Positions 1 to 64,000 of a stretch of 64,000 bases of DNA are shown here, piece after piece. Under the pieces are notes generated by a model. The model saw nothing but the letters and a program-made list of their open reading frames with translations, was not told the DNA's origin and did no database searches. Made by a program: the position numbers and the translations under genes. Source of the stretch: Pseudoalteromonas sp. Scap06 (GTDB taxonomy: Bacteria > Pseudomonadota > Gammaproteobacteria > Enterobacterales > Alteromonadaceae); assembly GCF_013394165.1 (NCBI RefSeq), contig NZ_CP041330.1, positions 1,294,501 through 1,358,500 on the forward strand, given 5' to 3'. How positions within the stretch are numbered: the stretch's first letter is position 1; each line of letters begins with the position of its first letter.

Positions 1-453
1 ATTTGTTTGATCAGAAATCCCTTTAATTATGTTTACAAAATCATTAATGCCGATTGTTACTGACTGCAATTCTTTAACGGATTTAGAGGCGGACTTTGTA
101 TCTCTTGAGATATTATGTGTTGACGATGAAGTCGTTGCTAACATATCTAAAATTGTATCAAGTAATTCTTGGGATGACTTAAATGACGTAATATCATTGA
201 TTAGTTTATGTGAAGTTGAGGCTAAGCTTTCTCTGATATCACTAATTAAATCAGATGACTGCAATGATAAGGTATTTAATTCACGCTGTTTTACAAATGC
301 CGTATCGTTTGCTATTTCATTGTGGTTTAGTTGTGATTTCTCGCTGTTTACTGCTAATAATTGCTCCTCAAGTTTTTCATTGGCTTTTTTTAATTGCATT
401 AACTCGTTATTTAACTCGTTAATTTTGTTTTTATATTTTGAATTGAACAGCAT
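1..453 (-). CDS. Soluble methyl-accepting chemotaxis protein-like receptor, N-terminal part (runs off the left edge)
   Basis: The reverse strand is open for 151 codons from ATG at 453 to the window edge. The protein begins MLFNSKYKNKINELNNELMQ, a charged heptad-like coiled coil of about 45 residues with no signal peptide or membrane segment. It continues through a Ser/Thr-rich helical stretch and reaches the edge at GISDQTN. That is the start of the conserved MCP hairpin tip, which normally continues with LLALNAAIEAARAGE. The lack of a membrane segment suggests a cytoplasmic receptor; some short soluble MCPs of this kind carry a C-terminal CZB domain, but that part is outside the window. A GGGG-containing ribosome binding site lies just upstream of the ATG. 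The plus-strand open frame over the same bases is only its shadow. Confidence 0.75.
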   Translation of the reverse strand, partial: MLFNSKYKNKINELNNELMQLKKANEKLEEQLLAVNSEKSQLNHNEIANDTAFVKQRELNTLSLQSSDLISDIRESLASTSHKLINDITSFKSSQELLDTILDMLATTSSSTHNISRDTKSASKSVKELQSVTIGINDFVNIIKGISDQTN

Positions 454-682
454 GTAGACCCCAATTTAAACACGGAAAATAAACGTTATATTTTTTATTA
501 AATTTACCTGATTATAGATTACATAATTCGATTTTTAACAGGGCTGGAATTAATGTCCACCCAAATCGATTTTTATAAGAGTAAGTTACAACACAATAAT
601 AGATGCTTTATAACTTTTTGGTAAAAAACTTTTCATTTCATGCTTATAACAAACTTATTTAAAATGGTCACTATTTTAGAGG
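454..682. other. Intergenic region upstream of the chemotaxis receptor
   Basis: AT-rich non-coding DNA between the chemotaxis receptor start and the repeat element at 683. On the minus strand a TATAAT hexamer lies at 516-511, suitably placed as a -10 element for the receptor, but I see no convincing -35. No gene recognised. Confidence 0.4.
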
Positions 683-1043
683 TTAGGGTCTGTTGACCTT
701 TCAAGGTTGGATTTGCAGCAGTCTGTTTGGTATTTAGGCAAGGCAGCGCCTATGTGGTTTATTCCCCATAAATAGGCGATAACGCAGTATCCATGCCAAA
801 CAGGCGCTGCCCGAAGGGTTCTGCCTAGGGGCTATTTATTCTTTGTTGCCTACATGGATGTAGGTAAGGGGCGTGTGCAGGACGCGGAAGTTTTGCTCGG
901 TTATGACTTGTTCTTACTAGGATGTAAGCCAGTAGAATAACGCAGGAGCAGTTATCGAGCCTACTAGGTTACAACCCTTGTGCCGCGATTAAATCGCCCC
1001 TAGCTTGAACAAATTTTAATCTGAAAAGATTAACAGGCCCTAA
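683..1043. mobile_element. About 360-bp non-autonomous element with terminal inverted repeats (MITE-like)
   Basis: The left end reads TTAGGGTCTGTTGACCTTTC and the reverse complement of the right end reads TTAGGGCCTGTTAATCTTTT, an imperfect terminal inverted repeat of about 21 bp. There is no open reading frame of note inside. The interior has further inverted repeats, for example GGCAGCGCC with GGCGCTGCC, CTGTTTGG with CCAAACAG, and CCTACAT with ATGTAGG, so the strand could fold extensively. The interior is more GC-rich than its surroundings. No clear target-site duplication is visible; TATTTT occurs on both sides but not at matching positions. The right end overlaps the last codons of the DUF2750 gene. 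Whether it is a true MITE or another kind of dispersed structured repeat needs other copies to decide. Confidence 0.65.
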
Positions 1044-1429
1044 TATTTTCTAATTGATTTATTCAACTGCGTTTGAAATTCATCAGGAAATAAAATTGTG
1101 CCGTCGTCTTCTTCGGTAGGGAACACGGCAACTAGTAAGTCGTCTTCTTCAAGGCCTGGCGTCCAGCGGCTAAACCAATCTGCTGTTGGAATTGCTTTTG
1201 GTGTACATCCTTCCCATTCACCGGTTGCCCATGCTTGTGCAAACTCACGGGTTGGCCATACGGGTACGCAATCGTCGTCTTCGTTAGTGAGCATTACGCA
1301 GCCGTCGTCATCGTTTAAAATCCACACTTGCTTAAACTGTTGCACAGTTTCGTACATGTATGCGAGTCGTTTTTTTGCGCCAAGACCTAAAATTACGTCG
1401 TCTTGCTTTGATAAATTGTCAGTGGTCAT
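1040..1429 (-). CDS. DUF2750 family protein, 3' end supplied by the repeat element
   Basis: A protein of 129 residues starting at ATG 1429 (MTTDNLSKQ), preceded by AGAGAG; an upstream ATG at 1462 lacks a binding site. The sequence is acidic, with VWILNDDDGCVML, DDDCVPVWPTREFAQAWA and DDLLVAVFP, a pattern I associate with DUF2750, a family of unknown function common in Shewanella and relatives. No signal peptide or membrane segment, so it is probably cytoplasmic. Its stop codon TAG (1042-1040) is formed from the terminal bases of the inverted-repeat element at 683-1043. The original C-terminus may therefore have been slightly longer or different. Family assignment is from memory of the motif pattern. 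Confidence 0.7.
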   Translation of the reverse strand: MTTDNLSKQDDVILGLGAKKRLAYMYETVQQFKQVWILNDDDGCVMLTNEDDDCVPVWPTREFAQAWATGEWEGCTPKAIPTADWFSRWTPGLEEDDLLVAVFPTEEDDGTILFPDEFQTQLNKSIRKY

Positions 1430-1495
1430 TTTTGGCTCTCTCTCACTGTGGGGGGAATACAAAAGGCAGCGACATACTGCGCTTTAAAATTAAGT

Positions 1496-2074
1496 TTAGC
1501 TAATGGCTGCAAGCAGCTCGTCGGCTAGTTGGTTTAGTGCGTCAGGGTCTTGATTTGTTAATGCATAAGTGCGCAATCCATAAATACCCATAACACAAAA
1601 TCGTGCTAGTTCTATGGCACTTCGTCCATTGGTAATTTCTTTGTTATCTATCGCTTTTTGTAATTGCTGCGCAAAGGCATGCTCGTACGCCGTTAAATTA
1701 GTACGTAATACGTGGCAAATTTGTGGATCGTTACCCTCTACCTCGCTAATGCTTTTTGTAAGCAAGCACACTTTAGTTGCTTCGCCGTCAATACATTCTT
1801 GCACAATGATATTAAGGTATTGTTTCAGCGTATCTAAAATACAATTACTGTGCTCAAACAGCGCCGTAAATTGTGTATTGCGATCGGTTTGGTATTGCTC
1901 CGTAGCGGCTAAAAAAATACCTTTTTTATTACCAAATGCTCCATACAAAGAACCCGGATGTAAATGGGTTGCTTGAGTCAATTTTTGCATACTGGTTTTT
2001 GCATAGCCATGAAGCATAAACATGGCCATAGCCTGGCGTAGTACAAACTCTTTATCAAATTCTGCAGTTCTCAT
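1496..2074 (-). CDS. TetR/AcrR family transcriptional regulator, probable repressor of the adjacent ene-reductase gene
   Basis: 192 residues. The N-terminal 60 residues form a TetR-type helix-turn-helix: FVLRQAMAMFMLHGYAKTSM, then LTQATHLHPGSLYGAFGNKK, the usual recognition helix followed by GSLY.F..K. The remainder is an all-helical ligand-binding domain. It is divergent from the old yellow enzyme gene at 2232, and the gap carries two TTGAAT-N4-ATTCAA palindromes. This arrangement matches the NemR/NemA logic, in which electrophiles release the repressor, but the E. coli NemR redox cysteines were not verified here, so the inducer is not known. Cysteines are present in the effector domain (CILDTL, ECIDGEATKVCLL, CHVL). 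Confidence 0.85.
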   Translation of the reverse strand: MRTAEFDKEFVLRQAMAMFMLHGYAKTSMQKLTQATHLHPGSLYGAFGNKKGIFLAATEQYQTDRNTQFTALFEHSNCILDTLKQYLNIIVQECIDGEATKVCLLTKSISEVEGNDPQICHVLRTNLTAYEHAFAQQLQKAIDNKEITNGRSAIELARFCVMGIYGLRTYALTNQDPDALNQLADELLAAIS

Positions 2075-2173
2075 AATGACTCTTTTAGTGGAGAGAGTAG
2101 TAATGAAGAAATTTATTTTTCTTAGGCCTAGGTGGCAGTTTACGCAATCTTAAACAAAGTTTCAAAATTATAC

Positions 2174-2189
2174 TTGAATATTCATTCAA
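2174..2189. promoter_or_regulatory. Operator 1 of the tetR/ene-reductase divergent promoter
   Basis: TTGAATATTCATTCAA: perfect 6-bp arms TTGAAT and ATTCAA around a 4-bp centre. The same architecture recurs at 2201, 27 bp downstream, in the gap between the divergent TetR regulator and ene-reductase genes. TetR-family repressors usually bind palindromes of this size near their own gene. Confidence 0.65.
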
Positions 2190-2200
2190 GTGACCTTATC

Positions 2201-2216
2201 TTGAATGTACATTCAA
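2201..2216. promoter_or_regulatory. Operator 2 of the tetR/ene-reductase divergent promoter
   Basis: TTGAATGTACATTCAA is a perfect 16-bp palindrome with the same arms as the site at 2174. It ends 15 bp before the ATG of the ene-reductase, so binding here would overlap the start of transcription or the translation-initiation region. Confidence 0.7.
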
Positions 2217-2231
2217 CAAAGGATAAATATT

Positions 2232-3275
2232 ATGTCGATTGACTTACTTTCACCTTTTAAATTAAATAACAGCATAGAACTGCAAAACCGCGTACTTATG
2301 GCACCATTGACCCGTTGTATGGCAGATGACAATTTAGTGCCAACACAAGCCATGGTTGATTACTACGCTCGCCGTGCTGATGTAGGCTTAATTATTAGTG
2401 AAGCCATTATTATCCGTGCTGATGCTCAAGGTTATCCAAATACACCTGGGCTTTTCACTAGCGAACAAATTCAAGGTTGGAAAAAAGTCACTGATGCAGT
2501 ACATGCCAATGGCGGAAAAATGTTTGCACAACTATGGCATGTTGGCCGTGTAGCACACCCTCACTTTTTTGGTGGTGATGTTTTGGCGCCATCTGCAATA
2601 GGGGTTGATGGTTCAGTACCGCGTATGCGCGAGCTCACTTATGTTACGCCAAAGCCTGTAACTACAGACGACATTAAAGGCTTAGTGGCTGACTACGCTA
2701 AAGCCGCAGAAAATGCGATGGAAGCGGGTTTTGACGGCGTAGAAATTCACGGTGCTAATGGTTATTTAATTGATCAATTTTTACATTATGCGGCAAATGA
2801 ACGTGATGACGAGTACGGGCAAACACCAGAAAACATGTCTCGTTTTGCATTGGAAGTAACCGATGCAGTTATTGATGTTGTAGGCAATGAGCGTACCGCT
2901 ATGCGTTTAACACCGGGTGCCTACTTTAATATGAGCGAAGACAATCGCGATAAAGCAGTATTTGACTACTTATTACCAGAGCTTGAAAACCGCAAGTTAG
3001 CTTATTTACACGGCGGTATTTTTGACGACAGCATGCGTTTTGATTCACTAGAAGGTAAATCAACCTCTGAGTTTTTACGAGCTGGTTATGCAAGTACCTT
3101 AGTGGGTGTAGGTAGTTATAGTTTTGAAACTGCGAAACAAGCGATTAACGACAATAAATTTGATTTAATTGCTATTGGTCGCCCGCTTATAGCTAACCCA
3201 GATTACATTAGCAAAATTAAAAACGGCGAAGAAGTCACAGCTTACAGTGATGAAATGCTAGCTGAATTGAAATAG
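2232..3275 (+). CDS. nemA: Old yellow enzyme family alkene reductase (N-ethylmaleimide reductase-like)
   Basis: 347 residues, close to the ~365 of E. coli NemA. FMN-dependent, NADPH-driven reduction of activated C=C bonds or nitro compounds in the cytoplasm. The TIM-barrel starts at LLSPFKLNNSIELQNRVLMA, with APLTR near residue 24, AQLWHVGR near 99 and EIHGANGYLIDQFL at 171-184 (His173/Asn176 for substrate, Tyr178). GRPLIANPD near the C-terminus is the FMN-phosphate region. The start at 2232 is chosen because AAGGA precedes it; an in-frame ATG at 2205 lies inside operator 2. Monocistronic, followed by a strong terminator. Substrate specificity within the family cannot be told from sequence. 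Confidence 0.9.
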   Translation: MSIDLLSPFKLNNSIELQNRVLMAPLTRCMADDNLVPTQAMVDYYARRADVGLIISEAIIIRADAQGYPNTPGLFTSEQIQGWKKVTDAVHANGGKMFAQLWHVGRVAHPHFFGGDVLAPSAIGVDGSVPRMRELTYVTPKPVTTDDIKGLVADYAKAAENAMEAGFDGVEIHGANGYLIDQFLHYAANERDDEYGQTPENMSRFALEVTDAVIDVVGNERTAMRLTPGAYFNMSEDNRDKAVFDYLLPELENRKLAYLHGGIFDDSMRFDSLEGKSTSEFLRAGYASTLVGVGSYSFETAKQAINDNKFDLIAIGRPLIANPDYISKIKNGEEVTAYSDEMLAELK

Positions 3276-3299
3276 CAGCTAATTTAGTAAAAACGATAG

Positions 3300-3332
3300 G
3301 ACACTCATGGACAACTGTGAGTGTCTTTTTTT
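3300..3332 (+). terminator. Rho-independent terminator after the ene-reductase gene
   Basis: GACACTCA (3300-3307) pairs with TGAGTGTC (3318-3325) and is followed by seven T residues. Confidence 0.9.
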
Positions 3333-3375
3333 ATACATTTATTTGCCATAATTTACTCATAATTGTTTAATCTTG

Positions 3376-3404
3376 CTGTCAATAAAGTTCCCCCTCGTTG
3401 TCAT
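3376..3404 (+). promoter_or_regulatory. Candidate Pho box upstream of the TonB receptor/phosphatase unit
   Basis: CTGTCAA at 3376 and TTGTCAT at 3398 are exactly 22 bp apart, two 11-bp steps of the PhoB direct-repeat register (7-bp repeat CTGTCAT plus 4 bp). The intermediate repeat at 3387 (GTTCCCC) is poor. The downstream genes encode a receptor and two phosphatase-type enzymes, which fits phosphate control. This is a candidate only. Confidence 0.35.
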
Positions 3405-3427
3405 ATTTAAAAAATAGACTGTGCCCG

Positions 3428-3452
3428 CTTTCATAATTACCTTTCATAATTA
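3428..3452 (+). repeat. Tandem 12-bp repeat in the receptor promoter
   Basis: CTTTCATAATTA occurs at 3428-3439 and again at 3441-3452 with a 13-bp period, ending 19 bp before the receptor ATG. Each copy contains CATAAT, which could act as a -10 hexamer. The repeat could be a regulator site or a duplicated promoter element. Confidence 0.5.
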
Positions 3453-3470
3453 GAATCAAACGGGACAAGA

Positions 3471-5744
3471 ATGTACGCTTTAAAAAATAAATCGATTTTG
3501 AGCATGGCTGTGGCCATGGCGGTATCAACTTCAGCTTATGCTAACGATAACGTGATAGAAGAAGTAACCGTTACTGCAAAACCAACCAGTTATGCAAACA
3601 ACGTTATTGAACCTGCCATGCTTGAGCAACAAAGCTCGGTATCGAGTGTGTTATCGGTAATTGATAACTTGCCAGGTATTAGCATAAACGAAGGCGACGC
3701 ATTTGGCGGCGACGATTGGTCAACAACTATTACCATGCGTGGTTTTAGTATTGACTCAAACCAACAGCAATTAGGTATGACGATAGACGGCATTCCTAAT
3801 GGCGGCTCTAATTATGGCGGTGGTGCTAAAGCGAATCGTTACCTAGATAGCGAAAATCTTGTCACCGTGGAAGTAGGTCAGGGCACCTCAGATATTAAAT
3901 CTGCCTCGTTAGAGGCGCTAGGCGGTACTTTTAACTTTGTAAGTAAAGCGCCTAGCTTTGAAAAAAGCACCACTTTTGCATACACCTCAGGCAGCCATGA
4001 CGCAAGTCGCTATTACGTTAAACACGAAACAGGCACCATTTTTGATAATACTCAAGCGTATGTGAGTTATTCGCAAACCGATACTAGCCGTTGGATTGGC
4101 TCGGGCAGCAATGGCGGGAAAGATAACCAACACGCTGAAGCGAAATTTGTCACCACCCTTGATGAGTTAACTATTACAGGGCGTTTATCGTACGACGATG
4201 TAAGCGAAACCAACTACAATAGCGTGAGCTTGGCACAATTTGAACAAACTCCAGATTGGGATCAACTAACATGGAACTGGACAGGCGTTCCTCACTTTGA
4301 CCAAATGTTTGCAGAAGGTTGGGGCACGCTGCGTGAAAACACTCTAGGGTATTTAAAGTTTGAATACGCGATTTCACCCATCTCATTGTTAACCGTTAGC
4401 CCGTATTACCATAAAAACTCAGGCCGAGGTGATTGGATCCCTCCTTATTTAACGTCTCCTGTAGATGAAAATGGTAACCCAACCACGGAAGGTGGTACAA
4501 ACGCAGGCTCTTATGGCTTTACAGATAGTAATGGCAACCCACTTGCTCCCAACGCAGGTTGCACGGTTAGCTTAAATTGGCCGTGGGAGTCAGGCCCTGA
4601 GCTCAACCCTTCATGTTACGACGCTGATGCCACGCCTGTTATGTCTTATCGTCATACACATTATAATAAAGATCGTTTAGGGGTAACTGCTAATTATCAA
4701 GCAAGCATTGGCATGCACGATATTGAAGCCGGTTTTTGGTATGAGCAAAGCGACCGTGATGAGTCACGAGATTGGCATAAAGTTATAGATGCGCGTATTT
4801 ATCATCATTTTGATAACACCCCTTATTGGACGCAATATAAAAACACCTTTGAGACCGATACGCTCAAATGGTACGCCCAAGACTCAATGGCATTTGGCGA
4901 CTTAACCCTTAATCTAGGGGTGAAAAAGTACTTAGTAGACATAGAAAAGTATGACCATTATCAAAACGCCATCACAGCTAAAGTAAACAGTGATTCAGAC
5001 CTTCTATTTAGTGGCGGCATTTTGTATCAGCTAAATAGTAATACTGAGTTATTTACCAGCTATAGCGAAAACTTTGCCGCCATTAAAGATGGTGTGCTTG
5101 AGCGCGACAGCTCTGACTTATCAGCTATTAAGCCAGAAACCGCTGAAAATATTGATCTAGGTGTACGCTATCAAAATAATGCACTTAAGCTAACGGCAAC
5201 GGCCTATTCAATTGAATTTGATAACCGTATTACCTTTATCGCACCAGGCAGCGACACGGGGGGTATTGATTACACCATAGGTACTAACGGCTCGTACCTA
5301 AATGTGGGCGGTATTGAATCGACAGGTTTAGAGCTGTCAGCAAGTTATATGCTTAATAATGAGTGGAATGTATATAGCTCATACACCAATAATAGCTCTG
5401 AATACAAAGGCGATGCGCCAGGCTTTGAAGCAGGAGGCAAAGTAATTGATTCAGTAGATGATTTATTTGTGCTTTCAACCGATTATTACAGCGGTGATTT
5501 CCGCTTTGGTTTATCGGCTAAATACACTGGCGAGCGTGGCGATGTAGATAGCTACACCGTGGTTGATTTAAACGCAGGTTATACAGCCGAAGTTAACGCA
5601 GGCCCGTTTAAAGCCGTTGATATTGCTTTTGTGGTTTACAACATTACTGATGAAAGCTACCTAGCGGGCGGCACAGGCAATGGAAGCACTTACTTTATTG
5701 GCGCCCCACGCACAGCAGCCGTGACGTTAACGGCCACGTTTTAA
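3471..5744 (+). CDS. TonB-dependent outer-membrane receptor, possibly for phosphate esters
   Basis: 757 residues. A signal peptide (MYALKNKSILSMAVAMAVST, ending SAYA about residue 24) is followed by IEEVTVTAKP, a TonB-box-like stretch. Next comes a plug domain to about residue 165 (SSVLSVIDNLPGISINEG, TMRGFSIDSNQQQLGMTIDG, VEVGQGTSDIKSASLEALGG) and a 22-strand barrel ending in VTLTATF with terminal Phe. Ligands are imported into the periplasm using TonB/ExbBD energy. Two secreted phosphatase-superfamily enzymes follow, the first after a terminator-like hairpin, and a candidate Pho box lies upstream. A phosphorylated organic compound is therefore a reasonable guess, but this is context, not proof. 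GGGACA precedes the start. Confidence 0.85.
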   Translation: MYALKNKSILSMAVAMAVSTSAYANDNVIEEVTVTAKPTSYANNVIEPAMLEQQSSVSSVLSVIDNLPGISINEGDAFGGDDWSTTITMRGFSIDSNQQQLGMTIDGIPNGGSNYGGGAKANRYLDSENLVTVEVGQGTSDIKSASLEALGGTFNFVSKAPSFEKSTTFAYTSGSHDASRYYVKHETGTIFDNTQAYVSYSQTDTSRWIGSGSNGGKDNQHAEAKFVTTLDELTITGRLSYDDVSETNYNSVSLAQFEQTPDWDQLTWNWTGVPHFDQMFAEGWGTLRENTLGYLKFEYAISPISLLTVSPYYHKNSGRGDWIPPYLTSPVDENGNPTTEGGTNAGSYGFTDSNGNPLAPNAGCTVSLNWPWESGPELNPSCYDADATPVMSYRHTHYNKDRLGVTANYQASIGMHDIEAGFWYEQSDRDESRDWHKVIDARIYHHFDNTPYWTQYKNTFETDTLKWYAQDSMAFGDLTLNLGVKKYLVDIEKYDHYQNAITAKVNSDSDLLFSGGILYQLNSNTELFTSYSENFAAIKDGVLERDSSDLSAIKPETAENIDLGVRYQNNALKLTATAYSIEFDNRITFIAPGSDTGGIDYTIGTNGSYLNVGGIESTGLELSASYMLNNEWNVYSSYTNNSSEYKGDAPGFEAGGKVIDSVDDLFVLSTDYYSGDFRFGLSAKYTGERGDVDSYTVVDLNAGYTAEVNAGPFKAVDIAFVVYNITDESYLAGGTGNGSTYFIGAPRTAAVTLTATF

Positions 5745-5762
5745 AACGTAATAAACGTAATT

Positions 5763-5786
5763 AAGCCCATCATTGATGGGCTTTTT
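5763..5786 (+). terminator. Hairpin terminator between the receptor and phosphodiesterase-like genes
   Basis: AGCCCATCA pairs with TGATGGGCT across a single-base centre and is followed by TTTTT. It lies just 17 bp before the next ATG, so it may attenuate rather than fully separate expression of the two enzymes downstream. Confidence 0.75.
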
Positions 5787-5802
5787 ATTAAACGAGGTGT
5801 GT

Positions 5803-6933
5803 ATGCAAACAATAGTAACAATACTAATAATCGGTTTGGTTTTACTTAACAGTCAGGCGGTTTTGGCAGCACCGCAAAATGTGGTGTTGGTAACTTTAGA
5901 TGGGGTTCGCTGGCAAGAAGTCTTTAATGGTGCCGATAGCAAGCTGATTAATAATAAAGATTTTGTTAAACAACCAGCGCTATTAAAGAGCCAATTTTGG
6001 CATGAAAGTGTGCAACAGCGTCAACAGTTGTTAATGCCATTTTTAACTCAAACCATTGCAAAACAAGGCGTTATTATTGGCGATAGGGCTAAAGGCTCAA
6101 CTATGTCGGTGAGTAATCCGTGGTATTTTTCATACCCTGGGTATAACGAAATTCTCACTGGCGAAGTGGATGAAAATATCAACAGTAACGACAAGGTATT
6201 CAACCCAAATAAAACTATTTTAGAGCGTTTAAACGCTCAGCCTGAATTTAAAAACAGCACCGCGTTATTTGGTAGTTGGGATGTGTTTCCTTACATTGTA
6301 AATACCCAGCGCAGTAAGGTGCAGGTGAATGCGGGGTTTATGCCCGTTGCTGATGATTTATTTGCCGACGCAGCGCTACTTAATGCGCTACAAACAGAAA
6401 TACCCAGCCCATGGCACAATGTACGGCTTGATAGTTTTACCTATCGATTTGCTAAAGCTTATATGCTGGCGAAAAAACCAAGATTATTGGTGATTAGCTT
6501 AGGAGAAACTGACGATTTTGCTCACGATAGCCATTACGATGCTTACTTAAAGTCGGCCAAACAAAGCGATGCATTTTTAAAAGATTTATGGCAAACCATT
6601 CAAAGCACAGCAGGTTATAAAAATAATACTACGTTAATTGTTACTACCGATCACGGCCGTGGCAGCTACGCAAACGATTGGCAACATCACAGCTCTAAAC
6701 GGGCATTAGCAAATTCGGAGCAGGGTAAAAAGGCATTTCCTGAGGGAATTATTGGCTCTGAGCATATTTGGCTGGCAGCTATTGGCCCTGCAATTAAAAA
6801 TAACGGCTTAATTAAAACTAAAAACGAGCTTAAACAAGCGCAAGTTGCCGCCACCGTTTTAAAAGCACTTGGGCAAAACCCACACATAATTAACCCTAAT
6901 ATGGCACCGGCTATTAATGAGATTTTAAAATGA
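5803..6933 (+). CDS. Secreted alkaline phosphatase/phosphodiesterase superfamily protein
   Basis: 376 residues from ATG 5803, preceded by GAGG; an in-frame ATG at 5773 lies inside the terminator and is unlikely. The N-terminus is a signal peptide (MQTIVTILIIGLVLLNSQAV, cut near LAA). The metal-binding frame of the type I phosphodiesterase/alkaline phosphatase fold is visible: NVVLVTLDGVRWQEVFNGAD near residue 30, YPGYNEILTG near 110, LGETDDFAHDSHYDAY near 235 and TTDHGRG near 285. The residue usually occupied by the Ser/Thr nucleophile (SE.LTG) is Asn here, so the catalytic residue is uncertain. It overlaps the next gene by ATGA, so the two are translationally coupled. Likely periplasmic or secreted hydrolysis of a phosphate ester. 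Confidence 0.75.
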   Translation: MQTIVTILIIGLVLLNSQAVLAAPQNVVLVTLDGVRWQEVFNGADSKLINNKDFVKQPALLKSQFWHESVQQRQQLLMPFLTQTIAKQGVIIGDRAKGSTMSVSNPWYFSYPGYNEILTGEVDENINSNDKVFNPNKTILERLNAQPEFKNSTALFGSWDVFPYIVNTQRSKVQVNAGFMPVADDLFADAALLNALQTEIPSPWHNVRLDSFTYRFAKAYMLAKKPRLLVISLGETDDFAHDSHYDAYLKSAKQSDAFLKDLWQTIQSTAGYKNNTTLIVTTDHGRGSYANDWQHHSSKRALANSEQGKKAFPEGIIGSEHIWLAAIGPAIKNNGLIKTKNELKQAQVAATVLKALGQNPHIINPNMAPAINEILK

Positions 6934-7991
6934 AACAGTTACTAAAAACCGTTAAGTATTCTGCACTGTCACTGACTATTGTGATTAGCAGTGTAGCAAT
7001 GGCTGCGCCGTCTAAAATATTATTTGGTTCTTGCGGGCACCAAGATAAAGACATTCCTATATTTAACGCCATTAACAAAGAGCAGAGTGATTTATTTATT
7101 TTTTTAGGCGATAACATTTATGGCGATACTAACGACATGGCTGTACTTAAAAATAAATACCAACGCCTTGGGGCAAAGCCTGGCTTTAAAGCACTACGCG
7201 CAAAAACACCAATAATAGCCATGTGGGATGATCACGATTATGGTCAAAATGACGCGGGGAAAGAGTATCCGCATAAGGAAGCATCGCGACAAATCATGCT
7301 CGATTTTTGGCAAGAACCGGCAAATTCAAAACGCCGTACCCGTGCTGATGGTATTTATACCTCGTACATGTATGGCGAAGGCGAGCAAACCGTGCAGGTG
7401 ATCATGCCAGATTTACGCTTTAATCGTGACACACTTAATTCTGTTAGCGAGCTTGAGTATTACACCAAGCGTAAACTAAATAACCAAGGCCCGTACAGTC
7501 CAACTGAAGTTAAAGGCGCGTCAATGCTAGGGGAGGCACAGTGGCAATGGCTTGAGCAAGAGCTGAAAAAGCCAGCGGCAATAAAGCTAATAGCGTCAAG
7601 CTTGCAGTTACTGCCAGATTTTACCGGCTGGGAGTCGTGGGCAAATTTTCCTGAGGATCGAAACCGTTTATTTGCGTTAATTAAAAAACACCAAGTAAAT
7701 GGTGTGATTATTATTAGTGGCGATACTCACTGGGGCGAGATTTCAAGGTATCAACATAACCTTGATTACCCGCTTATTGAAATGACCAGCTCAGGCCTGA
7801 CAGAAAAGTGGAAAGACGTTAGCCCTAACCAGCATCGTGTCGGTGATTACACGCATAATGTTAACTATGGTGATTTAAGCATAGACTGGCAACAAGTCGA
7901 CCCTGCTATTTCATTAAAGCTTAAAGGCATTGAGGGTCAGGTTATTATGCAAAGTGACTTTAGTCTTTCAAGTATTTGTCCTTATAAATAG
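6930..7991 (+). CDS. PhoD-like alkaline phosphatase/phosphodiesterase
   Basis: 353 residues with a signal peptide ending near SVAMAA. The calcineurin-type metallophosphoesterase core is clear: SKILFGSCGHQDKDIPIFN near residue 30, FIFLGDNIYGDT near 58, AMWDDHDYGQNDAG near 98 and IIISGDTHWGE near 262. The order and the GSC, GDNIYGD, DDHDYG and SGDTHWGE motifs are those of the PhoD family (Ca/Fe-dependent phosphomonoesterase or phosphodiesterase, typically exported and phosphate-regulated). The start overlaps the stop of the preceding gene (ATGA). The N-terminal Ig-like PhoD domain of the Bacillus enzyme is absent, so this is the shorter form. Confidence 0.85.
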   Translation: MKQLLKTVKYSALSLTIVISSVAMAAPSKILFGSCGHQDKDIPIFNAINKEQSDLFIFLGDNIYGDTNDMAVLKNKYQRLGAKPGFKALRAKTPIIAMWDDHDYGQNDAGKEYPHKEASRQIMLDFWQEPANSKRRTRADGIYTSYMYGEGEQTVQVIMPDLRFNRDTLNSVSELEYYTKRKLNNQGPYSPTEVKGASMLGEAQWQWLEQELKKPAAIKLIASSLQLLPDFTGWESWANFPEDRNRLFALIKKHQVNGVIIISGDTHWGEISRYQHNLDYPLIEMTSSGLTEKWKDVSPNQHRVGDYTHNVNYGDLSIDWQQVDPAISLKLKGIEGQVIMQSDFSLSSICPYK

Positions 7992-8008
7992 CATCACCAT
8001 TTAAATAA

Positions 8009-8039
8009 TAAACGCACTGCGGTTCAAGCTGTGCGTTTA
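8009..8039. terminator. Hairpin after the PhoD-like gene
   Basis: TAAACGCAC (8009-8017) pairs perfectly with GTGCGTTTA (8031-8039) around a 13-base loop. It is followed by AAAAG rather than T residues, so it is not a textbook terminator on the plus strand, though it sits where one is expected. Confidence 0.4.
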
Positions 8040-8157
8040 AAAGTTCATCTATTGGCGGGCTAACTTGCTGATTTATTAACGCCAATGCTCCCTTAGCGCT
8101 ACCGCTTAAATTGAAAATATCTTACACTGGCTTTATCTCAAGTAAGGCTGGTATCGT

Positions 8158-11100
8158 ATGCTCAATATTATTCAATCAAACCGTATGGAAGCCCTGCAAG
8201 CGCAGTTTCATCAGCTATTAAAAATAAACCCATTGCAAAGCCCATTTGATAAAGAAGTGGTGTTAGTGCAATCGCCGGGTATGTCGCAGTGGCTTAAAAT
8301 CGGTTTAAGTGAAAATTTAGGCGTAGCTGCACAGGTAGACTTTCCGCTGCCGTCGAGTTTTATTTGGCAGTTGTATCAGCAATTACTGCCAAACGTGCCT
8401 AAAGAGTCGGCCTTTAACAAACCTAACCTTGCTTGGAAATTATTTGCCATTTTACCCCAGTGCATAAATGAGCCGCTGTACTTACCGCTTAAAACCTATT
8501 TAGAGGGCGATATTGACGGCCAAAAAACCTTTGCTCTATGTGAAAAAATAGCCGATGTGTACGACCAATATTTGATGTACCGCCCCCATTGGATAGCCAG
8601 TTGGGATAGTGGCACCGATGAGCTTGATGATGTTGATATAACGATTGCGCCTTGGCAACCCGATTTATGGCGTCGTATCGTCAAATTAAGCAAGCAGCTG
8701 GGGCAAAGCCAATTTCACCGTGCCAATATGCAAGGGCAGTTACTCAGTGCACTTGAGAGCATGGATAGCAGCTTATTACCAAAACGCATTAGCTTATTTG
8801 GCATATCTGCCATTGCTAGCTCGCAGCTTGAGGTGTTTGAAGCCTTAAGTAAAAAAACTGAAGTGTTTTTGTTCTTTTTTAACCCTAGCGAGCATTACTG
8901 GGGCGATATCATTGATGAAAAAACAGCCGCTAAAATCACCGCTAAATATGCCAAAATGCCGCTGCTGGAAGCGCAGCAAAAAAAGCACACCAATCCCGAT
9001 GAGGAATACTATTTTATTGGTAATCCGCTGTTATCGTCGTGGGGTAAACTCGGCCGCGATTATTTTGAGCAACTAGTGCAGCTTGATGCCCGCTGGATTG
9101 ATGGCTTTATAGATGTATTTGACGACAGCTTACTTGGCCAAGTGCAAAGTGAAATTTACCAACTTGCCTTTAAAGGTGAGTCGCTCACCGATAACAAAGA
9201 ATGGTTTATAAACGATGAGGGCAAGCTGCCAATAACTGCAAACGATGCAAGTATTACACTTAGTGATTGCCATACACCGCTTCGAGAAGTAGAGCGTTTA
9301 CACGATTACTTACTTAATTTGTTTAATCAAAACTCAGCGCTTACCCCGAAAGACATCATCGTGATGATGCCCGATGTTGGCACCTACAGCCCTTATATTG
9401 AAGCAGTTTTTGGTGGTGCACAGGGCAGCCGATTTATACCTTATGCGCTAGCTGATTTAGCCATAGAGCAAGAAAAACCTGTACTGAGTTCGTTTGCCAG
9501 TTTGGCTAACTTACCGTTTTCGCGCTTCGGCGTGTCGGATATTCTCGATTTATTACAGGTTACCCAAATTGCTGAAAAATTTGGTTTAGAAGCACATGAA
9601 TATGAGCAAATTCAGTATTGGTTGGAGCGTGTTGGCGTTAAATGGGGCGTAAACGCTGAACATAAAAGTAGCTTTGACTTACCCGCAATTGAGCTTAACA
9701 CTTGGCAGCATGGCTTAAACCGTTTACTACTGGGTATTGCCATGCGCGATGAACAGTGCCCATTTAATGGTATTTACAGTGCCGATGAGGTTGAGGGCAT
9801 GGCGCTCGATACACTCAATAAGCTGGTACACTTTATTGATGTGCTGCAAGACTTTAAAGCTAAGCTCACCCCCGATGACACACTCACCAATAAAGCCCAA
9901 ATTTTAAATGAGCTGCTCAATACTATTTATGAGAGCGAAAGTGACGACAGTTGGGATTTATTAGTGCTGCAAAAAGTACTCGAAGATATTGGTAAGCACC
10001 ACGATAACGGTGATTACAGTGAGGCCGTGTCGCAGCGCATTGTTAGCTATTTAATTAAACAAGGCATACAAGAAAAAGGTGTCGGCCAACGTTTTTTAGT
10101 GGGGCAAGTGAATTTTTGTACGTTAATGCCAATGCGCGCCGTGCCGTTTAAGGTAGTGTGTATGTTAGGCTTGAACGATGCCGATTACCCACGTACCGTG
10201 CAGCCTATCGGTTTTGACTTAGTACCTTACTCTAAAAAGCAAAAAGGTGATCGTTCACGAAAACTCGATGACCGTTACCTCTTTTTAGAAGCACTTCTCA
10301 GTGCCCGAGATAATTTATATATGAGCTACATTGGTCGCTCATGTTTTGACAACCAGCCGCGCATGCCATCAACGCTTGTCAGTGAATTGTTAGAATACAT
10401 AGGTCGCAGCTTCAAACTTAGCGAACCCAGTGATAAATCCTTGCCAGATTGTCTTATTAGCCAACAACATTTACAACCTTTTAATAGTCAGTATTATCTG
10501 CCAGCTAGCGCTGAACAGGCAGGGCTTAACAACCACAGCTATAACCCAATTTGGCTGCCTAGCGAGGCCATTGAGCCAAAAGCAATTACTACGCTTGATG
10601 TAACGCCTCCAGAGCTACTTGATCTTGATGTGTTTATTCGCAGTGTGTGCCATGCCCAAGAGAGCTTTTATCAGCAAAGCTTAGGGTTACGTTTGCCGCA
10701 ATTTAACGATATAGCCAAAGATGAAGAACCGTTTAGCTTAGATGCGCTACGCCGTTATTTTTACCTTGATGAAATACTTGAAGCTAATATTAACGATATC
10801 CCACTAAGTACCGAACAAATACTGCAGCGCGGTGAGTTGCCGCAAGCTCATGTTGGTAGCTTAATTTATGAAAGCATGCAACATCGCGTTGATGCGCTTG
10901 CAGGGCAAGTAAAACAACAAATAAAAGCGGGTAAAAGCGAACCGATAGAAGTATTACTGTCACTTGAAAACACCACCATTGAAGGCTGGTTAAACCATGT
11001 GTATATGCAAAAACAAGTGTTTTATCGCAGTGCTAGTATTAAAGCTAAAGATTTAATTAAAGGCTTTATTTATCATCTTGCTGCACAAAGCATGCAACAA

Positions 11101-11457
11101 GAGGTTGAAACTTTATTACTGGGTTTAGATAAACAAATTAGCTTTGCCCCAATGAGTAAAGCCGATGCCGATTTACTGCTCGCAGATTGGTTTGAGCTTT
11201 ATAAAGCATTACGCAACAAGCCCGTGGCGTTTTTTCCGGTAAGTGGTTATGAATACGTAAAAAGCGGTGGTGATATGGCAAAAGCCAACAGTAAATTTAG
11301 TCCACAGTATATTGGCCGAGGTGAAGGAGAAAACCCTTATATTCGTTTAACGGTGCAATCACTTAATGACTGCCAAGACGAATTTATACATTGGAGCGAT
11401 AAGCTACTCGCCCCATTATTCGAGCACGCCAAGGAGAGTGACTATGCAAGCGCTTAA
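8158..11457 (+). CDS. recC: Exodeoxyribonuclease V subunit gamma (RecC)
   Basis: 1099 residues, close to the 1122 of E. coli RecC. It opens with the family hallmark MLNIIQSNRMEAL followed by VVLVQSPGMSQWLKIGLSEN and FPLPSSFIWQLYQQLLP. It contains FCTLMPMRAVPFKVVCMLGLNDADYPR and SRKLDDRYLFLEALLSAR in the second half. RecC is an inactive helicase fold that splits the duplex and reads Chi in the RecBCD complex. It is the first gene of recC-recB-recD; the ptrA gene that separates recC and recB in E. coli is absent. It overlaps recB by 14 bp. Confidence 0.95.
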   Translation: MLNIIQSNRMEALQAQFHQLLKINPLQSPFDKEVVLVQSPGMSQWLKIGLSENLGVAAQVDFPLPSSFIWQLYQQLLPNVPKESAFNKPNLAWKLFAILPQCINEPLYLPLKTYLEGDIDGQKTFALCEKIADVYDQYLMYRPHWIASWDSGTDELDDVDITIAPWQPDLWRRIVKLSKQLGQSQFHRANMQGQLLSALESMDSSLLPKRISLFGISAIASSQLEVFEALSKKTEVFLFFFNPSEHYWGDIIDEKTAAKITAKYAKMPLLEAQQKKHTNPDEEYYFIGNPLLSSWGKLGRDYFEQLVQLDARWIDGFIDVFDDSLLGQVQSEIYQLAFKGESLTDNKEWFINDEGKLPITANDASITLSDCHTPLREVERLHDYLLNLFNQNSALTPKDIIVMMPDVGTYSPYIEAVFGGAQGSRFIPYALADLAIEQEKPVLSSFASLANLPFSRFGVSDILDLLQVTQIAEKFGLEAHEYEQIQYWLERVGVKWGVNAEHKSSFDLPAIELNTWQHGLNRLLLGIAMRDEQCPFNGIYSADEVEGMALDTLNKLVHFIDVLQDFKAKLTPDDTLTNKAQILNELLNTIYESESDDSWDLLVLQKVLEDIGKHHDNGDYSEAVSQRIVSYLIKQGIQEKGVGQRFLVGQVNFCTLMPMRAVPFKVVCMLGLNDADYPRTVQPIGFDLVPYSKKQKGDRSRKLDDRYLFLEALLSARDNLYMSYIGRSCFDNQPRMPSTLVSELLEYIGRSFKLSEPSDKSLPDCLISQQHLQPFNSQYYLPASAEQAGLNNHSYNPIWLPSEAIEPKAITTLDVTPPELLDLDVFIRSVCHAQESFYQQSLGLRLPQFNDIAKDEEPFSLDALRRYFYLDEILEANINDIPLSTEQILQRGELPQAHVGSLIYESMQHRVDALAGQVKQQIKAGKSEPIEVLLSLENTTIEGWLNHVYMQKQVFYRSASIKAKDLIKGFIYHLAAQSMQQEVETLLLGLDKQISFAPMSKADADLLLADWFELYKALRNKPVAFFPVSGYEYVKSGGDMAKANSKFSPQYIGRGEGENPYIRLTVQSLNDCQDEFIHWSDKLLAPLFEHAKESDYASA

Positions 11458-14400
11458 TCCACTCACTATGCCATTATCAGGACAAAGCTTAATTGAAGCC
11501 AGTGCAGGCACAGGTAAAACCTACACGATCACGGGTTTGTATTTGCGTTATTTATTGGGTATGCAAATATCCGGTGAGCTAAATACGCCATTGAGTGTTG
11601 AGCAAATTTTGGTAGTCACCTTTACCGATGCCGCCACGCAAGAAATTAAAGACCGTGTTCGTAGCCGTATTATTGCTGCGCGTGATGCGTTACTGGGGCA
11701 AGTACCCAATGATGAGCTAATTGAGGATGTAATAGCGGGCGTTGATGACAAGCACCGTGCATTTGACTTACTCGATGCCGCAGCTAAATCAATGGACGAA
11801 GCAGCTATTTTTACCATTCATGGTTTTTGTCAGCGAATGCTAAAGCAGCATGCGTTTGAATCCGGTGTGGCATTTAACTTAGAGTTCATTTTAGATGAGC
11901 GCGATATTCTGCTTGAAACCATAAAAGACTTTTGGCGCGCGTTTGTATACCCACTTAGTAAAGAAAAAACAGATGCGATTTTAGCGGTATTTGCCGCGCC
12001 CGAATCACTATTTAGTCATGTAAGTAGTATTTTAAATAAGGCGAACGCAGAGATAACCCCGCAAGTTAGTTTAGATGCGGTATGGCAAGCGCGAGATGAA
12101 TACTTGGCGCGTATTCCTGCCTTTAAAAAAGCGTGCCTAGAGCAAGAGTTTATTGGCGCTGTTAAAGCATCCGATTTAAGTGGTTCAAAAACACCTGGGC
12201 GAAAGGGCAGCCTTGCTGCACTTGAAGCATTTTGCTTAGGCAATGATGACTTTTTTGAATTTGGTACCAGTAAGTATTCGTTTGAGGTGTGGAGTAGCGA
12301 GAACTTAAGTAATGCCGCTAATTATAAAAAAAATGGCACATTACTGACTCATCCACTTATTAGCCAATTCGATGCCTTAGCCGCACTTAACAACACCATT
12401 AACCAAGGGTTAAAAATTGCGATAGTGCAATATGCGGCGAGCTGGGTAAAAGCGGCCATAGTTAAACGCAAACAAGAACAAAGCGTGATCACCCCTGACG
12501 ATTTACTGACTAATTTACACAGTGCCTTAAAGAGTGAACAAGGTGATGTGCTCGCACAAAAAATAGCGCAGTTATTTCCGGTGGCAATGATAGATGAGTT
12601 TCAGGATACTGACCCGATTCAGTACGGGATTTTTAGTAAAATTTATGCTCAAAGCAATACCACTTTAGCTATGATAGGCGATCCCAAACAAGCAATTTAT
12701 GGGTTTAGGGGCGCAGATATATTTACCTACATTGGCGCAAAAGAAGCGGTAGATGAGCCACAACAATTTACATTGGGCACTAACTTTCGCTCAAGCAGTG
12801 ATATTGTAAATAGCATAAATAGCTTATTTAGCAAATACGAAAACAGCTTTATTTATAACGACGCCATTCCATTTAATAAAGTGAAAGCGAAAGGAAAAAA
12901 AGCAGATGAGTCGTTTTTAATTGACGGTAAACCTGCCACCGCGTTTGAGTTTAATGTGTTTGTAGATGAAGCCGGCGATGAAAAAAATAAGCCGACCAGT
13001 AAAGGCTTAGGGCAAGCTCATTTAGCCACCCATTTTACCAATAAAATTGTTACTTTACTTGAGCAGGCAAACCAAGGAATAGCCTGTATTGGCAGTACGC
13101 CGGTAAGCGCTGCTGATATTTGTATTTTGGTGCGCGACCGCGTTGAAGCACAAATAATGAAGCAAGCGCTGAGTAAAGCTAATATTGCCAGTGTGTATTT
13201 GTCGCGCGACAGTGTATTTAGCCAAGAGTTAAGTCATCACTTGCTCAATTTTTTAACGGCTTTGCATGGTCAGTACGATGAGGCGTTACTACGCGGTGTA
13301 TTAGCTGGCCCGTTATTTTGTTTAAGCTATAACGATATTTTTGCTCTAGCCGATGATGAAAATAGCTGGCAAGAACACCTAAACTTTTTTGCTCAACTTA
13401 GCCATATTTGGCATAAGCAAGGGGCAATGGCAATGCTCGAACGCTTACTGAGTCACAATCAGCTCAGTGCCAAGTGGCAAGGCTTGGGCTATAACGTAGA
13501 GCGGTGGCTTACCGACTTTAGACATCTTGGCGAAATACTGCAGCAAAAACAAATAGAGCTTGAAGGGACACTTCGTTTATTACGTTGGTTTGCGCAAAAG
13601 GTGAGCCAGCAAGATGGCGAAACAGTGCAAGTTCGCTTAGAAAGTGATGCGAACTTAGTTAAAATTGTGACTATGCACGCTTCTAAAGGGCTTGAATACC
13701 CATTGGTATTTATGCCATTTGCCAGTGGTTATCGTGAAACTAAAGACGCGCTTTATCATCAAAATGGCAAGTTGATTTACGATTTAAGTAAAGACGAAGA
13801 CGCCTTGCAAAAAGCCGAACAAGAACGTTTAGCAGAAGACTTACGTTTGCTTTATGTGGCACTGACCCGTGCAGTGCATTTTTGTTCGCTGGGCGTGTAT
13901 AACATTTCTCAAGGGCAAAGTAGCCGTTTAGCAATTCAAAGTAGTGCGCTGGGGCATGTGTTATTCTCAGGATTAGAGATAAGCAGTAGCCAAGTATGGC
14001 GCACCCATTTAAGTGAATTTTGTGAGGCTAATCATGCTATGCAATACCAGCAATTTACCTCAGGCGAATTACATGAGCAGGGCATACTTCGGTTAAAAAA
14101 TAGTGACACTAAACAGCACGATTTACTTATTAATACAGTAACTGCGCAGATTGAACGTGACTGGCGAGCAACTAGCTTTAGTGCCTTGAGCTTTAAAAAG
14201 CATGCTGACCAACTTGCTCCAGGGCGCAGCGATGAAGATCATCAAAGAGATGAGTTTGCCGTGCAGCAAGATGAACTTCCTTCACCGTATAGCTTTCCTA
14301 AGGGTGCAAAACCAGGGAGTTGTTTGCACGAAATATTTGAGCAGCTTGATTTTACCAGTCCGGTAAATCATCCCACGAATGCCGAGCAAAACTTAACGGC

Positions 14401-15010
14401 TGTGATTGAGCGTGCTTTTGAAAAGTACCATATCGATGAGCAATGGCAGCAAATTACCGAGCAATGGGTACTCGATGCACTTAATTGCCCGTTAAACAGC
14501 AAGAATAATTTAAGTTTGAGCCAATTAGCGCCAAGTGACTGTTTAGTAGAAATGGAGTTTAATTTACCGCTTAGCAGCCTCAGTGCCCCTAAGCTTAATG
14601 AAGTGTTAATTAAACATTTTGGTTTTAACCAAAGTAAACTTGAGTTTGCCCATGTTAAAGGGTTACTAAAAGGCTTTATTGATTTAATTTTTTGCTACCA
14701 AGGCAAGTATTATATTTTAGATTATAAATCGAATTATTTGGGCAGTACCGCTGCCGATTATGTGTCTGAGCAGCTAGAGCAAGCAATGACCAGTCACCAA
14801 TATCATTTACAGTATTTAATTTATACCGTAGCGCTGCATCGCTTGCTTAAACAGCGAATTCCCGATTATTCAATAGAGGCGCATTTAGGCGGTGTTTATT
14901 ATACTTTTTTACGCGGTATGCCAGCAGGTGAGGGAGTGTACTTTAAACAGCTAAGTCCAGATCAAGTCGTTATTTTAGATGGCTTGTTTAGCCAAGGAGC
15001 CATGCTATGA
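11444..15010 (+). CDS. recB: Exodeoxyribonuclease V subunit beta (RecB helicase-nuclease)
   Basis: 1188 residues from ATG 11444, preceded by AAGGAGAGTG; an in-frame ATG at 11366 lies deep inside recC and is not expected. Walker A is ASAGTGKT at residues 19-26. UvrD-type motifs follow: VVTFTDAATQEIKDRVR, TIHGFCQRML, IDEFQDTDPIQY, IGDPKQAIYGFRGADIF and IVTMHASKGLEYPLVF. The C-terminal nuclease domain has GLLKGFIDLIFCYQGKYYIL followed by DYKSN (the D..DYK active site) and EQAMTSHQYHLQYLIYTVAL. It is the 3'-5' motor and sole nuclease of RecBCD, for double-strand break repair and degradation of foreign linear DNA. It overlaps recD by ATGA. Confidence 0.95.
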   Translation: MQALNPLTMPLSGQSLIEASAGTGKTYTITGLYLRYLLGMQISGELNTPLSVEQILVVTFTDAATQEIKDRVRSRIIAARDALLGQVPNDELIEDVIAGVDDKHRAFDLLDAAAKSMDEAAIFTIHGFCQRMLKQHAFESGVAFNLEFILDERDILLETIKDFWRAFVYPLSKEKTDAILAVFAAPESLFSHVSSILNKANAEITPQVSLDAVWQARDEYLARIPAFKKACLEQEFIGAVKASDLSGSKTPGRKGSLAALEAFCLGNDDFFEFGTSKYSFEVWSSENLSNAANYKKNGTLLTHPLISQFDALAALNNTINQGLKIAIVQYAASWVKAAIVKRKQEQSVITPDDLLTNLHSALKSEQGDVLAQKIAQLFPVAMIDEFQDTDPIQYGIFSKIYAQSNTTLAMIGDPKQAIYGFRGADIFTYIGAKEAVDEPQQFTLGTNFRSSSDIVNSINSLFSKYENSFIYNDAIPFNKVKAKGKKADESFLIDGKPATAFEFNVFVDEAGDEKNKPTSKGLGQAHLATHFTNKIVTLLEQANQGIACIGSTPVSAADICILVRDRVEAQIMKQALSKANIASVYLSRDSVFSQELSHHLLNFLTALHGQYDEALLRGVLAGPLFCLSYNDIFALADDENSWQEHLNFFAQLSHIWHKQGAMAMLERLLSHNQLSAKWQGLGYNVERWLTDFRHLGEILQQKQIELEGTLRLLRWFAQKVSQQDGETVQVRLESDANLVKIVTMHASKGLEYPLVFMPFASGYRETKDALYHQNGKLIYDLSKDEDALQKAEQERLAEDLRLLYVALTRAVHFCSLGVYNISQGQSSRLAIQSSALGHVLFSGLEISSSQVWRTHLSEFCEANHAMQYQQFTSGELHEQGILRLKNSDTKQHDLLINTVTAQIERDWRATSFSALSFKKHADQLAPGRSDEDHQRDEFAVQQDELPSPYSFPKGAKPGSCLHEIFEQLDFTSPVNHPTNAEQNLTAVIERAFEKYHIDEQWQQITEQWVLDALNCPLNSKNNLSLSQLAPSDCLVEMEFNLPLSSLSAPKLNEVLIKHFGFNQSKLEFAHVKGLLKGFIDLIFCYQGKYYILDYKSNYLGSTAADYVSEQLEQAMTSHQYHLQYLIYTVALHRLLKQRIPDYSIEAHLGGVYYTFLRGMPAGEGVYFKQLSPDQVVILDGLFSQGAML

Positions 15011-17025
15011 GTGATTTAAATCAACAACCGGGTTTGTTTGATGACTTAGATGATGCCCCTATAGACGAACCTGTGCTCACAACAGCACAGCCAACGATGC
15101 AGGGCAGCGAAAGTATTAAAGTCGTGCCGTTGCTAACGTATTTAACGGACGAACATAGAGTGCGTGTGGTTGATGTAAAACTGGCTGAATTACTCAGTGG
15201 CACAAACGCACAGCAAGGGTATGACGACCTCTTTTATATAATTTTAATGCTGTGTTTATCGCAACAAAGCCAGCATAGCTGTTTAACCCTAACAGAGGTT
15301 GATTGGACTAATCCGTTTAATTTACGTCAAAGCGACTTTACTAAACTAGAAGGCACGCAGCCTGACACTCTCAGCCCATTTAGTAATGACTTTACGACTG
15401 AGGCAGCAATACGTTATTTACTCTCACATCACAGTGTTGGGGAGCAAAAGCCGCTGCAATTGTTTAATCAACGATTATATTTTTCTCGTTTAGCAGGCTA
15501 TGAACAAACCCTTGCCCAACGATTACTGACAATGAGCGAACGACAACTTAACCTTGATGATGCAGTACTTGCTCAGTTATTAACCCGCTACTTTCCTGAT
15601 GATCCGAGTATTGACATTGATTGGCAAAAAGTAGCGTGTGCGATTGCCGCCACAAAAGGGTTTAGTGTGATCACGGGCGGGCCTGGCACCGGTAAAACCA
15701 CCACGGTAACAAAGCTGTTAGCGATTTTACAATCGTTATATAAAGCGGCGCCATTGAGCATAAAATTAGTAGCACCCACAGGTAAAGCAGCGGCACGGCT
15801 AACAGAGTCAATTTTAGGGGCTAAAAATAAGCTTAGTGAAATACCGGCTGATATTAACGCGTTGATCCCGCAAAGTGCGCAAACCATTCATCGTCTGTTG
15901 GGAGTTAAGCCATTTACCAATAAATTCCGACACGATAAAAGCAATCCGTTGCATGTTGATGTATTGATTATTGATGAGGCCAGCATGGTCGACTTATCAC
16001 TTATGGCTAAACTAATTGAGGCCTTGCCAGATCATGCTCGATTGATTTTACTTGGCGATAAAGACCAACTTGCTTCGGTTGATACTGGCAGTGTAATGAG
16101 TGATTTATGCCAAGGGTTAGTGCTTGGACAAACACCGCGTTATTCAAAAGTACGCTGTGAGCAATTGAACACGCTGTGCTTTAATGGCGCTGTTAAACTA
16201 AATGCGCAAAGTCAAAGTGAGTTTAAACTTGCGGATTGCATTGCCTTTTTACAACATAGCTATCGGTTTGATGCAAAAAGTGGCATAGGTCAATTGGCGC
16301 TGGCTGTAAATACCAACAACCGAGGAATATTAAATTACGTTGAACAACAAAGCAGCGAAGGGCATTTTAGCGATATTATTTTAGACTATGATTTTGTTTC
16401 CACACCGATTGAAAAGTTAGTAAATAGTGCCGCAAGTCATTATGCTAATTACCTAACCCTGATAGCGCAAGGTGCCAGTGTTGCGAAAGTGCATGCAGCT
16501 TTTGCCAGTTATCAGTTACTTGCTGCGGTACGTGAAGGCGATTATGGTGTTAATAGTTTAAACCAGCGTATTGAACGGGTATTACAGCAGCAAGGTTTAA
16601 TTAGCGTTAATCCTAATCAGCGGCATTATATAGGGATGCCGATAATGGTTAGTCAAAACGACTACCAGCTAAAATTATTTAACGGTGATATAGGGATTTT
16701 AATGCCCGATGATAGCGGCCAACTCAAGGCACTGTTTATTGATGAGCAAGGGAATGAACGGGCATTTTCACCCGCACGGCTTCCGGTGCACGATAAAGTG
16801 TATGTAATGACCATTCATAAATCCCAAGGCTCAGAGTTTAGTTATACCGCGATGGTGTTACCACCGCTCAAGCAGGCGAGTATCGGTATTAATAGGCAAT
16901 TAGTGTACACGGGAATTACCCGCGCAAAACAGACCTTTGAGCTGGTGGCAGATAAAAAAGTGCTGCAATTGGCCATGGGTAAAAGTGTATCACGGGCGTC
17001 AGGCTTGTATGAGCGATTAGTGTAA
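15007..17025 (+). CDS. recD: Exodeoxyribonuclease V subunit alpha (RecD helicase)
   Basis: 672 residues, longer than the 608 of E. coli RecD. Walker A is VITGGPGTGKTTTVTKLL near residue 221; then APTGKAAARLTES, QTIHRLLG, LIIDEASMVDLSLM, LGDKDQLASVDTGSV and, near the end, VYVMTIHKSQGSEF and VYTGITRAKQTFEL (SF1B motifs). It is the fast 5'-3' motor of RecBCD. The extra length lies mainly in the N-terminal interaction region and around residues 375-420, between motif III and the C-terminal half. The start overlaps the recB stop, so the three subunits are translationally coupled. Confidence 0.94.
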   Translation: MSDLNQQPGLFDDLDDAPIDEPVLTTAQPTMQGSESIKVVPLLTYLTDEHRVRVVDVKLAELLSGTNAQQGYDDLFYIILMLCLSQQSQHSCLTLTEVDWTNPFNLRQSDFTKLEGTQPDTLSPFSNDFTTEAAIRYLLSHHSVGEQKPLQLFNQRLYFSRLAGYEQTLAQRLLTMSERQLNLDDAVLAQLLTRYFPDDPSIDIDWQKVACAIAATKGFSVITGGPGTGKTTTVTKLLAILQSLYKAAPLSIKLVAPTGKAAARLTESILGAKNKLSEIPADINALIPQSAQTIHRLLGVKPFTNKFRHDKSNPLHVDVLIIDEASMVDLSLMAKLIEALPDHARLILLGDKDQLASVDTGSVMSDLCQGLVLGQTPRYSKVRCEQLNTLCFNGAVKLNAQSQSEFKLADCIAFLQHSYRFDAKSGIGQLALAVNTNNRGILNYVEQQSSEGHFSDIILDYDFVSTPIEKLVNSAASHYANYLTLIAQGASVAKVHAAFASYQLLAAVREGDYGVNSLNQRIERVLQQQGLISVNPNQRHYIGMPIMVSQNDYQLKLFNGDIGILMPDDSGQLKALFIDEQGNERAFSPARLPVHDKVYVMTIHKSQGSEFSYTAMVLPPLKQASIGINRQLVYTGITRAKQTFELVADKKVLQLAMGKSVSRASGLYERLV

Positions 17026-17038
17026 AGCCATACTTATA

Positions 17039-17671
17039 CTAATCTCTTATTTTTGGGGTTCGTTTTCTAAATAGGTTGGGTTGCCAGCCAAAATGCAGTG
17101 CGCCCAATCTTAGAAAGACGGTTACCAATAATGAACCTATAATGCACCATAAATAAGGAGCTTCTAATAAAAATAGTGTGGCATAGGTTAAGCCTCCTGC
17201 AAAGCACGCGGTGGAGTATAGCTCTTCGCGCATCACCAGCGGTACTTCTCTACAGATCACATCACGTATTAAGCCGCCAAATATACCCGTCGTCATTCCC
17301 ATTGTAAGCGCAACAACCATGGTTGTACCTTCAATTAATGCTTTTTCAATGCCGACCACATTAAAAATAGCCATACCGATGGCATCAACCAGTAACATGT
17401 AATAGTTAGACAGGTCGGGCAAGTGGCGAATAAACATAACGGTGACAAAAATAGCGCCATAGGTAGCGTATAAATAATCGGGGTTGGCTATCCAAAATAC
17501 AGGTTGGTTAAGAAGAATATCTCTGAGCGTGCCACCACCTAACGCAGTGACTGAGCCAACAACCACAACACCAAATCCACCAATATCTTTGTCGTGGCCT
17601 AATAATGCACCTGAAATTGCAAAGAATGCCACGCCAATAAGGCTTAAAAAATTAAAATACTCTGCCGTCAT
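17039..17671 (-). CDS. Trimeric intracellular cation channel (TRIC/UPF0126, YicG-like) membrane protein
   Basis: 210 residues from ATG 17671, which has AAGGA upstream; the ATG at 17710 lacks a binding site. About seven hydrophobic segments and two copies of a glycine-rich motif typical of the family: GSVTALGGGTLRDILL and GMTTGIFGGLIRDVICREVP, one per inverted half. Prokaryotic TRIC homologues form trimeric cation channels in the inner membrane; the physiological role is poorly defined. Convergent with recD, with only 13 bp between the stops. Confidence 0.85.
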   Translation of the reverse strand: MTAEYFNFLSLIGVAFFAISGALLGHDKDIGGFGVVVVGSVTALGGGTLRDILLNQPVFWIANPDYLYATYGAIFVTVMFIRHLPDLSNYYMLLVDAIGMAIFNVVGIEKALIEGTTMVVALTMGMTTGIFGGLIRDVICREVPLVMREELYSTACFAGGLTYATLFLLEAPYLWCIIGSLLVTVFLRLGALHFGWQPNLFRKRTPKIRD

Positions 17672-17804
17672 TGAGGTGTCCTTACCAGATTGAGAATTTA
17701 TATTAGACATTAAAAGATAAGCGATTGGGGATTTATATTAGCTGAATAACACTGTCTATAATACAAGGACAAGGTTATTAGCCCAGTGCTTGTTATGCTG
17801 GTTC

Positions 17805-19093
17805 TTATTGTAAGTAGTCAACGACCAGTTGAGATAATGATTCTACGCCAAGTTGTAATGCGCTTTCGTCAACATAAAACTGAGGTGAATGATTACTTGG
17901 TGCCGTTTTAGCGTTTTGATCTTTCGGAGTAATGCCTAAAAAGTAAAACAGCCCAGGGGTTTCTAGTGCATAATAGCTAAAGTCTTCTGCACCGGTAATT
18001 AAATCTGTGGTAATAATGTTGTCAGCACCAGCAATACGGGCAAGTGTAGGGGTCATTTTTTGGGTCAGTGCAACATTATTTACTGTTACAGGGTAGCCGT
18101 GATCTATATGCACATCAGCTTTAGCCCCCGCGGATTCGGCAACCAGCTCAGCGGTTTTAGCTAAACGTTTTTTAATATCGGCACGCATCGTTTGATCAAA
18201 GGTTCTAATTGTACCAATAAGCTCTACATTATCGGGGATAATATTTGAGCGTATGCCGCCGTTAATCGCGCCAAATGAAATAACAGAAGGCGCTTTAGTT
18301 ACATCTACCTGGCGAGAGGCAATTGTTTGAGTTGCCATTATAATTTGTGATGAAGCAACAATGGGATCTACGCCATTCCAAGGGCGCGAGCCATGAGTTT
18401 GACGACCCGTTACGTTAATTGTGAAAGAGTCTTCACTGGCCATTAGAGGCCCTTCTCTAAAGCCAATTTGACCAGTATTAAGTGAGCTGGTGACATGCAA
18501 GCCAAACACCGCTTCAGGTTTTTGTTTAAATAAACCTTCTTTTAGCATTAGCTCTGCGCCTCCTTCTTCTCCTTCGGGGGCACCTTCTTCATCCGGTTGA
18601 AATACAAACAGTACGTCACCCGCTAACTGATCTTTAATTTTTACCAGTGACTCTGCTACGGCCATTAGAATAGCAACATGAGTGTCGTGCCCGCAGGCAT
18701 GCATAACGCCTACTTCATTACCACGATAGGTTGAGGTTTGTTTAGAGGCAAAGGGTAAATCAACTTGTTCGGTAACGGGTAAAGCATCCATATCGGCACG
18801 AAGGGCGATTAAAGGGCCTTTTTACCACCGCTTAATTTAGCCACAACACCGGTATGCGCAACATCGGTTTGTACTTCAAGCCCCAGTGATTTTAAATGGT
18901 TAGTAATGTACTTAGCGGTTTCAAATTCGCGATTACTCAGCTCTGGATATTGATGCAAATGGCGACGCCATGTAATGACTTTTTCACTTACACTTTGTGT
19001 TGCTTGTTCAAGTTGGGTGTTAATACTACTAGCAAAACTAGGCGCTGAAATTGCAGTAAATAAAACACTGCTAAAAATTATTTTTTTTATCAT
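17805..19093 (-). pseudogene. M20D family amidohydrolase (hippurate hydrolase/IAA-amino acid hydrolase type), split by a frameshift
   Basis: Two adjacent frames together encode one ~429-residue exported zinc amidohydrolase. The first (19093 to 18809) has a signal peptide ending near SFAS, then WRRHLHQYPELSNREFETA and the family lead-in to the metal site. The second (from 18791) begins MDALPVTE, with MHACGHDTHVAILM (zinc-binding) and DEEGAPEGEEGGAE. The expected GPLIALRADMDALP is encoded across the junction in the -1 frame. The break is at a run of five A residues (plus-strand TTTTT at 18819-18823); six would restore GGKKGPLIALRAD. It is therefore either a recent frameshift, a sequencing error in a homopolymer, or less likely a -1 shift at AAAAAG. 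Everything else in the gene looks intact, which argues for a recent event. Confidence 0.85.
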
Positions 19094-19420
19094 TTTAATT
19101 CCTTGATTTTCATCGTGTGTAATTAACTTACGCTATTACATCAATAAAAAGTAGTGTTGTTTAATAGTTAACCACAGTTAAAAGAAAGTTTATTGATACT
19201 GCTTAAGAAGGGGATAAAGCTATTTTGTTTAACACAATAGTTTGGCGCTTTTGTCGTATTTTAACGCAAATATTTAGCTTTAACGGTGAAAATGATAACA
19301 AAATGTTGCATTTTTTAAATTTGTTCCCAATACTGGTCAATGCATTGCTTTTACCATGCACTGACAACATCGTGTAATAAGCTAAGCATAATAAAAATAT
19401 TCAATCAGTTAAGGATTAAT
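19094..19420. other. Intergenic region between divergent amidohydrolase and hydrolase genes
   Basis: 327 bp of AT-rich DNA that must hold the promoters of both divergent genes. I see no convincing palindrome, RNA gene or small reading frame with a ribosome binding site in it. Confidence 0.4.
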
Positions 19421-20479
19421 ATGAACAACACACACACTTTTAAACGCGCGACTTTATTTGCAGCAGCAATAGGGCTCTTAATGAGTTTTTCTGCGCTTAG
19501 TAAAGAGTATAAAGTAGTTTTAATTCATGGTTTGCAAGTATCCCAGCTTACCAATAAAGCAGGTAGTGATGTAGTAAACGATGGCCAAAGCTATTGGCAG
19601 TCTTATTGGGTAAACCGTGCCGACGAGCGCATTGACTGGCCTGCGTATGAACGAATAGAAGGAAAAATTACTACAGATTGGGTATGGCCCAAGCTACAAC
19701 AGATCTCTCGCTCAAATTTATGCGAGCCAGGCTGCGTGTTTGTAACCCACTCTACCGGTGACTTAGTTGCCCGATATATTATAGATAACCAAGAAAACTG
19801 GCTAGAAAACGCGGGTTTAAAACCGCTTAATATTATTGCTACCTTTGATTTAGCAGGTGCTGGTGGCGGTAGTGAATTAGCCGACTTAGCGGTGAGTGCG
19901 TTAACCGGCGCATCGTGGAATTTTGCTGTAGATGCTGCATTAACTTGGTGGCTAGGCAGTGAAATTAATGAGGCGGTTGGTGTATTACATGATTTAAAAG
20001 TTAATAATGCACGTAGAATCGCGCCATTACCTGATGCGCGCACACCGCGTTTACGTTTTGTGGCCGATGGTAATGCTTACTTAGGTTTAACGGCTGGCTT
20101 TTTGCGTGGTAACGATGATTCGGTAGTCGCTACTCACTCATCATGCGGTGCAAGCTCGGTAAGCTCATTTGGCAGTTGTAGCGCCAATATTGATACCAAT
20201 GGGCGTTTAAAATCGCAAGGTGATGCTGTTAGTAGCTTCATGCCATACCATTATCCATTAATGATGACTAACAGTTACAGCCATAACGAAATTCAACAAG
20301 CGCAGCACCAAGGTAATGTAACGGTGGCAATGAATAATATTAGCGTGGCTGGCGATAAATTAGGATATGAAACTGTCGATGAAACTACCGGTAGTTGGTT
20401 TTGGAAAAAACAATACCGCTATGTGAAAGACTCTGATAATTTGAGTGCTTCAACGCTCATATATAATGTGATCCCATAA
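19421..20479 (+). CDS. Exported alpha/beta hydrolase, lipase-like
   Basis: 352 residues from ATG 19421, preceded by AAGGA; an in-frame ATG at 19340 has no binding site. A signal peptide ends near SALS, followed by EYKVVLIHGLQVSQL, the strand and oxyanion loop of alpha/beta hydrolases. The nucleophile elbow is FVTHSTGDLVARYI near residue 110, a T-H-S-T-G variant of GHSxG. The lid region contains a glycine-rich stretch (DLAGAGGGSELADLAVSALT). The catalytic acid and His are not certain; HYPLMMTNSYSHNE near 285 holds the likely His. Secreted or periplasmic esterase or lipase activity is inferred; the substrate is unknown. It is followed by a terminator-like hairpin and a gene of unknown function on the same strand. 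Confidence 0.65.
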   Translation: MNNTHTFKRATLFAAAIGLLMSFSALSKEYKVVLIHGLQVSQLTNKAGSDVVNDGQSYWQSYWVNRADERIDWPAYERIEGKITTDWVWPKLQQISRSNLCEPGCVFVTHSTGDLVARYIIDNQENWLENAGLKPLNIIATFDLAGAGGGSELADLAVSALTGASWNFAVDAALTWWLGSEINEAVGVLHDLKVNNARRIAPLPDARTPRLRFVADGNAYLGLTAGFLRGNDDSVVATHSSCGASSVSSFGSCSANIDTNGRLKSQGDAVSSFMPYHYPLMMTNSYSHNEIQQAQHQGNVTVAMNNISVAGDKLGYETVDETTGSWFWKKQYRYVKDSDNLSASTLIYNVIP

Positions 20480-20489
20480 AGGTGATTGT

Positions 20490-20518
20490 GCGTGCGGCTT
20501 TATATGCTGCATGCTTTT
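20490..20518 (+). terminator. Hairpin terminator after the lipase-like gene
   Basis: GCGTGCGGC (20490-20498) pairs with GCTGCATGC (20506-20514), nine pairs including two G-U, loop TTTATAT, followed by TTTT. Confidence 0.6.
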
Positions 20519-20634
20519 GGTACCAATTAGCTTTATGCAGTTATTTATTTTTAGCCAAAAAAAGCTTAATGCAAATTGCATCAGCTTTACGTTCTAAAAG
20601 TGATTAACTGCTTGATGTTATAGGATAAATAACA

Positions 20635-21696
20635 ATGAAAAAATCCTACGTTATTGTTTTAGTAATAATAGTTACCGGCTTGATGTGGTTTTTAGGTAAA
20701 GGCAATGCTAGTTATTCAGCTTCGCAAACAACAGCTAAAGAGCATAAAAAAACACCTGAATTTGTTGCTATGCCAGCAAAACCTAAGGTACTAGATATTA
20801 AACCGAGCATAAAAAACATGCCTAAAGAGCAGCATGAGTTTAATGAAGATATAGCTAAAGCAGCATCGGCAGTCGCGCAGCAATATCAGCAAAGCTTAGC
20901 ATTTCCACCTTATTCGCAACCTTTAACGGTATATGATGAAGACCGGCTTAAGCCAAATCAGTTTTTTCCTGTTACTAGCCCTGTAGGAGAGCAAGGGGGG
21001 GAGTTAACCTTAAGTTTATCTCAATATCGCTATGTCTATCCGCAAGCAATTGAATTAACCATAAGCGCACAAAATTTAGGTAAAGCACAGGTAACACTCA
21101 GTGATACGGATACCAAACAGCCGTTAAAAACACATAGCGGTGTTGCTCGTGACAATAAGCTAGCAATTACGTTTAAAGGTGAGGAAGACTATCCTCGTAA
21201 TTTACAATTATTAGTTGAAGCCGACATTGCAGGTAAAATGGTCCCTGTGGTGGCACAAATACAATATATGCCGCCTAGTGCAACCCTAACTAGCTTTGAT
21301 AGCGCGTATCCACGTAATGATAATATGATAGTGCCTGCTAATTTAACGGTTATAAAAAGTGGCTTATATCGCTTAAGAGCTAACTTATACAGTGGTAGTT
21401 CGCCATTAGCGCATTTAGTTGCTAAAGCACGTTTAAATGAGGGCAGCGAAAAAATTGATTTTAAAGCGCATTGGTCTGTTTTGCCTAAGCAAACAAATGG
21501 CTTACGATTGAGTGACTTTGTTATTGAGCGTATGTCGCCAAGCCCAGGTGAGCGTAACAGCTTTGGGCAAAGTAAAGTGAGTGAGTTTACTATTGAAGAT
21601 TTTGCTTACGATAGCTTACAGCAGCTACCTTATCAGGCGAATAAACAAGAATTGCAGAGTTTAGAGTTTTTACAAGGATTAGCTGCCGGTAAGTAG
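20635..21696 (+). CDS. Membrane-anchored periplasmic protein of unknown function
   Basis: 353 residues that I do not recognise. The first 20 residues (KKSYVIVLVIIVTGLMWFLG) are an uncleaved-looking membrane anchor, followed by a Lys/Pro-rich linker to about residue 110. The rest is rich in beta-forming segments, such as GGELTLSLSQYRYVYPQAIE and ANLTVIKSGLYRLRANLYSG, suggestive of a beta-sandwich facing the periplasm. It lies 155 bp after the lipase-like gene on the same strand. Its build, an N-terminal anchor plus periplasmic body, resembles that of lipase-specific foldases, but I see no foldase motif, so a partnership is speculation. Confidence 0.6.
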   Translation: MKKSYVIVLVIIVTGLMWFLGKGNASYSASQTTAKEHKKTPEFVAMPAKPKVLDIKPSIKNMPKEQHEFNEDIAKAASAVAQQYQQSLAFPPYSQPLTVYDEDRLKPNQFFPVTSPVGEQGGELTLSLSQYRYVYPQAIELTISAQNLGKAQVTLSDTDTKQPLKTHSGVARDNKLAITFKGEEDYPRNLQLLVEADIAGKMVPVVAQIQYMPPSATLTSFDSAYPRNDNMIVPANLTVIKSGLYRLRANLYSGSSPLAHLVAKARLNEGSEKIDFKAHWSVLPKQTNGLRLSDFVIERMSPSPGERNSFGQSKVSEFTIEDFAYDSLQQLPYQANKQELQSLEFLQGLAAGK

Positions 21697-21713
21697 CAGC
21701 ATAGAACAGAGTG

Positions 21714-21739
21714 AAGGGTTTGCATTACTGCAAACCCTT
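21714..21739. terminator. Perfect hairpin between convergent genes
   Basis: AAGGGTTTGCA (21714-21724) pairs perfectly with TGCAAACCCTT (21729-21739), loop TTAC. It lies between the stops of the unknown plus-strand gene and minus-strand ttcA. Neither strand has a T run directly after the stem (plus strand continues AAAAAATT), so it is a non-canonical terminator or a protective 3' hairpin. Confidence 0.5.
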
Positions 21740-21745
21740 AAAAAA

Positions 21746-22660
21746 TTAGCTTAAATTAATTGTAACCACGTCGGCTTGGTTTAGTTCATCTTGTTCAGGA
21801 TTAACCGGCGTTTTTGGTATATCTGGTTTATCTAACGCGATATCGCCACCATCAATAACGTCACCGGTTTGCAGATTAGCAAAATCAAACAATTGGTTAT
21901 CAGCTAAATGCGAAGGTACAACATTTTGCATTGCAGTAAAAATACTTTCTATACGCCCTGGGTGCTCTTTATTCCATTGTTCTAGCATGTTCTTGGTGTG
22001 CTTACGTTGTAAGTTTTCTTGTGAGCCACATAAGTTACACGGAATAATAGGGTAGCCTTGACTAAATGCGTATTGGCTAATATCGGCTTCTTTACAATAA
22101 GCTAATGGGCGAATAACCATGTGCTCGCCATTATCACTCATTAGTTTAGCCGGCATACTTTTAAGTTTGCCGCCATAAAACATATTTAAAAACAAGGTTT
22201 CTATCATGTCATCGCGGTGATGACCCAATGCGATTTTAGTAGCGCCTAGCTCTTTAGCCGTACGATATAAAATACCACGGCGTAGACGAGAGCAAAGTGA
22301 GCACGTTGTTTTACCTTCAGGAATAATATCGGTAACAATACTGTAGGTATCTTCTTCGACAATTTTGTATTCAATATTTAAATTATCAAGGTATTCAGGC
22401 AGTACATGCTCAGGGAAGTCTGGTTGTTTTTGGTCAAGGTTAACCGCAAAAAGATCAAACTTGATAGGGGCAACACGCTGTAAATGTTGCAGCATATCGA
22501 GCATAGTGTAACTGTCTTTTCCGCCAGATAAGCACACCATGATACGATCACCTTCTTCTATCATGTTAAAATCCATGACAGCTTGACCTGTGAGGCGACG
22601 TAAACGCTTTTGAAGCTTATTTAAGTTGTGTTGAGCTTTGGCTTGAGCAGAATGAGACAC
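21746..22660 (-). CDS. ttcA: tRNA 2-thiocytidine(32) synthetase TtcA
   Basis: 304 residues (E. coli 311). PP-loop ATPase motif [13 protein letters not shown] with SGGKDS at 45-50. The iron-sulfur cysteines are in [13 protein letters not shown] (C120, C123) and CNLCGSQ (C208, C211); [15 protein letters not shown] lies in between. It adds sulfur at C2 of cytidine 32 in several tRNAs, using a [4Fe-4S] cluster and ATP. It lies downstream of uspE on the same strand, as in the E. coli uspE-fnr-ttcA neighbourhood. The C-terminus ends in an acidic, poorly conserved tail. Confidence 0.96.
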
Positions 22661-22752
22661 TACGCCCCCTTATAAACAGTACGGCAAAATTAATTGCTAA
22701 AAATAAAGGGGCGTATTATATGCCATATGTAATATCACAGCTACAGCAAACG

Positions 22753-23679
22753 TTAACTTTCTGCGAGTGGACTTACATAGCCATCAGGTTTCAATGCAAG
22801 TACATCACAATCGAGGCTGTCAATAACATGCTCAGCGGTGTTACCCACTAATGCAGCACTTAAGCCGGTACGTCCCACAGTGCCAATAACCACTAACTCA
22901 CTATTTAAACGACTTGCAACATCCGGTATCACATCTTCTGGCAAGCCCTCTTCAATAAAGCATTGATCAGAGGTTAAGTTAAACTCATTAGCTAATTCAT
23001 TGGTTGATTCAATGTGATGTTTTTTAACTGATTCGTTGTAAAGCCCAGGATTAAACTCAGGAATTTCTATCGCAATATTTACCGGTGTAGCAGGGTAGGC
23101 ATTGACTAAGTTAAGTTTAGCATTAGCCAGTTCACATAAAAATTGTGCATCTTTAATTATGCGTTTATTAAGTGATAGGTGTTGCTCATTTTCACTGACT
23201 GCATTCACAGCAGCTAAAATATTACCTTGTGCTGGCCATTGCATATCTTTAACAAATAGAACGGGCGTTGGGCATTTTCTAACTAAATGCCAGTCTGTAG
23301 GAGTAAAAATAACCGCTTTTAGTGCGCCATGTTGATGCGTACCTTTGATAACCAAGTCGTATTTATCATTGATAACGGTATTAATTATTGCCTCGTATGG
23401 GCGATTATGCCAAATAACTTGCGTATCTATATTTATATTTTGATAAGGAGAGATCAGCTCTTTAAGCCATAGCTCACGATCTTTAAGGACGGCTTGACGC
23501 ATTGCTTCACGTTCATCGCCTGATAGCATAGTAGTCATTTCGTAAGAGAAATCGTAAACCGTCATAAATGCGGTAATGCTCGCACCCGACTTTTTGGCTA
23601 AATCTATTGAACGCGCGAGGGCATTTTGATCGTCTTTAGTTGGATCAATAACCGCGATAATACGTTTAATCATTTCCAT
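22753..23679 (-). CDS. uspE: Universal stress protein UspE (tandem Usp domains)
   Basis: 308 residues (E. coli 316) in two Usp domains, about 1-150 and 155-300. KRIIAVIDPTKDDQNALARS opens the first; VVIGTVGRTGLSAALVGNTA closes the second and is followed by EHVIDSLDCDVLALKPDGY. Cytoplasmic stress-response protein linked in E. coli to motility, adhesion and survival. The first ATG is used because GGAG lies 8 bases upstream. In related genomes uspE normally follows fnr directly; here a beta-helix gene lies between them. Confidence 0.93.
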   Translation of the reverse strand: MEMIKRIIAVIDPTKDDQNALARSIDLAKKSGASITAFMTVYDFSYEMTTMLSGDEREAMRQAVLKDRELWLKELISPYQNINIDTQVIWHNRPYEAIINTVINDKYDLVIKGTHQHGALKAVIFTPTDWHLVRKCPTPVLFVKDMQWPAQGNILAAVNAVSENEQHLSLNKRIIKDAQFLCELANAKLNLVNAYPATPVNIAIEIPEFNPGLYNESVKKHHIESTNELANEFNLTSDQCFIEEGLPEDVIPDVASRLNSELVVIGTVGRTGLSAALVGNTAEHVIDSLDCDVLALKPDGYVSPLAES

Positions 23680-23841
23680 TGTGCTACTCCATTCACTTAA
23701 CAGTTATACATTCAGTGTAACGCAAATACACAACAGTTAAAGGGGGAAGCACTAAGATTATTGTTCTATATCAAGAAATAAAGTTTCTCTAATTTTAAAA
23801 CTCTTTATGTTGAATAAAAGCATGAAGGGCTTTATAAAAAT

Positions 23842-24996
23842 TTAATTATTCTCAGGTTTTATTGAAGTGTTATCTTCTACAGTAAATCCACTCGTTTTTT
23901 TCACAAAGCCCACTTCAGGTAGTAAGTTATAAACGTTATCTTTAATGGTAGAAAACAGATAACTCTTTCCACCTCTACTGAATAAGTTAATAAGATACCA
24001 ATATTTTTTTTCAGGATAAACGGTCATATCAACGTTAATAAAGTGATTGTTATTGATATAAATGCCTCTAACGTATTTGTCATCTATTAGCTCGTCGGTT
24101 ACATCTGACTGTATTCTAATGCCTCCCTTAGAACGTAAAATAGTGTTGTGAGTAAAATAAATATTTCCCCAATTAAAAGGCTCCGTTACACTTCTTGGTT
24201 TATTTGGGTAAGCATTGAGGATAAACTTATCACTGTCTATAAAGGTATTAGCAATAATTTTTACGTTAGAATAATAAGTAATTTCTATAGCAGTGCCTTT
24301 GGTGTTTTTGAAAGTGTTATATCTTACTAGAGCCTTTGATACAGGTTTAACCGTTGCAAATTTCAATGATCCCTTCAATCCCTCAAAAATATTATCTTCA
24401 ACTGTAATATCATGCGTACCTCCATAGTTATTATTCCACGGGTGAGTAGTTGTTACTTGTGTGACATTTTCAAAGTAATTATTACGAATATCAATTCTGA
24501 AAGAATTTATATTCGCATCATGGGATGATAAATGTGAAGATGTTGCTCTTATAGCCGCATCACCAAAATCATAAAAGTGATTATGTTTAATTGAAATATC
24601 TTCGGAGCCTGCAAAAAGGATACCTTGCTCACCCCAAACATAATTAATTTTGTCTGTCGTTAACCCTCTAAAAATAAAACCATTAATTTCTATGAAGCGT
24701 GAATTATAAAAGGATAAAATATATTCTCCTTCAAATTGGTCACACTTTTTTAGTATGACGCCAGCATTAGCGGTGATAGTAATGTTACTAAGGTTTCTGA
24801 CGATAATAGCTGAACATATATCGTAAACTCCTGGTTTGTCTATTTTAAGCTCAGAGTTTTCTGCAGTGTTTAAAATCAAGTCTTTTAGTGCTTGTGAGTC
24901 ATCAATTCCATCATCGGGGATCATAGAGCTTGATACTTGACTACTAAATAAAATACTTAAAGAAAGAGTGATAAATAGAAATAAAGAATAAGGCAT
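23842..24996 (-). CDS. Exported right-handed parallel beta-helix protein, possible polysaccharide lyase, likely acquired
   Basis: 384 residues with a signal peptide (PYSLFLFITLSLSILFSSQV, cut near SS). DDGIDDSQALKDLI near residue 27 resembles the N-cap of pectate-lyase-like beta-helices. It is followed by repeated short strands with Asn ladders (ISIKHNHFYDFGDAAIRAT, FRIDIRNNYFENV, ITVEDNIFEGLKG, ALVRYNTFKNTKGTAIEI, IYFTHNTILRSKGGIRI), typical PbH1 repeats. No catalytic residues are certain, so it could be a lyase, an epimerase-like NosD protein or a binding protein. It is clearly more AT-rich, with more Asn, Ile and Lys codons, than uspE and fnr on either side. It interrupts a conserved gene pair, which suggests horizontal acquisition. 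Confidence 0.75.
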   Translation of the reverse strand: MPYSLFLFITLSLSILFSSQVSSSMIPDDGIDDSQALKDLILNTAENSELKIDKPGVYDICSAIIVRNLSNITITANAGVILKKCDQFEGEYILSFYNSRFIEINGFIFRGLTTDKINYVWGEQGILFAGSEDISIKHNHFYDFGDAAIRATSSHLSSHDANINSFRIDIRNNYFENVTQVTTTHPWNNNYGGTHDITVEDNIFEGLKGSLKFATVKPVSKALVRYNTFKNTKGTAIEITYYSNVKIIANTFIDSDKFILNAYPNKPRSVTEPFNWGNIYFTHNTILRSKGGIRIQSDVTDELIDDKYVRGIYINNNHFINVDMTVYPEKKYWYLINLFSRGGKSYLFSTIKDNVYNLLPEVGFVKKTSGFTVEDNTSIKPENN

Positions 24997-25131
24997 AAGA
25001 TTGTCCTTCTATATAAGAGTGTAATAGGACGTAGTTGCTTTTATGTTAGAAAATGAGCTAGGTAAGTAATTATCTTCATCGACTCTTAAAAGTGAATGGT
25101 TAATACCTCTACTCAAAGTGTTAGTAGAGAT

Positions 25132-25158
25132 AGAGCATAATTGCAATAATTACGCTCT
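25132..25158. terminator. Weak hairpin downstream of fnr
   Basis: AGAGC (25132-25136) with GCTCT (25154-25158), plus inner TAATT with AATTA and one A-C mismatch. It lies about 40 bp after the fnr stop and 135 bp before the beta-helix start on the minus strand. No T run follows, so the role is unclear. Confidence 0.3.
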
Positions 25159-25196
25159 GATTTAGGGGGGATTAATTTTAAAATGAGAAACTATTA

Positions 25197-25934
25197 TTAA
25201 CGGGGTTTTATAATAGCAGCTGTTTTTGCAAGCGCGTCATTATCTAAAATAGTAATAAACTTACCTTCTACTTTGATTAAATCTGCTTTTTGAAAACGGC
25301 TCAATAAACGGCTAATAGTTTCAACAGTTAAACCAAGGTAGTTGCCAATTTCACCGCGGGTCATGGTAAATCTAAATTCTTTACGTGAAAAACCACGTTC
25401 ACCAAAACGCTCTGATAAATTATAAATAAAACTCGCTAGACGCTCTTCGGCAGACTTCTTATTGAGTAATAGCAGCATTTCTTGATCGTAGGTTATTTCA
25501 CTACTCATTAAGCGCATAATTTGTTGGCGTAGCTTAGGCAACTTACCAGCGAGTTCATCAAGGGTATCAAAGGGGATTTCACATACCATTGAGGTTTCTA
25601 GTGCTTGAGAAAAGCTTTGGTGCTGCATTTTATTAATGGCATCAAATCCAACAAGGTCGCCAGCTAAATGAAAGCCTGTAATTTGTTCATCGCCTTGCTC
25701 AGACAATGTATACGATTTAAACGAACCCGAACGAACCGCAAAAATTGCATTTAAAGGCGCGCCCGATTCAAATAAGTAGTCACCTTTGTGTAATGGTTTT
25801 TTTCGCTCAATGATCTCATCAAGTTTATCCATTTCTTGGCCATTTAAAGAAAATGGTAAACATAACTGGCTAATACTGCAGTTATTACAGCTAATGGCAC
25901 AATTACCTTTAGCACGACTTTGAGAAAAATCCAT
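25197..25934 (-). CDS. fnr: FNR/EtrA oxygen-sensing transcriptional regulator
   Basis: 245 residues. The oxygen-labile [4Fe-4S] ligands are present: C16, C19 and C25 in [15 protein letters not shown], with the fourth at C118 (MVCEIP), matching E. coli C20, C23, C29 and C122. A cyclic-nucleotide-fold sensor domain and dimer helix lead to a C-terminal helix-turn-helix, [21 protein letters not shown]205, S208 and R209 are the FNR-type base contacts, so it should bind TTGAT-N4-ATCAA. Transcribed after the ccoNOQP-HIS/safE genes, 42 bp downstream of the SafE-like gene. It is called etrA in Shewanella. Confidence 0.95.
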
Positions 25935-25976
25935 AAGTTCAATCCGTTAAATTTCTATGCACGACATTTTATAATG

Positions 25977-26648
25977 TTAATGCACTAGCTTATCTGTTGC
26001 AATGATCAGAAGGTAGATACCATACCAAATGATAACACTGCCTAATGTTATTCGTGTCCATGGGTGATTAAAAAGCGCATTTAGCTTTTGTGCAGCCATA
26101 CCTAAGGTGATCATGGCAGGAAATGTGCCTAGAGCAAATGCCAGCATAACTAAAGCACCATTAATAGCGTTGCCACTGGTCATTGCCCAAGTAAGTGCAG
26201 AGTATACTAAACCGCACGGTAACCAGCCCCATAACGCGCCATAGCCAAGGGCTTTAAAAGGCGAATCAATGGGCATTAAATATTTATTAAGTTTAATTAA
26301 ATGCTGCCAAATGAGGGTTTTACCCAGTTTTTCGAGCCACTGTAAGGTGGCGGCTAAGCGCATAATATAAATGCCAACCAGTAACATAAAAATACCGGCT
26401 AAAAATGACAGAAATAATGAAAAAGCAGAATTTTGCGTAGCAAACTGGCTACTAATACCCGCAACAAGGGCTCCTGCTAGCATATAACTTAAAGCTCGAC
26501 CGCTGTTATAAGCTAGAGAATATAACCACGTTTGACGTTTATTGCTGGCAAGTTGTAATGAGCTGGCAATACCACCACACATAGCAATGCAATGACCACT
26601 GCCAATTAAACCCATTAAAAAAGCGCTAACAAAAATAGGGTCAATCAT
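25977..26648 (-). CDS. SafE/TauE-like (DsbD-type) inner-membrane protein linked to cbb3 oxidase
   Basis: 223 residues from ATG 26648, which overlaps the end of ccoS by 8 bp; a longer in-frame start at 26681 lies inside ccoS. About six hydrophobic helices; the opening FLMGLIGSGHCIAMCGGI has the GxxHCxxMCGG signature of the sulfite exporter TauE/SafE-like proteins found at the end of cco gene clusters. Members are thought to help copper or haem supply during oxidase assembly, but the function is not settled. GALWGWLPCGLVYSALTWA is the second half-repeat, also with a conserved Cys. Confidence 0.85.
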   Translation of the reverse strand: MIDPIFVSAFLMGLIGSGHCIAMCGGIASSLQLASNKRQTWLYSLAYNSGRALSYMLAGALVAGISSQFATQNSAFSLFLSFLAGIFMLLVGIYIMRLAATLQWLEKLGKTLIWQHLIKLNKYLMPIDSPFKALGYGALWGWLPCGLVYSALTWAMTSGNAINGALVMLAFALGTFPAMITLGMAAQKLNALFNHPWTRITLGSVIIWYGIYLLIIATDKLVH

Positions 26649-26808
26649 TACTTTTATTGTGCTGCTCTTTGTCGTCTTCAAACAAAATACTGTGGCCTTG
26701 CTTGTTTAAATCAGAGAATTGCTCGCCTTTTACTGCCCAAAAAAATACGCCAATAGCAATCAATACAAACAAAATAGCGATAGGAACTAAAATATAAATT
26801 ATGCTCAT
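26641..26808 (-). CDS. ccoS: cbb3-type oxidase assembly protein CcoS
   Basis: 55 residues: MSIIYILVPIAILFVLIAIG opens a single membrane helix followed by VFFWAVKGEQFSDLNKQG and an acidic tail. The length and the FFWAV..GQF-like turn are characteristic of CcoS, needed for cofactor insertion into cbb3 oxidase. The start ATG overlaps the ccoI stop (ATGA), and the last 8 bp overlap the next gene. Confidence 0.92.
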   Translation of the reverse strand: MSIIYILVPIAILFVLIAIGVFFWAVKGEQFSDLNKQGHSILFEDDKEQHNKSND

Positions 26809-29177
26809 AACTTTAATAGCCTTAGTGAATTACATATCACAATAATAGAGCTGGCAGACATACCAATAACGGCCATCCAAGGAGCAACTAAGCCCATAGC
26901 CGCTAGCGGTAATATAGAGCCATTATATAATAAAGAAAGCGCCAAGTTTTGCTTAATTATACGTCGTGTTTGTTTAGCAATAGTTAACAAATGCGAGATT
27001 GAAGCTAAGTCACTGTTAAGCAATACAACATCAGCACTGTTTTTAGATATATCGGCACCGGTTTCCATGGCGATAGATAAATGGGCACTGGCAAATACTG
27101 GGCTGTCGTTTACGCCATCGCCAACCATAGCAACAATTTCACCTTGCGATGACCAGTGATCAACGGCATTTTGTTTATCTTTTGGACTGCAACTGGCAAG
27201 TACTGAATCAAGCTTTAACTTTTTAGCTACTTTGGCACCCGCATCAGATGCATCACCAGTTAGCATATGGCAACTAAGGTTAGCCGCTTGTAAAACATTA
27301 ATTAGCTTATCGGCATCAGCTTTAACTTTATCTACAAAGTAAAAGCGTGCAACAGCCTGCTTGTTTATATAAAGCGTGGCTTGTGCGTTGGTTTTCTTTG
27401 TATCAAACCAGCCACTTTTACCAATAGCGTAATGGGTATTATCAAACTGGGCGCTTATCCCAATGCCTGGGTGGAGTTGTACATCGTCAAATTTACGCTG
27501 TCCTTTAAACTCCTTAAATGCACTGGCAATAGGGTGTTCAGAATAACTTTCAAGCTGGGCTGCAATATCAAGAATTTGCTCTTTGCTGTAGTTATCATCA
27601 AGTATGTCAATCACGTCGAGGCTAAATTTACCTTGTGTAAGCGTACCTGTTTTATCAAAGGCAAATAAAGTGAGCTTTGATAGCGTTTCGAGCACATGCG
27701 CTTGCTTTATTAATATGCCTTTGCGGGTTAAGGTTGCTACAGCACAGGTTAATGCGGTTGGAATTGCTAAACTTAATGCGCACGGGCAAGTGGCCACTAA
27801 CACCGAAATAGTGATCCAAAATGCAACGTCAGGGTCTACCTGATACCAACCAATCGCAGTTATGGAGGCAAATACTAGTAATACAGCAACAAACCACTGC
27901 GCCACTTTATCGGTAATTTCAACCAGTCTTGGGCGTTTTGTCAGGGCATTATGTTGCAGGCGAATAATTTGATTAAGCAGGGTGTTTTGGCCTAGCTTGT
28001 TGATTTTTATTTCAATTATACCATCATGATTAACCGTGCCTGCATACACGTTATGATCAATGTACTTTCGTACTGGTTGATGTTCGCCGGTCATCATCGA
28101 CTCATCAACACTGGTACTGCCTTTAACTAATATGCCATCAGCAGGAATGGTTTCGCCTGCCTTTATTAACACAATATCGTTAAGTTTGAGTTTTTTGGCG
28201 GCAATGATGTGCTCATTACCGCGTTCATCGAGCGTACGGGCAGTAAGGGGTAACAACTTTTGCAAGTTAGCAGTGAATTCACTGGCTTTTAAACGCGCTC
28301 TAAATTCTAAGTATTTACCTAATAAGAGTAAAAAGGTAAACATACAAATAGATTCAAAGTAAACCTCGCCTACTTCCATTACTGTGGCATAACAGCTAGC
28401 GCCATAAGCACCAAAAATAGCCAATGATACTGGTAAGTCCATATTCAACTGTTTTGCTTTTAAGCCATTAATTGCATTACTTAAAAAGGGCAGGGCGCTG
28501 TATAGGATAACGGGGGTAGCGAGAATTAAACTGATCCATCTAAAGTACTGTTCAAAATTGCTGTCCATTCCAGAGAACATGCCAAAGTACATTGCAAAGG
28601 CAAACATCATCACTTGCATGGTCATCAAACCTGCAACACCGAGACGACGAATATACGCTTTGGCAGTTTGCTGCTTTTGCTGAGCTTCTAAATCAGATTG
28701 AAAGGGGTACGCTTTATAACCTATTTCAGCCAATGAGGTAATTAGCTCACTTAAAGGCGTGGCGCTTTTATCCCAGTGGATCATGGCACGATTTGTTGAG
28801 GTATTTACATCAACGCGTTTTACCGATTTAAGGTTTAATAATTGCTTTTCAATTAGCCAGGCACAGGCGGCGCAGGTTATACCTTCAACACTCAGTAATA
28901 CCTCAGAGTTGTTGTTGTGCGTACTAATAAATTCATCTTGGATATCTTCATTGTCATAGCTTTTAATAAAAGCGAGCTGTTCAGGAACCAGTTGCTCTAC
29001 TTTGCCGGCACTTACGGTGCGGTATTTGTAGTAGTCGGTCATTCCTTGGTCAATGATGTTTTGAGCAACCGCTTGGCAGCCAATGCAACACATTGGCTCA
29101 GCGGTATTGTCTATAATAACGTGTGCGTCAAACCCTGCCGGCACACTTTCAAGACAATGAAAGCAATTTTTAGACAT
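26805..29177 (-). CDS. ccoI: Copper-translocating P1B-type ATPase CcoI (cbb3 oxidase assembly)
   Basis: 790 residues. Two N-terminal metal sites: C5/C8 with CCIGC (30-34), then the HMA domain motif GITCAACAW (C102, C105). Eight membrane helices, with the CPC metal motif in VATCPCALSLAIPTAL near 461, a phosphorylation site FDKTGTLTQG near 506, TGE in the actuator domain and VGDGVNDSPVF near the end. It exports Cu(I) towards the CuB site of the cbb3 oxidase, not for copper resistance. It follows ccoH by 8 bp and is coupled to ccoS. Confidence 0.95.
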   Translation of the reverse strand: MSKNCFHCLESVPAGFDAHVIIDNTAEPMCCIGCQAVAQNIIDQGMTDYYKYRTVSAGKVEQLVPEQLAFIKSYDNEDIQDEFISTHNNNSEVLLSVEGITCAACAWLIEKQLLNLKSVKRVDVNTSTNRAMIHWDKSATPLSELITSLAEIGYKAYPFQSDLEAQQKQQTAKAYIRRLGVAGLMTMQVMMFAFAMYFGMFSGMDSNFEQYFRWISLILATPVILYSALPFLSNAINGLKAKQLNMDLPVSLAIFGAYGASCYATVMEVGEVYFESICMFTFLLLLGKYLEFRARLKASEFTANLQKLLPLTARTLDERGNEHIIAAKKLKLNDIVLIKAGETIPADGILVKGSTSVDESMMTGEHQPVRKYIDHNVYAGTVNHDGIIEIKINKLGQNTLLNQIIRLQHNALTKRPRLVEITDKVAQWFVAVLLVFASITAIGWYQVDPDVAFWITISVLVATCPCALSLAIPTALTCAVATLTRKGILIKQAHVLETLSKLTLFAFDKTGTLTQGKFSLDVIDILDDNYSKEQILDIAAQLESYSEHPIASAFKEFKGQRKFDDVQLHPGIGISAQFDNTHYAIGKSGWFDTKKTNAQATLYINKQAVARFYFVDKVKADADKLINVLQAANLSCHMLTGDASDAGAKVAKKLKLDSVLASCSPKDKQNAVDHWSSQGEIVAMVGDGVNDSPVFASAHLSIAMETGADISKNSADVVLLNSDLASISHLLTIAKQTRRIIKQNLALSLLYNGSILPLAAMGLVAPWMAVIGMSASSIIVICNSLRLLKL

Positions 29178-29185
29178 ACTAAATA

Positions 29186-29677
29186 CTACTTATAGTTAGG
29201 AGTAACTAAAATGGTGGTTGTGGTTGGTAAAGTGACACTTTCTTTCATTTTCCAACTAGCATCAACAGGTTCAATAAACACTGAGTAAGCACCAGGCGTG
29301 TAGCTTTCTAATAATGCAGTAAACTCTTGATTAGCATTTGGAGTGAGGGTAGCTTCAAAATCATGAGCTTTTATAGTGCGATGAAAAAACGATAATTTTA
29401 GCGCATGAATGTTGCTCGTATCGCCTTTAGTAAATTTAAAGCTTACTCGCTCATCAGATACATTTAGGTCACCATGTAAATATAAAGCTTTTGCTTTATC
29501 AAATTTGATCAGCTCTAAATTAATTGCTTTGCCTTTTTTATAATAGTCATCAACGACCATATCTGGGCCGTTACCAATGGCTGTAATAAATAAACTAATG
29601 CAGCCAATAATTGCAGCTAGAGGGAAGAAGATTAAAAACCAAGGCCAAAAATTTTTATACCACGGAGTCGGTTGCAT
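29186..29677 (-). CDS. ccoH: FixH/CcoH family protein
   Basis: 163 residues. One membrane helix near residues 8-32 (FWPWFLIFFPLAAIIGCISL), then the family signature NGPDMVVDDYYKKGKAIN and a periplasmic beta domain ending in a short tail. FixH/CcoH is needed for cbb3 oxidase assembly or stability. It is the first gene after the ccoP terminator; ccoI follows within 8 bp. Confidence 0.92.
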   Translation of the reverse strand: MQPTPWYKNFWPWFLIFFPLAAIIGCISLFITAIGNGPDMVVDDYYKKGKAINLELIKFDKAKALYLHGDLNVSDERVSFKFTKGDTSNIHALKLSFFHRTIKAHDFEATLTPNANQEFTALLESYTPGAYSVFIEPVDASWKMKESVTLPTTTTILVTPNYK

Positions 29678-29736
29678 AGTTGCTCTAAAATTGATGAATG
29701 TGCAGCTATATTATAATAAATAAAAGAAAAAGACTA

Positions 29737-29765
29737 AAAAAAAGCCTCCGAGTGGAGGCTTTTTT
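29737..29765. terminator. Bidirectional terminator between ccoP and ccoH
   Basis: AAAGCCTCC pairs with GGAGGCTTT around GAGT, with A residues before and T residues after, so it would work on either strand. It probably ends the ccoNOQP transcript, making ccoHIS either a readthrough or a separate unit. Confidence 0.9.
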
Positions 29766-29826
29766 GATCTGTATTAATCTATTGAAATAAAAAGATTAAA
29801 ACTGAAACGTTTTGTTAACTTTATCG

Positions 29827-30861
29827 TTATTTTTCTTGCGATAAGCTATAAACGTAAGCAGTTAATAGGTGAATTTTGTCTTCGCCTAAGATCTCTTTAA
29901 AAGCAGGCATTACACCAGCACGGCCGTGGTTTAGTGTTTCTTCAACAGCACGTTGAGAACCACCGTATAACCAAATGTTATCAGTTAGATTAGGTGCACC
30001 GAACGGTAGGTTATGCGCAACTGAGCCTTTACCATCTGCACCATGACAAGCTGCACACATCGCAAATTTCGCTTTACCTGCCGCGGCATCTTTTTGGTTA
30101 ACAGTACGACCAGATAGGCTAAGTACGTAAGCCGTCATTTCTTTAACGCCTTGCTCGCCTAATGCATCACCCCAAGGAGGCATTGCTGCAACACGGCCTA
30201 AAAGTAACGTTTCTCTGATTTTGTCAGGCGTACCACCATATAACCAGTCGTTATCTGTTAGGTTAGGGAAGCCTGTACCACCACGAGCATCAGAGCCATG
30301 ACATTGCGCACAGTTTTGAGCAAATAAGCGTTGACCAATTTCAACTGCTAATTGACCTTGCGTTTGTTCATGTTTAGTGCCATTTTCAAGAGCGATTTGC
30401 TGAGCTGCATCACCCGCTAATTTAGAGTCAACCAATTCTAAAACAGGGGTTTTTGCCAATTCATTGAAAATTGGGCCAAAACGCTCTTCAGCGGCGCGGT
30501 ATTCTGCATCTAGCTTTACAAAGCGACCGTTTTCTTGAGCGTCTACCACTGCTTCTTTCGATTCAGTTAAAGAGGTAACACCTTGATTTGAGCTGGTCCA
30601 CTTTGCTAAGCCTTCCCAGTTACCTAAACCTGGGTAAGCTGCTAAGTAATAAACAGACCATACAAACGTTGCGAAGAACATGTAAGTCCACCATTTTGGT
30701 AGTGGATTGTTTAATTCTTCAATGCCGTCAAACTCATGTCCACAGCTTTCACCTTCTTTTACACCTACATAGTTTTTTAAGTTCCAAACTAGTAGACCAA
30801 AGATAATGATTAAGCATGCAAGGGTTAATACAATAACCCATATACTCCAAAAGCTAGTCAT
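29827..30861 (-). CDS. ccoP: cbb3-type cytochrome c oxidase subunit III (dihaem cytochrome c)
   Basis: 344 residues. Two N-terminal membrane helices (about 5-28 and 57-76), a linker, and two cytochrome c domains with haem motifs CAQCH (184-188) and CAACH (269-273). Each is followed by FPNLTDNDWLYGG or APNLTDNIWLYGG and a Met ligand region (AAMPPWG, GVMPAF). It passes electrons to CcoO/CcoN. The start overlaps the ccoQ stop by ATGA. The linker of about 85 residues between membrane part and first haem is longer than minimal, which accounts for the larger size. Confidence 0.95.
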   Translation of the reverse strand: MTSFWSIWVIVLTLACLIIIFGLLVWNLKNYVGVKEGESCGHEFDGIEELNNPLPKWWTYMFFATFVWSVYYLAAYPGLGNWEGLAKWTSSNQGVTSLTESKEAVVDAQENGRFVKLDAEYRAAEERFGPIFNELAKTPVLELVDSKLAGDAAQQIALENGTKHEQTQGQLAVEIGQRLFAQNCAQCHGSDARGGTGFPNLTDNDWLYGGTPDKIRETLLLGRVAAMPPWGDALGEQGVKEMTAYVLSLSGRTVNQKDAAAGKAKFAMCAACHGADGKGSVAHNLPFGAPNLTDNIWLYGGSQRAVEETLNHGRAGVMPAFKEILGEDKIHLLTAYVYSLSQEK

Positions 30862-31043
30862 TTCTCAGACCCCTTTTCCTCGTTAGAGAGTGTATTGTTG
30901 TGTTTTTTTTCATCTTCAAATATGACATTAGCAGCGTCTTTAAAACGACTTTTACTACGCTTGCTATATGCCCATCCAACAATCACAATAAATAATACTA
31001 AAATTACCAGAGTCAAAATGCCTCTGTATGTCCCGTAGTCCAT
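30858..31043 (-). CDS. ccoQ: cbb3-type oxidase subunit CcoQ/FixQ
   Basis: 61 residues: MDYGTYRGILTLVILVLFIV begins a single membrane helix, then GWAYSKRSKSRFKDAANVIF and an acidic tail, the usual CcoQ layout. It stabilises interaction of CcoP with the CcoNO core. Placed between ccoO and ccoP, overlapping ccoP. Confidence 0.92.
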   Translation of the reverse strand: MDYGTYRGILTLVILVLFIVIVGWAYSKRSKSRFKDAANVIFEDEKKHNNTLSNEEKGSEK

Positions 31044-31049
31044 AATAAT

Positions 31050-31724
31050 CTACTTCAAATGTGTGCCAAGTTGTTGCAAATAAGCAATAAGGGCTTGCAT
31101 TTCTGTTGCACCTTTACCGTCATTCATTGCGTCAACTTTAGCAATGTCAGCGATTAATTCCTCGTCACTGCCATAACCTAAACCCGGGTGTTTTGGGTTT
31201 TCTGGGTTAATAGCAAACGTGTCACGGAAAATTTGTAGCTTTTTCAGAGTCAGGCTTGTATCAAGCGTGTTCTCTGCTAACCAAGGGAAGCCTGGCATAT
31301 TCGACTCAGGAACCACTGCACGTGGGTCAACTAAGTGCGCATAATGCCAGTCATCTGAGTAACGTTTACCTACACGTGCTAAGTCAGGACCAGTACGTTT
31401 AGAGCCCCAAAGGAATGGGTGATCCCATACTGACTCACCCGCAACCGAGTAGTGACCGTAACGCTCAACTTCATCACGAAATGGACGAATCATTTGTGAG
31501 TGACAGTTAGCACAACCTTCACGCACATAGATGTCACGACCTTCAAACTCAAGCGCATTTAACGGGCGTAACCCATCAACGGGTTTAGTTGTGTCGTCTT
31601 GGAACATTAGCGGAGTAATTTCCACCAATGCACCAAAGCTGATTGCGAAAACAGTCAAGATGGCCATAAGGCCGATGTTTTTCTCGATAATTTCGTGTTT
31701 ATTTTGCGAATTTTTATTGCTCAT
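31050..31724 (-). CDS. ccoO: cbb3-type oxidase subunit II (monohaem cytochrome c)
   Basis: 224 residues. N-terminal anchor near 15-37, then [20 protein letters not shown] with CHSQ: haem c motif CANCH at 71-75. [20 protein letters not shown] and MPGFPWL follow, as in the family. It relays electrons from CcoP to the haem b of CcoN. It lies 12 bp after ccoN and 6 bp before ccoQ. Confidence 0.96.
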
Positions 31725-31736
31725 TATCTGACTCCG

Positions 31737-33170
31737 TTATGCTAACTGCGCTTGTTCATCAAGTTCTAGCGAGTTATTTTTCGCTGAAACTGTACGATAA
31801 ACGTTATAAGCCATAACCAGCATACCTGTAACGATGAATACACCGCCTAAGAAACGCATAACATAGAAAGGATGAGAGGCTTCTAACGACTGAACAAAGC
31901 TGTACATTAATGTACCGTCAGAGTTAACTGCACGCCACATTAGGCCTTGCATTACACCTGAAATCCACATTGCAACAATGTATAAAACAACACCCACTGT
32001 GTGTAACCAGAAGTGTGTATTGATTAATTTAATGCTGTACATACGACCTTGCGAGAATAACGCTGGAATAAGGTGGTAAATTGCACCGATAGAAATCATT
32101 GCAACCCAACCTAATGCACCTGAGTGTACGTGACCTACTGTCCAATCTGTGTAGTGCGATAACGCATTTACAGATTTAATTGCCATCATTGGACCTTCAA
32201 ACGTCGACATACCGTAGAAAGACAATGAAACCACTAAGAAACGAAGTACCGGGTCAGTACGTAACTTATGCCATGCGCCTGAAAGTGTCATAATACCGTT
32301 GATCATACCACCCCAAGACGGCACGAATAAGATAATAGACATCACCATACCTAAGCTTTGCGTCCAATCAGGAAGCGCAGTGTAGTGAAGGTGGTGAGGA
32401 CCTGCCCAAATGTAAAGCGAGATAAGTGCCCAAAAGTGAACAACCGATAAACGGTATGAGTAAACTGGACGACCCGCTTGCTTTGGTACAAAGTAATACA
32501 TCATACCTAAGAAGCCAGCAGTAAGAAGAAAACCTACAGCATTGTGCCCGTACCACCACTGAACCATCGCATCAACCGCACCGGCGTAAATTGAGTATGA
32601 TTTAGTTAGTGAGACTGGAACAGCCATGCTGTTAACAATATGAAGTACTGCAACAGTAATAATGAAACCAGCATAGAACCAGTTAGCTACATAAATATGA
32701 GCCACTTTACGTTTAGCAATAGTGCCCATAAATACAACAGCGTACGTTACCCAAACAACAGCAATTAAGATATCGATAGGCCACTCAAGTTCTGCATACT
32801 CTTTAGAACTTGAAATACCCATAGGTAGAGTAATTGCTGCTAGAACAATCACTAACTGCCAACCCCAAAAGGTGAAGGCGGCTAATTTATCTGAAAGAAG
32901 GCGCGTTTGACATGTACGTTGTACGACGTAATAAGACGTCGCAAAAAGAGCACTTGTACCAAATGCGAAAATTACTGCGTTCGTGTGTAACGGACGAAGT
33001 CGAGAGTAAGTTAACCATGGTGTGTCAAAGTTAAGTGCTGGCCAAGCTAGTTGGGCAGCAATCAGAACCCCAATACCCATGCCAACGATGCCCCAAATCA
33101 CTGTCATAATAGCGAATTGGCGTACAACTTTATAATTGTACTCAGTTTGTGATGCTACTGTTTGGCTCAT
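31737..33170 (-). CDS. ccoN: cbb3-type oxidase catalytic subunit I
   Basis: 477 residues with about 12 membrane helices. Metal-binding histidines: H62 ([15 protein letters not shown]), H209 ([10 protein letters not shown]), the pair H259/H260 ([15 protein letters not shown]), and H347/H349 ([12 protein letters not shown]). This is the haem b/b3-CuB site of the high-affinity terminal oxidase used at low oxygen. First gene of ccoNOQP; GGAAG precedes the ATG. The upstream region carries a candidate FNR site and the fnr gene is at the far end of the same block, so oxygen-dependent control is likely. Confidence 0.97.
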
Positions 33171-33373
33171 TTTCTGGCTTCCGCTGCAATAAATGCGTTT
33201 AGAAATGAATTACCTACTTGTTAAAGTAGGACCTACTATTATTCCAAAGTATACTATCTAAACCCCACAATATGTGGTTGTTAAAGATAATAATCTCAAG
33301 AAATACTTGTTTTTTTTGCGGTTGAAATGATAAATTTTTTGGCCTTAAAAAGATAGGTCAATTGCGTAATAAT

Positions 33374-33387
33374 ATGACATCAATCAA
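33374..33387 (-). promoter_or_regulatory. Candidate FNR/EtrA box upstream of ccoN
   Basis: On the minus strand the site reads TTGATTGATGTCAT: the left half TTGAT is perfect and the right half GTCAT matches ATCAA at three of five positions. A TATCTT hexamer lies about 30 bp downstream on the minus strand, near class II spacing. The site sits 204 bp above ccoN and 121 bp above the divergent lipoprotein gene, so it could serve either. Confidence 0.45.
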
Positions 33388-33507
33388 ACTTTATTGAGTT
33401 GCTGTCTATTTTTTGAGGTGATTTGTACCTTACTCACTCATTAAAGCCGATAATCAACCAACTTGCCCTAAATGTTGGGCCCATACATTAGATATTTGAG
33501 AACCTGC

Positions 33508-33936
33508 ATGTATATATATAGAGTATGCTTACTTTCTTTTCTATTATTTTTACTAGGTTGTGACTTTTCTGGATCAACATCAACAGCAAAAGTAAGCCAA
33601 TCGCAAACTGAGTGTAAAAATAACAAACCATGTCATTTTGAAAATCAAGTTAAGGTTTGGTTAAGCGAAGAAATCTTATCACCAGAGACACCGTTTTCAA
33701 TTTATGCTCACTTACCTAATGATCTAACAATAACAGCGGCTAAATTGGAGGGAGTAACTATGTATATGGGTTACATTCCATTGCAGTTTACTAAACAAGA
33801 TAATATTTGGTTAGCCGATACTATGGTTGGTATTTGCTCAGAGCAAAATATGGTTTGGAAATTAGTGCTCACTGCAGTTAATGAAAGCACTTCGGTTAAC
33901 CAAACGGTTGAATATTATTTTAATGTTACTTACTAA
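33508..33936 (+). CDS. Putative lipoprotein of unknown function, divergent from ccoN
   Basis: 142 residues from ATG 33508 (GAG about 9 bases upstream); an ATG at 33472 has no binding site. The N-terminus YIYRVCLLSFLLFLLGCDFS is a lipoprotein signal with lipobox LLGC. The mature part is short and beta-rich, with four further cysteines (ECKNNKPCHF, GICSEQ). I recognise no family. Divergent placement beside ccoN with a shared upstream region suggests, weakly, a connection with respiration or copper. Confidence 0.6.
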   Translation: MYIYRVCLLSFLLFLLGCDFSGSTSTAKVSQSQTECKNNKPCHFENQVKVWLSEEILSPETPFSIYAHLPNDLTITAAKLEGVTMYMGYIPLQFTKQDNIWLADTMVGICSEQNMVWKLVLTAVNESTSVNQTVEYYFNVTY

Positions 33937-34019
33937 AATGTTTTAGTTTTCAATTATTCATAATCGCACTATTTTTTGTGTAACACACTCCTGAGGCATA
34001 GTTTCTTTCCTAGCCGATG

Positions 34020-34048
34020 TTAGGGTCTGTTTTATGCTCAGCATAAAA
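34020..34048. repeat. Possible solo terminus of the repeat family seen at 683, followed by a hairpin
   Basis: TTAGGGTCTGTT at 34020-34031 is identical to the first 12 bases of the element at 683. It runs into TTTTATGC-TCA-GCATAAAA (34030-34048), a perfect hairpin. No matching right end is visible nearby, so this could be a remnant, a different element sharing the same tip, or chance. Confidence 0.4.
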
Positions 34049-34596
34049 AAGCTACATTCATTACTAAGTTAAAGCGCTGGGACTGTAAGCGCAATGATAC
34101 CCAATGATCAAATCTGATCAGCGCTATACCAACATATGCAATAAAATACTTTTCTTCTATTACACCCTCGTTTTGCTATTACTCCTTTATAGGTATAGAT
34201 CTAGATTGAAACTCTCAATAAACATAAAATTTGCACGATTAAAACTTTTAGTAAAAAAATTCAGACTAAATAAACAATCTACTTGCATAAATATGGTTAG
34301 TAATTAACACCTAGTTTTACCGTTTTAATAATGAGCTGTGATTAACATGTTAATTTACCTATTAAGGGCACATTAATGATTAAATTACATTTGATTACAA
34401 ACTCCATATATTTGATTTCACCTATGTTTTTTATGTGATTGCGCTTGGTTAAGTTCATGACTTTTATCTGTTTTTATTAATTAACAATGAAACATGCTGT
34501 AACCTTTGTCCCTTTCATGGGGTACCTTAATTTTGGCTGTTTATATAGTGATCTTCCGTTAAGTTTTCGTTCAGTTAAAGGCGCCTAAGTTGCCCC

Positions 34597-34627
34597 CGCT
34601 CACTCAAAATTCTCATAAAAGTGAGCG
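34597..34627 (+). other. Leader hairpin upstream of the TonB receptor gene
   Basis: CGCTCACT (34597-34604) pairs perfectly with AGTGAGCG (34620-34627) across a 15-base loop, 39 bp before the ATG. It could be an operator or an RNA element in the 5' leader; nothing else defines it. Confidence 0.4.
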
Positions 34628-34666
34628 TTACCAATTTAGGTAAATTTCAACAAGTAGGGTTCATCC

Positions 34667-37384
34667 ATGAAAAAATCAACTCTTGGTTTAGCTGTAATTG
34701 CAGCAATCCCAATGTTCTCAAGTGTTCAAGTTTTAGCTGCAGACGAAGCAGTAAAGTCAATTGAAAAAATTCAAGTAACGGGTTCTCGTATCAAGCGTTC
34801 AGACATGGAAAACGCAAGCCCAGTTACACTTATCGGTGCTGATGACATTCAAGCTATGGGTGCAACAAGTATTGATAGTGTTTTACAAAAAATGACCGCT
34901 ACGGGCGGTGCAATGACCAACCCAGGTATTAATAATGGTTCGGGTGGCAACGCACGTATCGATTTACGTGGCTTAGGTGCTAACCGTACATTAGTACTTG
35001 TTAATGGTCGTCGTATGATTGCATCAGGTACTGGTGCAGCATCAACGGTTGATTTAAACACTATTCCGGTTTCGATGATCAAACAAGTAGAAGTACTTAA
35101 AGATGGTGCATCTGCTGTATACGGTACTGATGCGGTAGCAGGCGTAGTCAATATTATCTTAAAAGATAATTTTGAAGGCCTAGACATGAACGTAAATTCT
35201 GCAATTACCGGTGAAGGCGATGCAACAGAAAACTCTATAGATTTCACTGTGGGTAGCTCTTTCGATAAAGGTAATATCGTTATCGGCATGCAGTACACAG
35301 ATCGTGGTAAAGCATCACAAGCAGATCGTGGCTTTTCAGATTGCCCAATCGCAGAAGATGCAAACGGGTTAAACTGTAACGGTGGTTCTGTTTATGCTGA
35401 GGGTGGTCACATTTGGCAAGACAGTACTACAACAGCATTAAACGATAAAGGCGAAGAAGTTAGCGTTGGCTTGGCACAAGGCGACAACGGTTTAAGTGGT
35501 CAAGGTGGTCTACACCCATTTACTGATGCTGATCGTTACAACTTTTCACCAACAAGTTACTTATACACGCCAATGGAGCGTTTAAATTTAACGGGTATTG
35601 CAACTTACGAAATTAGTGATGATACAAGTTTATTCGCTGAGTTCACTTACACCAAGCGTTGGTCAGAGCAGCAAATGGCACCACAACCTGTATGGTTTGG
35701 TTTTAAATATGATGAATCAATGGGTGACTCACTTCTTGGTCAATCATACACAAGTAAAGTAGACCGTAACGGTGATGGTTACGCAGATGTAGATGCTGAT
35801 GGTAAATACATTACTGAATCTGCAAACTATGCGTACGGTGATGATCTTTTCTACGGTCGCCGTATGTCTGATACTGGTCCACGTATTTTTGAACAGTCAG
35901 TTGACACTGTTCGCGCCGTTGTTGGTGCTGAAGGTTTTGTAGGCGATTACTCTTGGGACGTTTCAGCGAACTTCGGCCGTAACGATTCGGTTGATAAGTT
36001 AAGTAACTTACACAACATGGGTGCGATCGGCGATAGTATTTTACGTACCGTAGATGGCGAAGTTGAGGGCACATTTAACCCGTTAGATCAGTCTGCTTGG
36101 ACTTCAGAAGATTTCCGTAAAAATGTATACACAGAAGTAAATAATGGTGGCAGCCAGTTATTCATTATCGCGGCATCTGTTTCTGGCGAGTTATTTGAAT
36201 TACCTGCAGGTTATGCAGCATTTGCTGCGGGTGTAGAGCGTCGTCAAGAAAAAGCGTGGTTCACACCAGATTCACTAACTGCGCAAGGCCTTGCAAATGA
36301 CCCTATGGTTGAACCAACAGCAGGTGGCTTTGATGTAAACGAAGCCTATGTTGAATTTGCGCTTCCACTACTAACAGATGCACCATTTGCGCAAAATGTA
36401 GAGCTTAGTGCCGCTATTCGTGCATTCGACTACAGCACGTTTGGTTCTGATAATACATGGAAATTAGGTTTAACATGGAAAGCAAATGATGAATTAATGC
36501 TACGCAGCGTTGTTTCAACGGCTTTCCGTGCTCCAACGGTTTCAGAATTATACTCAGGTAACTCTCCATCATTTAATCAAGTTGAATTCCCTGGTGCACA
36601 AGAGCAGGCTGAAGTAACTGTTGGTGGTAATGATGCATTAACACCAGAAGAAGCTGATACATTTACTGCGGGTATCGTGTATGAACCGCAGTGGTTTGAT
36701 GGTTTCTCAATGACACTTGATTACTACTCAATTGAAATTGAAAACGCAATTGCAACTGTAGACAATCAATACATTGTTGATCAGTGTTTAGCTGTAGACA
36801 CTAATGCAGGTTCTGCACTATGTCAGTCAGCAAATGTAAATCTAGACTCTACGGGTCGTATTACTTTTAACAACCAATTACAAAACATTGGTTCTGAAAA
36901 GACATCGGGTGTTGATTTAAATCTTGCATACAGCTTTGAAGCAGTAGGTCTTAACTGGAAAGCGGGCTTAGATACAACTTACTTAGATGAATATGTTGTA
37001 GAAGTAACTGGTTCTCCTGTTGATTACGCAGGGTTAGTAACATCTGGTTCAGGTGGTTACGCAGATCTTAAGTCAAACCTAACCATTAATGTGTCTGGCG
37101 ATAACTGGGATGCACAATACCAAATGCGTTACATCGCGGGTATGGATAGCTACGCATGTCTAAATAAAGACACGTGTTATGCACCTACAACACCATCAGT
37201 TATCTATAGTGACCTAAGTGGTAGCTACCTAGTAAATGATACAGTTTCTCTTACTGCAGGTGTAAACAACTTGTTCGATAAACAGCCTCCTTACTACACT
37301 GGTAACAATGATTCAAACACTGACCCGTACACATACGATGTACTAGGTCGTCGTTTCTTTGCAAACGTAAACGTTAAATTCTAA
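34667..37384 (+). CDS. TonB-dependent outer-membrane receptor
   Basis: 905 residues. A signal peptide ends near VLA (about residue 24), then SIEKIQVTGSRIKRSDMENA, the TonB-box region typical of Alteromonadales receptors. The plug domain is recognised by ARIDLRGLGANRTLVLVNGR, TVDLNTIPVSMIKQVEVLKD and SAVYGTDAVAGVVNIILKD (to about residue 170). The barrel ends FFANVNVKF. The C-terminal half has conserved receptor motifs such as RSVVSTAFRAPTVSELYSG and SGVDLNLAYSF. No enzyme or transporter gene adjoins it, so the substrate cannot be guessed; relatives import peptides, sugars or nucleosides. It has its own strong terminator. Confidence 0.88.
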   Translation: MKKSTLGLAVIAAIPMFSSVQVLAADEAVKSIEKIQVTGSRIKRSDMENASPVTLIGADDIQAMGATSIDSVLQKMTATGGAMTNPGINNGSGGNARIDLRGLGANRTLVLVNGRRMIASGTGAASTVDLNTIPVSMIKQVEVLKDGASAVYGTDAVAGVVNIILKDNFEGLDMNVNSAITGEGDATENSIDFTVGSSFDKGNIVIGMQYTDRGKASQADRGFSDCPIAEDANGLNCNGGSVYAEGGHIWQDSTTTALNDKGEEVSVGLAQGDNGLSGQGGLHPFTDADRYNFSPTSYLYTPMERLNLTGIATYEISDDTSLFAEFTYTKRWSEQQMAPQPVWFGFKYDESMGDSLLGQSYTSKVDRNGDGYADVDADGKYITESANYAYGDDLFYGRRMSDTGPRIFEQSVDTVRAVVGAEGFVGDYSWDVSANFGRNDSVDKLSNLHNMGAIGDSILRTVDGEVEGTFNPLDQSAWTSEDFRKNVYTEVNNGGSQLFIIAASVSGELFELPAGYAAFAAGVERRQEKAWFTPDSLTAQGLANDPMVEPTAGGFDVNEAYVEFALPLLTDAPFAQNVELSAAIRAFDYSTFGSDNTWKLGLTWKANDELMLRSVVSTAFRAPTVSELYSGNSPSFNQVEFPGAQEQAEVTVGGNDALTPEEADTFTAGIVYEPQWFDGFSMTLDYYSIEIENAIATVDNQYIVDQCLAVDTNAGSALCQSANVNLDSTGRITFNNQLQNIGSEKTSGVDLNLAYSFEAVGLNWKAGLDTTYLDEYVVEVTGSPVDYAGLVTSGSGGYADLKSNLTINVSGDNWDAQYQMRYIAGMDSYACLNKDTCYAPTTPSVIYSDLSGSYLVNDTVSLTAGVNNLFDKQPPYYTGNNDSNTDPYTYDVLGRRFFANVNVKF

Positions 37385-37405
37385 TTTTAACTAATTAGAA
37401 TCACT

Positions 37406-37435
37406 AAAAGGCCTAGTTTTTACTAGGCCTTTTTT
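37406..37435 (+). terminator. Rho-independent terminator after the TonB receptor gene
   Basis: AAAAGGCCTAGT pairs with ACTAGGCCTTTT around TTTT and continues into a T run; also usable in reverse. Confidence 0.93.
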
Positions 37436-37480
37436 GTTGAACAAAATTAAAGAGGCACGTAAACTCAGGTAAGTAAAATT

Positions 37481-37486
37481 AGGAGG
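37481..37486 (+). promoter_or_regulatory. Strong Shine-Dalgarno that fixes a TTG start
   Basis: AGGAGG lies five bases before TTG at 37492. The next in-frame ATG is 33 codons further on and has no comparable site, so TTG is the preferred start of the following gene. Confidence 0.75.
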
Positions 37487-37491
37487 CACCA

Positions 37492-38859
37492 TTGTTAAAG
37501 CAAGACGAAAACTTATCGTTTGTTATTGAACCGCAATTATCACCGCGTGCAGAGCAGCGTCTCGATCTTTATTTTTCTATCCCAAATGAAATGGGAATTA
37601 ATGCACAAACACTCAGCGAAGAGACTTACTTTAATAACCAATTTAAATCTTTTGTAGCCTATAACGCGAATAACATTCACCTTCCATTAGTGCGAAGCCG
37701 CTTTGTGAGTAAAAACAAAGGTGAGCAGCAAGACTACCGACAAAATTTAAATTTATATTGTTATCAAGTACGTCTCGCCATTGATGCTGATATTAAAGAT
37801 GCGTTAAAAATTCAAGAAAGCGATGAATTTTATCAACGGGCCATGGAGCTTTGCGAGCAAAGCCAAAGCTTACTCAGAAAACTCAGACGTTACACCCCAG
37901 ATAACGAAAAGCTGATCCCGTTTTATACCAATGCTGATAATTACCTAAGTTGGCAAATTGAACAAACTTTTTTAAAGCTGCTTGATGAAGGGCCGCGCAG
38001 TAGCGATCACGCAAAAGAGCGAAATGACTTATTAAACTTTTGTAAGTCAGAAAGTGACTACCGAGCAGAGCAACAATATAATTCTGACTCAACACTTAAA
38101 GACGCCAACAGAATCACTAATAAAATGCGCCTATTGCAGCGTTTAATAGAGCATGGTGTGATTTTGCAGCGCCAAACCCGTTATCTTAATAGTTATTTAA
38201 AACGCTTGGTAAAAGGCTCTGTAACAGCCGTTATAATGGCTTTTGTGATGGTGGTTATTTTAAATGCACGTTCTACCTTTACTGAAATAACCGCTTCACT
38301 GATTTTGATTTTAGGGGTTATTTACGGGTTAAGAGAGATATTTAAAGAGGATATCACTCGTATTATTTGGCGTGCTATTGTGCGAGGACGGCCAAAATGG
38401 CGCTTTATTTTTAAAAACAGTATTACAAAAGATAAAGTAGCGAGTCAGTTTATTTGGTTAGAATATACGCGGTTTAAAAAAATCCCTAAAGAAGTTAGGA
38501 AAATTTTCTCTAAGCGTCGTCAGCAAAATAAACAGGCGGCGCAATGGCTGCATTTTGCTAGTGAAACGCGGGTCAGTGCTAAAGAATTTTTGCCAGGCTA
38601 CGATAGCTTACAACAAACATTGCAATTTAATCTTGCACCATTTGCACGTTATTTAAAAAAGGGGGAAGGGAAGCTCTACCATTTAGAAAATAATAAAATC
38701 TCTAAGCAAGGAGTTGAAAGACGCTACCAATTAAATATGGTACTCGTTCAGACTGAATCTGATAATGCGCTGTATCAGCGCTATAAAATCACTTTAAATC
38801 GCAGTAAAATTGTTAATATAGAGCTGATTTACACCAGCGACAGTAAAAAAGAGGAATAA
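37492..38859 (+). CDS. Membrane protein of unknown function with two central helices (TTG start)
   Basis: 455 residues, not recognised. Residues 1-235 look cytoplasmic and mostly helical, with many Gln, Arg and Asp residues. Two hydrophobic helices follow (about 243-262, VTAVIMAFVMVVILNA, and 267-285, ITASLILILGVIYGL). The C-terminal 165 residues are basic and again cytoplasmic (WRAIVRGRPKWRFIFKNSIT, KIFSKRRQQNKQAAQWLHFA). The C-terminus ends KIVNIELIYTSDSKKEE. There is no signal peptide. Monocistronic and convergent with the small lipoprotein gene downstream. The soluble-hairpin-soluble layout suggests a membrane-tethered scaffold or sensor, but nothing in sequence fixes a function. Confidence 0.7.
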   Translation: MLKQDENLSFVIEPQLSPRAEQRLDLYFSIPNEMGINAQTLSEETYFNNQFKSFVAYNANNIHLPLVRSRFVSKNKGEQQDYRQNLNLYCYQVRLAIDADIKDALKIQESDEFYQRAMELCEQSQSLLRKLRRYTPDNEKLIPFYTNADNYLSWQIEQTFLKLLDEGPRSSDHAKERNDLLNFCKSESDYRAEQQYNSDSTLKDANRITNKMRLLQRLIEHGVILQRQTRYLNSYLKRLVKGSVTAVIMAFVMVVILNARSTFTEITASLILILGVIYGLREIFKEDITRIIWRAIVRGRPKWRFIFKNSITKDKVASQFIWLEYTRFKKIPKEVRKIFSKRRQQNKQAAQWLHFASETRVSAKEFLPGYDSLQQTLQFNLAPFARYLKKGEGKLYHLENNKISKQGVERRYQLNMVLVQTESDNALYQRYKITLNRSKIVNIELIYTSDSKKEE

Positions 38860-38891
38860 CACAGGTTATTCCTGTTTTTACTTAAACTAAA

Positions 38892-39146
38892 CTATTTATC
38901 CGTTAGTCCTTTTTTGCTGTATAGCGTTACTTTGTCTGATACTAAGGTAATTTCGATATTTTTAGCGTCATTACCCCAAGTACAGCTGGTATGCAGTGTT
39001 TTTTCTACACAATTATCAGCACTGCCTAAAAGAGCTTCAACTTCTGTTTTATCCATACCTATTTTAATCTTTTCGTAATTTTCTAAGCTTACTTTTGAGC
39101 AAGCTGCAAGACTGAGTGCTGCAAAAATAATAAAAAGTTTCTTCAT
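38892..39146 (-). CDS. Small lipoprotein with BamE/SmpA-like fold (DUF3862-type)
   Basis: 84 residues. A lipoprotein signal ends at LAAC (Cys16). The mature part, SLENYEKIKIGMDKTEVEAL, LGSADNC and TSCTWGNDAKNIEITLVSDK, has the helix-helix-beta pattern with YxKIKxGMxxxEVxxLLG shared by DUF3862 and BamE-like proteins. Exported to the outer or inner membrane face; role unknown. The stop is 26 bp from that of the convergent membrane-protein gene. Confidence 0.75.
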   Translation of the reverse strand: MKKLFIIFAALSLAACSKVSLENYEKIKIGMDKTEVEALLGSADNCVEKTLHTSCTWGNDAKNIEITLVSDKVTLYSKKGLTDK

Positions 39147-39172
39147 TGCTACTTCCTTTGAAATGAGTATTG

Positions 39173-40009
39173 TTAATGATTAAATTTTCGAATTTGCACA
39201 ATCATCCCTATACGAGGGTGATCAAAATAATGAATGTCTTCACTGAACACTCGTCTAAACTGTGAAAAGCGGGCTGACTCTAGATCGCCATTGTTACGTC
39301 TTTCATTTATATCAAAGTGTGCATTAATGAATAAGTAATGGCGCAAATGTATTTTGAATAGGCCATCTAATTCCCATTTCATTTCGGGAGATTGGACTTC
39401 GTCAAACAGTGGCTCAGGCGTATTTATTAAGCTAATAAAATCAGAATCTGCGTAGCTAATCGTGGTGTTCATATTGTTTTTTAATTGGCTGCCTGCAAAC
39501 AAGTGAATGCTAGGCGAACGTGATTTGCTCGCACCTTCAAATCGCCACCCAGTATGTAATAAAGGAGTTAACCCTTTACGGTCTAGGGCTTGACGTTGTG
39601 ATTCAAACTGCAACTGCTCAGGGGCTAACAGGTAAGTTTGCTCCATCGTCTCTTGTGCAGGTGCTTGAGGGATCACTGGCAGTACATCGTAACTCTTGAC
39701 ATAATCAATGCTGTCGTTACACGCTGCTGACTGAGGGTTTGAGTTGACTAGAGTGTCAGCAAAGGTACGCTTTTGAAAACGCGGATCGCCGTTTATACAT
39801 GCGTCCATTGCTTGGCTTTTATAAACAGGGCTTAGTAAATCTAAGGTGTTTTTATCTTCAATGGCGTCGTGCTTTAAGCTAAAGTCTTCTTGTAGGTATG
39901 GGGCAAAGGGTTGTTTAAATATCAACACTTCTACTTCAAACCAACGCTCTGCAAATGCAGTACTACTAAACAAGCAGCATAAAACAACCAGCGATTTTTT
40001 CAGCAACAT
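39173..40009 (-). CDS. csiV: CsiV-like peptidoglycan-binding periplasmic protein
   Basis: 278 residues with a cleaved signal peptide ending at AFAE. The mature start RWFEVEVLIFKQPFAP, and the C-terminal DGLFKIHLRHYLFINAHFDI and HYFDHPRIGMIVQIRKF, are hallmarks of CsiV, described in Vibrio cholerae as a peptidoglycan-binding partner of LpoA that supports PBP1a. Its gene directly follows mfd there as well. The start codon overlaps the mfd stop by one base (TAATG), so the pair is translationally coupled. Confidence 0.82.
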   Translation of the reverse strand: MLLKKSLVVLCCLFSSTAFAERWFEVEVLIFKQPFAPYLQEDFSLKHDAIEDKNTLDLLSPVYKSQAMDACINGDPRFQKRTFADTLVNSNPQSAACNDSIDYVKSYDVLPVIPQAPAQETMEQTYLLAPEQLQFESQRQALDRKGLTPLLHTGWRFEGASKSRSPSIHLFAGSQLKNNMNTTISYADSDFISLINTPEPLFDEVQSPEMKWELDGLFKIHLRHYLFINAHFDINERRNNGDLESARFSQFRRVFSEDIHYFDHPRIGMIVQIRKFNH

Positions 40010-43000
40010 TAATGGCTAACCTTTTTTTTGAAATCTGCAATCATAGCAGTGATCATTTTTAAGCGTTCACGGGCATTCGCCTCGCTAATGGCAAAGCGTA
40101 ATTTATTTGCGCCATCCATCTTATAAATATGTGGCGCACTTTGTATCAAACCAATAATGAAGCTAGGATTAACCTTAGTGTTTTGACTAAACTCAAAGTA
40201 GCCCCCTTTCGGGTTTGCCTCTATTTTAGTTATGCCTAAATTACTCGCTTGCATCTTTAGTTGTTGTAAACTAAATAAGTTTTTAGCTGCATCAGGTAAC
40301 AAACCAAAGCGGTCTATTAATTCTACCTGCAGCTCATCAATATCAGCAAGGTTAGCACAACTTGCTACTCGCTTGTACATACCTAAACGCGCGTTAACAT
40401 CATGAATATAATCATCAGGTAACAAGGCAGGTAACTTTAAGTCTACTTCTGTTTGTTTTTGTAATAGATTTTCAAGGGTTGGCTCTTGACCATTTTTAAG
40501 TGCGTTAACGGCTTGCTCAAGCATTTCCATGTATAAATTAAAGCCAATGGTTTGCATTTGCCCTGATTGATCATCGCCTAATAGCTCACCCGCACCACGA
40601 ATTTCTAAATCATGAGTTGCTAAGGCAAAGCCTGCACCTAAATCTTCCAATGATGCAATCGCATCTAAACGTTTTTTCGCATCTTTAGAGAGTGCCTTAG
40701 GGTTACCGGTAAGTAAGTAAGCATAGGCTTGATGATGGCTTCTACCTACACGTCCGCGCAATTGGTGTAGCTGAGCAAGACCAAGTTTATCGGCTCTATC
40801 CATAATTATGGTGTTTGCTGTGGGCACATCAATACCGGTTTCAATAATCGTGGTACACACAAGGACATTGTATTTTTGATGATAAAAATCGGTCATTATT
40901 TGCTCTAGCTCTTGCTCTCGCATTTGACCATGTGCAGAGGTTACTGTTGCCTCAGGCACCCATTCGCTAATTTCTTGAGCGACACGTTCAATGGTTTCTA
41001 CGTTGTTATGTAAAAAGTATACTTGGCCGCCACGTTTAATTTCACGTAGTACCGCTTCGCGAATAAGCTCTTCGTCGCGTTGGCGTACAAAGGTTTTAAC
41101 CGCTAAACGTTTAGCCGGTGGAGTGGCAATAATTGATAAATCACGCATGCCACTCATCGCCATGTTTAATGTACGCGGAATAGGGGTTGCGGTCAGAGTG
41201 AGTATGTCTACATCAGCTCTCAGAGCTTTAATTTTTTCTTTTTGACGAACCCCAAATCGGTGTTCTTCATCAACAATTAACAGGCCTAAATCTTTAAAGT
41301 TGATATCTTGTTGAATCAATTTATGAGTGCCAATAACCACATCTAGCTTGCCATCATTCATTCTTTCAAGGGTTTCTTTTTGCTCTTTGGCCGAATTAAA
41401 ACGCGATAGCACCCCCACTTCAATTGGAAAATCAGCAAAGCGGTCTTTAAAATTATCGTAGTGTTGTTGAGCAAGTAGGGTGGTAGGGACTAAAATAGCC
41501 ACCTGCTTATTATCGTTAACCGCTACAAAGGCTGCCCGCATAGCTACTTCGGTTTTACCAAAACCAACATCACCACATACTAAACGATCCATGGCTTGTT
41601 TTGACTGCATGTCACCAAGTACCGCTTCAATGGCGTTACGTTGATCATCTGTTTCTTCAAACGGAAAGCTATCACTAAATTGGCGATAAGCTTGGCCATC
41701 AAGCGTAAACTTATTACCAGGCTTAGCCTGGCGTTGTGCGTAAATATCGAGTAACTCAGCAGCCACATCACGGACTTTTTCAGCGGCGCGTTTTTTTGCT
41801 TTATCCCAGGCATCAGAGCCGAGCTTATGCAGTGGCGCACTGGCCTCTTCACCCCCAGAGTAACGACTAAGCATATGAAGTGCCGATACCGGCACATACA
41901 GTTTTGCTTCACCTGCATAAGTAATGGTCACAAATTCAGTCACCACACCGGCGGCATCAATCGTTTGCAGCCCTTGATAACGGCCCACACCATGGTCAAG
42001 GTGCACAACCGGTTGTCCTTCTTTAAGCTCTGCTAAGTTACGAATTAACGCGTCTTGGCTTGCTTCATACTTGTGCTTACGGCGTCTGCGTTGTGATACT
42101 TTGATCCCAAGCAATTCTTGCTCGGTAATAATGCTCAAGCTTGGTTTAGTACTAAGCACCACACTTTGCTCAAGCGGACTGACAATTAAACCAACGTCAT
42201 TACTGCTGTTGGTAAACTGCTCAAAGCTATCAAATTCTTTAAATTTTAAGCCGCTGGGTTTTAATATACTCAGTAATGATTCGCGTCGACCGTCCGACTC
42301 AACACTAATAACCACTCGGCCTTTTTTCTTTTTTTGCTCAGCTACATAGTTAATAAATGCATCGTAGGGTTGATGTTGTTTATGATCGATGCGTACATTG
42401 GGCAATTCATTAACTGCGAGATTTTTATTGCCCGCTTTTGTGCCTAACTTTGCTTGCGATAGACGAATGCGGCCATAATTGCCTAAATTAGAAAACAGCT
42501 CATTAATTGGCTGATATAACTCATCGGGTGGTAATAGTGGGCGTAGAGGATCTACACGGCGGTTCTCATAGCGTACATTAACATCGTGCCAAAAGTTATC
42601 TGCTGCATGCTCTAAATCTCCTAATTGCATGACGGTTGTTGAGTCAGGCAAGTAGTCGAAAATGGTTGCTAAGCCTTCAAAAAACAGCGGCATGTAATAT
42701 TCTATACCTGCTGGCCAATTGCCTTTGCTGACCTGCATGTAGACAGAGTCTTGCTCAGCACTTGCGCCAAATTTTTCACGATAGCTTATTCTGAAACGTT
42801 CAATATCTGATTCGTTAGTAGGAAACTCATGAGCAGGTAGTAGCTCAATTTTTTCTACTTTATCGTCTGAGCGCTGAGTTTCCACATCAAATAAACGGAT
42901 GGTATCAAGCTCATCATCAAAAAAGTCGAGCCTAAATGGATGCTTACTCCCCATGGGGTATAAATCAACAATTGAGCCGCGTATAGCGTACTCGCCATGC

Positions 43001-43482
43001 TCCATGACTTGTTGCACATGTAAGTAACCCGCTTGCTCTAAATTGTCCCGCAGAGCATGGGTGTCTAATCTATCGCCTACTTTAAAATTCAGCGTTGAGC
43101 CGTATATAAATGATGCTGGGGCGGTGCGCAGCATCAAGGTTGATACCGGAACAATGAGCACGCTTTGTTGCTCTTTTTTCAGTGTATTGAGTGTTGCTAA
43201 ACGTGCTGAAATAATATCTTGGTGGGGAGAGAAGTGATCATAAGGCAATGTTTCCCAATCTGGAAAAACCATTACTGGGTTATCAGGCAGCAAGTACTCT
43301 AATTCTGTTTCAAGGCGCAGAGCACTTGGGGTATCAGGGGTAACAATTAACACTAAGTTGTCTTGCTGCTTAACACCTTGTGCAATAGCAATGCTTAAGC
43401 CACTGCCTAGAAGTTCGCCCCATTGAATTTTATCTTTTTGAGATTTTACCCAAGGCAAGGCTGCCCATTGCTCAAACGCCAT
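40009..43482 (-). CDS. mfd: Transcription-repair coupling factor Mfd
   Basis: 1157 residues (E. coli 1148). The N-terminal UvrB-like region has LVIVTPDTPSALRLETELEY and VFPDWETLPYDHFSPHQD. The RNA polymerase-interacting region GQPVVHLDHGVGRYQGLQTI lies near 490. RecG-type helicase motifs: VCGDVGFGKTEVAMRAAF, DEEHRFGVRQKEKIKAL, LTATPIPRTLNMAMSGMRDL, TTIIETGIDVPTANTIIMDR and QLRGRVGRSHHQAYAY. It removes RNA polymerase stalled at lesions and recruits UvrA. Cotranscribed with csiV. Confidence 0.97.
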   Translation of the reverse strand: MAFEQWAALPWVKSQKDKIQWGELLGSGLSIAIAQGVKQQDNLVLIVTPDTPSALRLETELEYLLPDNPVMVFPDWETLPYDHFSPHQDIISARLATLNTLKKEQQSVLIVPVSTLMLRTAPASFIYGSTLNFKVGDRLDTHALRDNLEQAGYLHVQQVMEHGEYAIRGSIVDLYPMGSKHPFRLDFFDDELDTIRLFDVETQRSDDKVEKIELLPAHEFPTNESDIERFRISYREKFGASAEQDSVYMQVSKGNWPAGIEYYMPLFFEGLATIFDYLPDSTTVMQLGDLEHAADNFWHDVNVRYENRRVDPLRPLLPPDELYQPINELFSNLGNYGRIRLSQAKLGTKAGNKNLAVNELPNVRIDHKQHQPYDAFINYVAEQKKKKGRVVISVESDGRRESLLSILKPSGLKFKEFDSFEQFTNSSNDVGLIVSPLEQSVVLSTKPSLSIITEQELLGIKVSQRRRRKHKYEASQDALIRNLAELKEGQPVVHLDHGVGRYQGLQTIDAAGVVTEFVTITYAGEAKLYVPVSALHMLSRYSGGEEASAPLHKLGSDAWDKAKKRAAEKVRDVAAELLDIYAQRQAKPGNKFTLDGQAYRQFSDSFPFEETDDQRNAIEAVLGDMQSKQAMDRLVCGDVGFGKTEVAMRAAFVAVNDNKQVAILVPTTLLAQQHYDNFKDRFADFPIEVGVLSRFNSAKEQKETLERMNDGKLDVVIGTHKLIQQDINFKDLGLLIVDEEHRFGVRQKEKIKALRADVDILTLTATPIPRTLNMAMSGMRDLSIIATPPAKRLAVKTFVRQRDEELIREAVLREIKRGGQVYFLHNNVETIERVAQEISEWVPEATVTSAHGQMREQELEQIMTDFYHQKYNVLVCTTIIETGIDVPTANTIIMDRADKLGLAQLHQLRGRVGRSHHQAYAYLLTGNPKALSKDAKKRLDAIASLEDLGAGFALATHDLEIRGAGELLGDDQSGQMQTIGFNLYMEMLEQAVNALKNGQEPTLENLLQKQTEVDLKLPALLPDDYIHDVNARLGMYKRVASCANLADIDELQVELIDRFGLLPDAAKNLFSLQQLKMQASNLGITKIEANPKGGYFEFSQNTKVNPSFIIGLIQSAPHIYKMDGANKLRFAISEANARERLKMITAMIADFKKKVSH

Positions 43483-43532
43483 TAATTACTCCATTAAATT
43501 AGGCTCTTAACGAGTAAGAACCACATTATTAT

Positions 43533-44426
43533 TTAGTCACGGTAAATTTTTGTTAAATCTTGATAATGATCAATTCTACGGTCGCGTAAATACGGCCAGA
43601 TACGTCTTACGTTCTCACTGCGTTTTTGATCAAGTTTTACCATTAATATTTGTTCATTTTGGTTATCAGCCTCTGCCAAAATCTCGCCTTGAGGGCCTGC
43701 AATAAACGAGTTGCCCCAAAATTGAATGCCGTCACTTTGACCGCTCGGGTCGCTTTCATGACCAACCCGATTACAGCTAATCACCGGAACGCCATTAGCA
43801 ACCGCATGCGCTCGCTGTGAAATAACCCAAGCATCTTTTTGGCGGGTTTGCTCATCTTTATCATCGCGTGGATCCCAGCCAATAGCTGTTGGGTAAATTA
43901 AAAGCTCAGCACCGGCCATTGCCATTAAGCGCGCGGCTTCAGGAAACCATTGATCCCAACACACCAGTACACCTAGTTTACCTACAGAGGTTTGAATAGG
44001 CTCAAAGCCTAAGTCCCCAGGGGTAAAGTAAAACTTTTCATAAAACCCAGGGTCGTCTGGAATATGCATTTTACGGTATTTACCTGCAATACTGCCGTCT
44101 TTTTCAAGCACCACGGCGGTATTGTGATAAAGACCCGTAGCACGTTTCTCAAATAATGAAGCCACAATAACAATACCGAGTTCTTTGGCGAGTTCGCCTA
44201 AAGTGTTGCTACTTGGGCCTGGTATTGTTTCTGCTAAATCAAATACATCAACGTCTTCGGTTTGGCAAAAATATAAACTGCGGTGTAACTCTTGTAATAC
44301 AACAAGTTGCGCGCCTTTACTAGCTGCATCGCGAATGCCCGCAATTGATTTTTCAATATTATGTCCAGCGTTGTCACTGTTGCTTTGTTGCACTAAGGCA
44401 ACTGATAAATGTGCAGGGCTTGTCAT
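43533..44426 (-). CDS. aguB: N-carbamoylputrescine amidase
   Basis: 297 residues, a carbon-nitrogen hydrolase (nitrilase) with triad E46 (VVLQELHRSLYFCQ), K119 (KYRKMHIPDDPGFYEKFYF) and C156 (VLVCWDQWFPE). The insert SLYFCQTED and PDDPGFYEKFYFTPG are typical of the plant/bacterial AguB group. It converts N-carbamoylputrescine to putrescine, CO2 and ammonia. The start overlaps the aguA stop (ATGA), giving the two-step arginine decarboxylase route to putrescine from agmatine. Confidence 0.95.
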   Translation of the reverse strand: MTSPAHLSVALVQQSNSDNAGHNIEKSIAGIRDAASKGAQLVVLQELHRSLYFCQTEDVDVFDLAETIPGPSSNTLGELAKELGIVIVASLFEKRATGLYHNTAVVLEKDGSIAGKYRKMHIPDDPGFYEKFYFTPGDLGFEPIQTSVGKLGVLVCWDQWFPEAARLMAMAGAELLIYPTAIGWDPRDDKDEQTRQKDAWVISQRAHAVANGVPVISCNRVGHESDPSGQSDGIQFWGNSFIAGPQGEILAEADNQNEQILMVKLDQKRSENVRRIWPYLRDRRIDHYQDLTKIYRD

Positions 44427-45478
44427 TGTGCTGCTCCAGCTAAAAATCCACGAGGTAATTGCATTGTAATGCAGTGAAGACTGCCAAATTGTTCAATAAT
44501 AGGTAAACAATTTACACCAATAATTTTGTGCTCTGGGTATGCTTTTTGAACCTGTGTTAAAGCACGTTGGTCGTTTACGTCATCATAAATAGGCACTAAT
44601 ACTGCGTTATTTATAATTAAGTAATTTGCATAGGTGGCAGGTAGACGCGTATTTTCATCGTCATACACGGCTTTTGGCCACGGTAACTCAATTAGCTTAT
44701 ATGGGGTTTGATCAGCAGTTTTAAAGCTTTGTAGTTGTTTTTCCATGGCATCTAGCGCGCTAAAATGCTCATCGCTTTTATCGTCACATTTTACATACAC
44801 AAGGGTGTTGTTAGGTGCAAAGCGAACGAGCGTATCAATGTGGCTATCGGTGTCGTCACCGGCTAAATAACCATGATCAACCCATAAAAAATCAGTAGCG
44901 CCTAAGTGCGCTTTTAAAAGTACTTCTATGTCACTTGGGTTTAAATCAGGGTTACGGTTTTTATTCAGTAAACATTCGCTGGTTGTCAGCAATACACCGT
45001 GTTCATTAATTTCAATACCACCGCCTTCAAGCACCATATCGAGGGCCTGATACTGGTTACTTGTATTACTTAGCTGTTTAACTAATGTGTTGTTTATTTG
45101 ATTATCAAGGGCGCTTTCAAACTTATTACCCCAGCCATTAAAGGTAAAGTCGAAGACTTTTAATTGATCTGGCTTTTCTATAGCGCTGCACGTAAGTGGG
45201 CCATGGTCACGCGCCCACGTGTCGTTAGTAGGAGTAACAACAAAATATACACGGGTTTGCTCAATACCAGCATCATTTAGTAACGAACTAATGTGGGTTT
45301 TTAATGCCTCATCATGAGCTACAATCACTAAGGCTTGTTGCGCGGTAATATGTTTTGCAAGTTCAATATAAACGGGTTCAACACGCGCTAAATTATCAGC
45401 CCAATCGGTATTTTTATGAGGCCATGTAAGCATAACAGCATCTTGCTCGGCCCATTCAGGTAAAAGTCTAAAGTTCAT
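44423..45478 (-). CDS. aguA: Agmatine deiminase
   Basis: 351 residues, a guanidino-group-modifying enzyme. Motifs: WPHKNTDWADNL near 19, NDTWARDHGPLT near 85, LEGGGIEINEHGVLLTTSEC near 150, DHGYLAGDDTDSHIDTLVRF near 200 and catalytic Cys336 in GSLHCITMQLP. It hydrolyses agmatine to N-carbamoylputrescine and ammonia in the cytoplasm, supplying AguB encoded immediately downstream. Confidence 0.96.
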   Translation of the reverse strand: MNFRLLPEWAEQDAVMLTWPHKNTDWADNLARVEPVYIELAKHITAQQALVIVAHDEALKTHISSLLNDAGIEQTRVYFVVTPTNDTWARDHGPLTCSAIEKPDQLKVFDFTFNGWGNKFESALDNQINNTLVKQLSNTSNQYQALDMVLEGGGIEINEHGVLLTTSECLLNKNRNPDLNPSDIEVLLKAHLGATDFLWVDHGYLAGDDTDSHIDTLVRFAPNNTLVYVKCDDKSDEHFSALDAMEKQLQSFKTADQTPYKLIELPWPKAVYDDENTRLPATYANYLIINNAVLVPIYDDVNDQRALTQVQKAYPEHKIIGVNCLPIIEQFGSLHCITMQLPRGFLAGAAQ

Positions 45479-45598
45479 GGATTTTTAATACAAATAAAGA
45501 TGGGGCTAGTTTAGCAGTTCAATTACAGCTAAGTCACTTTTAAATAAACGTTTGAACTACAATTTAAAGCGATTTAAACCAGTAAATAAACACTCGTG

Positions 45599-46201
45599 TT
45601 ACTCGTTTGAACTCTCTTTCGCTTTTTCAAGTTGTTGGCGCTTTTTAAGTTGGCGTGTTTGTGCATGTAAACTGGCTCTAACAACCAACTCTTGATCACT
45701 GTCTCTTATTGATACGAATAGCAGGGTATACTGGTAATGCTCATTGTCTTGTTTTTCTATAGCAACAACTTCGCTATAACAATACACCGCAGAGGCTTCA
45801 TGCTGTAAAAACAGTTTGGTACGAAATTTCTGACCTAATGTGTACAAATGTTCACTGGTAAACTTAATTCCGCCGCCGCCATAACTATCGCAATAAATTG
45901 AGTTATCTTCAGGTTGTTCTGAAGCTAAAATATGGCTCATGATCAAATCTATCTTACGCGACTGGGCTTGTAAAAACGTCGTCAGTTCTTGGGCAATATC
46001 TCCTAAGTTACGTAAAGGACCCAAAGCACTTTGATCTAAACTACTGACTTCGTTAGCAAGTTTAAATAAAGGCGGAATATCTGCGTCTAGTTCAGCCAAA
46101 CTTTTTGGTACCACTGCGTCATCTACGGCAAATAGATTGACGCGATTGCTCTCTTCAATTTGAAAGTAAAGCTCAAAATCAGCTAATTTTTGATTATTCA
46201 T
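45599..46201 (-). CDS. PilZ-like domain protein
   Basis: 200 residues. The first ~100 residues are helical and end in QAQSRKIDLIMSHILASEQP. The second half carries SIYCDSYGGGGIKFTSEHLY, a variant of the PilZ D/NxSxxG strand, followed by beta strands (TKLFLQHEASAVYCYSEVVA) and a basic C-terminal helix. The upstream RxxxR of c-di-GMP-binding PilZ domains is not clear, so nucleotide binding is uncertain. A helical N-part plus PilZ layout is known from Alteromonadales and Vibrio proteins of unknown function. Monocistronic. Confidence 0.6.
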   Translation of the reverse strand: MNNQKLADFELYFQIEESNRVNLFAVDDAVVPKSLAELDADIPPLFKLANEVSSLDQSALGPLRNLGDIAQELTTFLQAQSRKIDLIMSHILASEQPEDNSIYCDSYGGGGIKFTSEHLYTLGQKFRTKLFLQHEASAVYCYSEVVAIEKQDNEHYQYTLLFVSIRDSDQELVVRASLHAQTRQLKKRQQLEKAKESSNE

Positions 46202-46488
46202 TTTTAACTCCTAGCCTCTATCCGTTAATAGTAGCGTTGCGGTTATTAAATTACTACACAGCAACCCAATAAAAATTAAGCTAAATAAGGGTTTGGCTTC
46301 ACTATAAAAACGCTAGGGGTGCTACTTTTTATACAGCCATAATGATTAAGAACATAATAAATATTAATACATTTATACTGAGTGCGTATATTCGCAACTA
46401 ATAAATAACCAATAATTAACAAAATGCCTTGTAATTAACCATAAAACTCGTAATCTTACCGTAATAATAATAACAAGGGACTACCCAC

Positions 46489-47040
46489 GTGGCTCGAGGA
46501 ATTAAATTAGCCAGTACATTCTCAGATATATCCACGCAACTGCGGCGCTTTGTGTCTAAAATTGTGTTACCTGACGATGTTGATGATATTGTTCAAGAAA
46601 CCTTTGTTAAAAGTTATGAAGCAGAGCTAAAACAAGATATTCAATACACCCGCAGTTATATGTTGAAAACAGCTAAACATCTCGCCCTAAATCATATAGC
46701 TAAATGGGATAATAAATTTAGTACTCCTTTAAATCACGAAACTGAACTTCCTAAATTGCTAAAATCGATGCAATTAGAAGATGAATATACCTCCAAAGAG
46801 CGTTTTTTACTATTTTGTCGTGCTACTGAGCAGCTAAGCCCTGTAGTGAGAAAATGTTTTATATTAAAAAAAGTATATGGGATGAGCCAAAAAGAGATCG
46901 CACAGCAAATGCAGCTAAGTCAAAGTACGGTAGAAAAGCACATTGCTAAAGGGCTACTAAACACCATGCTATATATGCGCGACGAAGCGCACGATGAGAA
47001 TTGCCAACAAAGTGCGAGCATAGTGAGGGCTGTAAAATGA
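46489..47040 (+). CDS. ECF sigma factor, FecI-like
   Basis: 183 residues starting with GTG at 46489 (AAGGG nine bases upstream). Region 2 is recognisable in LRRFVSKIVLPDDVDDIVQE and TFVKSY, and region 4 in LSPVVRKCFILKKVYGMSQK followed by EIAQQMQLSQSTVEKHIAKG. First gene of a FecI-FecR-FecA type set: the stop overlaps the FecR-like gene by ATGA and a transducer-type TonB receptor follows. It is expected to be held by the FecR-like protein and to activate the receptor gene. A 287-bp AT-rich gap precedes it. Confidence 0.9.
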   Translation: MARGIKLASTFSDISTQLRRFVSKIVLPDDVDDIVQETFVKSYEAELKQDIQYTRSYMLKTAKHLALNHIAKWDNKFSTPLNHETELPKLLKSMQLEDEYTSKERFLLFCRATEQLSPVVRKCFILKKVYGMSQKEIAQQMQLSQSTVEKHIAKGLLNTMLYMRDEAHDENCQQSASIVRAVK

Positions 47041-48113
47041 GTAACATCCATCAATTTACATCAAAAGAGTTAATCTTAGAAAAAGCATCGCAATGGATAA
47101 GCGCGATTGATCGTGGCTTAAGTACACAAGAGCAAGAGCAATTTAAACTGTGGATGCTACAAAGCACGGCTCATCAGAATGCGGTATATGAATTAGCACA
47201 ACTGTGGGATGACTTAAGTGTGCTTAACGAGCTCAGCGTATTATTTCCTAATAAGCACTCAGCTGGCATTCAAACCAAGCCTGCTTATGTATACGGTATT
47301 GCGGCAAGTGTTGTTGCAGCCTTAATGATGTGTAGCTACTTTTTGCTAAACATGCAGAGCAACTTTAACCAAGATCTCGCTAAAGTAAATTACACAAAAA
47401 TTTATAAAACAAAGGTTGGCGAGCAAGCAACCTATGTTTTACCAGATGGCACCATAGTTCAGCTTAATACCAATAGTTCACTAGAAGTCGCTTATAGCCA
47501 AGGACGCAGACAGTTATTACTAAGTCGTGGAGAAGGGCGTTTTAATGTAGCTAAAGATGCATCACGCCCGTTTAGTGTTATGGCGGGGGATAAAAGCTTT
47601 ACCGCGCTTGGTACAGTATTCAACGTGCAGCGCAATACCTCATCTGATCTTGAATTGGTAGTTACTGAAGGTAAAGTAATGATCACCGACCCTAGTGTTG
47701 CTGTTAATGCTGACGATTTTAAAGCGTATCAACAAGCTGATAACAGCAACCAAGATATTCGCCAAATCAATGCCAACATTGTGATTTCTGGTGAAAAAGC
47801 CATTATTGAACAAAGCGTTACCAAACCAATCACACAGTTATCGGTTGATGATGTACAACGTGATTTAGCTTGGCAAAATGGCATGTTGATATTTAATGGC
47901 GAAAAGTTAGTTGATGCCTTAAACGAGGTTAGCCGTTATACCGCCACTCGGTTTGAATTATCATCTGATGAATTAGCGCGTATTAAAGTGGCAGGCGTTT
48001 TTAAAGCGGGTGATGTTGCAGGGCTTTTAGAGAGCCTACAAAATAACTTTTCAATTGAACATGAGCGTTTAGGCGAGCATGTTGTTAGTTTAAAATATCA
48101 AAAAAAATCATAG
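47037..48113 (+). CDS. FecR-like anti-sigma/signal-transfer protein
   Basis: 358 residues from ATG 47037, overlapping the sigma-factor stop. The N-terminal cytoplasmic domain (ASQWISAIDRGLSTQEQEQF, then WLLQS-like and NAVYELAQLWDDL) is the sigma-binding DUF4880-type part. One membrane helix near residues 80-102 (YGIAASVVAALMMCSYFLL) leads to the periplasmic FecR domain (TYVLPDGTIVQLNTNSSLEV, LLLSRGEGRFNVAKDASRPF, FTALGTVFNVQR). The last 80 residues contain a second STN-like segment, WQNGMLIFNGEKLVDALNEV. It receives the ligand signal from the receptor encoded next. Confidence 0.92.
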   Translation: MSNIHQFTSKELILEKASQWISAIDRGLSTQEQEQFKLWMLQSTAHQNAVYELAQLWDDLSVLNELSVLFPNKHSAGIQTKPAYVYGIAASVVAALMMCSYFLLNMQSNFNQDLAKVNYTKIYKTKVGEQATYVLPDGTIVQLNTNSSLEVAYSQGRRQLLLSRGEGRFNVAKDASRPFSVMAGDKSFTALGTVFNVQRNTSSDLELVVTEGKVMITDPSVAVNADDFKAYQQADNSNQDIRQINANIVISGEKAIIEQSVTKPITQLSVDDVQRDLAWQNGMLIFNGEKLVDALNEVSRYTATRFELSSDELARIKVAGVFKAGDVAGLLESLQNNFSIEHERLGEHVVSLKYQKKS

Positions 48114-48116
48114 GTA

Positions 48117-51100
48117 ATGGTAATGAAAATCACGCCATTGTTAATCAATGTTACTCATAAGGGTGTAAAAAGTAATTTAAAGATTAAAAAAATGATAAAA
48201 ACCTATAGAGGATTTTTGTTTGCTAACTGTTTATATAAGTTGCGCAGTAACCATACGTGTTATTTAAGTCCGCTGGGACTCGTTGCACCGCTGTTTTTTA
48301 GTATCAGTGTGCATGCGAGTCAAACTGAGGGACAAATGATGCAGTTTGATATAAAAGCGCAACGAGCAGACAAAGCCTTAATAGAATTTGCTAAGCAAAC
48401 TGAACAAACAGTGGTTTTTTCGTATGAGCTTGCTAAACAGTACGAGGCAAATTCATTATATGGATTTTATTCTCAACTCGATGCGTTAAACGCATTGTTA
48501 GCTGAGACTGAGCTCGATGCGGTTGTTGATCAAAATGGTTTACTGAGTATTAAACTCAAACAAATCAATAGGAAGAATAACAACATGATGAAGCTTTCAG
48601 GAGTTAGTGCTGCCGTATTACCTGCTTTACTTGCAGTTAATTCACAAGGAATAAATGCCGCTGAACAAAGCGCAGAAAAAAACATCGAAAAAATTGCTAT
48701 TGTAGGTAGTCGTGTCGCAGGACGTTCAGTTGAAGACTTACCTGTCCCCGTTGATATTTTAAGTGCAGAAGCACTCGAAAACACCGGCCAAACAGAAGTT
48801 GGCCGCATGCTTCAAGCTATCGCACCTTCTTTTAACTTTTCAAGTTCATCTATTAGTGATGGTACTGATGCATTAAGACCTGCAACGTTACGTGGCCTTG
48901 GCCCTGACCAAACATTGGTATTGATCAATGGTAAGCGTCGCCACCAAGCAAGTATTATTCATATTAATACCTCGGTTGGTCGTGGTACTGCGGGTACTGA
49001 CATGAATGCGATTCCAGCCTCAGCAATTAAACGTATTGAAGTGCTTCGCGATGGCGCTGCAGCTCAATATGGTTCGGATGCAATTGCCGGTGTTATTAAT
49101 ATCGTGCTAAAAGATGGCAGCGAAGGTGGTAAAGCGGCCGTTAACTACGGTGAGTATTCAGAAGGCGATGGCGAAACCATTAATATTGACTTTAATAAAG
49201 GCTTTGCTTTAGGTGATAACGGTTATTTAAATACAACTATTAACTACCGTGATCGTGCACCAACTAACCGTGCAGGCCTTCATGGCTCATGTCAGTTCTA
49301 TGGCTGTACTGAACTTTCTGATGGTACCTTGCTTGCAGGTGATCCACGCGAATTAACCGCACCGCGTGATACATTCAGAATTGGCGATGCTGATTCTCAA
49401 CAATTTGGTTTAACAGTTAACACCGGCTACGAATTAGGAGCGGGTGAACTATACGGTTTTATTACCTATTCAACTCGTGATAACGAATCAGCAGCATTTT
49501 TCCGCCATAATGCTAATGCAGGTGGTAACCCGGTACTTCAAGATGGCGATGCAACTATCCCAGCTGGTTTTTTACCTAAAATAAACACCACGATTGACGA
49601 TATTTCATATAACTTTGGTTATAAAACTGAATTTGATAACGACTCAAGCTTAGACTTATCGTACACCTATGGTGAAAACAGTATTGACTACACGACTAGC
49701 GATACTATTAATGGCTCTTACGCGAATTTTTTACGTTATGATCAAGGCCTAAGTGCAGCAGATATTCGCGCCACGATTCCACGTCAAGGTTACGCTTATG
49801 GCATGGAGCTATCACTGCAAACGATCAATCTTGATTTTACTCAAAATTTTGATGACTACTCGTTAGCAATGGGTGCTGAAATTCGTACCGATGAGTACCG
49901 AATTTTAGAGGGTAGTGAATATGCATATCGTGATTACGATACCAACAATGGTGTTAATATTTACGATGGACTAAGCGGTGGTATTGGCAGCGAAAACGCA
50001 TCCGGTGGCACACAAGGCTTTGGTGGTTCATCGCCAGCATCTTCGGTTGATGAGTCGCGTGATGTGATCTCATTTTACTTAGATGCTGAAGCTTACGTTA
50101 TTGAAGATGTAATTATCTCAGGGGCGTTACGTTACGACAATTACAAAGGGTTTGGCGATACAGTTAACTTTAAACTAGCCGGTAACTGGTCAGTAACTGA
50201 AGATATTTCACTTCGTGGTGCGCTAAGCTCAGGCTTTAGAGCACCTTCAATGCAACAGTTGTATTTTAACAACATCAGCACACAGTTTGTTGTAGGCCCT
50301 AATGGCAATTTAGTGGCTGAAGAAGTAGGGACCTTTAGAAACGATTCAACCCTTGCGCAAAGTTTAGGTATTCCTAAGCTCACAGAAGAGAAATCTCAAA
50401 ACCGCAGTTTAGGTATCGTTTATAACGTAAGCGATAATATTAATGTAACCTTAGATTACTACTCAATCGATATTGACGACCGTATTGTAATCAGTAATCG
50501 CTTAGGTAAAGGCTTATCAAGCAGCCTTGATGCCGCGTTATTAAGCTCGGGTGCAGGTGCAGGGCAGTTTTTCTTAAATGGCGCTGACACTGAGACACAA
50601 GGTATCGACTTTGTGGCTACATGGAATACAGAAGGCCTTGGCGGCACGCTTGATTTCACGCTAGCGGCTAACTTTACAGAAACCGATGTAGTGTCGTTAT
50701 TTACACCAGCAGGTTCTGGTCTTGAAACCGTGCCAGTCGATGATGTGTTTTCTGATCAAGAAATTTCTATTATTGAAGAATGGCAACCAGAAGATCGAAT
50801 TAACTTAAGTGCACTTTATCGTCGCGACGACTGGACAGTAAACCTATCGCTTAATCGCTTTGGTGAATACACAGTGGAAGATGGCGGCCGCCAGACTTAT
50901 GGTGCTGAAATTTTAACTGACATCAAAGTAAATTACTTTGTGACTGACGATTTATCAGTAAATATTGGCGCAAATAACTTATTTGATGTTTACCCAGATG
51001 AAAACACCATAGGTAATTCACGTTCAGGCACAATTGTAGATGCTCAAGGTAACACCATTGTCAGCAGCGATGGTGTATTTAAGTACTCACGTCGTTCAGC

Positions 51101-51155
51101 GCCATTTGGTTTTAACGGTGCTTACTACTACGTAGGTGCAGAGTACCGCTTTTAA
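48117..51155 (+). CDS. TonB-dependent transducer receptor with N-terminal STN domain, FecA-like
   Basis: 1012 residues from ATG 48117. The first ~67 residues include an atypical, long signal region (CYLSPLGLVAPLFFSISVHA). The STN domain follows at about 73-148 (MQFDIKAQRADKALIEFAKQ, TVVFSYELAKQYEANSLYG, LDAVVDQNGLLSIKL). At residue 157 a second, conventional signal peptide starts (MMKLSGVSAAVLPALLAVNS, ending INAAEQ). It is then a complete receptor: IEKIAIVGSRVAGRSVEDLP, plug with RPATLRGLGPDQTLVLINGK and AAQYGSDAIAGVINIVLKD, barrel to terminal YYVGAEYRF. The inner start at 48585 has AGGAAG upstream. With the sigma and FecR genes it forms a cell-surface signalling system; the ligand is unknown. 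Confidence 0.88.
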   Translation: MVMKITPLLINVTHKGVKSNLKIKKMIKTYRGFLFANCLYKLRSNHTCYLSPLGLVAPLFFSISVHASQTEGQMMQFDIKAQRADKALIEFAKQTEQTVVFSYELAKQYEANSLYGFYSQLDALNALLAETELDAVVDQNGLLSIKLKQINRKNNNMMKLSGVSAAVLPALLAVNSQGINAAEQSAEKNIEKIAIVGSRVAGRSVEDLPVPVDILSAEALENTGQTEVGRMLQAIAPSFNFSSSSISDGTDALRPATLRGLGPDQTLVLINGKRRHQASIIHINTSVGRGTAGTDMNAIPASAIKRIEVLRDGAAAQYGSDAIAGVINIVLKDGSEGGKAAVNYGEYSEGDGETINIDFNKGFALGDNGYLNTTINYRDRAPTNRAGLHGSCQFYGCTELSDGTLLAGDPRELTAPRDTFRIGDADSQQFGLTVNTGYELGAGELYGFITYSTRDNESAAFFRHNANAGGNPVLQDGDATIPAGFLPKINTTIDDISYNFGYKTEFDNDSSLDLSYTYGENSIDYTTSDTINGSYANFLRYDQGLSAADIRATIPRQGYAYGMELSLQTINLDFTQNFDDYSLAMGAEIRTDEYRILEGSEYAYRDYDTNNGVNIYDGLSGGIGSENASGGTQGFGGSSPASSVDESRDVISFYLDAEAYVIEDVIISGALRYDNYKGFGDTVNFKLAGNWSVTEDISLRGALSSGFRAPSMQQLYFNNISTQFVVGPNGNLVAEEVGTFRNDSTLAQSLGIPKLTEEKSQNRSLGIVYNVSDNINVTLDYYSIDIDDRIVISNRLGKGLSSSLDAALLSSGAGAGQFFLNGADTETQGIDFVATWNTEGLGGTLDFTLAANFTETDVVSLFTPAGSGLETVPVDDVFSDQEISIIEEWQPEDRINLSALYRRDDWTVNLSLNRFGEYTVEDGGRQTYGAEILTDIKVNYFVTDDLSVNIGANNLFDVYPDENTIGNSRSGTIVDAQGNTIVSSDGVFKYSRRSAPFGFNGAYYYVGAEYRF
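48570..48590 (+). promoter_or_regulatory. Internal translation start inside the STN-receptor gene
   Basis: AGGAAG (48570-48575) is followed after nine bases by ATGATG (48585-48590), in frame with the surrounding gene, and the encoded peptide is a normal signal peptide. A receptor lacking the STN domain could be made from here. Confidence 0.5.
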
Positions 51156-51182
51156 TAACTCTCCTATTGTTATTTAACAACC

Positions 51183-51202
51183 AAAGGGCCGTAAGGCCCT
51201 TT
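51183..51202 (+). terminator. Terminator after the STN-receptor gene
   Basis: AAAGGGCC pairs with GGCCCTTT around GTAA, followed by TTATCGTTTTT. Confidence 0.85.
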
Positions 51203-51279
51203 TATCGTTTTTATAGTTAAAGTGTTTATAGTGTCATAAAAACTTCACTGTTTTTAGTTTATGAAATCTTTAATAATAA

Positions 51280-51293
51280 CTGGACTAGACCAG
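51280..51293. promoter_or_regulatory. HutC/GntR-type operator upstream of phnW
   Basis: CTGGACTAGACCAG, whose core TGGACTAGACCA differs at one base from the perfect palindrome at 59651. It ends 17 bp before the phnW ATG and just after a TAATAAT that could be the -10. HutC-type GntR regulators such as DasR and PhnF bind TGGTNTAGACCA-type sites, and such a regulator is encoded at 52461. Confidence 0.75.
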
Positions 51294-51310
51294 ATTGAGT
51301 GAAATAAATT

Positions 51311-52408
51311 ATGAACAATTATTTGCTATTAACGCCCGGCCCATTAACGACCTCTAATACTGTTAAGCAGGCGATGCTTAAAGACTGGTGTACTTGGGAT
51401 GATGATTATAATCGCGACATAGTGCAAACAATACGTAATAAATTAGTATCGCTTGCGACATCACAACCTAATTATACTAGTGTATTAATGCAAGGCAGTG
51501 GCACTGCCAGTGTAGAGTCAGCGCTTGGCAGTCTTATTCCAAAAACGGGTAAGTTACTTGTTATTAATAATGGGGCATACGGGAAGCGTATTGCTGAAAT
51601 TGCCGACTATTTAGCAATTGACTGTCATGTTTTAAATTATACAGAAACGGCACTGCCAAACCTTAATGAGATTGATACTGTTTTAAAAAATAATTCAGGT
51701 ATTACTCACATTGCAATGGTCCATTGTGAAACGACCACAGGTATACTCAATCCTATTGAAGAGGTTGGCTCACTAGCTAAAAAGTATCAAAAGGTATTTA
51801 TTGTTGATGCTATGAGCAGTTTTGGCGGTATTGAGTTCGACCTTGCACAGTGGCATATAGATGTAATGATCAGCTCTGCAAATAAATGCATTCAAGGTGT
51901 CCCTGGCTTTGGCTTTGTGGTGTGTAAGCAAAGTATTATTGAGCAAAGTGAAGGTATTGCGCGCTCCTTGTCGTTGGATTTATATCAGCAATGGTTATGT
52001 ATGGAGCAACACCATGGTAAATGGCGTTTTACCTCGCCAACTCATGTTGTGCGTGCATTTTATCAAGCCCTGCAAGAGTTAGATGAGGAAGGAGGAATAG
52101 CAGAGCGCTTTAAGCGTTACTCGCAAAACCAAAAGACTTTGGTAGCTGGTATGAAAGCGTTAGGGTTTGTACCTTTACTGAATGAGGAAGTTCATTCCCC
52201 CATCATTACCTCATTCTTGTCGCCTAGCGAAGAGCATTATGATTTTAAATCTTTTTATAGTGCGTTAAAGCAAGAAGGTTTTGTTATTTACCCTGGTAAA
52301 GTTTCTAACGCCGATTGCTTTCGCATAGGTAATATTGGTGAAGTAGATGAGGCCGATATACAGCGTTTGCTTGATGCTGTGGCAAAAAACCAATATTGGA
52401 AAGCTTAA
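51311..52408 (+). CDS. phnW: 2-aminoethylphosphonate:pyruvate aminotransferase
   Basis: 365 residues, a fold-type I PLP enzyme. [19 protein letters not shown] opens it, as in all PhnW proteins; [19 protein letters not shown] binds the cofactor phosphate; [23 protein letters not shown] (Asp166) and [14 protein letters not shown] with Lys192 as Schiff-base lysine. It transfers the amine of 2-aminoethylphosphonate to pyruvate, giving phosphonoacetaldehyde and alanine. It stands alone on the plus strand, convergent with the gntR gene and separated from phnX; a shared operator sequence ties it to the opposite-strand operon. Confidence 0.95.
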
Positions 52409-52426
52409 AGCTAATTTCACCCGTGC

Positions 52427-52462
52427 AAGCGGTGCTTAATTTTCATTAAACACCGCTTTTTT
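52427..52462 (+). terminator. Terminator between phnW and the GntR gene
   Basis: AAGCGGTG (52427-52434) pairs with CACCGCTT (52451-52458), extended inside by TTAAT with ATTAA, then a T run reaching the gntR stop codon. Confidence 0.9.
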
Positions 52463-53147
52463 ATTGGCCATCAACCACCATTTCAATGGCATTATGCAAC
52501 CAGTACTCAATGTTATAATCAACTAACAAACCATGCTCATCAAATCGCTTTCGAATAACGTGTAAGCAGGGTGTACCGCTATTTTTTTCAAGTAGATGAC
52601 TCACTTCATCAGGTAATACCGTGACATTTATTATGCTTTGCTCTTTAACGATATTCGTTGCGTACTGTTTTGCCATAATATCGGTGATAGAGGTATCTAA
52701 GGGGTGTGAGTGAAAATCAGCAAAGCGTTTAGCATCACAATAAATATGCTCAAACATTACGGCGCGATTATCTAGACTACGTATACGTTGAAGATGATAA
52801 AGCTTTTGGGCATCTAACGCTCGGCAAATTTCAAGCTTTGCCTGCTGTTGTACACTCACGAGTGTCGTTTGTGCAACAAACCCTTGTTGTTTTGCCAATT
52901 CATAAAAATTGACTTTAGTAGCAGGGTGCCACTTTAATCTTTTTGGGGTGACAAACCAGCCTTTACGTTTTTGACTGAATATTAGGCCTTCAGCTTCCAA
53001 CCTCAGAAGCGCTTCGCGTACAGTAATTCGGGTAGAACTAAACTTTTGTTGTAATTCTCGCTCTGAAGGCAACTTATGACCCGCTGCAATCACGTCGGTT
53101 TTTAGTAGCGCATGAATATAATTACGGATCTCTTGATATAAAAGCAT
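52461..53147 (-). CDS. GntR/HutC family regulator of phosphonate use (PhnR/PhnF-like)
   Basis: 228 residues from ATG 53147 (MLLYQEIRNYIHALLKTDVI); a longer open frame to 53264 overlaps the preceding gene. The only purine-rich site, AGGA, is 14 bases before this ATG, so the start is less sure. The winged helix shows GHKLPSERELQQKFSSTRIT and VREALLRLEAEGLI; residues ~85-228 form a UTRA ligand domain (LYHLQRIRSLDNRAVMFEHI, VSHLLEKNSGTPCLHVIRKR). It is the last gene of the minus-strand phosphonate operon, so autoregulation through the operator at 59651 is likely. The ligand is probably 2-aminoethylphosphonate or a pathway intermediate. Confidence 0.88.
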   Translation of the reverse strand: MLLYQEIRNYIHALLKTDVIAAGHKLPSERELQQKFSSTRITVREALLRLEAEGLIFSQKRKGWFVTPKRLKWHPATKVNFYELAKQQGFVAQTTLVSVQQQAKLEICRALDAQKLYHLQRIRSLDNRAVMFEHIYCDAKRFADFHSHPLDTSITDIMAKQYATNIVKEQSIINVTVLPDEVSHLLEKNSGTPCLHVIRKRFDEHGLLVDYNIEYWLHNAIEMVVDGQ

Positions 53148-53180
53148 CGTTTGATTATTTATCCTAAAAATATAGTAGCT

Positions 53181-53233
53181 TAGCTGAGTATAATATGACT
53201 TATATTGTTTATGGTGAGTATTATATTCAGCTA
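53181..53233. repeat. Long inverted repeat between the FAD oxidoreductase and GntR genes
   Basis: TAGCTGAGTATAATA (53181-53195) and TATTATATTCAGCTA (53219-53233) are complementary at 14 of 15 positions, with a 23-bp spacer. It begins 3 bp after the oxidoreductase stop (minus strand) and ends 34 bp before the gntR ATG. It could be an mRNA hairpin limiting readthrough into gntR or a second operator; it lacks the TGGTCTAGACCA core. Confidence 0.6.
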
Positions 53234-53235
53234 GT

Positions 53236-54627
53236 TTATGAATCGACTTTAGCAGCATTGCCACTTAATTTAGCCAAAAAATTATCAATACTGCGAACTG
53301 CTGCATTACTATCTTCTGCGGCCTCTTTACGTCTTATTGCATTACGTACTAAATATGCACCTGCTGTTCGGATGGGTTCAATAGGAAACTGATTTAGTGA
53401 TTGATTAACTAAGCCACAGTTTTGCCACTTAGGATCATTATTGAGTACCATTGCACAGAGAATTTTTGCACCCAAATAAGATTGTACAATGCCATTGCCA
53501 GAGTAGCCACCTGCGTAAAATACATTTTTTTGATTGTTAAGCTGACCAAAGAATGGAAAGCCAGAAACGCTGCGATCGGAAGCGCCCGTCCACGTTCGTT
53601 CTATGGGTAAGTGATGCCTTCCAAAGAAATAATTGAGTGATGATTTTAAAATATCATCATAGCTGCTCGGCAAATCAAACTTTGGATGCACCTTATTACA
53701 ATAACTAAAAAAGTTTCCTCCTTTACCTAACATTAACCGCCCGTCACTGGTGGTCCGGTAGTAATTAACAAACAGACGAGAGTCAATAATAGCACTGCCG
53801 TGATTTAAATTTAGTTGCTCTAAAACTTCTGGGATTGGCTTAGTGATGACCATGTCACTAGAAACCAGTACAACAGAGCGAGAAAATACTTTATGTAAAC
53901 TAGGTAGCCACGCATTAACCGCAAAAATAACTGTATTGGATAATAGGTTCCCCTGACTTGTATGTACGGTTATTTGTTGATCGCCAAAGTGTTGCATATA
54001 TTCACATTGCTCTATTATTGTCACTCCAAGCTGTTGCGCGACTCGCTTTAACCCTCTGACGAGCTTCGCTGGTTGTACACTGCCACCATGTGCAGAAAAA
54101 TGAGCAGTGAGGTTTTGCTTTGAACCGGTTTGTTGTAATTGTTGAGTGTCACAAGAATGCCACGAATTAATTTTAAATTTATCTAAGTAATCAAGCGCGT
54201 TACTTAGTCGCCCAATTTGACTCGTGTTGGAGGCTGTATAAAAGCATCCATCAATTCGACAATCACAATCAATAGCATAAGTTAGCGTAAAACGCTTAAT
54301 ATCATGGACGGTTTGCTCAGATTGTTGTACTAAAAAAAGGGCGTTTTCTAATCCTACTAATTTAATCAGACTGGGTAATTTAGTCGACCATGTTAACATC
54401 GCACCGCCATTACGGCCCGATGCGCCCTGACCACACAACCCTTGTTCAATAATAGTCACTTTTTTTTGGGGCTGCTGTTGCTTGATTTGAATGGCGGTCC
54501 AAAGTCCTGTAAACCCCCCACCGATAATACAAATATCGGTGTGATGATTTTCAGGAAGTTGAGGAAGAAGTCTATCGGCATTCTCCTCTTTTATGGCGTT
54601 ATCAAACCAAAAAGGTTGATAATTCAT
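53236..54627 (-). CDS. FAD-dependent oxidoreductase (DAO family) of the phosphonate operon
   Basis: 463 residues. FAD-binding Rossmann motif DICIIGGGFTGLWTAIQIKQ near 31, then GASGRNGGAMLTWSTKLPSL near 69 (the GASGRNGG signature of glycine/D-amino acid-type oxidases), SAHGGSVQPAKLVRGL near 180, TWTGASDRSVSGFPFFGQL near 350 and YAGGYSGNGIVQSYLGAKIL near 380. It oxidises an amine with FAD. FAD enzymes of this type recur beside phnWX in other bacteria (named PbfC/PbfD, from memory) and handle N-alkylated 2-aminoethylphosphonate, which PhnW cannot use. That role is inferred. The start overlaps the phnX stop (TAATG). Confidence 0.8.
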   Translation of the reverse strand: MNYQPFWFDNAIKEENADRLLPQLPENHHTDICIIGGGFTGLWTAIQIKQQQPQKKVTIIEQGLCGQGASGRNGGAMLTWSTKLPSLIKLVGLENALFLVQQSEQTVHDIKRFTLTYAIDCDCRIDGCFYTASNTSQIGRLSNALDYLDKFKINSWHSCDTQQLQQTGSKQNLTAHFSAHGGSVQPAKLVRGLKRVAQQLGVTIIEQCEYMQHFGDQQITVHTSQGNLLSNTVIFAVNAWLPSLHKVFSRSVVLVSSDMVITKPIPEVLEQLNLNHGSAIIDSRLFVNYYRTTSDGRLMLGKGGNFFSYCNKVHPKFDLPSSYDDILKSSLNYFFGRHHLPIERTWTGASDRSVSGFPFFGQLNNQKNVFYAGGYSGNGIVQSYLGAKILCAMVLNNDPKWQNCGLVNQSLNQFPIEPIRTAGAYLVRNAIRRKEAAEDSNAAVRSIDNFLAKLSGNAAKVDS

Positions 54628-55436
54628 TAAGGACGCTCTCCTCGAGCGAGTCTCGCTTCAATTTGCATTAAAACAGGTTCGATATCAGCTAAAGAGTCAA
54701 TCACGAAATGAGCGCCGGCTTGATATAAATGCTGGTATGCTTCACGAGTTAAAACGGCTTGTTCATCGTTTGAGCACGCTGCCCATTCTTGTTCGGTTAA
54801 ACCGACTGCATTACCACTTAGGGCAACACCAACAGTCCACATTCCTGCATTTAACCCTTCAGCGATGCCAGGTGCTGAATCGTCAACTTTTACACAGTTC
54901 GCAACACGTTGAATGCCTAGTGCATTCACGTTTTCAAGTGCCATCCATGGCCCTGGGCGAGAGCCAGCCGTTAGTTCATCACTACCAACGCTATGATCGG
55001 GTTGGTAACCATATTCAGCGGCAGCCACTTCAAGCACGTCCATCACTTGGCGAGGATAGCCTGAACAGCTGCCAATTTTAATACCTTGCTGTTTTAAACG
55101 CGCTATTACGGGTAATACGCCAGCAATAGGCATAGCACGATCTGCGACTTTAGCTTTTTGTAATGGCATAAAGGTATTGTAAATATGATCTATTTGCTCA
55201 TTAGTCATTGAGCAGCCAAATTGTGCCTGCCAACGAGATTCAATTTCCGGTAATTTACCTAGGGTTGCAATATGGTCCCATTTTCCCATGCCCATCGGAA
55301 TACGCGCTTGCGCCAGCGTAATATCAAAATCAAACGCGGCTTTAAATGCCTCCACAAAAATAGTGGTTGGCGCTACAGAGCCATGGTCTACAACTGTGCC
55401 GGCCCAGTCTAAAATGAGTGCTTCTAAATGTTTCAT
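54627..55436 (-). CDS. phnX: Phosphonoacetaldehyde hydrolase (phosphonatase)
   Basis: 269 residues from ATG 55436, which overlaps the transporter stop (ATGA); the longer frame to 55532 lies inside the transporter. HAD fold with nucleophile Asp10 ([12 protein letters not shown]) and the Schiff-base Lys52 in [27 protein letters not shown] and [20 protein letters not shown] hold the remaining HAD motifs. It cleaves the C-P bond of phosphonoacetaldehyde to acetaldehyde and phosphate, completing the route started by PhnW. Confidence 0.95.
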
Positions 55437-56764
55437 ATTTCTTCTCTTATATATGTAGGTGTAGATACAGGGTGTAACCTGCGAACTTGTTTGAAAGGGG
55501 ATAAGCGCATTACAAAGTAGCTTAGTGAGCACAATACCAAGAATGCAGCGATACAGCCGACCCAGTAACAGGCGTTTATAAAAAAGTTAAGCCAACTAAT
55601 CTCAGGCATCACAAAGGTGCGATAGAGTAAGATACTCACCGAGCCCAAATAACCAGCTGAGTCTGCTAAGTAAATTAAAAACCCGGCATTAGCGGTTGAG
55701 CCAACAGCAGAAATCATACGGTCAAATAAGAAGCAATTGTAGGGGATGTAACTAATATAAAGGCCAGCCCCAAGGAGCACCATCCATGCCTTAGCGTTTA
55801 GTAATTGGCTTTCAAACGCAACAGTACTGCCTACGAACAAGCAGGCACCAAACAAAATGAATCCGTGGTTTACATAAAAAGCGGTTTTATTATTTTTTAC
55901 TAACACCATTGCACCAAGTGCAATCAAGACTATAAATGCCATACGTATACCTGCATAGGCGAATATAGCTGGCTCTTGGCCATATCCCAGTGCTTGCCAA
56001 ATTTCTGCGGCAAAGTTATCGCGAAAGTCACGAAAGCCAGTAAATAATAAGAAACTCAGAATTAAACAACTAATACCAAACCAGTATTGTTTGAAAAACT
56101 GCCAGCGGGCTCTACCATTCATAGGTAAGCGTTGTTGACGCGCCTGCTGATCCTCTGGTGTTGGATTGGGTAACAAGGTTAAACACTTAACACTAAGTAA
56201 CAACAAGGGTAAAAATAACGCTCCGGTTGCGGCAGGCATCCACAGTTCCGGAACATTGAGATTATCTATCAGCCATTTACCGACACTGCGCACTAAACCT
56301 GACGCCAAAATAAAGGTGACACTGAGAATGGCACCGAGTATCTCAGAAGTTCGTCTGCCTTCTAAGAAACTAAATACAATACCCCAAATCATTCCCAACG
56401 ATAAACCATTAAAAAATAGCCATACTACGTTGACTCCAACAGGGGTCACGGCAAATAAAATTAGCGATAATTCAGCTGCTGTAATCATACCAATGATGGC
56501 AAGACCCCGTTGTTGGTGCCGCATTTCTGCAATGACCTTAACACCAATAAATTTGGCGCATAAGTAGCCAAATACTTGTGCCAGTATGAGTGCTATTTTA
56601 AAGCTAATTTGCCAACTTGGATCGTCAAACTCTGTATAGCTGTTAGCTGTAAAGGGTTTACGAAATGCATACATACAAAAGTAAGTCATAAATGCAGCGC
56701 TTGCTGCAAATAGAACAAACCCAACACCTTGTGCACGATGTAGCCACTTTGGTTGCGTAAACAT
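55433..56764 (-). CDS. MFS-like inner-membrane transporter of the phosphonate operon
   Basis: 443 residues with about 12 membrane helices. The first helix ends in [20 protein letters not shown], a signature I associate with DUF5690 and related major-facilitator-like proteins, and a long cytoplasmic loop rich in Arg and Gln follows helix six ([16 protein letters not shown]). No ABC transporter genes (phnSTUV type) are present, so this is the likely importer of the phosphonate across the inner membrane. It is coupled to phnX by ATGA and follows the TonB receptor gene by 44 bp. Specificity is inferred from position only. Confidence 0.78.
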
Positions 56765-56776
56765 AGGGTTATCCTT

Positions 56777-56796
56777 CGCGAGGCTTTCGCCCCGCG
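56777..56796 (-). other. GC-rich intercistronic hairpin between receptor and transporter genes
   Basis: CGCG-A-GGC pairs with GCC-C-CGCG around TTTC, with one A/C mismatch. It sits in the short gap after the TonB receptor stop and before the transporter ATG. No T run follows, so it more likely protects or processes the receptor mRNA than terminates it, allowing more receptor than downstream enzymes. Confidence 0.5.
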
Positions 56797-56808
56797 TAAT
56801 ACAATAGA

Positions 56809-59625
56809 TTAAAATTGATAATTAATACCGACCATGCCGCGAACACCATAATACTCAACTTGCAGTGGGCGATTTTCATCTCCCAAATAATATTTAAGCG
56901 GTTCGTTAGTTAGGTTATTTAATTCAAGATAAACTAATGCATTTTCGTTAAGCTGGTATGACGTAGTAAAATCAACACTAACATTTTCGCCATAATAGCT
57001 ATCCGATTGCCGATCACTGCCATGCTCTTCGATGTACTCGCCTTTATAATTTAGGGCAACCCGCGCGGCAAAGAAGCTGTCATCGTAATATAAGGTAAAG
57101 TTATAGAGGTTATCGGCTTGACGCGGAATCGCTACTTTATCGCCACGATCTGGAATATTCATTTGTGAGTCCATAAAGGTCGCATTCACCATTACTCCAA
57201 AGCTATCTAGAGTCGGATTGATGAAGCCCAAATCGCGATTAAAGGCCATCTCAATACCTGCAAGCCATGCGCTGTCGCCATTTTCTGGGCGCACAATATT
57301 TACACCACTGTTATCATTAAACTGACCAATTGAGCTACTTTGAAAAATTGGGTCGCTAATGTCCTTGTAAAACAGGCCTGCAGAGACTAAACCAACACGT
57401 TCAAAGAAATGCTCAACCATCAAATCAACATTATTTGAGTAAGTGGGTTCGAGTTCGGGATTACCGGTAACAAGTTCGTTATCTGCTTCTAAGTAGGTTG
57501 CGCCTGGTGTTAAAGAGCCAAAGTCAGGACGTGAGAACGAGCGGGTTAATGCTAAGCGGTAGTTGGTTTGCTCGTCGCTGTGATAAGTAACATGTAATGC
57601 AGGTAACACCGATAGGTAATCATTTTTAGCATGACTTGGTGTAACTCTATCTTCATCAGCCAGGTATATATAACCATTCACCTCAGTATCAGTTTGAGTT
57701 AGGCGCAAACCACCTAGTATTTCCCAGTCGTTATTAATTGTATAGGTTGCCATACCATATAGTGAGGTGTGCTGCTCGTTAACATCAAAATTACGTCCTA
57801 ACGCACCGCCATTTTCAATTAAGGCAGACTCACTTTTATCAAGTACAAATTTGTCTTTATTGGTATTCCAAAACTGCGCTAGATCGCCGGTATCAACAAC
57901 TTGCGAAAATTGCTGTTGGTAATCAATAGCTAATTCATTTAAAAAATCATTGCGGCCTGGCTGATCTGCCAAAGTAAAGTCACTTAAGCTTGGCGCAGCG
58001 CCATAGTTTGCTTCATCCCACGCGTAAAATTCATCGCTAAAGCGGGCGACACGTTCTTTATCACGGTATTTGGCACCTATTTTTACAGTTAAGTTTGCAT
58101 CTACTTGCCATTCGAAATCGGCACTCGCGACAATTTTATCTTTTTCATTAACGAATATTTTATATAACTCTACCCATGAAAGATTAGTATTAGCAGGATC
58201 GAATGAAAAATCACTAGGTAAATGGTTACTGATTGCATTCCATGGATCGCTGCCACCATCAATCGTATTATAAGCGTAATTTTTGCCTGTGCCCCTGTCT
58301 TCTAGTCCTTGAAAGCCAACCTGTTTTTGGTCAAATCTGACAACAAAATAACTGTTGTCTTCGCTATTTGGGGTATTGCCATAACGAAATTCATTCTCGT
58401 AACTTGATAACTTCCAACTAAGAGTTTTGTCATAACCAAAATAATGCTCAGCCTCTAACTCAAGCCCAGTCATTTCGGTAATTAATTCATTGCGGATATG
58501 TTGTACTTCAGCGCGATTTTTATCAAAGCGCATACGGTGCTTATAATGTGTTTCGTCATCAATTAAAGTCCCATACATGGCTGTGGCGCTAATTGTGCCT
58601 TGTTCAAGTTGATACTCAACAGCACCATTAAGTCCATAAGTTTCGCGCGTGCCGGTATAATCTCGTAACTCTAAGCGATAAATGCCTAAACCATCATTGC
58701 CACGGCGCGGCTCATAGTTATCAGTGGCCCAGTCACGTTGCCACGCAGTCGCATTGATCAAAAAACCTAATTTGTCGTCTAGTAAGCGGTCGCCGTAAAG
58801 TAAGTTTGCTGAATAATTAGTGCCATCGGCAAGCTCATTTTGACCAATTGCAAAATTAGTATTAAACACAAAATCATCGGGCGCTTTTTTAGTGATAAAA
58901 TTAACATTACCGCCAATGGCGTCACCTTCAAGGTCAGGGGTTAGCGCTTTCGACACTTCGACAAATTCAATTAATTCACTAGGGAAAAAGTCAAAAGCTG
59001 TTGCTCGACTGGTGGTTTCTTCTTCAGCCGTTGGTAAACGATCGCCGTTGATACTCGCAGAGCTCCACTGTGCCGGTAGACCGCGCACAGCAACAAAACG
59101 ACCTTCACCTTGGTCACGTTCAATCGACACACCTGGTATACGCTGTACAGCTTCAGCTGCATTTCTATCAGGTAGTTTTCCAATACCGTCAGCAGAAATA
59201 ATATTTTTAATACTTTTGGCATTTTTTTGGTTATTAGCTGCCGCCATTTCACCGCGCTGAATTTGGCCGACAGCAATTATTTCTTCAATGGCGTTATTAT
59301 TATTTGCAGCAAAAAGAGTGATTGGTTTTAGCTTTTTTATTTCGCCTTCACCAACAGTAATATCAACAAAATAAGGCTGATAGCCTAAATAAGTCACTTT
59401 AAGTTGGTGTTTACCTGGATTTAACTGCGGTAACTCAAATTGTCCCTGATAGTTTGTTACGGTACTTTTACCAGTACCAACTACTGTGATTAATGCGCCA
59501 GAGAGCAGTGATCTACTATCTTCTACAGTGCCTACAAATGTAGCGTTACCGGCAACGGCATCTTGGGCAATAAATAACGGGCTAGTACACAGTAATATAG
59601 CAGTGGCTATTGCATGTCGTTTCAT
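56809..59625 (-). CDS. TonB-dependent receptor of the phosphonate operon
   Basis: 938 residues. The signal peptide ends near DAVAG (about residue 26). A carboxypeptidase-regulatory-like domain follows at about 30-108 (FVGTVEDSRSLLSGALITVV, TNYQGQFELPQLNPGKHQLK, VTYLGYQPYFVDITVG). The TonB-box-like EEIIAVGQI is next, then the plug (IGKLPDRNAAEAVQRIPGVS, RFVAVRGLPAQWSSASINGD, LEGDAIGGNVNFITKKAP) and a barrel ending VRGMVGINYQF. Transcribed first in the minus-strand operon, 26 bp after the palindromic operator. It is expected to bring a phosphonate-containing compound across the outer membrane. Free 2-aminoethylphosphonate passes porins, so a larger or N-substituted form is more plausible. Confidence 0.88.
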   Translation of the reverse strand: MKRHAIATAILLCTSPLFIAQDAVAGNATFVGTVEDSRSLLSGALITVVGTGKSTVTNYQGQFELPQLNPGKHQLKVTYLGYQPYFVDITVGEGEIKKLKPITLFAANNNNAIEEIIAVGQIQRGEMAAANNQKNAKSIKNIISADGIGKLPDRNAAEAVQRIPGVSIERDQGEGRFVAVRGLPAQWSSASINGDRLPTAEEETTSRATAFDFFPSELIEFVEVSKALTPDLEGDAIGGNVNFITKKAPDDFVFNTNFAIGQNELADGTNYSANLLYGDRLLDDKLGFLINATAWQRDWATDNYEPRRGNDGLGIYRLELRDYTGTRETYGLNGAVEYQLEQGTISATAMYGTLIDDETHYKHRMRFDKNRAEVQHIRNELITEMTGLELEAEHYFGYDKTLSWKLSSYENEFRYGNTPNSEDNSYFVVRFDQKQVGFQGLEDRGTGKNYAYNTIDGGSDPWNAISNHLPSDFSFDPANTNLSWVELYKIFVNEKDKIVASADFEWQVDANLTVKIGAKYRDKERVARFSDEFYAWDEANYGAAPSLSDFTLADQPGRNDFLNELAIDYQQQFSQVVDTGDLAQFWNTNKDKFVLDKSESALIENGGALGRNFDVNEQHTSLYGMATYTINNDWEILGGLRLTQTDTEVNGYIYLADEDRVTPSHAKNDYLSVLPALHVTYHSDEQTNYRLALTRSFSRPDFGSLTPGATYLEADNELVTGNPELEPTYSNNVDLMVEHFFERVGLVSAGLFYKDISDPIFQSSSIGQFNDNSGVNIVRPENGDSAWLAGIEMAFNRDLGFINPTLDSFGVMVNATFMDSQMNIPDRGDKVAIPRQADNLYNFTLYYDDSFFAARVALNYKGEYIEEHGSDRQSDSYYGENVSVDFTTSYQLNENALVYLELNNLTNEPLKYYLGDENRPLQVEYYGVRGMVGINYQF

Positions 59626-59650
59626 TATTAGTTTTACCTTAAGTTTATTT

Positions 59651-59662
59651 TGGTCTAGACCA
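59651..59662. promoter_or_regulatory. HutC/GntR-type operator upstream of the receptor-led phosphonate operon
   Basis: TGGTCTAGACCA is a perfect 12-bp palindrome and shares CTAGACCAGAT with the phnW site at 51281. On the minus strand it lies 25 bp before the receptor ATG. It is identical to the core of the DasR-responsive element recognised by a HutC-type GntR regulator, the same class as the protein encoded at 52461. Confidence 0.8.
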
Positions 59663-59749
59663 GATGTTTTAACTAATAATAGTGATGAATTTTTACAAAC
59701 ATGTGACGAAACTAATTTTTTTCACAGGAGGGGATTTTTTTAAGGTAAC

Positions 59750-59774
59750 AAAAAGCCCAGCACTAAGGCTGGGC
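59750..59774 (-). terminator. Terminator of the DUF2383 gene
   Basis: On the minus strand GCCCAGC-CTTAGT-GCTGGGC is followed by TTTTTG. It insulates the phosphonate operon promoter region from transcription coming from 60238. Confidence 0.85.
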
Positions 59775-59794
59775 GGTTATTCTTTGTATTAAAC

Positions 59795-60238
59795 TTAATG
59801 TTTTTGCATTTTACTCATTTCAGCATGGCAGCTCTGCATAGTAAGTAATACCTTTGATAACGCTGCTTCACAATCATGGGACTGAGGTTTTTTCAACGCT
59901 ACTTTAATTTCTTCTAAGGTTTTATCTTCTACTTCCTCAAGCTCTTTAACGTAGGTTTGATCGTTATCGTTAGTAAATTTACTAATCAAAGTTGTGAATG
60001 CTCGGCGCGCTTCTACAACAAACGATGAGCCATCTTCGCGCTCACCCTGTTGATTAATTGCGTAAGGTTGTAAACTCTCCACACTGACTTTACGAGCGTC
60101 AATCATACGTTGAAATAGGGCACCTATTGCGGGGTCCTTTACTTTATCTTGTGCTGTTTGGTAAAAGTCGATGCCGCTATTCATTACTTGGATAATTTCT
60201 GTAATATGATTAATTTCTTGTCCTTGATGGGTGCTCAT
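59795..60238 (-). CDS. DUF2383/PA2169-type four-helix-bundle protein
   Basis: 147 residues, cytoplasmic, all helical. GQEINHITEIIQVMNSGIDF, YQTAQDKVKDPAIGALFQRM and EDGSSFVVEARRAFTTLISK match the DUF2383 (PA2169 family) pattern, a ferritin-like bundle. The C-terminal helices (EEVEDKTLEEIKVALKKPQS, CEAALSKVLLTMQSCHAEM) complete the bundle. Function is unknown; relatives are often stress- or stationary-phase-induced. It is monocistronic with its own terminator. Confidence 0.8.
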   Translation of the reverse strand: MSTHQGQEINHITEIIQVMNSGIDFYQTAQDKVKDPAIGALFQRMIDARKVSVESLQPYAINQQGEREDGSSFVVEARRAFTTLISKFTNDNDQTYVKELEEVEDKTLEEIKVALKKPQSHDCEAALSKVLLTMQSCHAEMSKMQKH

Positions 60239-60399
60239 AATAATGACCTCTGTTAATTTAAAATACTGTCATTACTAAGCAAGCGCTATTCCAAGTAGGT
60301 TGTTTTTTTAAGTGTTTGTATTTTATGCTTTTTAATTGTTTAGTAGGCTTGCTAACTGAGCGTTAGCAAGCAAATTTTACATAAAAGTTTGTAAGAAGG

Positions 60400-61338
60400 T
60401 TATTTTAGCTCATCCGCTACTTCAGCTACTTTTTGGCGTAACCAAATATGACTAGCGTCTCTGTGTAATAAAGGGCTCCATATCATATCAAGTTCAAATG
60501 GCGGGATAGGAAAGGGGGGCTCCAGTATTTTAAGCCCAGGATCGTCTAAATAAATATTAGCCGCTTTTGAGGGCAAAGTCGCAACTAAATTTTTCTCTTT
60601 GGCTAAGTGAACAGCCACATGGTAGTTACGAGTAAAAGTGGCAATATTACGGTGTTTACCAAAATGAGCCAGTGCCTCATCAACCCAGCCCAGCTTTTGC
60701 ACATCTTTAGGGTCCATCCCCACACCAACACCAAAGCCTGTTTTACTTACCCAAATATGGCGAGCTTTTAAATAGCTATCTAGGCTAAAGTTTTCAATAA
60801 TGGGGTTATCTGATTTTACTAAACAACAAAAGCTGTCTTTCCAAATACGTTTATGATGAAACGATTGTGGTAAATTTTCAAAGCGGTTAATCGCCATATC
60901 AACTTTACCGTTTTCAACATCGTGAAAGGTAACATCACTAGGGGTTAAAATATCTAAGGTGGTGTCGGGCGCTTCTTCGTGTAGTTTCCCTAATAAACGC
61001 GGCGCCATGGTACTGGCCGCGTAATCACTGGCCATGATCCTAAACACTCGCTTACTTTGTTTAGCTTCAAACTCACGGTTAGGTGCCAGAGTTTCTTCAA
61101 GAGTCATCAAAATTCCACGAATTACTGGCTGCAACTCAATAGCACGCTCAGTCGGCACCATACCATCGCTGGTACGAACTAAAATAGGATCGTTAAAAAG
61201 GTTACGTAGGCGTTTAAGTCCGTTACTCATTGCCGGTTGAGTAATACTAAGCTGGTTTGCAGCACGAGTAACATTACATTCGCGCAGTAATGTATCGAGG
61301 TAAACCAGTAAATTTAAATCTATTTTACTTATATTCAT
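60400..61338 (-). CDS. LysR-type transcriptional regulator
   Basis: 312 residues. The N-terminal winged helix shows IDLNLLVYLDTLLRECNVTR followed by AANQLSITQPAMSNGLKRLR and FNDPILVRTSDGMVPTERA. The effector domain extends from about residue 95 to the end (RVFRIMASDYAASTMAPRLL, GKVDMAINRFENLPQSFHHK). It is of the NodD/LeuO-like subgroup judged by the DP.LVR..DGM.PT.RA pattern. It lies 16 bp after aceK on the same strand, so the two are probably cotranscribed; target genes are unknown. Confidence 0.9.
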   Translation of the reverse strand: MNISKIDLNLLVYLDTLLRECNVTRAANQLSITQPAMSNGLKRLRNLFNDPILVRTSDGMVPTERAIELQPVIRGILMTLEETLAPNREFEAKQSKRVFRIMASDYAASTMAPRLLGKLHEEAPDTTLDILTPSDVTFHDVENGKVDMAINRFENLPQSFHHKRIWKDSFCCLVKSDNPIIENFSLDSYLKARHIWVSKTGFGVGVGMDPKDVQKLGWVDEALAHFGKHRNIATFTRNYHVAVHLAKEKNLVATLPSKAANIYLDDPGLKILEPPFPIPPFELDMIWSPLLHRDASHIWLRQKVAEVADELK

Positions 61339-61354
61339 TGTGTGTCCTTAACGT

Positions 61355-63073
61355 TTACCAATAATGGATAAAACGCTGTGCTGTAGGATAGGGATAAATG
61401 TGACTCACCTTTCCATTTTTTATATTTTGTTGTGCTTGTTTCCAAAAGTTAACATCAAGTAATTCAGGGTGCGTGCTAGTTAAAAATTGTTTATATGTTG
61501 GATTGGGCATAACAAAGGTACATAGCTGCTCTGGAAATACATCCTGAGGGGCAACCGAGTAACTTTGTTCATCCGTTAAATAATCGTCATAACTTTTTGC
61601 CTTAGGTAGTGCTCTAAAGTTCATGTCTGTTAAATATTGCACTTCATCGTAATCGTAAAAAATAATCCGTTTGTGCTTACTTACCCCAAAGTTTTTTAAC
61701 AACATGTCGCCGGGGAAAATATTCACAGCAATCATTTCTTTGAGCGCTTGGCCATACTCTTCTATGGCATCGGCGGCACTTTTTTCATCTGCATTTTCTA
61801 AAAACAGATTCAGTGGCGTCATTCGCCTTTCAATATATAAATGTTTTATTATTAACCAGTTACCTTCAATGACCATTGATGATCCAATGGTTTTATACAA
61901 CTGCGCTAACAAGTTACTATCAAAACGCGCTAAAGGAAATACGACGTTTGAATACTCTATGGTGTCGGCCATTCGCCCTACACGGTCGTGGCTTTTAACC
62001 AGTTGATAGCGTTTTAATACCGTATCACGACCAAATGGTTTACTTTCGCCAAATTTATCTTTAATAACTTTAAATACATAACCAAACGAGGGGAGGGTAA
62101 ATACCATCATCACCATGCCGGGTGTACCAGGTGCAATGGTAAATTGGTCATTAGAATGAGTTAAATGATTCAAAAACTCACGGTAAAACTCAGTTTTTCC
62201 TTGTTTATGAAAACCAATGGCGTTGTAAAGCTCGGCTAAAGTTTTATTTGGCATGAGTTGGTTTAAAAACCGCACTAACGCTGAGGGGGCGTGAGTTTCT
62301 ACCATAAAGTAAGCTCGTGCAAAGCCAAAAATAACCCGCATTTGCGATGACTTAGTCAGTAGGGCATCAAGATATAACCCTTTATCTTCATGATGAAGTA
62401 CCGCAATGATAAAAGGTTGAACGCCGCTTTGCGATACGACACGTCCTACAATATACGCTGCTTTATTGCGGTAAAACGGCGTGTGTAATATATCAAAACG
62501 CATTTGCCAATGCTGGTGGTGAGTATCGGGAGCTTGCTTATAAAACGCTTTTACTAATAAACGAATATCACGCTCAAGGTTGACAAAATCGGCTTTAAAA
62601 TCAAAGTGGTTAATAATACGTTTAATTGTTGGTTTTAAACCATCCACGACGGGGAAGTAACTTCTATATTCAGCCTCTACTGGCACTGAAGGCGCATCTT
62701 TGAGTGTCGCTTCAACGAAAATAAAGTCGTTATGAAAATAGCGGCGGTGGTACAAGCGGCAAAATACAGAATTATAAAATGTTTCGGCAAGCTCAGCCTG
62801 CGGGTGAAAACATAAAAAATGCTGGTAAATTTTCTTTACTTCAAGCCATAAACTTTCGTTTAGCTGGTCTGTTTGTTGGCGTTCACGTAAGGTTTTTGTG
62901 GTTTCGTTAACCCGATCATCGTAATAACTAATACGTAGGCGGCTAATATCATTAATTGCTTGCCAATCTCTTTTAGCAAACGCATGAGGCGCTTTTGCTG
63001 TTGTTCTTTGAAACAGCAGGTAATGTTTTTTAAATCCGGTTAATATTAACTCAGCAATTTGGCGTGGTTGCAT
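61355..63073 (-). CDS. aceK: Isocitrate dehydrogenase kinase/phosphatase
   Basis: 572 residues (E. coli 578). The ATP-binding loop is APGTPGMVMMVFTLPSFGYV, followed by FKVIKDKFGESKPFGRDTVL and VKSHDRVGRMADTIEYSNVV. The catalytic region LKNFGVSKHKRIIFYDYDEV and PQDVFPEQLCTFVMPNP are as in AceK. It phosphorylates isocitrate dehydrogenase to turn it down and so directs isocitrate into the glyoxylate shunt, and reverses this. aceBA are not beside it, unlike in E. coli; a lysR gene follows instead. Confidence 0.96.
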   Translation of the reverse strand: MQPRQIAELILTGFKKHYLLFQRTTAKAPHAFAKRDWQAINDISRLRISYYDDRVNETTKTLRERQQTDQLNESLWLEVKKIYQHFLCFHPQAELAETFYNSVFCRLYHRRYFHNDFIFVEATLKDAPSVPVEAEYRSYFPVVDGLKPTIKRIINHFDFKADFVNLERDIRLLVKAFYKQAPDTHHQHWQMRFDILHTPFYRNKAAYIVGRVVSQSGVQPFIIAVLHHEDKGLYLDALLTKSSQMRVIFGFARAYFMVETHAPSALVRFLNQLMPNKTLAELYNAIGFHKQGKTEFYREFLNHLTHSNDQFTIAPGTPGMVMMVFTLPSFGYVFKVIKDKFGESKPFGRDTVLKRYQLVKSHDRVGRMADTIEYSNVVFPLARFDSNLLAQLYKTIGSSMVIEGNWLIIKHLYIERRMTPLNLFLENADEKSAADAIEEYGQALKEMIAVNIFPGDMLLKNFGVSKHKRIIFYDYDEVQYLTDMNFRALPKAKSYDDYLTDEQSYSVAPQDVFPEQLCTFVMPNPTYKQFLTSTHPELLDVNFWKQAQQNIKNGKVSHIYPYPTAQRFIHYW

Positions 63074-63256
63074 CAGTACTCCTTAATTGACGCCTTTGGG
63101 TGTTTAGTAAAGTGCCGGTGGATACCATTTAATTTGTAAAAGCGGGTCAAAGGAAATTGCACCACTAAACACGCATTAGAGTTTGTACTCTATAGTTGTT
63201 AAGGGTATGTTATTTTATGTTTAAAACCAAGCAAATTAAGATGATATTTATTTAAG

Positions 63257-63748
63257 TTAGTTAGAGTCTGTTTGGTAGGCATCAATCTTTTTTTGTAATT
63301 TCTTAATTCGTTTTTCAATTAATTTTTTATCTTTTTTATATTGCTTATCTAAACTTTTTTGCGTTTTTTTAATATCTTTTCTAATTCGTTTTTTATCATC
63401 GGCACTTAATATATGATTCAAGCGTTGTTGTTGTTTAAAATCAGCACGGTCTTTTTCTCGTGAAAGTATAGCGAGTTTATTCTGGTTACTGCGCAGCTCT
63501 GCCTCTAAGTTAGTAATTATGGTGTCGCGCTCAAGCTCGTTTAACTGCTTAGTGTAGTTTATTTCTTCACCTGTTTGTTTTGGCTCAGTGGCAGTTATTT
63601 TATGCATGGTTGCATTGTTACTACAGGGCAATTGTGAAAAGGTAGTCCCTTTTGGGGTTACGCATTTGTAATAGGTAGTTTGGGCTAGTGCAAGAGAGCT
63701 AAAGCATAAAAGGCAGGCAGTAATGATCAGATTAATAACGTTGAACAT
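63257..63748 (-). CDS. DUF4124 domain protein with long coiled coil
   Basis: 163 residues with a signal peptide ending LALAQ (about residue 23). The DUF4124 segment is TTYYKCVTPKGTTFSQLPCS, with two cysteines that may form a disulfide. Residues ~70-160 are highly charged and Lys-rich (KKRIRKDIKKTQKSLDKQYK), predicted coiled coil. Periplasmic; function unknown. Monocistronic. Confidence 0.75.
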   Translation of the reverse strand: MFNVINLIITACLLCFSSLALAQTTYYKCVTPKGTTFSQLPCSNNATMHKITATEPKQTGEEINYTKQLNELERDTIITNLEAELRSNQNKLAILSREKDRADFKQQQRLNHILSADDKKRIRKDIKKTQKSLDKQYKKDKKLIEKRIKKLQKKIDAYQTDSN

Positions 63749-63855
63749 AATGATGATCCTTTGCGCATTCTGATCGAGTTAAAATGTTTTAATCCTAAAA
63801 ACTATAACTTAGCTGAGGGGGATAGCAAGTGCAAAGGAGCAATAACAGAAACCAA

Positions 63856-63878
63856 GCGAGTCAGTTTTAATGGCTCGC
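63856..63878 (-). terminator. Hairpin after the right-edge gene
   Basis: GCGAGTCA (63856-63863) pairs with TGGCTCGC (63871-63878), with one G-U pair. It lies about 16 bp after the stop of the minus-strand gene entering from the right edge. The T run on the minus strand is weak. Confidence 0.4.
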
Positions 63879-63893
63879 TCATATTATGAGGTG

Positions 63894-64000
63894 CTATTGA
63901 GAAAACGTTTTAAGCTTTTTAATACTGTGTACTAAAAACGGAATATCAAGTCCTTGCTCAATAGAAAACCCTTCAGCCGCGGAAATGTTTCTAAAGTTTC
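63894..64000 (-). CDS. C-terminal end of a protein entering from the right edge
   Basis: The minus strand is open from the window edge to TAG at 63896-63894, encoding about 34 residues: NFRNISAAEGFSIEQGLDIP then FLVHSIKKLKTFSQ. The sequence looks like a real protein end and a hairpin follows the stop. I do not recognise the family; too little is visible. Confidence 0.45.
   Translation of the reverse strand, partial: NFRNISAAEGFSIEQGLDIPFLVHSIKKLKTFSQ

What the first reader, a model, noticed from the sequence alone, without database searches (positions are those of the whole stretch)
51280..59662. Split phosphonate regulon joined by a shared HutC-type operator
phnW (plus strand) and a receptor-transporter-phnX-oxidoreductase-gntR operon (minus strand) have separate promoters more than 8 kb apart. 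TGGACTAGACCA lies just above phnW and TGGTCTAGACCA just above the receptor gene, with identical flanking CAGAT on one side. HutC-subfamily GntR proteins such as DasR and PhnF are known to bind TGGTNTAGACCA-type sites, and the operon encodes such a protein. The inference is a single regulon in which one regulator controls uptake and catabolism from two promoters.
Basis: partly seen in the sequence, partly recalled or inferred. Interest (0 to 1): 0.75.

Follow-up and report, generated by a model that had tools for sequence, protein, structure and literature searches.

The report
Phosphonate uptake regulon with shared operator
A marine bacterium appears to switch on its genes for taking in and breaking down natural carbon-phosphorus compounds from two separate promoters through one repressor that recognises the same short DNA sign at both, and in related bacteria the same sign also marks a probably secreted enzyme, which together with the outer-membrane receptor and transporter suggests an uptake route not found described in the papers searched.

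Summary
Observation confirmed; the single-regulon inference is strongly supported by comparative genomics. The window (genus Pseudoalteromonas by inference) has TGGACTAGACCA 18 bp before phnW and TGGTCTAGACCA 25 bp before the TonB-receptor gene, the genome's only exact TGGNCTAGACCA places. In 46 distinct loci the operator precedes phnW in 40 of 40 and the receptor in 41 of 42; 87 of 92 sites lie before phnW, receptor or transporter, the other 5 before further candidate members. It follows the genes to distant places and is absent before the one Pseudoalteromonas phnW lacking the regulator. New: the operator also precedes a PF01663 phosphodiesterase gene in 22 of 22 regulator-positive genomes that have it (absent from the window's genome), and Pho boxes precede most phnW and receptor operators, suggesting PhoB activation plus GntR repression; the window's phnW box passes, its receptor box fails the matrix but is conserved. 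The same operator precedes phnW beside distant GntR relatives, one a curated PhnR: the regulator logic is of a known kind, the receptor/DUF5690/phosphodiesterase uptake module is new. No binding or expression was measured.

The parts
51183..51202 (+). terminator-like stem-loop after the upstream FecR/TonB-receptor genes; probably isolates phnW transcription
51231..51248 (+). Pho box GTGTCATAAAAACTTCAC of the phnW promoter
   Evidence: matrix trained on pstS/phoB promoters: 15.7, control 99th percentile 11.3; conserved block among 7 relatives
51281..51292 (+). operator TGGACTAGACCA (phnW)
   Evidence: site present in 40 of 40 loci
51311..52408 (+). phnW, 2-aminoethylphosphonate--pyruvate transaminase
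   Evidence: TIGR02326 599 bits, cut-off 401
52461..53147 (-). GntR/HutC-type (UTRA) regulator; start placed at ATG 53147 by its homologues (the ORF opens at 53264)
   Evidence: PF00392, PF07702; TIGR03337 213 bits, below cut-off 297; start conserved
53236..54627 (-). FAD-dependent aminophosphonate oxidoreductase (Pbf-like)
   Evidence: PF01266; TIGR03329 582 bits, below cut-off 633
54627..55436 (-). phnX, phosphonoacetaldehyde hydrolase (start at ATG 55436)
   Evidence: TIGR01422 316 bits, cut-off 220; 269-aa form used and matched in relatives
55433..56764 (-). DUF5690 major-facilitator transporter
   Evidence: PF18943 513 bits; MFS fold, best structural match SLC37A4
56809..59625 (-). TonB-dependent outer-membrane receptor with carboxypeptidase-regulatory-like N-terminus
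   Evidence: PF00593, PF07715, PF13715; TIGR01782 476 bits, cut-off 310
59651..59662 (-). operator TGGTCTAGACCA (receptor operon)
   Evidence: site present in 41 of 42 loci
59676..59681 (-). probable -10 element TATTAT
   Evidence: conserved block in the 7-sequence promoter alignment; the simple promoter scan found none
59692..59709 (-). Pho-box-like element TCGTCACATGTTTGTAAA
   Evidence: conserved block 10 bp before the -10, but matrix score only 0.4, under the control 95th percentile 6.7

Best explanation
The GntR/HutC-type protein at 52461-53147 is a diverged PhnR that, as a dimer, binds the palindrome just downstream of the start-site region of both promoters and blocks transcription of phnW (51311, + strand) and of the receptor-transporter-phnX-oxidoreductase-gntR operon (59625, - strand). 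An intracellular aminophosphonate or phosphonoacetaldehyde releases it, so uptake (TonB receptor in the outer membrane, DUF5690 permease in the inner) and breakdown (2-aminoethylphosphonate by PhnW, probably N-methyl forms by the oxidoreductase, both to phosphonoacetaldehyde, then PhnX to acetaldehyde and phosphate) rise together; as last gene of the repressed operon the regulator limits its own level. A Pho box before the operators makes full expression also need phosphate starvation (PhoB): an AND gate. In relatives the same repressor also controls a probably secreted phosphodiesterase, mostly at a distant place, which suggests that the natural substrate is often esterified (lipid- or glycan-bound) aminophosphonate. 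Shown: site placement, conservation, distant copies, co-occurrence, Pho-box enrichment. Inferred: binding, repression rather than activation, inducer, PhoB action, secretion, transport and substrates. My confidence is for the single regulon under this repressor; for the AND gate I would give about 0.65.
For: Sites before phnW 40 of 40 and receptor 41 of 42 distinct loci. 92 exact sites in 884,779 bp: 87 within 230 bp upstream of phnW, receptor or transporter, the other five before further candidate members, pattern read backwards 0. Distant phnW and DUF5690 genes with operators in G434. Operator before the PF01663 phosphodiesterase in 21 of 22 regulator-positive genomes and before the broken copy of the 22nd; the gene is in 22 of 37 regulator-positive against 1 of 71 regulator-negative genomes, that one broken and without an exact operator. 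Natural negative control G614. Regulator residues R30 and R40, invariant in 15 of 15, align with NagR Arg38 and Arg48, which read the two guanines (passages of PMC4333415). The only other UTRA regulator found in the genome is HutC by curated cut-off and, by eye, has Asn at the Arg38 position. Pho boxes: phnW 40 of 40 above the 95th and 32 of 40 above the 99th percentile of 254 control regions; receptor 34 of 41 and 14 of 41. Operator 14 of 14 before phnW beside more distant GntR relatives; one of these regulators passes the curated PhnR model and adjoins PhnS.
Against: No binding or expression data. The pattern TGGWMTAKWCCA was fixed after seeing the sites, so the counts are partly descriptive. 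The window's own receptor Pho box scores 0.4, below control; in 13 of 40 phnW promoters the best box is on the opposite strand, and box positions before the receptor vary. Before the phosphodiesterase only 8 of 21 best boxes exceed the control 95th percentile and 4 the 99th (a fifth ties with it). No sigma-70 match was found by the simple scan at either promoter. The regulator fails the curated PhnR cut-off. L126 has a receptor without operator. The phnW operator is an imperfect palindrome.
Confidence: 0.85

Rival explanations
1. The regulator is an activator, or a dual regulator, that recruits polymerase when phosphonate is bound, instead of a repressor.
For: No expression data exclude it; start sites are unmapped. 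The operator lies within 60 bp of the start codon in 39 of 40 phnW and 38 of 41 receptor genes, which alone does not say which sign it has.
Against: The operator lies between the conserved -10-like block and the start codon, a roadblock position; the HutC-type relatives NagR, DasR and PhnF are described as repressors (passages).
Confidence: 0.1
2. PhoB alone controls the genes; the palindrome is a conserved element of another factor and the neighbouring GntR acts elsewhere.
For: Pho boxes precede most phnW and receptor operators.
Against: phnW and regulator occur together (36 both, 1 each, 70 neither of 108), and operators also mark the phosphodiesterase genes of regulator-positive genomes; the only other UTRA protein found is HutC.
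Confidence: 0.04
3. The receptor and DUF5690 transporter import something other than a phosphonate (an oligosaccharide or iron chelate) that merely shares regulation.
For: The receptor belongs to the TIGR01782 group, recalled as often linked to carbohydrate uptake; its solved relatives by sequence are colicin I receptors, recalled as iron-siderophore receptors; no paper found names DUF5690.
Against: Operon with phnX and the oxidoreductase, shared operator with phnW, and a DUF5690 gene at a distant place keeping the operator. A DUF5690 paralogue sits with PF01663, PhoD-like and alkaline phosphatase genes. The top structural match is the glucose-6-phosphate:phosphate antiporter SLC37A4, narrowly.
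Confidence: 0.12

Closest known systems
PhnR (TIGR03337) GntR regulator of phnW/PhnS-type clusters
   Same: GntR/UTRA protein beside phnW; same kind of operator: L033, whose regulator passes the curated model (380 bits, cut-off 297) and which encodes PhnS, has TGGTATAGACCA 20 bp before phnW.
   Different: Window regulator scores 213 bits, below the cut-off; instead of an ABC substrate-binding protein the operon has a TonB receptor and a DUF5690 permease.
PhnF of Mycobacterium smegmatis
   Same: HutC-type repressor of a phosphorus-uptake operon that binds two sites in the promoter region; the operon rises under phosphate limitation (passages of review PMC7866108).
   Different: Controls a phosphate ABC transporter, not phosphonate catabolism. 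The window protein scores 79 bits with TIGR02325, cut-off 157. The PhnF operator sequence is recalled only (primary papers not held).
DasR / NagR and dre sites
   Same: Two guanine-reading arginines conserved. That dre sites resemble TGGTCTAGACCA is recalled; no passage seen prints the sequence.
   Different: Amino-sugar regulons (passages); no amino-sugar gene was seen among the genes of this operon.
AepP (major-facilitator 2-aminoethylphosphonate permease, GlpT relative)
   Same: Single-protein permease of the major-facilitator type used with AEP-degrading enzymes (passages of PMC8316502); the DUF5690 model's top structural match is the organophosphate:phosphate antiporter SLC37A4.
   Different: DUF5690 is a separate Pfam family with no PDB sequence relative at E 0.01; not compared with AepP itself.
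PbfB/PbfC/PbfD FAD oxidoreductases
   Same: PF01266 enzyme in a phnW/phnX cluster; the published ones oxidise N-methyl-aminoethylphosphonate, PbfB on evidence from cell extracts (passages and section 8 of PMC10590968).
   Different: Subgroup not tested; a 47.6% relative lies in a Vibrio campbellii record, and the published PbfB is from Vibrio, so PbfB is a lead only.
Polysaccharide utilisation loci
   Same: Secreted enzyme, TonB receptor, inner-membrane transporter and intracellular enzymes under one local regulator (analogy from general knowledge).
   Different: Target is phosphonate; the enzyme is a PF01663 phosphodiesterase, absent from the window's genome.

Membership tests
GntR/HutC (UTRA) regulators | GntR winged helix and UTRA effector domain above Pfam cut-offs | tested here: met
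   PF00392 66.8 bits (cut-off 27), PF07702 86 bits (23.8)
GntR/HutC (UTRA) regulators | operator with the core GTMTAKAC of the published HutC consensus NyGTMTAKACNy | tested here: met
   Receptor operator GTCTAGAC matches the core; the phnW operator GACTAGAC has one mismatch to it; the weak y positions are G and A here (consensus from a passage of PMC4494728)
PhnR (TIGR03337) | score above the curated cut-off 296.75 | tested here: not met
   213.3 bits
PhnF (TIGR02325) | score above the curated cut-off 156.8 | tested here: not met
   78.8 bits
NagR/DasR-like DNA reading | arginines equivalent to NagR Arg38 and Arg48 | tested here: met
   R30 and R40, invariant in 15 of 15 (PMC4333415 passages)
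Phosphonatase (PhnWX) pathway | PhnW and PhnX above curated cut-offs | tested here: met
   TIGR02326 599.3 (400.8), TIGR01422 315.9 (220)
Pho regulon, phnW promoter | 18-bp Pho box scoring above control regions | tested here: met
   15.7 against control 99th percentile 11.3
Pho regulon, receptor promoter | 18-bp Pho box scoring above control regions | tested here: not met
   window 0.4 against 95th percentile 6.7, although the block is conserved and 34 of 41 loci pass
Pho regulon | PhoB-dependent expression | not testable with these tools
   phoB itself is present in 20 of 20 genomes searched, the window's included
TIGR03329 aminophosphonate oxidoreductase | score above the curated cut-off 632.8 | tested here: not met
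   582.4 bits
PbfB/PbfC/PbfD | placement in one of the three published subgroups | not tested
   reference sequences not fetched
Organophosphate:phosphate antiporters (GlpT, SLC37, AepP) | fold match distinctly better than to other MFS families | tested here: inconclusive
TonB-dependent receptors (TIGR01782) | score above the curated cut-off 310 | tested here: met
   475.7 bits

The most novel reading that the evidence does not exclude
This is a phosphonate utilisation locus: a diverged PhnR, gated by PhoB, controls an outer-membrane TonB receptor, a new inner-membrane phosphonate permease family (DUF5690) and, in many relatives, a secreted, often lectin-bearing phosphodiesterase, letting marine bacteria harvest aminophosphonate still bound in lipids or glycans, by active outer-membrane import and not by porin diffusion.
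Probability: 0.5. Interest if true: 0.8.

Novelty: new variant of a known kind. Interest (0 to 1): 0.62.

Why it matters
[quoted passage not shown] The uptake routes seen in the papers read are ABC transporters and facilitators such as AepP, and a 2023 review presumes entry through porins such as PhoE; the words TonB and GntR do not occur in its main text. If the receptor, DUF5690 and the phosphodiesterase really serve phosphonates, they give marker genes for a missed route, with a hypothesis about bound phosphonates that a few mutants and growth assays can test. The regulon also gives a clean case of one regulator-operator pair kept while the transport module differs.

Tried and rejected
Chance palindromes: rejected by position and conservation, not by rarity. 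Operator orientation by CAGAT: rejected, it is an arm of a longer palindrome. Regulation by the other UTRA protein: it is HutC. Direct autoregulation by an operator before gntR: in the window no match within 2 mismatches of TGGNCTAGACCA in the oxidoreductase-gntR gap; a 2-mismatch site lies there in L081. Control of the neighbouring FecR/TonB-receptor genes: no match within 2 mismatches just before either (one 2-mismatch match lies inside the receptor gene). Sigma-70 scan: nothing at either promoter. PDB sequence search with the DUF5690 profile: no hit at E 0.01. AepP or GlpT were not among the 50 rows shown in the structure comparison, which excludes nothing. Papers: no paper held all of phosphonate, GntR, TonB-dependent receptor, 2-aminoethylphosphonate, or phosphonate, TonB-dependent receptor, Pseudoalteromonas, phosphodiesterase, or DUF5690; the listings (2 of 2 papers; 3 of 3; 15 of 27; 10 of 10) show none whose title or abstract start describes this system. 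The searches cover open-licence PMC papers only; RegPrecise-type databases could not be searched, so a catalogued PhnR motif may exist.


Full report
Observation. Both palindromes exist at the stated coordinates. TGGACTAGACCA (51281-51292) ends 18 bp before the phnW ATG; TGGTCTAGACCA (59651-59662) lies 25 bp before the receptor ATG. A terminator-like hairpin (51183-51202) separates phnW from the FecR/receptor genes before it. phnW and the five-gene minus-strand operon are convergent, gntR being the operon's last gene. In the whole genome (4.13 Mb, 2 contigs) TGGNCTAGACCA has just these two exact places; of 30 one-mismatch places 29 lie within ORFs and the remaining one has no start codon within 250 bp.

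Genes. Curated models confirm PhnW and PhnX; the regulator is GntR-UTRA; the oxidoreductase is PF01266 with TIGR03329 as best model, below its cut-off; the transporter is DUF5690; the receptor is of the TIGR01782 group. The genus is Pseudoalteromonas by inference: same-genus unnamed contigs have the lengths and regulator genes of named Pseudoalteromonas records.

Comparative test. The regulator was found in 17 of 395 genomes of the family at E 1e-40 and in 104 of 394 of the order at E 1e-20. I took the regions of the 16 relatives and the 3 best others, 36 named loci and the window, 56 in all; 10 share an identical regulator gene with another and were dropped, leaving 46. The pattern TGGWMTAKWCCA was set after viewing. 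It occurs within 220 bp upstream of phnW in 40 of 40 loci in which a phnW start was found (6 have none: L085, L087, L089, L093, and L102, L103, where the contig ends), of the receptor in 41 of 42 (exception L126; L092, L113, L127, L128 have no receptor passing the 40% identity and N-terminus filter), and of the transporter in 3 of 41. Those three, L091, L092, L128, are the ones where the transporter heads its own transcript. Two of the 40 phnW genes (L110, L113) are broken. Of 92 sites in 884,779 bp, 87 are within 230 bp upstream of these genes; the other five precede a second receptor and a calcineurin-like phosphoesterase (L092), a PF01663 phosphodiesterase (L096) and a PF01266 oxidoreductase (L126 and, by position and similar N-terminus, L127); they are also the 5 of 472 other ORF upstream regions with a site. 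The pattern read backwards has 0.

Distant copies and negative evidence. In genome G434 (same genus as Thalassomonas sp. RHCl1), whose main cluster lacks phnW and DUF5690, both lie elsewhere on the same contig with operators, the transporter with two. Among 108 Pseudoalteromonas genomes phnW is in 37, the regulator in 37, both in 36. The lone phnW (G614, 61% identity) has no site closer than 3 mismatches in 300 bp. The lone regulator (G771) has a phnW fragment that still carries an operator.

A further member. Operators elsewhere led to an alkaline-phosphatase-superfamily phosphodiesterase (PF01663), with a lectin-like LamG or a hemopexin domain in four of five aligned members; N-termini look like secretion signals by eye, which was not tested. 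A profile of the five finds it in 23 of 108 genomes: 22 of 37 with the regulator and 1 of 71 without, the latter with three stops and no exact operator in 4 kb. Exact operators precede it in 21 of the 22, and in the 22nd, where the gene is broken, an operator lies before its first piece. It adjoins phnW in one genome (G756); in the others it lies over 200 kb away or on another contig. The window's own genome has none.

Pho boxes. A matrix from 28 distinct boxes of pstS and phoB promoters (39 promoters), picked with a recalled consensus, was run over up to 100 bp upstream of each operator. Against 254 other upstream regions phnW passes the 95th percentile in 40 of 40 and the 99th in 32 of 40; the receptor in 34 of 41 and 14 of 41; against shuffles (99th percentile) 37 of 40 and 31 of 41. 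In 13 of 40 phnW promoters the best box is on the opposite strand, and box positions before the receptor vary. In the window phnW passes (15.7) and the receptor does not (0.4), yet its element CGTCACATNTTTGTAAA is, with the -10-like TATTAT region and the operator, one of the conserved blocks among seven close relatives. Before the phosphodiesterase 8 of 21 exceed the 95th and 4 of 21 the 99th percentile value, a fifth tying with it. So dual control is likely for phnW, probable for the receptor, open for the phosphodiesterase.

Regulator. Residues R30 and R40, invariant in 15 homologues, align with NagR Arg38 and Arg48 that read the two guanines. Of 26 loci of more distant order-level relatives (L033-L058, 3.7 kb each), 14 contain a phnW start, and the same pattern precedes it in 14 of 14. 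One of these regulators (L033) is PhnR by its curated cut-off and adjoins PhnS; another locus (L044) has a putative AEP substrate-binding protein. Hence the regulator-operator pair is of a known kind and wider than this clade; what differs is the uptake module.

Literature. I saw passages or sections, not whole texts: PMC10590968, PMC10574752, PMC8316502, PMC4333415, PMC4918961, PMC4494728, PMC7866108, PMC5351497, PMC12366243; PMC9381506 only in a listing with the start of its abstract.

Verdict. The finding is real and its interpretation is well supported. It is a new variant of a known kind: PhnR-type control of phnW, extended to a TonB receptor, DUF5690 and, in relatives, a probably secreted phosphodiesterase, probably with PhoB gating.

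Noticed in passing
window 46489-51155: A 183-aa ORF (46489-47040, position of a FecI-type sigma gene, not tested), FecR and a second TonB receptor lie directly upstream of phnW; the FecR and receptor pair is also next to phnW in L075, L076, L077.
   Followed up: partly
L212 7952-16692; L213 7739-15467: Parallel module: DUF5690 paralogue (42%), GntR (33-34%) and, in L212, TonB receptor, PF01663, PhoD-like and alkaline phosphatase genes, with its own palindromes TTGGTATGTACCAA and TTGGTCCRTACCAA in the gap after gntR.
   Followed up: partly
L217 1611-7349 (same genome as L092): A second receptor with a PF01663 lectin-domain phosphodiesterase, and a calcineurin-like phosphoesterase, each group behind the same operator next to phnW.
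   Followed up: partly
L078 10016-10561; L126 12877-13467; L214 8229-8780: HD-domain proteins best matching TIGR03276 (phosphonate degradation HD oxygenase, below cut-off) in or beside the regulon; none was seen in the window's cluster.
   Followed up: partly
L107 10743-13874: In Pseudoalteromonas luteoviolacea a DUF819 membrane protein and a Cache-domain chemotaxis receptor lie between gntR and phnW; a phosphonate-sensing receptor is conceivable.
   Followed up: no
L085, L087, L089, L214: Two operators 89-91 bp apart precede the receptor in three Thalassomonas-group genomes, and two 92 bp apart precede the distant transporter in L214, suggesting looping or cooperative binding.
   Followed up: no
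L110/L224, L113: Decaying clusters with broken or missing phnW, receptor or oxidoreductase genes that still keep operators and gntR.
   Followed up: no
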